Of a stretch of 33,759 nt of DNA, positions 1 to 33,759 are shown in pieces. Under the pieces are notes generated by a model. That model made no database searches and was not told the origin of the DNA. It saw nothing but the letters and a program-made list of their open reading frames with translations. The DNA is from Ignavibacteria bacterium (lineage in GTDB: Bacteria > Bacteroidota > Ignavibacteria > UBA10030). A program made the translations under genes and the position numbers. Positions within the stretch are counted from its first letter, which is position 1. Each line of letters opens with the position of its first letter. The stretch is taken from NCBI GenBank assembly GCA_016873755.1, contig VGWB01000015.1:1-33759 (forward strand), in the 5' to 3' direction.

Positions 1-2515
1 TCTGCGGCATCCATGTGTGTCCGCCATCTGTCGTGCGAAGAATCGTGCCAGATTTCCCCACGGCTGTTCCAGTGTTGGTATCGGTGAACCAGACGCCGTA
101 CAGAAGATCCGTCGTCCTACTGTACTGGCGATACCACCACTTACCTCCGTTGGTCGTCCGCAGAATAATCCCGTCGGAGCCGACGATGGTTCCGGTGTTT
201 GCATCGGTGAAGGAAACCGCCCGCAGGGAACTCGCCGGACCTCTGATCTGAGATACCCATGTGGCGCCTCCGTCAGTGGTTCGGTAGATGGCTCCACCAT
301 TGCCCACCAGTGTTCCCGTGCTGCTATCTGTGAAGCAAATCCCATAGAAATTCACCGTCGGCTCGAGGGAGCGCACATTCCAGGTTGCGCCACCGTCGCT
401 GGTCTGGACAAGTGTGCCCGAATTCCCAACGGCGCTTCCCCTTTTCGCGTCAATGAACCAGACCGACCGGAGATCCGCGTTTGTCATTGCTATCTGGCGG
501 GTCCATGTCTGCCCACCGTTCGTGCTTTTGGCAACCGTGCCAAAGTCCCCGACTGCGAACAAGTTATTCTCATCGACGGCATAGAGAGCCCTGAGATCGA
601 CCCATTGCTGCACCGGACTCTCCCAGGTCCACAGCTTATGAGGAACAAGCATCGGCTTCGCGAGCTCAGCAACGGTTGTCAGCATCAGCTGCGCCGCCCT
701 GCGCATCAGTCCCGGATGGAGCTTGTCGACGGTGTCCGTCGGCTTGTGATAATGGGGATTGCCACCTCCCCAGATTTCCGTCGGAGTGCCTTCGCTAACC
801 TCAAGCGCATCATAGCCTGCCATTGCGAATGGTCCGTAATCGCTTGCACCAGTGCTGTCGACAAAGGGATCGAGCGTTGCTCCGATGCCGTAGCGCAAGT
901 TGTAGACGAGTGCCGAGTCAACCATCCAATTCCGCGCGAGGTAACTGCCGACGACAAGTCGTGTTGTGTCACCTTTCAGCGGATAGGCAATCATGTCGCC
1001 GTTCACGACACCGATGATTGGCCTGTTTTCGCCTCGTGCACGGGATGCGTATTCCTCACTTCCCATCATCCCGAGTTCTTCACCCGAAACAGCGATGAGC
1101 TTGATCGTTGATTCAAACTGGTAGTTTGTGAGAATTCGTGCGGCTTCCATCATGGCACTCGTCCCGCTCGCATTATCATCTGCACCCGGGGAATTGTTGC
1201 CACTGTCGTAGTGTGCGACCAACACACACTCCCTCTCCGGCGTCACGAGACCGGGGATAGTCACGACGATGTTGCGAGAGGTATGTAAAACATCCGGCGG
1301 AAGGCTTGGCGTTCTGCGAACCCACGTGGCTCCTCCATCTGCACTCACCGCCAGGGCCCCATGGCTGCCACAACTAAGCAAATTCTTGGAACCGAGAGCT
1401 TTTATCCTTCCCAGGCCAATCCAACCATAACGCCGGAGAGGATCGATCCTCGTCCAGCTCTGGCCACCATCAGTTGTTCGCAGGACGCTACCGGCGTAAT
1501 CTGCAGTCCACCCCGAAGCACTATCAGTGAAACACACATCATACAGATAGCGAGCGGACGGGCGTTCCCGGGCAAGGGGTGGGGCTGGAAGAGCTCTCCA
1601 CGTTGCGCCACCATCGGTGGTTGTCAGGACCGTTCGATAGTCCCCCACCGCCCAGCCCAGGCGGGAACTGGTAAAATCGACTGCGTAGAGGTTAGCTTGC
1701 ACGCCCGAAGACTGACGCGTCCACGACACGCCCCCGTCGGTTGAGCGTATGATTGTACCTCCGTAGCCCACAGCCCACGCGTTCGAGGAATCAACCAGTT
1801 CCACCTCTTTCATCGTGGCTCCGCCGACTGGATTCGAGGCGTGCCACGTCGTTCCGCCGTCGCTTGTGCGAAGTATTGTTCCGGAGGCTCCAACAGCAAG
1901 TCCAACTCTCTCGTTCGCAAAGGAGATGCCGTTGAGAGTGGCTGACACGCCTGAATTCTGTGAAACCCACGTCTTGCCCCCGTCGGTGGTCTTCATAATC
2001 AGTCCCCCATACCCAACGACCCAGCCGGTGTTCTCATCCACGAAGTCGACACCGTAAAGTGCCTGACTTCCGCCCGCCGGTGACTTTTGCAGGGACCACG
2101 TCGAACCACCATCGGTGGTTGTGAGGATCGTTGCTCCCGTACCGACGACCCAGGCCCGATTCTGGCTGATCACTTCGAGATCGTAGAAGGTCTGTGCGCC
2201 AAACGCATACCATTCAGATTCAGCCTTTACCCCCCGCCGGTTCAGTTCATCGACTATCCAATCCGCTGCCGCTTCCTGCTGCGCAGAATATTCGTAACGA
2301 GGGCCAAATCCCTGGAGCGCCTGAACGTTTGCCATCAAATTGCTGCTGGAGACAGCATTGACCATTTGCTGAATCAGTGCGTGCGTGTCGGTATTCCTGC
2401 TCGGTGAGGACGGAAGATGTGACGTCCGTGGTTCGGGTTGTTGAGCTTGGGGATGGGAAATGGAGGGGGCGCTGAGCATCAACAGACCGACGACAATGCT
2501 GCTCTGGCGGGTCAT
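1..2515 (-). CDS. Secreted M28 metallopeptidase with nested Ycf48-type propeller (3' end beyond window)
   Basis: Reverse-strand reading frame open from ATG at 2515 to the left edge (838 codons, no stop), preceded by AGGGAGGT six bases upstream. Residues 1-24 are a signal peptide. Residues about 50-110 look like the N-terminal helices of an M28 peptidase domain. Residues 111-400 then hold seven Ycf48/BNR-like repeats, each ending in a DGGxTW/SW motif (135, 178, 219, 260, 301, 349, 393). The M28 core resumes at about 412. Visible metal ligands are H435 (AHYDS), D446 (GADDNASG), E479/E480 (GEELG), D507 (NGDMIAY) and H590 (HYHKPTDT). From about 640 a second block of the same repeats starts (motifs near 667, 708, 748, 789, 830) and runs off the window. 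Family knowledge: M28 enzymes are zinc aminopeptidases; Ycf48-like propellers mediate protein contacts. Probably exported and possibly surface-attached; a C-terminal sorting domain could lie outside the window. Substrate unknown. Confidence 0.93.
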   Translation of the reverse strand, partial: MTRQSSIVVGLLMLSAPSISHPQAQQPEPRTSHLPSSPSRNTDTHALIQQMVNAVSSSNLMANVQALQGFGPRYEYSAQQEAAADWIVDELNRRGVKAESEWYAFGAQTFYDLEVISQNRAWVVGTGATILTTTDGGSTWSLQKSPAGGSQALYGVDFVDENTGWVVGYGGLIMKTTDGGKTWVSQNSGVSATLNGISFANERVGLAVGASGTILRTSDGGTTWHASNPVGGATMKEVELVDSSNAWAVGYGGTIIRSTDGGVSWTRQSSGVQANLYAVDFTSSRLGWAVGDYRTVLTTTDGGATWRALPAPPLARERPSARYLYDVCFTDSASGWTADYAGSVLRTTDGGQSWTRIDPLRRYGWIGLGRIKALGSKNLLSCGSHGALAVSADGGATWVRRTPSLPPDVLHTSRNIVVTIPGLVTPERECVLVAHYDSGNNSPGADDNASGTSAMMEAARILTNYQFESTIKLIAVSGEELGMMGSEEYASRARGENRPIIGVVNGDMIAYPLKGDTTRLVVGSYLARNWMVDSALVYNLRYGIGATLDPFVDSTGASDYGPFAMAGYDALEVSEGTPTEIWGGGNPHYHKPTDTVDKLHPGLMRRAAQLMLTTVAELAKPMLVPHKLWTWESPVQQWVDLRALYAVDENNLFAVGDFGTVAKSTNGGQTWTRQIAMTNADLRSVWFIDAKRGSAVGNSGTLVQTSDGGATWNVRSLEPTVNFYGICFTDSSTGTLVGNGGAIYRTTDGGATWVSQIRGPASSLRAVSFTDANTGTIVGSDGIILRTTNGGKWWYRQYSRTTDLLYGVWFTDTNTGTAVGKSGTILRTTDGGHTWMPQ

Positions 2516-2646
2516 AGAACGAACCTCCCTTCTGACACCTTCGGATGTCGGTCGCTCATCCCCTTGACCTTTCCCTCTCCTGAGAAAGTAAAAGAAAATC
2601 ACGCTGCGAAAAAGGCAACAGACCAATGGTTCTTCAGCACCGCGAT

Positions 2647-2654
2647 CCAAGATA
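2647..2654 (-). promoter_or_regulatory. Candidate -7 box TATCTTGG upstream of the M28 gene
   Basis: TATCTTGG read on the minus strand, about 130 bases before the M28 start. The ten bases GCTATCTTGG also occur upstream of cydA. It resembles the TAnnTTTG element of Bacteroidota promoters. No good upstream TTG element is seen, so this is tentative. Confidence 0.3.
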
Positions 2655-2763
2655 GCAAGAACCGCCGAAATCCTCTACTTGAACCGAGTTCTGTCGAAGG
2701 GCACGTTGCCGGGGAGGACGCAGGGGGGGGAAATGGTACTTGCCGGAATCCTCAGAGGCACTC

Positions 2764-2780
2764 GCCCTTGACAGAAGGGC
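2764..2780. repeat. Short perfect hairpin
   Basis: GCCCTT, five-base loop GACAG, AAGGGC. No T-run follows on either side, so it is not a typical terminator. It shares the CCCTTGAC core with the hairpin at 3394-3413, which suggests a small interspersed palindrome. Confidence 0.4.
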
Positions 2781-3062
2781 ATCAACTGCCAGGTGACGGA
2801 AAATGCTGACGTTGGCGTTCTCCCGTCTTGTTACCCTGCCTAAAATATTTGTACGTCGTATCTGGCAACAATGTTGTACAGTAACGCAACACTTATGGGG
2901 GGCAGTAACTGTTCTCATCTTCCGGAGTGCACCGACACCAGCGACGCAGATTCTTTCTCCCCACCAGACATTTCCTCGGCATAGAGATTGTAAACTGTAG
3001 TATATTACGGTGGGAGCGGTGAGGACTTTGCAGATTCGCGCCCATCGGAAGGAATACCCGCC

Positions 3063-3302
3063 ATGGGTGGTTTTCTGGAATCGAACACCATCTGGCTGAC
3101 GGCAACAAATGTTGCGCCTGGCCTCTTTGTTCTCATTTGCTGTGTGATCATCGGTCGGCGGCTGATTAAGGACATTCGAAGTCGTGCCAGGGAGAAAAGG
3201 GATTTGGCTCGCGTACCCGGTGATCATCTTGCAGGCCTGGGGAAGCTTGGCATAACGATGCAGGATGGTGGAGAGAGAAAAGACGAGACATTGAGTGAGT
3301 AG
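3063..3302 (+). CDS. Small single-pass membrane protein, unknown function
   Basis: 79 codons, ATG at 3063 preceded by GGAAGGA about ten bases upstream. Residues about 13-32 form one hydrophobic transmembrane segment (LTATNVAPGLFVLICCVIIG). It is followed directly by a strongly basic stretch (RRLIKDIRSRAREKRD), so the N-terminus is predicted outside and the charged tail in the cytoplasm. The C-terminal half is hydrophilic with no recognised domain. It stands alone, diverging from the M28 peptidase gene and convergent with the 3452-4069 gene. The clean membrane topology and ribosome site make it credible as a gene; I do not recognise a family with known function. Confidence 0.6.
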   Translation: MGGFLESNTIWLTATNVAPGLFVLICCVIIGRRLIKDIRSRAREKRDLARVPGDHLAGLGKLGITMQDGGERKDETLSE

Positions 3303-3393
3303 GGGAGATGCACAAGCAGCAACGATTTTGCCCGGACGGTCTGAAGTCGGAGAAGTCTGCTCTCCACTCCGGTGGCGGGTCCTTCGTAATCGC

Positions 3394-3413
3394 CGACCCT
3401 TGACTGAGGGTCG
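3394..3413. repeat. Perfect 7-bp-stem hairpin between convergent genes
   Basis: CGACCCT, loop TGACTG, AGGGTCG. It lies between the convergent 79-aa gene and the exported-protein gene. No U-tract follows in either direction, so an intrinsic terminator is doubtful. It may be a factor-dependent 3' stabiliser or a small interspersed repeat related to 2764-2780. Confidence 0.4.
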
Positions 3414-3451
3414 CCCTTCTCATGAACCTGCTGGTGAGGTCCTCCGGGAGC

Positions 3452-4069
3452 TCACATCATCCCAATCCATTTGACGGACCCATCCATTCGGATGCCCAGT
3501 TGAACGTCGTCTTGCTCGTCGCCGTTCCGGTTCTTCAGCCAGACGTACCAGTAGACTTCGTCCGAAGACCTATTCTGGACAACGAGGTTGGCGGAGTAGA
3601 GATAGTGGGTAGAGGCGATGAGTGACTGCTGGAGCGCGTAGTGCTCCGCGAGGTTCAAAGCTGCTTTCAAGCTAACCGGCGGCCATTCCGTTGCGCGCAG
3701 AGCCCTCCGCATCGGCTCGGACGGTGAGATGTGCCATGCTTGGCCCGCTGGTGTCACGGCCAGGCCGATATAGTCGCTTTTCTTATTCTGGGGCTTCACC
3801 CACCACAGTTCGTAGTACTCCTGAGTTTTTTCCTCATCGCTTCCCGCCTTTTTGATGATTCGCGAGCTCTTTTGGATCGCGGCGAGGTAGTAGTCTGATA
3901 TCTCGGGATGGCTCATCCTTGCGTGGTTCTCACCGATCGTCACGACCTCTTCAAGTGAAAAGAGGTCTGGCTGCGCCTGCGCGTGGACAAGGGCATACAC
4001 GGCCATCGCAAGTGCAAGGTCAAGAACAATCAGTCGCTGAAACGAGTACAGTGGTTGTGGAGGCATCAT
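3452..4069 (-). CDS. Small exported protein of unknown function
   Basis: 205 codons from the ATG at 4069. A TTG in frame at 4102 is possible, but 4069 (or the adjacent ATG at 4066) is preferred because GAGAG lies six bases upstream and the signal peptide then starts properly. The first about 30 residues are a hydrophobic export signal ending near VHAQAQP. The mature part is mixed alpha/beta and aromatic-rich (YYELWWVKPQ, HYLYSANLV, YWYVWLKNRNG). It ends with a strand-like segment resembling PepSY-type folds (VQLGIRMDGSVKWIGMM). No catalytic motif is visible. It sits downstream of the pafA-like gene on the same strand with a gap of about 230 bases. I do not recognise a named family; the PepSY resemblance is weak. 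Confidence 0.7.
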   Translation of the reverse strand: MMPPQPLYSFQRLIVLDLALAMAVYALVHAQAQPDLFSLEEVVTIGENHARMSHPEISDYYLAAIQKSSRIIKKAGSDEEKTQEYYELWWVKPQNKKSDYIGLAVTPAGQAWHISPSEPMRRALRATEWPPVSLKAALNLAEHYALQQSLIASTHYLYSANLVVQNRSSDEVYWYVWLKNRNGDEQDDVQLGIRMDGSVKWIGMM

Positions 4070-4301
4070 CTTGTTCTCTCGTTGATGAGGTCGGATTGAC
4101 AACCCACGATGGAGTTCAATTTAGAAAACCCGGCATAAAAAAAAAGCCAAAAAAATCTCGTCGCTCGTGAATCGTTGCGAGCTATCCATGTGCTACCACA
4201 GGCCTGTCAGTTTGACCAGCGCCGGCTCAAATGAGAATTCCTGTCTAGGGGGACTTCTTCTGGGATTGGCACTGGCTTCCATTCATGGACCAACCATTGT
4301 C

Positions 4302-5915
4302 TCAATTCGTGACCTCAGGCAGGGGGATCCCGTCAACAGTACTGGGGTAGGTAATTCCCAGCAACTTTGCTATCGTCGGCGCAACATCTACCGTGTGCAC
4401 TTCGCGAGTTACCGTCTTCGATTGAAGTCCTGCACCCCAGAATACCATTGCCACATGAGTATCATAGCGGTACGGCGACCCGTGGGTTGATCCTGTCGGC
4501 GAACTCGTAATGAGACAGTCTTCACAGAACCGGACGTAGAAGTCCTTGCCGCGCGGCGCATAGTAACTGCGTTGGTATTTGTCCAGGTAGGACGAGACAT
4601 TTTCCCTGCTGGTCATATCCCGCCGGAAATAGACATCTTCGATGCCATCGATTGTCAGCAGAGATCTCTTGACACTTTGCTCAAGGGTAACGCTGTCGAT
4701 ACCGACTCGGGCTGCAGCCTCGTAATTCAGAAATGCGTTCTGTTGAACGGGACTCTCGAGGAGACCCAGTTCCTTCCGGGAAGCCGCTGCTAACGCAGCG
4801 ATCTTCGGCTGGAGATCCCGCCGAAAAATAATGCGCCGGCTTCTCTCGTTCCCGATCGTCTTCGCATATTCGGGTAACATTTGAACAGCATGGTCCGCGC
4901 TCATGACAACAAGAACCGCATCCTTGCCGACACGACGTTCAACATCATCGAGGAATGCACCCAAGGCTTGATCGATCCGCAGCAGGTAGTCAAGAACTTC
5001 GTGACTGTTCGGGCCAAAGGCATGGCCGACATAATCGCAGCCGGAAAGGCTAATGCAGAGCAGGTCGGTGACATCCCTTTGGCCTAGTTCTTCAGCATTA
5101 ATGACTTCTCGCGCGAGGTCGAGCAGGAGCACGTCCACATATGGACTCGTGCGAATTTGTTCCTTGATGTTCTCTTGGTCGAAGGGATGTGGGAAACTTG
5201 AGTCGTCCTGCCACTTTGCTTCACCCCCCATTTCGTCCGGGCCATATTTGGCGTAGACGGATTCTGGCATCAGCTTTTCCCAGGAGGGAGGGACGTTCTT
5301 CTCGATCCATTCGGAAACATCGAGGCTTCGCACATAGCTCGGCAAGCGCCGAGTGTAATATGTCGATGTCACAAACCGTCCGGCTTTCCTGTCGTACCAG
5401 AAAGCGCCATCGGGATGTTTTCCACCCATCAAGATTGCACCACGGTCTTTAGGTGAAAGCGAAAACACTTTTGATTTGGGTGATGAGGCTTTCAGCCAAT
5501 CGCCGAGTCCGGTTACCAGAAGGTTCCTCGCGGAGAATCCTCCGCCATATCCTTCCACCGGTTCCGCCGTCGAGTCCTCAACGCAATATACTTCTCTTCT
5601 GGTTCTGGGATCGATCCATTCATTCGAGACGATGCCGCTTGTTGCAGGATAGGCGCCGGTGCCGAGCGTCGCGTGGCCGGGACCTGTCTCGCTTGCAGCA
5701 TAGTTGAGGTCGGCATTGGTGAAATTGACGCCTGCTGTTACAAGGCGCCGGAATCCACCGGTGAACTCTGATTGGTACCGCTCAAAATAGTCGCCTCGCA
5801 ATTGATCAATGGAAACGTAGAGAACAAGGCGGGGGCGGTCGGTGGGGACCGCGCAGGAAATCAATGCAGAGACAAGAACTGCCGGGAAGACGAAGAACCT
5901 TAGTACGTTTGGCAT
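4302..5915 (-). CDS. PafA-like alkaline phosphatase, probable lipoprotein
   Basis: 537 residues, ATG at 5915 with GGAG seven bases upstream. The N-terminus is a lipoprotein-type signal with the lipobox LISC at residues 18-21. The rest is an alkaline-phosphatase-superfamily domain close in layout to the phosphate-insensitive PafA monoesterase of Bacteroidota. Metal and active-site residues can be placed: D37 (VSIDQLRGDY), nucleophile T77 (SETGPGHAT), N98 (SNEW), K156 and R158 (PKDRGA), D294 and H298 (DYVGHAFGPNS), D341 and H342 (SADHA), and H478 or H487 (THGSPYRYDTH). The K/R pair and N98 match the PafA phosphate-binding set, which favours phosphomonoesterase over diesterase activity. It diverges from a UshA-like nucleotidase, so the two probably release phosphate from organic phosphates at the cell envelope. 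Confidence 0.9.
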   Translation of the reverse strand: MPNVLRFFVFPAVLVSALISCAVPTDRPRLVLYVSIDQLRGDYFERYQSEFTGGFRRLVTAGVNFTNADLNYAASETGPGHATLGTGAYPATSGIVSNEWIDPRTRREVYCVEDSTAEPVEGYGGGFSARNLLVTGLGDWLKASSPKSKVFSLSPKDRGAILMGGKHPDGAFWYDRKAGRFVTSTYYTRRLPSYVRSLDVSEWIEKNVPPSWEKLMPESVYAKYGPDEMGGEAKWQDDSSFPHPFDQENIKEQIRTSPYVDVLLLDLAREVINAEELGQRDVTDLLCISLSGCDYVGHAFGPNSHEVLDYLLRIDQALGAFLDDVERRVGKDAVLVVMSADHAVQMLPEYAKTIGNERSRRIIFRRDLQPKIAALAAASRKELGLLESPVQQNAFLNYEAAARVGIDSVTLEQSVKRSLLTIDGIEDVYFRRDMTSRENVSSYLDKYQRSYYAPRGKDFYVRFCEDCLITSSPTGSTHGSPYRYDTHVAMVFWGAGLQSKTVTREVHTVDVAPTIAKLLGITYPSTVDGIPLPEVTN

Positions 5916-5976
5916 ATGTCGCTCCGATGTTCGATGTAGATTTGGGGGAAGGTCATCTCCTCTGAATAGGCGAACC

Positions 5977-5988
5977 TCTTTCGAAAGA
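5977..5988. promoter_or_regulatory. 12-bp perfect palindrome in divergent phosphatase/nucleotidase promoter
   Basis: TCTTTCGAAAGA, perfectly self-complementary, lies between the divergent pafA-like and ushA-like genes. It overlaps the position expected for the upstream promoter element of the plus-strand gene (17 bases before TATCTTAA), so it could be an operator. No PhoB-type direct repeat was recognised. Confidence 0.4.
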
Positions 5989-6001
5989 ACCTTTTTCTCG
6001 C

Positions 6002-6009
6002 TATCTTAA
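6002..6009 (+). promoter_or_regulatory. Candidate -7 box TATCTTAA for the nucleotidase gene
   Basis: TATCTTAA, 48 bases before the ATG at 6058, preceded by a T-rich tract. TTTCGA lies 17 bases upstream. Nine bases, CGCTATCTT, are shared with the box before cydA. Confidence 0.4.
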
Positions 6010-6057
6010 CCTCACGTTTTCCGCCGCTATCATCTGTTCAAAGGAAGAATACTGCTA

Positions 6058-7578
6058 ATGAATCCATCCTTTCGAAGTCAACAGCTCAAGCTGTTGGTTG
6101 CCGTGATCCTTTCGACTCTCGGTTGCGTTGCGCAGCCGAAGAGCATTACGATCCTTCACACTAACGATATCCACGCCAGCTTTGTTCCGCACGAGGCGGT
6201 GTGGGTCAGGAGCACGCCGCGGCCGCTGGTCGGCGGTTTCAACGAGCTTTCGTTCGTGGTGGATAGCCTTCGCCGGGTAAAACCCCACACGCTTCTGCTC
6301 GATGGTGGCGACGTGATGACAGGGAATCCCATCACCGAGTACGTATTTGACGGTGCTCAGGGAGGTGCCCTCTTTGAGATGATGAACAAGATCGGATACG
6401 ACGCGTGGACACCGGGCAATCATGACTTCGACATTTCGAAGGAGAATTTCACCTCTCTGGCAAAGATAGCGAAATTTCCGCCGATCTCCGCGAATGTAGT
6501 CGACAAGGAGGGAAGTCTTGCATTCAATAACAGAGAGTATGTGATCATCGAAAAGAACGGATTGAGGATTGGGATAATCGGACTGATGTCCAGGGCGTTC
6601 TACGATCTCGTCAGTCAGAACAGCACAGTAGGGATCAAGCTCCTGCCTCCCTTGCCGACAATTCGACGACTTGTGAAGGAGCTGGATCCGAAGACCGATC
6701 TCCTTATCGCACTGACCCATCAAGGAGTCGAAGATGATTCCGTTCTCGCGATGACAGTCGAAGGGATTGATGTGGTCGTCGGGGGTCACTCTCACACGAG
6801 GTTGAGAACCCCGAAGGTTGTGAATGGTGTGATTATCGTCCAGACCGGATCAAACTGTGAGAACCTCGGCGTTCTCGATCTCACCGTCGAAAATGACCGG
6901 GTGACGGGGTTTGAGGGCAGACTCATTCAACTCTGGTACAACAGCGCGCGGCCAACAACGGAACTCTCCCGATTCATCGACTCTCTGCAGGCGAAGATCG
7001 ACAAGGACTACGCCGAGGTGATCGGTACCCTTGCCACAGATTGGATCCGGAACCGCTCCGGTGAGAGCAACATCGGCAACTTCATCACCGATGCGCAACG
7101 GGAAGCAGCCGGGGCCGACGTTGCCTTCATGAACATCCACGGCATCCGCAAAGATGCTGCCGCCGGTCCTTTGACCAAGCGGGATCTGTTCGAGATTCTT
7201 CCGTTCCGCAACCTGATGACGACCTTCACGCTGACGGGGAAGGAGATCCACGACATTGTCCAGGGCATCATCGAGAATCAGAAGAAGAACGCGGAGTCCA
7301 TCCACACTTCCGGGATTCTCTGCGAGTGGAGAACTACCGCTGATGGAGATGTCGAGATCAGCAAACTCCTCATCAACGGCAGGCCTCTTGATGAAAACAA
7401 GACCTACCTCGCGACGGCAAATGACTACATGATGGGTGAATCCGGTCGATACCTCCGTATCCCCGCACCGAAGCTGACGTTTTCCAGCGAAATGCTCTTT
7501 GCTGTTGTGGAGAAGAAGATCCGAGAGCTCAAGACCGTCACATCGCAGGTGGAGCACCGGATTCGTAGAGTGCAGTAA
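6058..7578 (+). CDS. UshA-like 5'-nucleotidase / metallophosphoesterase, exported
   Basis: 506 residues, ATG at 6058 with AAGGAAG upstream. An export signal covers residues 1-25. Cys23 lies in STLGC, which only partly fits a lipobox, so lipoprotein status is uncertain. The N-terminal calcineurin-like domain shows all core motifs: D37 and H39 (LHTNDIHA), D85 (LDGGD), N121 and H122 (GNHDFD), H221 (ALTHQG), H244 and H246 (GGHSHTR). The C-terminal 5'-nucleotidase domain (about 325-490) begins after VIGTLATDW and includes GNFITDAQREAAGADVAF and ILPFRNLMTTFTLTG. Family knowledge: these enzymes hydrolyse periplasmic nucleotides and UDP-sugars, yielding nucleosides and phosphate. It diverges from the PafA-like gene and is followed closely by the P-loop NTPase, so the latter may be cotranscribed. 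Confidence 0.93.
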   Translation: MNPSFRSQQLKLLVAVILSTLGCVAQPKSITILHTNDIHASFVPHEAVWVRSTPRPLVGGFNELSFVVDSLRRVKPHTLLLDGGDVMTGNPITEYVFDGAQGGALFEMMNKIGYDAWTPGNHDFDISKENFTSLAKIAKFPPISANVVDKEGSLAFNNREYVIIEKNGLRIGIIGLMSRAFYDLVSQNSTVGIKLLPPLPTIRRLVKELDPKTDLLIALTHQGVEDDSVLAMTVEGIDVVVGGHSHTRLRTPKVVNGVIIVQTGSNCENLGVLDLTVENDRVTGFEGRLIQLWYNSARPTTELSRFIDSLQAKIDKDYAEVIGTLATDWIRNRSGESNIGNFITDAQREAAGADVAFMNIHGIRKDAAAGPLTKRDLFEILPFRNLMTTFTLTGKEIHDIVQGIIENQKKNAESIHTSGILCEWRTTADGDVEISKLLINGRPLDENKTYLATANDYMMGESGRYLRIPAPKLTFSSEMLFAVVEKKIRELKTVTSQVEHRIRRVQ

Positions 7579-7612
7579 CACCTCTGTTGACCATCACGAT
7601 GAGGATTCTCCT

Positions 7613-8329
7613 ATGACCGGACATTTTCCTGTTTTGATTATCACCGGCCGTCCTGCTGCCGGGAAGTCGGAAGTCATTGACTATCTCAAGAGCACGGACG
7701 CAGCCGAACGCTTGCGGCGCTTTCACATTGCAGCCTTTGAGGAGCTCGACGATTTCGTCTATGTCTGGGAGACATTCGAGATCGACGACATTCTGACGAA
7801 GCATGGGAAGCAGCGCATCTGGACGGATGAGAAGTACTGGTTCAAGGATCATTTCCTGTGGAACCTGTACATCGAGCGCATCAACCTTGAGTACCGGAAG
7901 AAGCTTGCCCGCAACCCGAAGTACCATGATTCTACCACCACCCTCGTTGAGTTTGCACGCGGCGGCGAGAACGGGATCTATGAAGCGTTAAGCTACCTGC
8001 ATGAAGAAGTTCTGAAGCGAGCGTGCCTGGTGTACATCCGGGTTTCCTACGAGGAATCGGTCCGGAAGAACCACAGGCGTGCCCGGAAGGGGATGGAGGA
8101 CTCGATCCTCTACCACTCGCTGCCGGATGAGAAGATGGAGTTTTACTACAAGACGAATGACTGGGACAAACTCGAGGCGAAGGACCCGAACTTCATTGAG
8201 GTAAGAGGACGGAGGATTCCCTACGCCGTTTTCGAGAATGAGCCGGAAAAGACGCTTGATCCAGTGCTCATCGGCAACGAGCTTGAGCGCGTCGCGACAA
8301 AGCTCTGGGATTTGTGGAAGGAGAAATGA
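7613..8329 (+). CDS. P-loop NTPase, nucleoside/adenylate-kinase-like, unknown substrate
   Basis: 238 residues from ATG at 7613, with GAGGA eight bases upstream; in-frame upstream starts would overlap the nucleotidase gene and lack a ribosome site. A Walker A motif, GRPAAGKS, spans residues 12-19 after a short beta strand (PVLIIT), typical of small-molecule kinases and gluconate/adenylate-kinase-like folds. The middle is rich in aromatic and charged residues (WTDEKYWFKDHFLWNLYIERINLEY is split by no gap). A basic segment, RKNHRRARKG, may act as the lid that contacts ATP. It lacks a signal peptide, so it is cytoplasmic. The gap to the nucleotidase gene is 34 bases, which suggests one transcript and perhaps a salvage role; the substrate cannot be read from the sequence. 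Confidence 0.8.
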   Translation: MTGHFPVLIITGRPAAGKSEVIDYLKSTDAAERLRRFHIAAFEELDDFVYVWETFEIDDILTKHGKQRIWTDEKYWFKDHFLWNLYIERINLEYRKKLARNPKYHDSTTTLVEFARGGENGIYEALSYLHEEVLKRACLVYIRVSYEESVRKNHRRARKGMEDSILYHSLPDEKMEFYYKTNDWDKLEAKDPNFIEVRGRRIPYAVFENEPEKTLDPVLIGNELERVATKLWDLWKEK

Positions 8330-8377
8330 GTGAATTCGTTGGGAATGCGACCGGAATAGATCTCGGAAGTACCTCGT

Positions 8378-8439
8378 TATGCCCGCGGGTTGTACGCTTC
8401 CTGCATCCCGCCGCTCTGTGAAGGAGAAGCGGGCATCCT
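8378..8439. repeat. Widely spaced inverted repeat
   Basis: ATGCCCGC near 8378 and its complement GCGGGCAT near 8432 bracket about 45 bases after the NTPase stop. It could fold as a long-loop stem in the transcript. No T-run follows, so terminator function is unsupported. Confidence 0.25.
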
Positions 8440-8525
8440 GACAGGGCTTTGTTCTGGATTCCCCGCCAGTGTCATTCATCCTGCGCTATTGCGCCACCGC
8501 CCGGGGAATTATGAACCGGGATTAG

Positions 8526-8835
8526 TTAGATAGAGAGAGTGATCTCGCCCGTGACGCCGTTATAGAGTAGCGTGCAGTGTTGAAGGACATCACGGCCGAT
8601 TAACGCAAGCAAGCCCTGCGGCGCCATCGTCAATGCAGGTAGATGTTGCACCAGTGTCGATAAGCGCCACCCCCGAGACTGGCTTCGGTAGAGTTCTTCC
8701 CTGCTGAAGAAGTTGATTTGCGATGCTTTGTGCAAGCCCAATGGAGACTTGAACACACGGTCCTTGACGTTGGAGGACGACAGAGGGTGGAACTTCAACA
8801 ATCTGACCTTGAGGAGTTTTGGCCTGCCCTCTAAG
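8526..8835 (-). pseudogene. Decayed retropepsin-like aspartic protease gene (internal deletion and frameshift)
   Basis: Two reading frames on the minus strand each hold half of a bacterial retropepsin-like protein. One frame, from just after a TAG at 8838-8836, encodes a typical N-terminus (VEVPPSVV, VQVSIGLAQSIANQLLQQG) and the active-site strand LPKPVSGVALIDTGATSTC with the catalytic DTGA. After CIDDGA the reading jumps to another frame encoding the family's normal C-terminus, APQGLLALIGRDVLQHC then LLYNGVTGEITLSI, ending at 8526. The roughly 60 residues normally between these blocks are missing, so a deletion fused the halves out of frame. No start codon is left at the expected N-terminus. 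A 125-codon frame spanning the region from 8903 exists but reads nonsense before the C-terminal block. An intact copy elsewhere in the genome is possible. Confidence 0.75.
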
Positions 8836-8981
8836 CTAAGTGTATTGAACTCCTTCGGTGCTTCATTGCCGGGAGTGACATCATGCCAAGGGTGGATAAC
8901 CATCTGAGTTCCTCGTAGTTGCTAAGCCAGCATCTTCAAGATTCTCTCCGATCCCTCGGCGCCAACGCTCAATTCTGCGCT

Positions 8982-10337
8982 TCAGTGTGCACGGCCTCTT
9001 CCTTTCGGGATGGCGTGCCAGATGGATCGAGTCAGCGCGATGCCGATGAGTGCGAAAGGTATGAGGAATACGGGCCAGTAGCTCCAGTTCCACATCGTAA
9101 TGAATCCGAGCGAGAGCGATTGGACCCCGGTGCCGAGATACACCAGACCATCGATCAAGCCAACTGCCGTCGCGGCAGCTTTTCTCCCGCCAAAGTCCAT
9201 CGTTGCAGTACCGCTCAGCATGCCATGCGTGCCGATCACGGCAACGGAAACAATGCAGACAAGTGATCCCAACACGGTCGGTTGGCCGTAGAGCGTGAAC
9301 ACCATGCCAATCGTCGCGAAGAGCAGCACGGTGTAGAGAATCCCCGCCACCGGAGCCCGCCGCGACCCGAAGAATCGGTCGGACGCCCAACCGGCCAGCA
9401 TTCCGCCGCTTGCGCCGGCCAGCATGAGCATAAGACCCCAGTTGTTGAGCCAGAAATTCCACGCTCCGGCAAGGGAGACATCTAGTGCCACCTGTTCCTT
9501 GGCGAAGATCGGGAACCAGTGCATAACGCCGTTGCGGAGGACACCGGTGCAGAACTCTATCAATCCCACCGTAATGATGATCCGGTTGGTAAAGATCCGC
9601 ACCAGGATCTCCTTCAGCGCATAGGCTTTGTCGTCCTCGCCTGATGAGGCATCGGCCGTGTCGAAGTCGGCAAATCCGGCCTCGCTCGGTCTGTCACGGA
9701 GGATGAAGAAATCAAGAAGCACCCAGAACAGCAGGATAAAGGCGGGTATCAGGAACACATACCAGTACATCGGGTTTTCCGGATTCATGCGCTCCGTGAA
9801 GTTCACAATCCATTGGCTCCAATCGAAAGCGAAGTAGAGTCCGAGCGAAATGAGGATGCCGAAGATGCCGCCGAACACGCCTCGTTCGCGTACGTGGAAC
9901 CACGCGGAGTTCACCTTGACGATCGCCACTGCGCCGTAGCTCTGGAAATACATGTTCAACGCGTAGGCGATCGAAAAGGCGATCGTGAGGTTCAGGCTCC
10001 ATCCGAGACTGAGGATCCCGTAGACGATCACGCCCATGACGATGTTCATCAGGGCCGCACCGCTTGCACCGATGAGCATTGCCCGCCTGCCGCCGATCTT
10101 GTCCGTCAGCGGACCGTTGATCAAGAACGAGAGGGCATACGTCCACGTGCCGACGGCGAAGATGATGCCGAATGCGTCCTTGGGCATGAGATCGCCAAGA
10201 GCGTTTTTCGACACCGTGAGGTTGTACCTCGCCATGTAGAGAAAAGCGTAGGTCATGCCGAGGGGTAGCCAGTTGAGCAGCCGCCGCGCGCGGAAGGCCG
10301 CACTATGGACAGGTCGGTCCGAGAGGGTCTGGGTCAT
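8982..10337 (-). CDS. MFS transporter, organophosphate:phosphate antiporter (GlpT/UhpT-like) family
   Basis: 451 residues with about twelve hydrophobic segments. The first transmembrane region carries FLYMARYNLTVSKNAL, which resembles the OPA-family helix 1 with its substrate-binding arginine. The loop between helices 2 and 3 shows GPLTDKIGGRRAMLIG, the general MFS signature, and a second copy, GWASDRFFGSRRAP, occurs in the C-terminal half. A cytoplasmic linker rich in Asp/Glu (about 222-237) separates the two six-helix bundles. The ATG at 10337 follows the transketolase stop by 16 bases but has no clear Shine-Dalgarno, suggesting coupling with transketolase translation. OPA carriers exchange sugar phosphates or glycerol-3-phosphate for phosphate; pairing with transketolase suggests a sugar-phosphate substrate, by inference only. 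Confidence 0.85.
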   Translation of the reverse strand: MTQTLSDRPVHSAAFRARRLLNWLPLGMTYAFLYMARYNLTVSKNALGDLMPKDAFGIIFAVGTWTYALSFLINGPLTDKIGGRRAMLIGASGAALMNIVMGVIVYGILSLGWSLNLTIAFSIAYALNMYFQSYGAVAIVKVNSAWFHVRERGVFGGIFGILISLGLYFAFDWSQWIVNFTERMNPENPMYWYVFLIPAFILLFWVLLDFFILRDRPSEAGFADFDTADASSGEDDKAYALKEILVRIFTNRIIITVGLIEFCTGVLRNGVMHWFPIFAKEQVALDVSLAGAWNFWLNNWGLMLMLAGASGGMLAGWASDRFFGSRRAPVAGILYTVLLFATIGMVFTLYGQPTVLGSLVCIVSVAVIGTHGMLSGTATMDFGGRKAAATAVGLIDGLVYLGTGVQSLSLGFITMWNWSYWPVFLIPFALIGIALTRSIWHAIPKGRGRAH

Positions 10338-10353
10338 TGGGATACGGTTATCG

Positions 10354-12372
10354 CTATGATCGATTCAGAAGCGCACGCGCTTCATTGAGGACGTTCTCTG
10401 GCGAGAATCCATACTCTCTGAATATCACTTCCGCGGGAGCCGAGGCTCCAAACTTCCCGATGCCTATCACTGCTCCATCATTCCCGACGTATTTTCCCCA
10501 TCCCATCGGGACGCCTGCTTCAACGGCTATTCTTTTCTTTACCGTCGGGGGGAAGACAGCATCCCGGTATTCCTTTGTCTGGCGCTCAAACAACTCCCAC
10601 GAGGGCATGCTCACCACCCGCGCAGCCACTCCTTCCTTGACCAGCTGCTCATACGCGTTCAGAACGAGTTGGACCTCCGAACCAGTGCCGATCAGAATGA
10701 TGGCGGGCTGCTTCGAATTCTCCGTAAGAACGTAGGCTCCTCTGGTGAGAAGTTCTGCCGGGGCATACTTTGTTCGGTCGATGAGCGGGAGCTTCTGCCG
10801 TGATAAGATGAGTGCGACCGGGCCTGTCGTATGCTGAATGGCGAACCTCCACGCGTGTACGACTTCATTGGCGTCGGCCGGCCGGATGACGGTGAGATTC
10901 GGAATGCAGCGCAGGGATGCGATTTGTTCGATTGGCTGATGCGTGGGCCCGTCTTCGCCGAGGCCGATGCTGTCGTGCGTGAAGACATAGATTGATCGGA
11001 TGCCCATCAGCGCGGCAAGTCGAATGGAGGGTCGCATGTAATCTGAGAAGACCAGGAACGTGCCGCCGTACGGAATGAAGCCATCGGTTAGGGCGAGACC
11101 GTTGAGGATGGAACCCATCGCATGCTCCCGTACGCCGAAATGAAAGTTCCGCCCGGTGTATACGTTGGCCTGGAATTCAGGAAGATTCTTCAGAAAAGTA
11201 TTGTTCGACGGTGCGAGATCTGCCGATCCGCCGATGAGCGTCAGCAGATGCGGAGCTACGGCATTCAAGACCTTGCCGGAGGCTTCCCGCGTTGCCATCG
11301 CGCCGGCTTCGGGTCCGAATATTGGTAGAGCTTTCTTCCACTCATCACCATAATCTGCGTTGGTGATCTTCTCAAATTCCCTGGCGAGGTCGGCGTGCGC
11401 TCGGCGGTATCCTTCGAACATCGTTTTCCAGAGCGATTCCCACTTCTTCCCCTGCTCCACGAAACGGCGGAAGTGATTCAAGACGTCGTCCGGAATGTAG
11501 AATTGCTTCTGCGGGTCCCAGCCGAGGTTTTTCTTCGTGAGTCTGATCTCCTCGTCGCCGAGCGGAGAGCCGTGGGCTTCTGCGGTGTCCTGTTTGTTCG
11601 GACTCCCGTATGCGATGTGGGTGTGTATCTTGATGAGGGAGGGCCGCGCTGTCTCTTCTTCGGCAGCCTTGATGGCCGCACCGATGGCCGCGAGATCGTT
11701 GCCGTCATCCAGAAACTGAACGTGCCAGCCGTACGCCTCAAACCGTTTCGCAGCATCCTCGGTGAAGGCAAGCCGTGTGCTTCCGTCGATGCTGATGCGG
11801 TTGTCGTCATAGAGATAGATGATGTTGCCGAGCTTCAAGTGTCCGGCGAGCGAGGCTGCTTCCGACGCGACGCCTTCCATCAGATCGCCGTCGCTGACGA
11901 TGCCGTAGATGCGGTAGTTGACGACTTCGAAATTCGGACGGTTGTACCGGGCGGCCAGATAGCGCTCGGCAATAGCCATGCCGACGCCGCTCGCGAAGCC
12001 CTGTCCTAAAGGACCGGTCGTTGTTTCGACACCCGGGGTCAGGTGATACTCCGGATGTCCGGGAGTCTTGCTTCCCCATTGACGGAAGTCCTTCAGATCC
12101 TCTAGTGAGAGGTCGTACCCCGTTAGGTGCAGGAGGCCGTAGAGCAGAGTGGAACCATGACCTGCTGAGAGGATAAAGCGGTCCCTGTTTCGCCAGCGGG
12201 GGTTTGACGGATTGTGCTTGAGATGTCGCGTCCAGAGGACGTAGGCCATGGGCGCCGCGCCCATCGGCATGCCGGGGTGACCGGATTTGGCTTTCTGGAC
12301 GGCGTCCATTGCCAGCGTGCGAAGCGTGTTGATGCAGAGCTGGTCGAGTGGTGAAGTTGCCAGGGGGGTCAC
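10354..12372 (-). CDS. tkt: Transketolase
   Basis: 672 residues if started at the GTG at 12372, normal length for bacterial transketolase. The N-terminal thiamine-diphosphate domain shows [33 protein letters not shown] and the TPP/Mg motif [17 protein letters not shown] followed by DDNRISIDG. The central Pyr domain shows [17 protein letters not shown] and [17 protein letters not shown]. The C-terminal domain ends with [11 protein letters not shown] and [10 protein letters not shown]. It transfers two-carbon ketol units in the non-oxidative pentose phosphate pathway, in the cytoplasm. Start choice is awkward: AAGGAG overlaps the GTG itself, whereas it is eight bases from a CTG three codons later. 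A TATCTTTG box lies about 60 bases upstream. The MFS transporter follows 16 bases after the stop. Confidence 0.97.
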
Positions 12373-12429
12373 TCCTTGGTCAGATCAGGAAAGGGATGTA
12401 ATCCTCGAAGGTTTCGAGTCATGTGGGGG

Positions 12430-12437
12430 CAAAGATA
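12430..12437 (-). promoter_or_regulatory. Candidate promoter TATCTTTG for transketolase
   Basis: TATCTTTG on the minus strand matches the TAnnTTTG -7 consensus of Bacteroidota exactly, with TTG at 12460-12458 twenty bases upstream. It lies about 58 bases before the GTG start of transketolase, giving a plausible leader. Confidence 0.5.
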
Positions 12438-12494
12438 GAGAAGGATTGCCAAAAATCCAACGGCTGCACACGCAGCTCATGCGGTCTCTGCCGC

Positions 12495-13406
12495 TCAGTT
12501 GCTGCTTTCCGCGTAATCTTCCATGAACCGGCGGGGAAAAACAGCTTTGTGAATCGGGTGGGTGATGGTCAATACGGGCACGGTTGTTCGGCGCACAACT
12601 TCCTCGACGACGTTGCCGATCTGCACGCGCCTCATGCCGCGTGCTCCATGTGTTCCGATGACGATAAGATCGACCTGATACTCCTCCGCGAGCCGCACGA
12701 TGGTATTTTCCGGCTCGACATCCCTGCCGACGATCTTCTCGAACTCTATCTCGTCGGCATTGTCGTGGTAGAAACGCGGATCGGGGAATTTCTGGATCAA
12801 AGCCTCAGGATGCTGGACGGCCAGATCCGTAACGTGCAGGAGGATGATCTTGGCTTTGTATCTGCGTGCCACCGAGATCGCATACGGAATGGCGAAGTTG
12901 CTGTATTCAGAGAAGTCGGTCGGGCAAAGGATCGTGGTGATCTTCCACCCATCCGGCTGTGGTCGGGGGCGAACGGTGAGCACGGGTGTGCGGCAAAGAC
13001 GCACGACACGTTCCGCAGTTCTGCCGATCAAGTGTGGGGATGATCCCCCGAGACTCTCTGTAGCGATCACCACCAGCGAATACCGATCCTCTTCGGCTAC
13101 ACCGATGATCTCATAGTACGCTGTACCGAATCGGACGAGGAGCGCGCTGGGCTCGGGAGAAAGCCGTTCACGCTTGATGATTTCAGCATACTTCGCCTGA
13201 ACGAAGCTGTTCACTTTCTCACGATAGTGGGCTACAGAGGATTCGTCGCGATCGAAAAAACCGAGCGGCGTCTTTTCGTGCTCGTCGACGTGGATGAGCG
13301 TCAACTGGCCATTGGCGTTGCGTGCCAGAAAGGACGCGAATCGAACGGCTTCAACAGATGCCGTTGAAAAGTCGATAGGACAGAGGATTCGATCGAGCCT
13401 GTACAT
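12495..13406 (-). CDS. Tandem universal stress protein (two Usp domains)
   Basis: 303 residues from ATG at 13406, preceded by GAGG five bases upstream; a longer frame from 13586 exists but would overlap the methyltransferase gene and adds sequence unlike Usp proteins. Two Usp domains follow each other: residues 1-147, starting YRLDRILCPIDFSTASVEA, and 151-300, starting ITTILCPTDFSEYSNFAIPY. Each starts with the typical beta strand and PxDFS motif. The second keeps a nearly full nucleotide-binding loop, GTHGARGMRRVQIGN, with Asn where Ser/Thr is usual. The first is degenerate (ATESLGGSSPHLIGRTAE). Tandem Usp proteins are cytoplasmic and associated with stress or growth arrest. It sits between the methyltransferase and transketolase genes on the same strand. 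Confidence 0.88.
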   Translation of the reverse strand: MYRLDRILCPIDFSTASVEAVRFASFLARNANGQLTLIHVDEHEKTPLGFFDRDESSVAHYREKVNSFVQAKYAEIIKRERLSPEPSALLVRFGTAYYEIIGVAEEDRYSLVVIATESLGGSSPHLIGRTAERVVRLCRTPVLTVRPRPQPDGWKITTILCPTDFSEYSNFAIPYAISVARRYKAKIILLHVTDLAVQHPEALIQKFPDPRFYHDNADEIEFEKIVGRDVEPENTIVRLAEEYQVDLIVIGTHGARGMRRVQIGNVVEEVVRRTTVPVLTITHPIHKAVFPRRFMEDYAESSN

Positions 13407-13480
13407 GTTACCTCGGGAGCGAGCGGGAAAAGAATGATTGAGCCGGCGCGTCGAAGCGATGAGCCAGTTCCGGCGTGCCG

Positions 13481-14101
13481 TTATGTGCAACAGACAATAT
13501 AACTGATATTCAACGGGGTTACAACTTCGCGGATCACTGGAAAGACCTCTGCGAGCAAAGGTTTGGCCTCTGTTATTCTCAGGCATCCGGAGCGATGGTC
13601 ATCCCCATGAACAGCTCGATGAAGTCGCTGCATCACGGCGAAGCCTATCTCGCTGAAATCGCCAATGACAAGCGTACCGCCGGGATCGTGGATACGGATC
13701 AGCTCCGAGAGGCAGGTGCGTGGATCATCGAGCTCGTGAAGCGTGTTGAGGCAAACAATGGTGCTGACGGATTGGTCGCCAAAGGGGAGGTTTCTCATGT
13801 CGAGACGAAGATGCTGGACTTTGTCGGCGTACGCAGGAGTCACCCGCGCGTTTGCCCTCGCGTGCTCTTCATCCGTCAAATCTCCCGTGAGCACGCGGAA
13901 ACCCAGGCGGGTGAGCAAAGCAGCCATCCGGCCCGTTCCTGTGGCGAGCTCGAGAACCGGTTGTTCGGTGTCGAGCCGTGCGGTGTGAAGAATCTGAACA
14001 TATTCCGAGACGAGATCGTATCCCCACAAGCGCAACAAATCATCGCTGGGGGATGCTGGGATAGAGTCACGGATTTGTTCGATGGAAATCTTGTGATTCA
14101 T
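13481..14101 (-). CDS. Class I SAM-dependent methyltransferase
   Basis: 206 residues, ATG at 14101 with AGGAGGG ten bases upstream. Rossmann-type methyltransferase motifs are visible: motif I ELATGTG at residues 51-57, an acidic residue after the second strand in VLTGDL, LRLDMRNLPFGDQS around motif II, and TIVCLNTLHELDDPRTCLSEL before LVIGDFSE (motif III region). The C-terminus is rich in short hydrophobic strands. No target-recognition domain is present, so the substrate (small molecule, lipid or quinone-type) cannot be read. It follows the site-2 protease gene by about 40 bases. Confidence 0.82.
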   Translation of the reverse strand: MNHKISIEQIRDSIPASPSDDLLRLWGYDLVSEYVQILHTARLDTEQPVLELATGTGRMAALLTRLGFRVLTGDLTDEEHARANARVTPAYADKVQHLRLDMRNLPFGDQSVSTIVCLNTLHELDDPRTCLSELIRIHDPGGTLVIGDFSEIGFAVMQRLHRAVHGDDHRSGCLRITEAKPLLAEVFPVIREVVTPLNISYIVCCT

Positions 14102-14141
14102 TCCGACGCGACCCTCCTCATGATGGGCTATGGAGATGGAG

Positions 14142-15260
14142 CTACGCCTTCAGCTCAAGACGGGTCTGTACCAAAGCCAGCAAGCGATCGCGCCGGATGA
14201 TCCCAAGCAACTGCCCACGGTCGATCACAGGTATCTGACTGATATCCTGTTCGTTCATTTTCTGCAGGACAATCTCGACCGGTGTAGAAGGAGAGACGTG
14301 GGCAAGTTCCGTCTCAGGAACCATGACAGCCTGTAGGGGAGTGAGTGGCCAATCGTCTCTCGAGACCTTCTTGACCTCATGGAGCGTAACCAATCCACGG
14401 AAGCGTTCTCCATCCATCACCATTGCACACCGTGCACCGCTCTTCAAGAGGTGATGTTCGACCAGCTCAGCAACGCTGATGTTGCCCGGGAGCTGAAGAC
14501 ATTCGCGCGTCATTACGTCCGCCGCTGTGACGCCTTTCAGAGCGGAGCGGAACTTGATCTGAAGCGTCGTTGACTGTGCGGCACTGAGCAGGAACCAACC
14601 GATGAATCCAATCCAGAGCCCGCCGAAGAAGTTTCCTGTCAGCGCCTGCCAGACCCCAATCCCGATGAAACCATAGGCGACGATGTTCCCGGCTCCTGCA
14701 GCGATCTTCGTCGACCGCTCGTAACTCCCTGTGTATTTCCAGAGTATTGAGCGAAGCACCCGCCCTCCGTCCAGAGGAAATCCGGGAAGAAGATTGAACA
14801 GTGCGAGGGACAGGTTGATTCGACCGAGCCATTCACCGAGTGCAGCAACAGCTTCCGAAGAATCCTCAGCGATGAACACAAGTCCGTAGAACAACAGGGC
14901 GAGAAAGGCACTCACCACCGGTCCCGCAATGGCGATCTTGAACTCGTGGGCTGGCTTCTCCGGCTCCTTGCCGATCTGGGCAATTCCGCCGAAAATGAAG
15001 AGCGTAATGGATCGAACCGGGATGTTGTATTTCAACGCCAGCACGCTGTGGCCCAGCTCGTGAAGCAAGACCGAACCGAAGAAGAGAAGACTGGTGACAA
15101 TGCCGAACACAACGTGTCCGGCAGAGGACCACGAAGGATGGAGGTGAGAGTACTGCGTGGTCAACGACAGGGTGATAAGAAGGAAAATGATGAACCACGA
15201 GTAGTTGACGCCGAAGGGGATGCCGAGGATTCTTCCCAACCTGAGTGATTGTGCATACAT
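14142..15260 (-). CDS. Site-2 protease family (M50) membrane metalloprotease with two CBS domains
   Basis: 372 residues. The N-terminal about 220 form a multi-span membrane protease: zinc site HELGH at residues 67-71 and the third ligand in the NLLPGFPLDGGR motif (D164). Residues about 240-372 contain two CBS repeats (ADVMTRECLQLPGN onward, then VMVPETELAHVSPSTPVEIV), which bind adenosyl ligands in other proteins. This domain order matches SpoIVFB-like group III site-2 proteases with cytoplasmic CBS pairs, which can be gated by energy state. Substrate unknown; such proteases often cleave membrane-anchored anti-sigma factors or signal-peptide remnants. It starts 25 bases after the DUF1858-like gene. 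Confidence 0.92.
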   Translation of the reverse strand: MYAQSLRLGRILGIPFGVNYSWFIIFLLITLSLTTQYSHLHPSWSSAGHVVFGIVTSLLFFGSVLLHELGHSVLALKYNIPVRSITLFIFGGIAQIGKEPEKPAHEFKIAIAGPVVSAFLALLFYGLVFIAEDSSEAVAALGEWLGRINLSLALFNLLPGFPLDGGRVLRSILWKYTGSYERSTKIAAGAGNIVAYGFIGIGVWQALTGNFFGGLWIGFIGWFLLSAAQSTTLQIKFRSALKGVTAADVMTRECLQLPGNISVAELVEHHLLKSGARCAMVMDGERFRGLVTLHEVKKVSRDDWPLTPLQAVMVPETELAHVSPSTPVEIVLQKMNEQDISQIPVIDRGQLLGIIRRDRLLALVQTRLELKA

Positions 15261-15285
15261 GCCGGTGAGCCTCCTGATCGCTCGT

Positions 15286-15513
15286 TCACTGTTTCAGTTG
15301 TGCTGAGAGAGCCCGGAGATCGACGACGAATCTCTCAATCTCAGCGTCGGAGAATCCCTTCTCGCGTGCAGCCTCCCCGAGCGTTCCCCAGACCGGCTCA
15401 CCGCACGCGAGGCACTTGATTCCCCTCGTCATCAAATAGCTCACTGAGGAAGGCACCTGGTTCACGAGGTCCTCAATGAGAATGTTCTCGGTGATCAAGA
15501 TCGCTGGTTCCAT
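15286..15513 (-). CDS. DUF1858-like small protein with CxxC
   Basis: 75 residues from ATG at 15513. The start lies inside the 3' end of the upstream 80-aa gene (stop at 15495), a 19-base overlap in another frame that suggests translational coupling. The sequence fits the DUF1858 plan: ILITENILIEDLVNQVPSSV, then a loop with Cys34 and Cys37 (KCLACGE), then LGEAAREKGFSDAEIERFV. In the usual family the loop carries a GC-GC type cysteine pair, often linked to redox or metal proteins such as hybrid-cluster or ScdA-type proteins. Cytoplasmic. Function unknown; location between a coiled small protein and a site-2 protease is conserved context only if seen elsewhere. Confidence 0.75.
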   Translation of the reverse strand: MEPAILITENILIEDLVNQVPSSVSYLMTRGIKCLACGEPVWGTLGEAAREKGFSDAEIERFVVDLRALSAQLKQ

Positions 15514-15737
15514 GATTTCACGAACAGGTTGTGGACATAGCGCTTCAGAAATGAGCGAACGACCTTGCTTTCGCATGTTCGTTCAAAATGCTGACATGTC
15601 TCGTTCACAAGGCGCTCAGCCTGCTCTTTTGATTTCGCGGCGCGAATACGTTCATCAAGGCCTTTACAATATTGCCGGATCAGGTCTGCTTGTCGGCGGT
15701 GCGTCAGCGGCCGGTCAAAGCTCAGCTCTTCATGCAT
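15495..15737 (-). CDS. 80-aa helical protein, unknown function
   Basis: ATG at 15737 with a strong AGGAGG site eight bases upstream. The protein is predicted mostly helical, rich in Lys/Arg/Glu, with three cysteines (24, 48, 55) and no membrane segment or signal. It heads a tightly spaced minus-strand series: its last 19 bases overlap the DUF1858-like gene, followed by the site-2 protease and the methyltransferase. The upstream histidine kinase ends 74 bases before it. I do not recognise a family. Confidence 0.72.
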   Translation of the reverse strand: MHEELSFDRPLTHRRQADLIRQYCKGLDERIRAAKSKEQAERLVNETCQHFERTCESKVVRSFLKRYVHNLFVKSWNQRS

Positions 15738-15811
15738 GATCGTCCTCCTGTGTGGGTATCGAGTACGTGCCGCCCCCTTATCAGGTAGGATTCAGGAAAC
15801 GTCAAAAAGGT

Positions 15812-17836
15812 TCAGCCCTTGAAGGGAAGGAGGATCGCGAAACGGCTTCCTTTTCCGATTTCGCTCACCACATCGATCCGGCCGCCGTGCTGTGAGACGA
15901 TCTGCTGGGTAACGGCCAAGCCCATGCCCGTTCCGTCAGGCTTTGTTGAATAGTACAAGTTGAAGATCTTTTCAAGCTGATCCTCAGGTATCCCTCTGCC
16001 GTCATCAGTCACCTCGATCACAATGCCCTCCGACGTCCGTGAGCAGTTGAGATTGATGGTCCCGCCGCGTGAGGTAGCATCAAGGGCGTTCTGAAGCAGA
16101 TTCAGCAAAGCCTGTGTCAGGAGGTTGCGATCCAACATAATATTCCCATCGCAGGATGATGTGATGGAGAATTGAACGTTCTTCTGGCTAGCTTGGCCTT
16201 CGAACAGAGTATGCAGATGAGACATGAGCTCCTTGACCGGCACAGGTTGAAGCTGCAGCTTCGGCGGGCGAGCAAAGCGCAGGAACTGCTGGACAATCGA
16301 ATTGACGCGATGTGCTTCGGCCTGAAGGACCTTCGTCAAGGATTTGTATTCTCTCGTTCCCTTCTTTGGGCTGAATTCCTGGCCGACGCGCTGGGCAATC
16401 ATCGAAATAGCGTTGAGCGGATTCCGAACTTCATGGGCTACGCCTGAAGCGAGTTCGCCCATCGCGCTCAGCTTCTCTTTTCTCTGCATCTCCCGCTCCA
16501 GCCGACGTGCCTCGGTGAGGTCCCGGATAACGGCTGTTCGGCTTTGGATCGTGCCTTGCGGATCAGACGTGCTCGAGAGAGAGACGGAGACGAACCTCGT
16601 CGCGCCGTCTCCGCACCGCAGCGTCTGTTCGGTTTGTCCCGTCGAGGAGAAGAGGGACTGCAGGCAATCAAGGACCGGATCGCCGGCCTGACGCAGCGAG
16701 CGGCCCACCAGAGATGAAGCCGAAACGCCGAACAATACCTCTGCCTGCCGGTTGAAAAGCGTGATGCGCTCGCCGGTATCAATCGTGACTACGGCATCCC
16801 GCATCTGCTCGAGGATGGTTCCGGTGAAGGTCTGCATTGTCCGATAACGTTGGGTAAGAACGCTGTAGTTCTGGCTTGCCACGATCACCAGGACCGAAAG
16901 GACGCCAATGACTACGACAACCAGCGACATCACCAGCACGCGCCGCTGCATGCGGGCCTCTGTGGCCCGGATCTCATCCATCGACAAGCCTATCCGGATG
17001 AGCCCGACCGGCGCAAGGCCAAGTTTAAACGGCTTTGCGATTTCGAAGACCTCTTTTCCGCCAAAGGTCGTCACGCGTGTGATGGTCGTGTCTCTTGCGA
17101 GGGCCACGCCGAGCAGGGTGTCGCCTTCGATCGCCGAGATTTGTTCGACGGAGCTGCTGGCTGCCAAGATGCCTGCCTGGTCCTGGACGAGTGCGTATTC
17201 GATGCCGCTGTTGTCGCCAAGATCCATCATGAGTCTCCCGATCCCCATGCTCTTGCGAAATTCGAGCAGATTCGCCGCGTCCAGATTGAGCACGATTGCA
17301 CCGCCAGATGGACGTGTGCGGCGAATGGCAACGGCATAGCGCTGACCTTCTTCAAACCGTGCCTCTTTCAAACCGATCGTCAGTCTATCCGCATCCCCGC
17401 GCAGAATCGGTGCAATGAAGTCGATGGGGGAATGTTGCTCAGGGAGCGTAGCGTGGTCAACCTGTTGTAGGTGGTTTCCCAGGAGCCGATTGCCCTGCCG
17501 ATCGAAGATGTTGATTCGGTAAATATCGTTAGCTTCAGCGAAGCGCCTGAGGTCGCGTTGCGTCAGCAGACCCAGGCTGTCCAGTCGGGCGACGAAGAAC
17601 GCGTTGTTGAAAAGTCGCTCTGCCAGCTCCGCTTCAAGGTTTTCGGTAGCGAGAAGGATATTCTCACTGCTGCGCTCAATCGTCTCAGCAAGCGAGAGGC
17701 CCTGCTCGCTCAGAACGTGGAACAGCTCGTCGCGGCTCTGACTCAGCTCAATGAGCGCCGACGTAACCATCAGGGCAGCTACAACGAGCGTTACCGTGAT
17801 GACATACTTCGGCCTGATCTGGGCGAAGAACTTCAT
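15812..17836 (-). CDS. Membrane sensor histidine kinase (NtrB/ZraS-like, PAS domain)
   Basis: 674 residues from ATG at 17836, with GAGGA about ten bases upstream; an in-frame extension to 17932 lacks a ribosome site. TM1 covers about 10-29 and TM2 about 299-320, so residues 30-297 form a large extracytoplasmic sensor with a dCache-like strand pattern (YRINIFDRQGNRL, IEYALVQDQAGILAAS, GLIRIGLSMDEIR). A PAS domain (about 335-445) follows. Then a HisKA domain with phospho-acceptor H468 in GVAHEVRNPLNAI and a HATPase_c domain with LLQNALDAT (N box), VTDDGRGIPEDQ (G1) and GTGMGLAV (G2). This architecture usually pairs with sigma-54 response regulators; one is encoded at 23281-24645, on the other side of the cytochrome/porin locus. 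No heme or metal motif is obvious in the sensor domain. Confidence 0.93.
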   Translation of the reverse strand: MKFFAQIRPKYVITVTLVVAALMVTSALIELSQSRDELFHVLSEQGLSLAETIERSSENILLATENLEAELAERLFNNAFFVARLDSLGLLTQRDLRRFAEANDIYRINIFDRQGNRLLGNHLQQVDHATLPEQHSPIDFIAPILRGDADRLTIGLKEARFEEGQRYAVAIRRTRPSGGAIVLNLDAANLLEFRKSMGIGRLMMDLGDNSGIEYALVQDQAGILAASSSVEQISAIEGDTLLGVALARDTTITRVTTFGGKEVFEIAKPFKLGLAPVGLIRIGLSMDEIRATEARMQRRVLVMSLVVVVIGVLSVLVIVASQNYSVLTQRYRTMQTFTGTILEQMRDAVVTIDTGERITLFNRQAEVLFGVSASSLVGRSLRQAGDPVLDCLQSLFSSTGQTEQTLRCGDGATRFVSVSLSSTSDPQGTIQSRTAVIRDLTEARRLEREMQRKEKLSAMGELASGVAHEVRNPLNAISMIAQRVGQEFSPKKGTREYKSLTKVLQAEAHRVNSIVQQFLRFARPPKLQLQPVPVKELMSHLHTLFEGQASQKNVQFSITSSCDGNIMLDRNLLTQALLNLLQNALDATSRGGTINLNCSRTSEGIVIEVTDDGRGIPEDQLEKIFNLYYSTKPDGTGMGLAVTQQIVSQHGGRIDVVSEIGKGSRFAILLPFKG

Positions 17837-17973
17837 CGGCAGTAGATCCTCTGAGGCAATGTATTGAACTATCAAAAGAAACGCTACACTCGACTGACCT
17901 GGACACTCGGTTCTGCGGGATCTCGGGCCCAATAACCCGTGCGCATACCATCTGCACAGCGTGCTGCAGGTGT

Positions 17974-19128
17974 TCAGAACTGAACCGGGATTGTGAGTCC
18001 TAGCGTCACAACATGGTTGGTGTAGTGGTAGAAGGGATCGTTCGAAGTGTTCGTGATGGAATCGTAGCGAAGGACGACGGAGAGATGAAGTGGCTCGATC
18101 TCCTTTTCAACTTGAATGGCCAAGAAGCTCCGTCTATCCGCGCGCGTGTCGGCGACCTGATTGCCGATGAGGTCATAGGCTGGCAGGTTGGTGTATTCCC
18201 GGTCTTGCATGCCGTAGGTGAGGCGGACTTTCATCTCAAGAGGAAGAAGCTGAGTCAGCATGACGCTGCGGAGTAAGCCTTCGTACCCGTAATGATCGTC
18301 GAAGATCTCGTCATCGGAGACCGCGCCGTATGCAGAGGAGAGATAGCGTGAGTCTTTCCGCAGATTCCGCTGGTAGTTCAACGTCAAGCTGAGACCCGTT
18401 CCCTCGAAGATCGACTGGCCAACTTTGAGAAGTCCGGATAACTGCGCAACCGATGGGGTCGATTGTTCCACCCGTTGCCCACCGCGCCCCATCATTCGAC
18501 CGCCGAAACCTGCACTTTCGCTGATGTCGGGTGTTGCATAGATCTTCGAGCCAATGTCGCTCTGAAGGATAACGGAGGTTTGAGTTTCGAGAAAAGTCGT
18601 CAGCTTGAGTGTTCCCTGATGCTCGATGTAGTCGAAATCTCCGAGTTGGCTGAAAGTGAACGAGCGGAAGGTGTAGCTCGCTTGGCCGAGCATTGTCTCA
18701 GCGAACGAGTGCTTGATGCCAATTGACGCACTTAGTTGATGGTGGTCATAGAACGCAAAGGCGTTGCGGTCCAAGCGCTTGCCGTACATGAACCCGGCGG
18801 CGAAGAGACTCTCATTGTCCTCTCCAAAAGACTTCTCGAACTCCAGCCCTGTCGCATGGTACTGGAAGGTCCGATCGGCAACCATGCTAAAATACTGCAG
18901 CGAGGCCACGTAATACAACTGTGTCAAACTCGATTCTGTCTCCCAGTCATATCCAAGCCGCAGACTCGAAATCGCAATTTTGTCACCTTCAGTGCGCGAG
19001 TTGTTGAACACGTTGTCGTCATACGTTACCGTGACGTCTGTTTCGAATCTGAATTGACCAGTCGCGGTGTTCACGGAGGCTAAGAGCGACAAGGTCAAGA
19101 GGAACAAGCCGCAGGCGCGTTGTTTCAT
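17974..19128 (-). CDS. Outer-membrane beta-barrel protein
   Basis: 384 residues; ATG at 19128 has GGAGGAG six bases upstream and overlaps the stop of the preceding small-protein gene (ATGA-type overlap). A signal peptide (residues 1-24, ending near ATGQ) is followed by alternating hydrophobic/polar strands about ten residues long throughout, and the chain ends in LGLTIPVQF with the terminal Phe typical of BAM substrates. One unusual loop is Gly/Met/Arg-rich, GFGGRMMGRGGQRVE (about 203-217). The fold fits a 14-18-strand barrel; family identity is not recognisable. By position it is the third gene of the minus-strand arm facing the cytochrome genes, and the histidine kinase follows 137 bases later. 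Confidence 0.85.
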   Translation of the reverse strand: MKQRACGLFLLTLSLLASVNTATGQFRFETDVTVTYDDNVFNNSRTEGDKIAISSLRLGYDWETESSLTQLYYVASLQYFSMVADRTFQYHATGLEFEKSFGEDNESLFAAGFMYGKRLDRNAFAFYDHHQLSASIGIKHSFAETMLGQASYTFRSFTFSQLGDFDYIEHQGTLKLTTFLETQTSVILQSDIGSKIYATPDISESAGFGGRMMGRGGQRVEQSTPSVAQLSGLLKVGQSIFEGTGLSLTLNYQRNLRKDSRYLSSAYGAVSDDEIFDDHYGYEGLLRSVMLTQLLPLEMKVRLTYGMQDREYTNLPAYDLIGNQVADTRADRRSFLAIQVEKEIEPLHLSVVLRYDSITNTSNDPFYHYTNHVVTLGLTIPVQF

Positions 19129-19481
19129 CGCACTCCTCCACGGCGTTGCTTTCTGCCGGGTGCGTCCCCCATTTCTTTCCGCATCGCTCCCTGCCCTCCT
19201 TTGGCTCCCAATTGTCGGCGAAAGCCCAGACCGCTGGCACGATTATCGCAGATACCATCTCCATCTTCATCAACAAACCTGTCCATCTTTCGCCCTTTCC
19301 CGCCAGATATGCTGTCGGGTTGGTTCCCCGTCTCTTTCTTCTGGACCTCCATCGCGCCTTTGGCTGATCTGGAGGGCTCCTTCTTGGAAGCAGTCAACGT
19401 GTCTTTCGCTTGCGCCTGGACAACAGTGCTCAGGAGAACCAGCGTCATGAGCGCGAGGAATATTTTGATGAGTGATTTCAT
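19125..19481 (-). CDS. Small secreted protein with DEDGDGICD motif
   Basis: 118 residues from ATG at 19481; GGGA lies about eleven bases upstream. Residues 1-24 are a signal peptide (LMTLVLLSTVVQAQA). The mature protein is low-complexity, rich in Lys, Arg and Gly. It carries one motif, DRFVDEDGDGICDNRA, like a single calcium-binding loop of thrombospondin type-3/dockerin type. The stop overlaps the start of the outer-membrane barrel gene, so they are translationally coupled. It is paralogous in plan and motif to the gene at 19569-19916. Likely periplasmic or surface; metal binding is inference. Confidence 0.8.
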   Translation of the reverse strand: MKSLIKIFLALMTLVLLSTVVQAQAKDTLTASKKEPSRSAKGAMEVQKKETGNQPDSISGGKGRKMDRFVDEDGDGICDNRASGLGFRRQLGAKGGQGAMRKEMGDAPGRKQRRGGVR

Positions 19482-19568
19482 GTTTCGTGGATCCCTGACT
19501 GACCAGACGACGAGGAACTGGAGCTCGCAGGGTGCGAACTCCAGTTCTCGTGTGGTTCCCATTCCGGG

Positions 19569-19916
19569 TTACCTGCGACCGCCCCCGTTTCCCTTCGGAC
19601 CAGTCCCATCGCACACGCCTGTACCCGTTCCGCTGCCAGGACCGTATCCGGTTCCATCCTTCGGGCCGATGCCTTTGTTGCCCGTGCCATCACCGGGACC
19701 AAACCGCTTTCCCTTCATCCCGAACCGCTGACCTTGGTTCTGGGCGGCTCGCGCTGGGAAATTGTCGCAAATCCCATCGCCGTCCTTGTCAATAAACATC
19801 GCTCCGCGCTTTCCTTTCTCCGTTCCCTTCGATTGAGCTGCCGCTTCGTTCGTGAAGAACGCGCTGAGCGCAAGAACCAGAGCAACTCCGAGTGCTGCAT
19901 TCATGATCCGCTTCAT
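19569..19916 (-). CDS. Small secreted Gly-rich protein with DKDGDGICD motif
   Basis: 115 residues from ATG at 19916 with GGAGG six bases upstream; an in-frame upstream start is less likely. Signal peptide residues 1-28 (ending AAAQS). The mature protein has MFIDKDGDGICDNFP near residue 42, shared with the next gene, then a Gly-rich tail of DGTG-type repeats (GPGDGTGN, PKDGTGY, GSGTGTG, CDGTGPKGNG) ending in GGGRR. Two cysteines are present, one in the motif and one in the tail. First gene of the minus-strand arm. By context it may be a periplasmic metal-binding accessory, loosely comparable to ZraP in the ZraSR system; this is inference. Confidence 0.8.
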   Translation of the reverse strand: MKRIMNAALGVALVLALSAFFTNEAAAQSKGTEKGKRGAMFIDKDGDGICDNFPARAAQNQGQRFGMKGKRFGPGDGTGNKGIGPKDGTGYGPGSGTGTGVCDGTGPKGNGGGRR

Positions 19917-19993
19917 ACCGACCTCCGCACAAAAGTTCAACTCTTGTAGATTGTTGTTTATGTGAAGATCTCATGAGTCTCTGTCCCCGCCGG

Positions 19994-20009
19994 TTCAACT
20001 CCCGTGCCA
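19994..20009 (-). promoter_or_regulatory. Candidate sigma-54-type -24/-12 element for the small-protein/barrel arm
   Basis: Read on the minus strand: TGGCACG, four bases, TTGAA. The -24 half is a perfect consensus and the spacing is right, but the -12 dinucleotide is GA instead of the nearly invariant GC. It lies 78 bases before the ATG at 19916. A sigma-54-type regulator is encoded nearby. Confidence 0.4.
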
Positions 20010-20079
20010 GCAGAGTGTTGTTCCTGAACCTAGCGCTCTCGCCCGGAATTTGCACGAAAATGGCAGCTCCCGCTTCGGT

Positions 20080-20098
20080 GCGAAGTGTCGACCTTCGC
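20080..20098. promoter_or_regulatory. 19-bp dyad, candidate activator site
   Basis: GCGAAG, seven bases, CTTCGC, with perfect arms and GTCGAC at the centre. It lies about 75 bases upstream of the minus-strand -24 element and 170 bases upstream of the plus-strand one, distances common for enhancer sites of NtrC-family regulators. Two further TGTCGA copies follow at 20113 and 20135. Confidence 0.4.
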
Positions 20099-20261
20099 CA
20101 GGTCGGCACGTTTGTCGAATGAACTCGGCAAGAATGTCGAAAAGGCCGGAGTGTCTATTGGAAACCGGAATCCGGTCGCGCTTCAATCTCAGTTTCTCCA
20201 AATTCTCCTCGTGACTCGCGACGTTGAGGCCCGAAGTCCTACCGAATATGCATCGTGTCAA

Positions 20262-20277
20262 TGGCACGCTCTTTGAC
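20262..20277 (+). promoter_or_regulatory. Candidate sigma-54-type -24/-12 element for the cytochrome arm
   Basis: TGGCACG, four bases, TTGAC. Perfect -24 half and spacing; the -12 has GA instead of GC, exactly as in the minus-strand partner. It is 86 bases before the cytochrome ATG. TTG at 20278-20280 with TATCTTAC at 20300 gives a competing housekeeping-type promoter. Confidence 0.4.
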
Positions 20278-20299
20278 TTGAAAAATCAAGAAGGATTCC

Positions 20300-20307
20300 T
20301 ATCTTAC
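20300..20307 (+). promoter_or_regulatory. Candidate -7 box TATCTTAC for the cytochrome gene
   Basis: TATCTTAC with TTG nineteen bases upstream (20278-20280), 56 bases before the ATG. It fits the TTG-N19-TAnnTTnn pattern seen before other genes here and overlaps the region read by the sigma-54-like alternative. Confidence 0.4.
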
Positions 20308-20363
20308 AATCCTCAAAGTTGCTCAAGGTCTTCCGCAGATCATTCCACTGGAGGACATTCCTC

Positions 20364-21719
20364 ATGAAACGAAGGTTGATGCTGTTAACACTCATCCCGT
20401 TCTTGCTTCCAACACTCTTGCTGGGGCAGGAGAAGAAAGCGGGAGACGAAGCTCTCGGCTCACGCAAGTATGCGGACTACGAGAAGCCGGAGGTGTGTGG
20501 AACATCGTGTCACACGGATTTCTACCAGCAGTGGAAACAGGCGATGATGTCGCAGGCCTATACTCATCACTGGGACGAGATCGAATACTTCAAGCTGGCC
20601 GTACCGCATGCAGAGAAGGATCCCAAGGTAGCGGGAGTCAAAGCCGGCTGCAACGGTTGCCATTCACCGATAGCTTTTCTGGCAGGTGATGTGCCGCCGC
20701 CGAAGCCGGAAGCCGGGAGTCGAGCAAATGAATCCGTATCGTGTGATGTTTGCCACACGATCACCGGCTTCAAGGGTGACACACCGTATAACTTCAACTA
20801 CATCTCGGAGCCTGGCCGCGTGAAATACGGTCAGCGGGAAGGTGCAATCTCGCCGGCGCACGAGACAAGGAAATCAGAATTCATCAGGACCACGGAGTTC
20901 TGCGGTACTTGTCACAACGAGAAGAGCCCGTACGATGTTTGGGTCAAATCGACTCAACTGGAGTGGAAAGAAGGTCCGTACTCCAAAGAAGGTGTTACAT
21001 GCCAGACTTGTCATATGACCTATGCGAAGGGACGCAACGCTTCGATGGGTCCGGAGCTTGCCGATGTCGCCCAGCATCTCTTCCACGGTGCGCACGATCC
21101 GGGAAAGATCCGGGGCACGATTGAAGTGCGGATTCATCCTGACATACGGGAAGTTGAGCCTGGCGATCGCACGAGGTTCACTGTTGTGCTCTTCAATCAG
21201 AAGACGGGTCACAAGTTTCCAACGGGTTCGGCTGAAGAGCGTCTCGTCTGGCTACACGTCGAGGCGACAGATGCCAAAGGAAACGTGTATCACTTGAAAG
21301 TGGACAAGAAAGGTTTCCCGGACGAGGAATACACGATTGCCGCGAACACGCTCGCGTATCAAGACATGGGGATTCCTCTGGGGATTGTAGACTTCAAAGG
21401 CGTTCAGCGCGACGGCGTTCCGGAAGGCGACCGCATTTTCCGCCTGCCCTATCTCGATCCCCAGGGGAGGATGACGATCATGCAGTGGAACACGGCATCG
21501 CTGGCGACAGATTACCGTATCGGGCCGAGAGAGACAAAGATTGAGACATTCACGTGGACCGTCCCGGACGAGGCAGCACCGGGTCCGCTCGTCGTCAAAG
21601 CTACGCTCAATTACCGGAAGCTTCCGATGCCGATTGTCGAATTCCTCGGTGTTCCGGAGGAAGAGGCCGAGATCATCGAGGTGAATTCGCACCAGACCAC
21701 TGTGACCGTTCTCGACTGA
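20364..21719 (+). CDS. Five-heme cytochrome c, c554-like, periplasmic
   Basis: 451 residues from ATG at 20364 with GGAGG nine bases upstream. Signal peptide residues 1-21. Four CXXCH motifs bind heme covalently: C96-H100 (CNGCH), C127-H131 (CDVCH), C180-H184 (CGTCH), C213-H217 (CQTCH). The first site is CGTSCH (45-50), a CX3CH variant at the place where cytochrome c554-family proteins have their first CXXCH, followed by the typical TDFYQQWKQAMMSQAYTHH. Residues about 230-451 form a heme-free beta-rich domain that includes QKTGHKFPTGSAEERL, whose His could be a distal heme ligand, as in related multiheme proteins. It should move electrons in the periplasm; partners and substrate are unknown. 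The porin-cytochrome gene follows 42 bases later, so the two are probably one operon. Confidence 0.92.
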   Translation: MKRRLMLLTLIPFLLPTLLLGQEKKAGDEALGSRKYADYEKPEVCGTSCHTDFYQQWKQAMMSQAYTHHWDEIEYFKLAVPHAEKDPKVAGVKAGCNGCHSPIAFLAGDVPPPKPEAGSRANESVSCDVCHTITGFKGDTPYNFNYISEPGRVKYGQREGAISPAHETRKSEFIRTTEFCGTCHNEKSPYDVWVKSTQLEWKEGPYSKEGVTCQTCHMTYAKGRNASMGPELADVAQHLFHGAHDPGKIRGTIEVRIHPDIREVEPGDRTRFTVVLFNQKTGHKFPTGSAEERLVWLHVEATDAKGNVYHLKVDKKGFPDEEYTIAANTLAYQDMGIPLGIVDFKGVQRDGVPEGDRIFRLPYLDPQGRMTIMQWNTASLATDYRIGPRETKIETFTWTVPDEAAPGPLVVKATLNYRKLPMPIVEFLGVPEEEAEIIEVNSHQTTVTVLD

Positions 21720-21761
21720 AGCAGTGCACCATATTCAACGCATAGGTGAAAGGATTTGACC

Positions 21762-22922
21762 GTGAGAACTTTTGTCAGTTTCCTGCTGCTCCTGGCCGTA
21801 AGCATCGTGGTGATGACGGAAGAGAGCTCCGCCATCCCGGCCTTTGCTAGGAAATACAGGATGTCCTGCAATGTGTGCCATTCGCCGTTCCCCAGACTCA
21901 AGCCATACGGAGATGAGTTCGCCGGCAACGGCTTCAGTTTGAAAGACAAGGAGCCACCCCGGTACACGGTCGACACGGGCGATGAGCAGCTCCAGCTTCT
22001 GCGCGAGATACCTCTCGCGCTACGGCTTGAAGGCTACGTCCGGTATCAGCCCCAGACTGCTCGTCGATCTGATTTTCAGGTGCCGTACCTGGTCAAGCTC
22101 CTCTCCGGCGGACAAATTGCGAAGGATGTTGCGTACTACTTCTACTTCTTCTTTGGAGAACGGGGCGAGGTCGCCGGACTCGAGGATGCGTTCATCATGT
22201 TCAATGATGTTTTCGGGAGCGAGCTCGATGTGTATCTGGGGCAATTCCAGGTATCAGACCCGCTGTTCAAACGTGAACTGAGGTTGACGTTTGAAGATTA
22301 TCAAATCTATCGAACGAAGGTCGGCGCTTCCTCGGTCAATCTCACGTATGACAGGGGGATCATGCTCACGTACGGACTCCCGACAAAAACGGATATTGTG
22401 GTTGAGATCCTCAACGGCAGCGGCATCGGTCAGGCCGATCCGAGCCGCAACTTCGACAACGACAAATACAAGAATGGTCTGATACGAATTTCACAGGATG
22501 TCGGTGATGTCTTCCGTGTCGGGGCGTTCGGATACTACGGAAAGCAGGAAAGAAACGGGTTTGTCAACGAGTCAACCATGTGGGGACCCGACTTGAGCGT
22601 CTCGCTCGATGCCGTGGAACTGAACATGCAGTACGTCACCAGAACCGATGACCGACCATACTTCGCCGTTGCGACGGCAAAACAAAGGACGGAAGGCGCA
22701 TTCGCTGAGCTGATCTATACCCCCGAGGGAGACAAGAGCACCTGGTATGGCGTTCTCCTGTATAACTGGGTGAAGGCGGGCGATGTGGCCCTGAACTACA
22801 GGAGCTTTTCTGCCCACGGCGGTTACTTGTTGGGAAGCAATTTCAGGCTTATGGGGGAATACACGTATGACATCGAGCGGAAGGGCAACCGATTCACGAT
22901 GGGCTTTGTGACCGCTTTTTAG
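21762..22922 (+). CDS. Outer-membrane porin-like barrel with N-terminal c-type heme motif
   Basis: 386 residues from the GTG at 21762, chosen over a TTG at 21756 because GAAAGGA then lies seven bases upstream. A signal peptide (about 1-24) is followed at once by IPAFARKYRMSCNVCHSPFP, with C36, C39 and H40 forming one heme site, and then RLKPYGDEFAGNGF. The rest (about 70-386) alternates beta-strands of a barrel (ALRLEGYVRYQP, DVYLGQFQVSD, NLTYDRGIMLTYG, LNMQYVTRTDD) and ends in MGFVTAF with a terminal Phe. Barrels with this heme plug motif occur in many bacteria with outer-membrane electron transfer. The pairing with a multiheme periplasmic cytochrome suggests a conduit through the outer membrane; this is inference, since one heme cannot span it alone. 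Confidence 0.88.
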   Translation: MRTFVSFLLLLAVSIVVMTEESSAIPAFARKYRMSCNVCHSPFPRLKPYGDEFAGNGFSLKDKEPPRYTVDTGDEQLQLLREIPLALRLEGYVRYQPQTARRSDFQVPYLVKLLSGGQIAKDVAYYFYFFFGERGEVAGLEDAFIMFNDVFGSELDVYLGQFQVSDPLFKRELRLTFEDYQIYRTKVGASSVNLTYDRGIMLTYGLPTKTDIVVEILNGSGIGQADPSRNFDNDKYKNGLIRISQDVGDVFRVGAFGYYGKQERNGFVNESTMWGPDLSVSLDAVELNMQYVTRTDDRPYFAVATAKQRTEGAFAELIYTPEGDKSTWYGVLLYNWVKAGDVALNYRSFSAHGGYLLGSNFRLMGEYTYDIERKGNRFTMGFVTAF

Positions 22923-23027
22923 TGTCGTGTAACGGAAGTTTCTTGAATAATTCTGAGGTCGTGTTACCTCGCAACGACCCCAACGCTTATGCTCGCGTGG
23001 CTGTACAATAAAGAAGAAAACAGGGTG

Positions 23028-23087
23028 GGACAAACATTCCTGTTTGTCCTTTTTTTGCCAACAGTGGACAGGCAAGAATGCCTGTCC
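23028..23087. repeat. Paired REP-like palindromes (REPIN type)
   Basis: Two perfect 9-bp stems: GGACAAACA-TTCC-TGTTTGTCC (23028-23049) and GGACAGGCA-AGAA-TGCCTGTCC (23066-23087). The second, read in reverse, is the first with four or five changes, so they face each other head to head, as in REP doublets. Similar GGACAGGCAAGAATGCCTGTCC palindromes recur in many bacterial genomes, to my recollection. Seven T follow the first stem, so it may also end transcription of the cytochrome/porin operon. No RAYT transposase is in the window. Confidence 0.65.
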
Positions 23088-23252
23088 TACCAAAAAATGT
23101 GCTTCTTGTGCGGCCCCGCGATAGGGGGATGGGTTCAACAAACGAGAACAACATGCTCAATTCCTCAACTTGTTTCGGTGACAGCATCCTGGTCATACGT
23201 AGAAATCCTCCGCTCCTGGCAGTCGTCGTTCACTTTCATACCTGCTTTGGAG

Positions 23253-23280
23253 GGGCTCGGGCATTCTGACGAGCCCTTTT
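23253..23280 (+). terminator. Intrinsic terminator
   Basis: GGGCTCG, ten-base loop, CGAGCCC, then TTTT, directly before the stop codon of the convergent response regulator gene. The T-run fits plus-strand transcripts; for minus-strand transcripts no U-tract follows. Confidence 0.55.
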
Positions 23281-24645
23281 CTAATGCCCTTTCCATTTCT
23301 TGAGGCGATACCGCAAATTGCGCTCAGAAATGCCAAGCTCAGCTGCTGCTTGGGATTGATTGCCGCTGGAGCGTCGGAGAGCCTCAAGTACCAACTCCTT
23401 TTCCAACTGCTCAACGCGTTCCGGCAGGCTCGTCGGCTTCTGGAGAGCTGCAAGCTCCTTTTCACCTTTTCGTTCCTTCACGATTGCAGGCAAGTCGTTC
23501 GTCGTGATCGTTTCGCCGCGGGAGAGGATCACTGCGCGCTGAACGATGTTCTGCAGCTCCCGTACGTTTCCCGGGAAATCGTACCGCAGCAGGAGTTCCC
23601 ACGCCTCCCTGGAAAATGCGGTCTTCTTGCGCTTGTTCTCGTGTGCATACCGCTGCAGGAAGTGTTCGAGAAGCGGAGGGATGTCTTCGCGCCGGTTCCT
23701 GAGGGGCGGTAGATCAATTGCGACGACATTGAGTCGATAGAAGAGATCCTCTCGGAAAGATCCCAGTCTGATCATCGATTCCAGATCCTTGTGGGTAGCG
23801 GCAATGACGCGCACGTCGACCGAAAGCGTCTCTGTTCCACCGACCCGCTCAAACTGTTGCTCTTGGAGAACGCGAAGAAGTCGAACCTGAGTCGAGAGCG
23901 GGATATCACCGATCTCGTCGAGGAAAAGCGTGCCTCCGTCAGCAGCTTCGAAGCGACCCTGACGCTGTCTGTCCGCCCCCGTGAATGCCCCTTTCTCGTG
24001 GCCGAAAAGTTCACTCTCCAGGATATTCTCGTTGAGTGCGGCGCAGTTCACTGCGACAAAGGGCTTTTCCTTCCGGGCGCTGGCGAAATGAATCGCTTTG
24101 GCAACCAGCTCTTTCCCGGTGCCGCTCTCGCCGCGAATCAGAATGGGGGCTTTGCTCAGTGCGACACGCCCGGCGGTATTGAGAGTGGCTTCCATCGCCG
24201 CGGACTGGGAGATGATCCCAGCGAATGAGAAACGCTCGGCCAACTGCTCTTTGAGAAGCCGGTTCTCCGAAATCAACCGGCCGCGCTCCTTGATCCTCTG
24301 GATGAGAAGATCGAGCTCCTCGAGATCGATCGGCTTAGTCAGGTAGTCGTACGCGCCCTCGCGCATAGCCGCGACGGCGCCTTCGATGGTGCCGAACGCC
24401 GTCAAGAGAACGACCGTGATCTCGGGGTTGAGCGCATGGGTTTCTTTCAGAAGGTCGAAGCCCGTCCGGTCCGGCATCTTGTAGTCTGTGAGGACGATGT
24501 CCATGGCGCGGTTCTTGAGCGTTTCGATTGCCTGGGAGGCTGAGCCTGCCTCGTAGACGGCGTGGCCGTGTTTCTTCAGATACCCGGCAAGGATGCCACG
24601 CTGAATGGGCTCATCGTCAACGATGAGAATGGTGGTGGCTTGCAT
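23281..24645 (-). CDS. Sigma-54-dependent response regulator, NtrC family
   Basis: 454 residues, ATG at 24645 with GGAAG upstream. Receiver domain 1-120 with phospho-acceptor D54 (VLTDYKMPD), acidic pair D10/D11, T82 and K104 (LTKP). AAA+ domain with Walker A GESGTGKE (172-179), the sigma-54 contact loop GAFTGA (219-224, intact), Walker B FLDEIGD (241-247) and GNVRELQN. Fis-type helix-turn-helix at the C-terminus ([20 protein letters not shown]). The intact GAFTGA loop means it should activate sigma-54 promoters. The only histidine kinase here of the matching type is at 15812-17836, and candidate -24/-12 elements lie between them. It follows the OsmC gene by 56 bases and may be read from the cyd operon. 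Confidence 0.95.
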
Positions 24646-24701
24646 TGTTCTTCCATGGAAGGCAAGGGGCGCGTGGAGAGTCTGCCACTGTCCGCCTAAG
24701 G

Positions 24702-25157
24702 TCAGCTTGCAGGCTGGGCCTCTGCCGGAACTCTGGCCGACGACTCGATGCGGTACGAATGTGTGATCGGCGCACTGGCGCTCAGGATGGCGCTCACGGA
24801 GCAGTACTTCGTTGTCGATAATTCAATGGCTCGCTCGACGTCTGCGGATTTGATTCCATCTCCATAGAAGATGTACTCCACGTGAATCTCCGTGAAGATA
24901 CGTGGGTGATCTTCTCGTTCCTTTCCGGTGACACGAACTTCATATCCCTGAAGCGGGACGCGCTTCTTCTTCAGGATCGGAACCACGTCGCTCGATGTGC
25001 AGCCGGCGAGGGCCATCAGGAGTAGCTCCTTCGGTGCAGAACCGGCCAGGCTCCCGCCGAAGTCCGGTGATCCATCCATCACGACCCAGTGATTTGTGCC
25101 GCCTTTGGCGACAAAGGTAATACCTTGAACCTGTTTGAGAAATACCTCTTTCGTCAT
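24702..25157 (-). CDS. OsmC-like peroxiredoxin-type protein
   Basis: 151 residues from ATG at 25157 with AAAGGA eight bases upstream. OsmC/Ohr superfamily pattern: FGGSLAGSAPKELLLMALAGCTSSDVV with the first redox cysteine, and the second cysteine in ELSTTKYCSVSAIL. Such proteins reduce organic hydroperoxides, or in some subgroups remain of unknown role, in the cytoplasm. This one resembles the YhfA-like branch of short OsmC proteins. It lies between a small membrane protein and the response regulator on the strand that carries the cytochrome bd genes. Confidence 0.88.
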   Translation of the reverse strand: MTKEVFLKQVQGITFVAKGGTNHWVVMDGSPDFGGSLAGSAPKELLLMALAGCTSSDVVPILKKKRVPLQGYEVRVTGKEREDHPRIFTEIHVEYIFYGDGIKSADVERAIELSTTKYCSVSAILSASAPITHSYRIESSARVPAEAQPAS

Positions 25158-25206
25158 TGCTGTTGTCCTTTCGGGGCTATCGTAGCCTCCTGTAAGTACC
25201 ACTTCG

Positions 25207-25404
25207 TCACGATCGCTGCTTCGATGCTCGTTTCTTTGTCCAATAACGGATGGAAAGTATGAGTGGACATGAGCGACCGAGATTCGTCACGCCGAGAAAG
25301 ACACCCACGATGGAGAGAGTAATTGCATATTCGCTCTCTATGAGACCGGCCAGGCCCGCGATAAGCAAGAACGCGGACAGAAGGAATAGACCCATCTTCA
25401 CCAT
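25207..25404 (-). CDS. Small two-TM membrane protein, possibly DUF2892-like
   Basis: 65 residues from ATG at 25404; a GTG at 25410 and an ATG at 25395 are alternatives, and none has a strong ribosome site. Two hydrophobic helices (MGLFLLSAFLLIAGLAGLIE and ITLSIVGVFLGVTNLG) are followed by SCPLILSIRYWTKKR. The order TM-TM-CPL resembles DUF2892 (YgaP membrane part), as in the clearer member at 28530. Gap of 77 bases after cydB and 49 before the OsmC gene, so probably the same transcript. Function unknown. Confidence 0.65.
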   Translation of the reverse strand: MVKMGLFLLSAFLLIAGLAGLIESEYAITLSIVGVFLGVTNLGRSCPLILSIRYWTKKRASKQRS

Positions 25405-25481
25405 TGACACTGCATTTATTGGAATCTCGGCGCTCTTCCTATTGGATGCAGCGTCCCGGGAAAAGGCTCATGACGAACACT

Positions 25482-26528
25482 TCAGTAGCCGGCATCCTCG
25501 GCAGGAAGCACGACCTTGCCTCGGAATGCTCTGTAAACATAAATGAAATATCCTGCCGCGAGAACCATTCCTACAATCCACCAGACCAGGCCTACGTTCA
25601 GTCCATACGCTTGCGCCGCGGTGTTGTAGATCGTGAGGCTGTTAGATGGGTCTATTGAAGAGGGAAGGAGGTTTGGGTACAGTCCGAATGCCGTGCTAGC
25701 CAGCATCCCCGCGATGAATGTTGTTGATGAGAGGAACGCCCGCGTGTCCTGCCTGCGCACGTTGAAGATGATCATTCCTGCAAGTCCCAGCACTCCCAGC
25801 ACGGGGAAGATGTAGCCCCAAGGGTGCTCCGTGAAGGTCGTCCAGATCTCCGGCTTGATTGATGAGGTTGCGATCAAGCCGACGACGGACGTCACAAGAA
25901 CGCCCCACCACGCTTTGCCCGCAATGGACCGGGATCTTGTCTGGACTTCCCCATCCGTTTTCATCGCGATGTAGTTCGCACCGTGTGCCGTAAGGGTGAA
26001 GAAGGCAACCAGGCCAAGAACAACCGTAAACCAGTCGAGGATCCCGGACTCGGGAACGACCGTGAACGTTGTCCAGAGCGGCTCGAAGAAGTATCCATCG
26101 CTGTTCAGGGGTACCCCGCGTACGATGTTGCCAAGCGCTGCGCCGAAGAAGACGGCGAGGAGAATGCTGGCGAAGGAAAAGGCAGAGTCCCAGAACCGCT
26201 TCCACAAGGGATTGTGAACCTGATGCCGGAACTCGATGCCGAGACCTCGAAGCATCAACAGCCAGAGAATGATGATGAGGGGAAGGTAGAAGCCGCTGAA
26301 ACTGGATGCGTAGACTTGTGGAAACGCGAAGTATAGTGTCCCGCCTGCTGCAAGGATCCAGACTTCATTTCCATCCCACACCGGACCGATGGCGTTCAGA
26401 GTGAGACGGCGTTCATTCTCTGTTCTTCCTACAAGGAGGTGAATGATCCCGGCGCCGAGGTCAAAGCCATCGAGTATGACGTACATCGTCAACATGAAGG
26501 CCACCAAGATAAACCACAACGTCTCCAT
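25482..26528 (-). CDS. cydB: Cytochrome bd ubiquinol oxidase subunit II
   Basis: 348 residues, ATG at 26528 with AAGGGAG six bases upstream. Multi-span protein with the CydB signature motifs YVILDGFDLGAGIIH, AIGPVWDGNEVWILAAGG, FRHQVHNPLWKRFWD and VNVGLVWWIVGMVL. It forms the second subunit of the quinol:O2 oxidoreductase that conserves energy at low oxygen and helps tolerate peroxide, nitric oxide and sulfide. Located 92 bases downstream of cydA in the same orientation. Confidence 0.96.
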   Translation of the reverse strand: METLWFILVAFMLTMYVILDGFDLGAGIIHLLVGRTENERRLTLNAIGPVWDGNEVWILAAGGTLYFAFPQVYASSFSGFYLPLIIILWLLMLRGLGIEFRHQVHNPLWKRFWDSAFSFASILLAVFFGAALGNIVRGVPLNSDGYFFEPLWTTFTVVPESGILDWFTVVLGLVAFFTLTAHGANYIAMKTDGEVQTRSRSIAGKAWWGVLVTSVVGLIATSSIKPEIWTTFTEHPWGYIFPVLGVLGLAGMIIFNVRRQDTRAFLSSTTFIAGMLASTAFGLYPNLLPSSIDPSNSLTIYNTAAQAYGLNVGLVWWIVGMVLAAGYFIYVYRAFRGKVVLPAEDAGY

Positions 26529-26620
26529 AGTTACTCCCTTGTTAAATCGTGTTGGGAAGAAACGAAAAGTGTCTCTTCCGGGAAATCACGTTGTATTCCT
26601 GAAGACTCCTTCATCAACCC

Positions 26621-27955
26621 CTAGTGTGTTGCCGCACCCGATTCCGGCCCCTGATTGATCTTCTTGATCACCAGCAGCAGGAACAAGACGCCGATGACGA
26701 AGTACATGCCAAGAAATCCGAGCAGCGTAAAAAGACTGTTTCCCGCAGAAACTGTAGGGGAAATGCCATCGGCGGTGCGCATCAGGCCGTAGACAAGCCA
26801 CGGCTGGCGACCCAGCTCCGCTGTCATCCAGCCCGCAGTGTTGGCGATATACGGGAACGGGAAAGCGAGCATCAGGATCCAGAGAACCCAGCGCGTAGCA
26901 TACAGCTTTCGCTTCCAGAGGAGAAAAACTGAGACGAGCATAATCGCGATAAAGATTGTCCCCAGCCCCACCATGATATGGTAGCTATAGTAGAGAAGCG
27001 GCACGTTCGTCGGCCACTCGTCACGTGGGAAAGCCTGCAAGCCCTTCACCTCGGCTGTCCAGCGATAATGCGTCAAAAAGCTCAGGAGTTTCGGGACATA
27101 CAGCGGGTTGTCCATGCGGAGCTTCTCCATGTCGGGCTGGCCGATCAGCATGAGCTCGGCTCCTTCCTTTGTTTCGAAGAGCCCCTCCATCCCGGCGAAG
27201 GTCACGGGTTGGTGCTTGTAGACGTTCTGGACCTGTCCGTCGCCTGTCGGAAATGCCACGAGAAGGGATGCAATGGCTCCCGCAACGACGCCGGTGCGGA
27301 TGAAGATCTTGCCGTACTCCGCGTCTCGGTTCGCCAGAAGATAGTACGCGCCGACAGCAGCCATCACGAAGGCGGCAGTGATGACGGCTCCGATCATGTT
27401 ATGCGTGTACTGCCAGCCGATCCACGGGTTGAACAGCAAGCCCCAGTAGTCGTTCACGTGGACCGAGCCATCCGAGGCGATTGCATATGCAACCGGGTGT
27501 TGCATCCATGCGTTCGTAGCGATGATGAAGTACCCGGAGACCCACGATCCGAGGAAGACAAGAAACGCTGCTGCAAAATGTCCGGCCTGTCCCAGTTTCT
27601 TCTCGCCAAAGAGAAAAAGCCCGAGAAAGGTCGATTCCAGGAAGAAGGCGAAAACCCCTTCCATAGCCAGAGTCTGGCCGATGACGCCGCCGGCAAATGT
27701 CGAGAACTTTGCCCAGTTCGTGCCGAACTGGAACTCCATCGGGATGCCAGTCACGACCCCGACCGCGAAATTAATGGCAAAGATCTTCGCCCAGAACCGC
27801 GCGCTGACGTTGTATCGCTCGTCCTTCTTCCAGAGCGACAATCCCTTGAGGATCACGATCAATAGGCCCAGTCCCATCGTGAGTTGAGGGAACAGGTAAT
27901 GGTACATGATCGTGAAGGCGAATTGGAGCCTGTTGATGAGCAGGGCGTCTTCCAT
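26621..27955 (-). CDS. cydA: Cytochrome bd ubiquinol oxidase subunit I
   Basis: 444 residues from ATG at 27955; an in-frame upstream start exists but MEDALLINRLQFAFTI is the normal beginning of the family. Heme ligand His in TIMYHYLFPQL, the quinol-site pair in VYKHQPVTFAGMEGLFET (Lys and Glu), and the GRQPW motif (AELGRQPWLVYGLMRT) are all present. The protein is about 75 residues shorter than E. coli CydA and lacks the long insertion in the Q-loop, so it belongs to the short Q-loop (bd-II/CIO-like) group. With CydB it forms the membrane terminal oxidase that reduces O2 to water with quinol. Confidence 0.96.
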   Translation of the reverse strand: MEDALLINRLQFAFTIMYHYLFPQLTMGLGLLIVILKGLSLWKKDERYNVSARFWAKIFAINFAVGVVTGIPMEFQFGTNWAKFSTFAGGVIGQTLAMEGVFAFFLESTFLGLFLFGEKKLGQAGHFAAAFLVFLGSWVSGYFIIATNAWMQHPVAYAIASDGSVHVNDYWGLLFNPWIGWQYTHNMIGAVITAAFVMAAVGAYYLLANRDAEYGKIFIRTGVVAGAIASLLVAFPTGDGQVQNVYKHQPVTFAGMEGLFETKEGAELMLIGQPDMEKLRMDNPLYVPKLLSFLTHYRWTAEVKGLQAFPRDEWPTNVPLLYYSYHIMVGLGTIFIAIMLVSVFLLWKRKLYATRWVLWILMLAFPFPYIANTAGWMTAELGRQPWLVYGLMRTADGISPTVSAGNSLFTLLGFLGMYFVIGVLFLLLVIKKINQGPESGAATH

Positions 27956-27990
27956 CACGTTAGCCTTGAATGGTGGATAATCTCCGACCG

Positions 27991-27998
27991 CCAAGATA
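27991..27998 (-). promoter_or_regulatory. Candidate -7 box TATCTTGG for cydAB
   Basis: TATCTTGG on the minus strand, 36 bases before the cydA ATG; GCTATCTTGG is identical to the box before the M28 gene. The 5' side is T-rich. No clear TTG element at the expected distance. Confidence 0.4.
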
Positions 27999-28204
27999 GC
28001 GAAAAATGGGACAAATGGGAACGAGCGGGATGAGGCAGCACAAGGGGGAAGAGGCGGCGGTGAAGCTTCGGGGGTTCTTTCTGCGGATACTGGAGATGTT
28101 TGAGCGAGAAAACTCGTCGTCTCAACATCACGTTGAGCCCCGGCCGCCTGAAGAACTTGGTCAAGTCGCCGGGATAGACTCCCTATGCCTTCTTTTTCTC
28201 CGTG

Positions 28205-28450
28205 CTAGTGCAGGTTGAGCACGGCGAAGAGTCTCTGGCGCATTCGCTTCGGAACATGTGGGTCGGGGTATCGCTGATAAAGGAACACGGTTTTCTTCAG
28301 GCTGTCGAGATAGGCCGTGCACTTGGGGCAGCGCTCAAGGTGCTCTTTGATCTTCCGGTACGCGCCTGAGCTCAGCCCGTAATCGAGCTGCTCCTGAACA
28401 TGCTTTGCCACGTTGCGGCAGTTGGCCGTATGCCGATGAATCCGGTGCAC
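28205..28450 (-). CDS. Anti-sigma-factor-like zinc-finger protein (paralogue of 28846 gene)
   Basis: 81 residues from GTG at 28450, with AAGGA five to six bases upstream; an in-frame start at 28489 is possible. A zf-HC2/ZAS-type motif, H37-x3-C41-x2-C44 (EHLERCPKC), is followed by TAYLDSLKKTVFLYQRYPDPHVP. This block is nearly the same as in the product of the 28846-29085 gene, so the two arose by duplication. No sigma gene adjoins this copy; it follows the DUF2892 gene. It could hold a different sigma factor, sense redox through the zinc site, or modulate the same ECF factor. No transmembrane segment is present. Confidence 0.78.
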   Translation of the reverse strand: MHRIHRHTANCRNVAKHVQEQLDYGLSSGAYRKIKEHLERCPKCTAYLDSLKKTVFLYQRYPDPHVPKRMRQRLFAVLNLH

Positions 28451-28529
28451 GCCTATCCTTCCTGAGAAGCCCAAGGGGCGGCACGACACGTACGACCGAA
28501 CCGCCCCTTCCAGGAATCTCTTTGGTTCG

Positions 28530-28745
28530 TCACACAGCCTTCTTCTCGGCCTTCTTCGTTGATATCTTAAGCGGAAGATACAACGGGCAGAAGCCGACGA
28601 AACTCGTGAGCAGAAAGATCACTGCGAAGAGCCCGAGAACGGCGGCCAGCGTTCCGGAAATCTGATCCGTGAGATACAGAGCGGCGACGAGAAAAGCGAG
28701 CAGAATTCGAATGACGCGATCGGCCGATCCCATGTTCTGTTTCAT
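28530..28745 (-). CDS. DUF2892 (YgaP-type) inner-membrane protein
   Basis: 71 residues, ATG at 28745 with AAGGAG seven bases upstream. Pattern of the DUF2892 family: N-terminal MGSADRVIRILLAF, two transmembrane helices, and the cysteine motif VGFCPLYLPL near the C-terminus. In E. coli YgaP the same domain is fused to a rhodanese; stand-alone versions are common and of unknown role, often near sulfur or redox genes. Downstream lies an anti-sigma-like gene; upstream is the ECF sigma/anti-sigma pair. Confidence 0.85.
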   Translation of the reverse strand: MKQNMGSADRVIRILLAFLVAALYLTDQISGTLAAVLGLFAVIFLLTSFVGFCPLYLPLKISTKKAEKKAV

Positions 28746-28845
28746 TGCTGTCTCCTTCTCATGCTGGTGGTAGATAGGGCGAGTACCATCTCAACAGGTG
28801 AGATGCGAGAATCAACGGAAGGGTTCACCGGTTGGGAGAACGGCT

Positions 28846-29085
28846 TCATTCACTGAGTTTGAGAACGGCGAGGAGCTTTTTGCGGTTCTTGGCAGGAACG
28901 TGTGGATGCGGATAGGTTGCGTAAAGTCGAATAGTCTTCTTCAGGCTGTCGAGGTAGGCCGTGCAATTGGGACATCTGGCCAGATGTCTCCTGATTTCCT
29001 GACACTTCCGCGAGCTTATCTTTGTATCAAGCTCGTTGCAGATGTGATCTAACACACTCGAACACTTCAGGGTTTTCGTTCTCAT
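28846..29085 (-). CDS. Anti-sigma factor, zf-HC2 type, cognate to the ECF sigma factor
   Basis: 79 residues; ATG at 29085 overlaps the sigma gene's stop (ATGA), which implies translational coupling and a one-to-one pair. ZAS-type zinc motif H34-x3-C38-x2-C41 (RHLARCPNC) then TAYLDSLKKTIRLYATYPHPHVP. No membrane segment, so it is a soluble anti-sigma factor that could release sigma on oxidation of the zinc thiolates, as RsrA-like proteins do. Its near copy is encoded at 28205-28450. Confidence 0.88.
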   Translation of the reverse strand: MRTKTLKCSSVLDHICNELDTKISSRKCQEIRRHLARCPNCTAYLDSLKKTIRLYATYPHPHVPAKNRKKLLAVLKLSE

Positions 29086-29684
29086 GTCGTCATATACGGG
29101 TTCAGGCGCTCACGCAGAAAGACGCGTGCGCGGCGAAGCCGGGATTTCACTGCAGGGACAGAGAGCTTCAGGATCCTTCCGGTTTCTTCGGCAGAGAGCC
29201 CCTCGACATCCCGGAGGATGAACACGATCCGGTAATCCATCGGCAGCTTCTGAATGGCACTGTCGAGCACTCCTTTGAGTTCGCTGTGCATAACGGCGTC
29301 GAGAGGGGTCTCTTTCCATGGCGGAATGGTGGTCTGTGCGCCGCGCCCTTCGTCGTCGGTGCCCCGGGTGTCGTGGAAGCCTCCCGGTGCTTCGATCGAG
29401 ACCGATGCGACTTCGAGTTTGCTCTTTCGCCGTTTCATTCGACAGTTGTTCACGACAATAGTGTATAACCAGGTAGTGAACTTCGATCTCCCATCGAACT
29501 GATGCAGCTTGCGGTAGACGTTCACGAAGGTATCCTGCCAGGTCTCGCTCGCCAGTTCCTTGTCCCTGCAGACCTTGAAGGCGAAGCCGTAGACCAGGGA
29601 TTCGTAGTGGCTGACGAGCCTCGTGAAGGCGCGCTCGTCGCCCCGCTGGGCCTGGCGAATGAGTTCGAGTTCAGATAGTGGCAT
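29082..29684 (-). CDS. ECF (sigma-70 family) sigma factor
   Basis: 200 residues from ATG at 29684; upstream extension to 29903 reads the SEC-C region in antisense and is rejected. Region 2 (about 5-75) shows ELIRQAQRGDERAFTRLVSHYESLVYGFAFKV and TWQDTFVNVYRKLHQFDGRSKFTTWLYTIVVNNC, with the FxTWLYxIVxNxC core of region 2.4. Region 4 (about 135-195) shows LPMDYRIVFILRDVEGLSAEETGRILKLSVPAVKSRLRRAR with its helix-turn-helix. RpoE/SigW type. An anti-sigma gene overlaps its stop, so it should be held inactive until a stimulus. The trigger may be oxidative or envelope stress, unknown here. Confidence 0.95.
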   Translation of the reverse strand: MPLSELELIRQAQRGDERAFTRLVSHYESLVYGFAFKVCRDKELASETWQDTFVNVYRKLHQFDGRSKFTTWLYTIVVNNCRMKRRKSKLEVASVSIEAPGGFHDTRGTDDEGRGAQTTIPPWKETPLDAVMHSELKGVLDSAIQKLPMDYRIVFILRDVEGLSAEETGRILKLSVPAVKSRLRRARVFLRERLNPYMTT

Positions 29685-29881
29685 GGGAGAGTGCTTCTCG
29701 TAGCTCAACAAAATTCCCAAAATCGCACGTTGAGCTTCCGAAGGTTCTGAGGGATGAAATCTCCGCTCAAACGGAAGTGACGGGCGGGCCGACGGGAACG
29801 CGACGGAGTTTCCCGAAGGGGGGCAACGGTTCGTGCCCGTGCAGCAGCGGGAAGAAGTACAAGAAGTGTCACGGACACTAG
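29678..29881 (+). CDS. Short SEC-C zinc-motif protein
   Basis: 67 codons if started at the GTG at 29678; no other start is in frame, and this one overlaps the start of the divergent sigma gene. The C-terminus is a clean SEC-C motif, GNGSCPCSSGKKYKKCHGH, which binds zinc through C-x-C and C-H. SEC-C tails occur in SecA and in many small proteins. The N-terminal 45 residues show nothing recognisable apart from TGGPTGTRRSFPKGG before the motif. It converges with the DUF4143 ATPase gene. It could be a small zinc protein or the 3' remnant of a longer gene. Confidence 0.5.
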   Translation: MAWESASRSSTKFPKSHVELPKVLRDEISAQTEVTGGPTGTRRSFPKGGNGSCPCSSGKKYKKCHGH

Positions 29882-29889
29882 CCCATATG

Positions 29890-31113
29890 CTACATCGCCG
29901 CAAGCGCCTGAGTCGCCGGCGAGAGAAGGACTCCCTTCGTCACAAACGCATTGTTGAAACGAACCGGAGTGCGGACAATCTGCATCGAGTAGCGCGGCTT
30001 CAGTCGCTCCGCAAAGTACCTCAACGAGGAATCGACGTCGCTTGCGCTGAGTTTCGCTTCGACCAATGCAAACGGCTTTGCTCGTTCAGTGATAAGGAAA
30101 TCAACTTCGCGCTTCTCGCGATCGCGGACATAGAAGAGGTCAAAATCGCTGTAGCCGCAGTCTGTCCAGAGCTGACAGAGCTTCAACAGGTGGAGAGCAA
30201 CCAAATTCTCGAATCTCGGTGCCGGATCTGCGATGGAGGTATAGTCATAGAGGTAAATCTTCTCCTCACGGCGAAGCGCGCGTGCCAGTCTGCCTGCATA
30301 AGGCCTGATGCTGAAGAGAAAGAACAACCGTGAAAGAGCCGTGAGCCAATTCTGAACGGTCTCGAAACGAACACCTAACTCCTCACGCAGTGCATTCACT
30401 GACAACGGCGCACCTACGCGCTCCGGCAGGAGGTTAACCAGGCTCTCGATCAGACCAAGCTCACGGATCCGTGTAAGGTCTCTCAACTCCTCTCGCACGA
30501 TGAGCTGCTCGTGGGAGCGGCGCCAGCGGCGCAGAAGAGATTCGCTTTGTGCGAAAAGAGGCTCGGGAAAGCCGGTGAATTTCTCGAGCTGGCTCAAGGC
30601 CTCTTCAGCGGCTTTTGAATTGGGCGATGCCTGGAGGCTCTCTACGAAGCGTTCGGGAGAGACGGGTGGCAGCCGGTCGCGCGAAAGCATTTCTCCGAGT
30701 GTGAATGGGTGAAGATGGTACATCTGGTAACGGCCGAACAGCGAGTCACCGCCTCGCTGGTATACGTCCAGCTTCCCGCTGCCGGTGACAAGAATCTCCA
30801 CATCGTTCCGATGTGCGTCGTACAGACCTTTCAAGAACCGCTTCCATCGGGGGAACTTGTGGATTTCGTCAAGGCCGAGGCGGAGCGGTTTACCGCCGGG
30901 CGATTCGCCTCGGAGCCAGAAGTCTTCAGGGGACCTCAGGATCAGCTTGCGATCAGATTCGATGTCCCAGTTGAAGTACGCCGATCGGTTTTCCTTCTGC
31001 GCGAGGAGGTAATTTGCGAACGTGGTTTTCCCCACTTGGCGCGGCCCGGCAATGAAGCACATCTTCCGTTCGCTTGCGAGGAGGCATTCGATTTCAGGGG
31101 CGAGGTAGCGCAT
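29890..31113 (-). CDS. AAA+ ATPase with DUF4143 domain
   Basis: 407 residues. N-terminal AAA_14-type ATPase: Walker A GPRQVGKT (23-30), Walker B LGLDEIHKFPRW, and sensor segment ILVTGSGKLDVY. A DUF4143-type C-terminal domain contains a winged helix (SVNALREELGVRFETVQNWLTAL) and a nuclease-like core (DLFYVRDREKREVDFLI ... FALVEAKLS) with the D/E-x-K arrangement of the PD-(D/E)XK fold. This family is common and scattered in bacteria and archaea, with no settled function; members show signs of horizontal transfer. Two inverted repeats lie just upstream, at 31155-31188. Confidence 0.88.
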   Translation of the reverse strand: MRYLAPEIECLLASERKMCFIAGPRQVGKTTFANYLLAQKENRSAYFNWDIESDRKLILRSPEDFWLRGESPGGKPLRLGLDEIHKFPRWKRFLKGLYDAHRNDVEILVTGSGKLDVYQRGGDSLFGRYQMYHLHPFTLGEMLSRDRLPPVSPERFVESLQASPNSKAAEEALSQLEKFTGFPEPLFAQSESLLRRWRRSHEQLIVREELRDLTRIRELGLIESLVNLLPERVGAPLSVNALREELGVRFETVQNWLTALSRLFFLFSIRPYAGRLARALRREEKIYLYDYTSIADPAPRFENLVALHLLKLCQLWTDCGYSDFDLFYVRDREKREVDFLITERAKPFALVEAKLSASDVDSSLRYFAERLKPRYSMQIVRTPVRFNNAFVTKGVLLSPATQALAAM

Positions 31114-31510
31114 TTTCCCGAACGGATGGCTTTGCCGCTATAAGGCTAGAAAAATGTCGTGACAATTTTCTGGTAAAATAGAAAATTGCCGTATTGAAGT
31201 CAAGCGAGGAAGCAAAATTCATGAAGCGCTTAGATACCAACAGAGCTGACAACCATAATCTAACTCAGCACCTTCTCAGCACCGCGCCAGCAGGGCGGGA
31301 TCCCGCCGCGGGGAAAAAGCGCATAGGGCGGCAAGACTTTCGATGAGGAACCAGCCAACCCACTGATGTGTACAGGTCGCGGCCCCACATCGTTCAGCAC
31401 CGCGAGCTTGATTGTTCACGCACTGATAGGTATGTTCTCAAGAAGGCGGCGGCAAGAATCAGTGCAATCGTGCTGTACACACCAGCCACTACCGTTGGGA
31501 GATACGGCCT
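31114..31510. other. Intergenic region, 397 bp
   Basis: Divergent spacer between the DUF4143 ATPase gene (minus) and the PorT-like gene (plus). No gene is supported. It contains the two inverted repeats at 31155-31188, the perfect palindrome GGCGGGATCCCGCC near 31287, a repeated TCAGCACCGCG string (near 31275 and 31395), and a distant inverted repeat TGTGTACAG / CTGTACACA (31367 and 31474). Confidence 0.5.
31155..31188. promoter_or_regulatory. Overlapping inverted repeats before the ATPase gene
   Basis: TGTCGTGACA (31155-31164, perfect palindrome) and CAATTTTCT-N8-AGAAAATTG (31163-31188, perfect 9-bp arms), in a locally AT-rich stretch about 45 bases upstream of the minus-strand ATG at 31113. 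Position suits an operator or promoter region. Confidence 0.4.
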
Positions 31511-32155
31511 ATGAAGAAACTACTCCTTCCATTGATACTGCTCATGCTATCGCAGACAGACGTGAGCAGCGCCCAAGTCATCAAAAGCTGCGGGCTCAAG
31601 TTCGCAATCACGTCCGCTTCACAAACATTCGAATACTCGAACCCTCCGTGGTCCGGCTTTGGCCCAACGACCGTCCGCCGGACTGGCTTCAACATTGGTG
31701 CATTTGTCGAATGGTTTGATATTCCCTATCTCTCGGCAATATCGCAAATCGAGTATGCACAGCGCGGAGTCGGGGAAGAATTCATCATCACGGGTAGCGA
31801 CCCTACCACCGCTGGAACGAAGCATGTCTACACCCGACTTGACTATCTTTCTGTTCCAATTCTGGCAAAACCCATTCTTCCCATGGGAATGGTCAGCCCT
31901 TATCTTCTCGTGGGACCTAGAGCTGACTTCCTTTTGCATTATCAGAAGAATCTGCCGCTCGAAGGGTTCTACAAGGATTTCAAGAAGACGGCCATCGGTG
32001 GCACCATTGGCGTCGGAGTTGAGTCAAGCTCATTGCTGCCAATTCGTCTTTCTGTAGAATCTCGATACAATTTCGACATTTCGAATTCGTTTGACAACGG
32101 CTTTGCCAAAGTTCGAAACAATGCATTCGACTTCTGGTTGGGGGTTGGCTTTTGA
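31511..32155 (+). CDS. PorT-like outer-membrane beta-barrel protein
   Basis: 214 residues, ATG at 31511 with GGGAG about ten bases upstream. Signal peptide 1-21 (ending VSSAQ). The remainder is typical of the small eight-strand barrels of Bacteroidota: GLKFAITSASQTFEYS, GFNIGAFVEWF, ISQIEYAQRGVG, LDYLSVPILAKPIL, PYLLVGPRADFLL, GGTIGVGVESS and the terminal FWLGVGF with Phe. In relatives the LDYLSVPILAK segment is highly conserved. PorT itself belongs to type IX secretion, but this wider family (OMP_b-brl_2) has many uses, so no secretion role is claimed. Confidence 0.85.
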   Translation: MKKLLLPLILLMLSQTDVSSAQVIKSCGLKFAITSASQTFEYSNPPWSGFGPTTVRRTGFNIGAFVEWFDIPYLSAISQIEYAQRGVGEEFIITGSDPTTAGTKHVYTRLDYLSVPILAKPILPMGMVSPYLLVGPRADFLLHYQKNLPLEGFYKDFKKTAIGGTIGVGVESSSLLPIRLSVESRYNFDISNSFDNGFAKVRNNAFDFWLGVGF

Positions 32156-32380
32156 TCTACGGTAGCGCTGGTTGCCGTCTCGCGAAGGATCAATGTGCCC
32201 GCCAGAAAGCGGCGGCATTGCAGCGGGAAAAGGGCAAGAAGAGGAGAAGACTTACCCTCCATCGTTAAGAAGCAAGGCCTATCACACCGATCTGCTGACG
32301 CATCTTCTCTAAACGATGGTGTGGCACTCGATATCTCATTCACCCAGCATCACCATCTTGCGCCAAGGAGGCCAATAGCG

Positions 32381-33619
32381 ATGATAAAAAACGAGACCCA
32401 TTTCGACGGATCTGCACGGGCGACCTTTCGGGTGGCCAGCGGAATGTTGCTTCTGTTCTCCATGTTTCTTCTCGTCTTGAACATCGGATGCAGGAGCGAC
32501 GGTCCTACGACTACCGCATCTGATCCTCAATTGTTAGGTTCCGATGAACAGATGACACTCTATGGCACACCCAACAAGATCCGCGTTGCGCAAGTGCCTG
32601 ATGGCCAGAAGACCATCAGATTCGGCGTCGTGACCGATACGCACATCGACGCAACTACAAGCGATACTAAATGGTGGGGTAGTGATAGGTACGGTTACAA
32701 CAATAGCGACTACATGAATAGAAATAGGAATACGGTTTACGAGATGAACAGACAGCTTCATCCCAACGATTGTCTCGGAGTGGTTCATATAGGAGACATG
32801 ATCGAACAATCACCATCGCAGGATAAATATGCAACCCAACAAGTGATCGCTTTCAGGCAGTTGTACGAAAATGACTATCCAGGACATCATGCTGGCTATA
32901 TTAGGGGAAGGAGCGAAAACTACTCCAACGGCAATAGAGTCAATGTTCCAGTATTCCCGACTGTTGGGAACCACGATTCCCCCGCGCCGGGAAGTTGGCA
33001 TAAACCCGCAGACTACATTAGCGAGCGCGTCAAGGGTGCGCCGGGCATATTGAGTTTCTACGGGAGGGGCAGCTATATTTGGCGGTGGGGTATGTACGTC
33101 TTCATCCAGCTTGGTCTATGGGCTGGGTCGAATGACGTGTGGAACGCCCCTCCTCTCCGCGACAGCGACGTCGACCTGGCTAAGCTCACGTGGTTGAAGG
33201 AGTGGCTGAAGAACAATGTGGGCGACAGCAACCTGGGTATCCTGATTTTCCAGCACTACGGTTTCGGTTGCGGTGAACAGTGGTGGACAAAGGCCATGGA
33301 AACCTCGGAGCTGAATGTGCTGTGTCGCAGGGAAAAGGAAACCGACCCGAGCAATCCATATAATATCATAGGTATTTTTGTTGGGCACCAGCACAATTGG
33401 GGGCAGGACAGAGTGTATGCTGGGAAAGACAGTCTTGGCAAAGATGTCTACTTTGACCAATATCGCTTTCCAGACGTTGGCAAAGACACCGACCACCAAT
33501 ATTTTGGATATGGATACGCCGTCGTCTGGCTCAAAGAGACCCAAATGACAATCGATTGGAGAAATGGCAACAACGGAAAATGGTCGCACATCGAAAAGTC
33601 GATCCACACCGGTCGGTAG
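32381..33619 (+). CDS. Secreted calcineurin-like metallophosphoesterase, possible lipoprotein
   Basis: 412 residues from ATG at 32381 with AGGAGG about ten bases upstream; a longer frame from 32195 lacks this site. N-terminal hydrophobic signal (about 18-36) ends at Cys37 in LNIGC, only a partial lipobox. Metal motifs of the calcineurin-like fold: D86 and H88 (VVTDTHID), D139 (HIGDM), N197 and H198 (GNHD, 196-199), H292 (FQHYGFG), H336/H338 (GHQHN). The order and spacing are standard, though the region between H88 and D139 is enlarged with Asn/Tyr-rich sequence. Substrate unknown; relatives include acid phosphatases and phosphodiesterases. Located 225 bases after the PorT-like gene. Confidence 0.88.
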   Translation: MIKNETHFDGSARATFRVASGMLLLFSMFLLVLNIGCRSDGPTTTASDPQLLGSDEQMTLYGTPNKIRVAQVPDGQKTIRFGVVTDTHIDATTSDTKWWGSDRYGYNNSDYMNRNRNTVYEMNRQLHPNDCLGVVHIGDMIEQSPSQDKYATQQVIAFRQLYENDYPGHHAGYIRGRSENYSNGNRVNVPVFPTVGNHDSPAPGSWHKPADYISERVKGAPGILSFYGRGSYIWRWGMYVFIQLGLWAGSNDVWNAPPLRDSDVDLAKLTWLKEWLKNNVGDSNLGILIFQHYGFGCGEQWWTKAMETSELNVLCRREKETDPSNPYNIIGIFVGHQHNWGQDRVYAGKDSLGKDVYFDQYRFPDVGKDTDHQYFGYGYAVVWLKETQMTIDWRNGNNGKWSHIEKSIHTGR

Positions 33620-33759
33620 GTCACACAGATTTCGCCTGGCCACAAGCGGGAATCTCCAGCCGACGGTGAAGCAGATCAGCGCTGAGAGCCCTGATGTGAA
33701 CCTGCTTGATATGCGGTACGGCACGGGCATACCAACGATTCGATTCTCTTAACAGGAGA
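33620..33759. other. Window tail, possible gene remnant and upstream region of next gene
   Basis: A plus-strand frame runs to TAA at 33750-33752 with plausible but unrecognised C-terminal sequence (SPDVNLLDMRYGTGIPTI), overlapping the end of the phosphoesterase gene. The last bases, AGGAGA, look like a Shine-Dalgarno for a gene that would start just beyond the window. Nothing firmer can be said. Confidence 0.3.

Follow-up and report, generated by a model that had tools for sequence, protein, structure and literature searches.

In several M28 peptidases, including the Bacillus subtilis enzyme BSAP/YwaD (PDB: 6HC6), an Aneurinibacillus aminopeptidase (PDB: 2EK8), PaAP (PDB: 8AC7) and glutamate carboxypeptidase II, a PA domain is placed between the N-terminal helices and the catalytic core. 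In BSAP this domain spans residues 101–225; its deletion left activity towards Leu-pNA similar while changing activity towards peptides, and the authors propose that it hinders substrate access (PMC3954873). The Vibrio proteolyticus leucyl aminopeptidase (PDB: 1AMP, 3B3T) has the same catalytic fold with no insert in this loop. A comparable arrangement is found in the S9 family (prolyl oligopeptidase and acylaminoacyl peptidase), where an N-terminal element packs on the catalytic domain and both ends of a propeller lie within that domain; in prolyl oligopeptidase the propeller is unlatched and hides the active site (PMC3574126). Ycf48, the namesake of the PSII_BNR propeller family, is by contrast a stand-alone photosystem II assembly factor. 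The S9 catalytic domain is a serine alpha/beta-hydrolase that is not homologous to M28, and the S9 propeller is not of the Asp-box/Ycf48 kind. A 2009 survey of Asp-box propellers makes no mention of peptidases (PMC2716378), and in the open-access literature that we searched we found no report of an M28 domain that contains an Asp-box propeller.

Here we analyse a protein, P0001, in which these elements are combined. It is encoded at one end of a 33,759-nucleotide stretch of DNA (“the window”) from an Ignavibacteria bacterium (GCA_016873755.1, contig VGWB01000015.1). The open reading frame lies on the minus strand and runs from an ATG at window position 2515 to position 2, giving 838 readable amino acids. 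Window position 1 is also position 1 of the contig, and the gene is truncated there, so that the number of C-terminal blades is a minimum and a secretion tail, if there was one, is missing; when we sought the 3′ end of the gene by overlap within the same genome, no overlapping contig was found. The preliminary description of this DNA had proposed an order of M28 helices, propeller, M28 core and more repeats, and this order was borne out, with the minus-strand orientation and the contig-end truncation added here. The N-terminal leader (residues 1–24, window 2444–2515, minus strand; MTRQSSIVVGLLMLSAPSISHPQAQ) looks like a Sec signal peptide, as judged from its sequence alone.

The inserted propeller occupies residues 107–405 (window 1301–2197, minus strand) and was delineated by Pfam, a motif scan, AlphaFold and structure comparison. 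A Pfam search returned a match to PSII_BNR (Ycf48; PF14870) at 201.8 bits, against a cut-off of 27 (E = 1.9e-59), and the structure of Ycf48 (PDB: 5oj5) matched the propeller with an E-value of 6.7e-19; the Ycf48 equivalog model (NCBIfam PRK13684) gave a score of 205.2, below its cut-off of 326. The PA domain (PF02225) was absent from P0001 by Pfam, the loop between strands β1 and β2 being occupied by the propeller instead. The motif scan placed seven Asp-boxes at residues 135, 178, 219, 260, 301, 349 and 393, which, together with the seven sets of four strands in the structural model, agrees with the earlier count of seven repeats (then placed at 111–400). Shuffled sequences of the same composition contained a mean of 0.007 Asp-boxes and never more than one, so the repeat array did not arise by chance. 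After the M28 core come at least five further Asp-box blades (residues 640–838, window 2–598, minus strand; Pfam and motif scan), as had also been claimed, with Asp-boxes at residues 666, 707, 748, 789 and 830, a spacing of 41, and this array is ended by the contig end. The C-terminus of P0001 is missing; in its relatives, a Por_Secre_tail domain (PF18962) was found above cut-off in the nested homologue L026 and below threshold in the own-genome paralogue L024 and in the Coatesbacteria protein L072.

The M28 catalytic core comprises residues 412–625 (window 641–1282, minus strand), as defined by Pfam, alignment and structure superposition. Peptidase_M28 (PF04389) matches residues 415–614 at 116.2 bits, against a curated cut-off of 21.3 (E = 1.9e-33). 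All five metal ligands previously claimed for this core were identified by alignment on the minus strand: H435 (window 1211–1213, with D437 two residues further), D447 in the motif GADDN (1175–1177), E480, which follows the catalytic base E479 (1076–1081 for the pair), D507 (995–997) and H590 in the motif YHKPTDT (746–748). P0001 is most likely an active, secreted di-zinc M28 aminopeptidase. Across the nested set the catalytic residues were intact in 22 of 26 alignment rows and lost in three, with one further row left unassigned. The most frequent residue had a mean share of 0.73 in the core versus 0.58 in the propeller, which is the pattern expected of a conserved enzyme carrying a more variable recognition module.

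Since the PF04389 match begins only at residue 415, the domain match taken by itself would fit a simpler layout, in which the propeller is merely N-terminal, residues 50–110 are part of the propeller or a linker, and nothing is nested. The sequence upstream of the propeller argues strongly against this. Residues 42–106 (window 2198–2392, minus strand) form an M28 N-terminal segment of three helices and the first strand, with the motif LQGFGPRYEYSAQQEAAADWI, as defined by alignment, AlphaFold and superposition; R73 within this segment is conserved in 26 of 26 nested rows and 41 of 43 plain M28 rows. When the propeller is excised, residues 46–105 and 412–621 align without a break with the Vibrio aminopeptidase 1AMP from its residue 15. 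The same holds for dozens of plain M28 proteins from Aminicenantes, Acidobacteria, WOR-3, Bacteroidota, Chloroflexota and other groups, which run unbroken across the P0001 junction, while two Coatesbacteria loci are interrupted at that very junction. This comparison set and the two Coatesbacteria loci came from a contig scan with core patterns common to all M28 peptidases, in which the matches listed did not include close relatives of P0001. In the resulting alignment of 38 rows, the N-terminal and core columns are mostly filled in the 35 plain M28 proteins, which have residues in only 8–20 of the 295 propeller columns, whereas the two Coatesbacteria rows occupy 267 and 274 of them. At the junction itself, the plain protein L034 reads ...AESDPFSFESYYQSKNIVAVIPG..., where P0001 reads ...AESEWYAFG, the propeller and then ...HTSRNIVVTIPG....

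Structural models point the same way. An AlphaFold model of P0001 (mean pLDDT 89.9, pTM 0.81; model numbering is the residue number minus 39) contains, in order, helices 3–15, 18–30 and 39–54, strand 59–67, seven sets of four strands, strand 371–381 and the remainder of the M28 fold. Using VIA-align, 271 residues of the model, in the range 1–583, were superimposed on the Vibrio structure 3B3T with an rmsd of 2.1 Å (Z = 37.9), and known propellers superposed on the range 67–366. A Coatesbacteria protein, modelled separately (pLDDT 88.0, pTM 0.66), has the same layout, with 264 residues superposing on 3B35 at 2.0 Å. In both models the seven four-strand blades are contiguous in sequence and stand between two M28 strands; this would correspond to the unlatched propeller of prolyl oligopeptidase (PMC3574126). 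Residues 50–106 fold with the 412–625 core, the superposition running from the first model residue, as the preliminary description had suggested for its residues 50–110. With the 1AMP alignment, the dozens of plain M28 proteins and two models that superpose from the N-terminal helices onwards, we reject, as far as sequence and prediction go, a merely N-terminal propeller, and regard that layout as very improbable indeed. Based on these sequence comparisons and models, it is near certain that a seven-bladed propeller is nested in the M28 loop between strands β1 and β2.

A search for homologues with the same nested order recovered them both in the window's own order and in Coatesbacteria. Of 98 genomes of the order, 9 have a match that covers the nested part from end to end, the source genome having two; in the distant phylum Coatesbacteria (that of L072), matches were found in 14 of 14 genomes, with up to 12 per genome. 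No further nested group was found among 391 genomes of the class and 395 of the phylum, using strict cut-offs and scoring three candidates per genome. When nine Coatesbacteria loci were inspected, eight had an M28 domain split in two by Asp-boxes, the ninth being an open reading frame without the N-terminal part. The source genome is fragmented (376 contigs, 4 Mb) and the gene lies at a contig end, which might raise the suspicion of an artefact of assembly or gene fusion that brought together a peptidase gene and a Ycf48-like one. However, the parts occur in the same order in the own-genome paralogue, in eight other genomes of the order and in all 14 Coatesbacteria genomes, and we therefore reject a chimera, which now has a negligible chance of being the explanation. 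Rather, recurrence in related bacteria and in all Coatesbacteria genomes searched marks the nested design as a genuine, conserved enzyme layout. The source genome has 24 M28 matches in all, two of them nested with propellers and one with PA and PDZ domains. A search of a plasmid collection gave no match, and two weak propeller-only loci on viral contigs (33% identity) were left out of the analysis.

In a tree of the M28 part only, the nested proteins of the window's order form one clade (support 100/99), which adjoins plain M28 proteins of Ignavibacteria, Balneolota, Poribacteria and Latescibacterota, while the Coatesbacteria nested proteins form a separate clade. We therefore favour two origins of the propeller insertion on the basis of this sequence tree, although a single clade for all nested proteins is compatible with the data (p-AU 0.178 in one test and 0.068 in another). 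Several individual loci vary the theme. One Coatesbacteria genome (G403) carries at least six nested copies (at L072, L150, L151 and L154), some of them in tandem, together with a plain M28 gene (L155). L031 (G021:C11) is a nested homologue in which hydrophobic N-terminal segments, probably membrane-spanning, replace the signal peptide, and it has no secretion tail. L026 (4654–8778, G009:C76), a nested homologue of 1375 amino acids, has a much longer C-terminal run of Asp-box blades, together with a type IX secretion tail; it is probably inactive, as its catalytic Glu is replaced by Lys and its last metal-binding His by Leu. In L153 (G025:C305:29000-36000), from a genus-mate of a nested homologue, a linker of about 17 residues takes the place of the propeller between the M28 halves. 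It has one in-frame TGA at the start of the core, and may represent a natural loss, a pre-insertion form or possibly a pseudogene.

What, then, might the propeller do? In the P0001 model, strand 371–381 pairs through a four-residue turn with strand 386–396, residue 396 being the zinc ligand H435, while the other linker comes after strand 59–67, the first strand of the M28 sheet. Because β2 is hairpin-paired with β3, which ends at H435, the two linkers would both emerge from the peptidase at the edge of its active site, and the propeller is expected at the active-site mouth. The return of the chain from the propeller opposite H435 is deduced from strand order in the model, and confidence in the domain orientation is indirect, coming from the pTM values (0.81 for P0001 and 0.66 for the Coatesbacteria protein). 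In the reading we prefer, to which we give a probability of roughly 0.55, P0001 is secreted and active as an aminopeptidase, and its propeller selects or presents peptides at the active-site mouth. Two short linkers would tie the propeller to the active-site edge, where it could bind and present peptide N-termini and limit entry, in an action akin to that proposed for PA domains at the same M28 site and to that of the prolyl oligopeptidase propeller; the extra C-terminal blades and, judging from relatives, type IX secretion-type tails would keep the enzyme extracellular or surface-bound.

A gate is not the only role that such a module could have. Ycf48-type propellers are binding modules, Ycf48 itself holding the C-terminal tail of D1 (PMC10403576), and the propeller might similarly serve to dock or target the enzyme, whether to a binding partner, to a polymer at the surface or to the secretion apparatus, with little effect on access. 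L026, which lost both the base and the last His, and L149 and L150, which lost the last metal His, have kept the propeller, which suits a binding role as well as a gate, and P0001 has additional blades at its C-terminus, outside the peptidase. Plain docking, however, needs no particular insertion site, whereas strand order puts this one next to the active-site edge in two distant groups; we consider docking the main alternative, if not one we would expect to prevail. That the site is simply permissive, so that a propeller acquired by chance was tolerated there with no selected role of its own, appears improbable. The same site does take a PA domain, as in the own-genome protein with PA at residues 136–243 and an M28 core from 289, and the propeller-free linker of L153 would also suit a dispensable insert. 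Nevertheless, the two inserts that were modelled come from groups separated by a deep divergence, and each is complete with seven blades; moreover, all of the Coatesbacteria genomes searched have the design, frequently as numerous copies.

Compared with the PA-containing M28 enzymes, P0001 thus shares the catalytic fold, the ligands and the position of the extra domain, and differs in the nature of the insert. With Ycf48 it shares the propeller family and fold; prolyl oligopeptidase would be its counterpart in the way in which the propeller is held, but the catalytic domain of P0001 is that of M28, not the S9 serine peptidase domain; and the Vibrio enzyme, whose loop has no insert, is the closest solved fold over its whole M28 part. 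The components and the insertion principle are each known, and an Asp-box propeller in M28 is a new combination within the literature searched. The nesting had been called unusual beforehand, which holds for the Asp-box propeller, none having been found described in M28 in the literature searched, but not for insertion into the loop as such, for which the PA domain is a precedent; prolyl oligopeptidases, in an unrelated fold, hold a propeller in a comparable way. The recurrence and the Coatesbacteria expansion make this more than one odd gene: they point to a large Coatesbacteria peptidase family without description in the searched literature, and one M28 loop emerges as a place where accessory domains, both PA and propeller, have entered the fold more than once. 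P0001 also offers a second case, in a peptidase fold unrelated to S9, of a propeller that seems to be held as in prolyl oligopeptidase, making substrate filtering testable by comparison. Going further, a metallo-aminopeptidase lineage may have arrived by convergence, perhaps on two separate occasions, at the prolyl-oligopeptidase plan, with an unlatched seven-bladed propeller, anchored in the catalytic domain at both ends, opening and closing over the active site and, in Coatesbacteria, a phylum-wide multi-copy family of secreted peptidases; this we put forward tentatively, as a somewhat unlikely extension.

Elsewhere in the window, genes for cytochrome bd oxidase subunits I and II adjoin an OsmC-like gene and a sigma-54 response regulator (23281–27994, minus strand). 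Two sizeable open reading frames have no Pfam match (17974–19128, minus strand, and 21756–22922, plus strand), the latter following a multihaem cytochrome-like gene at 20319–21719.
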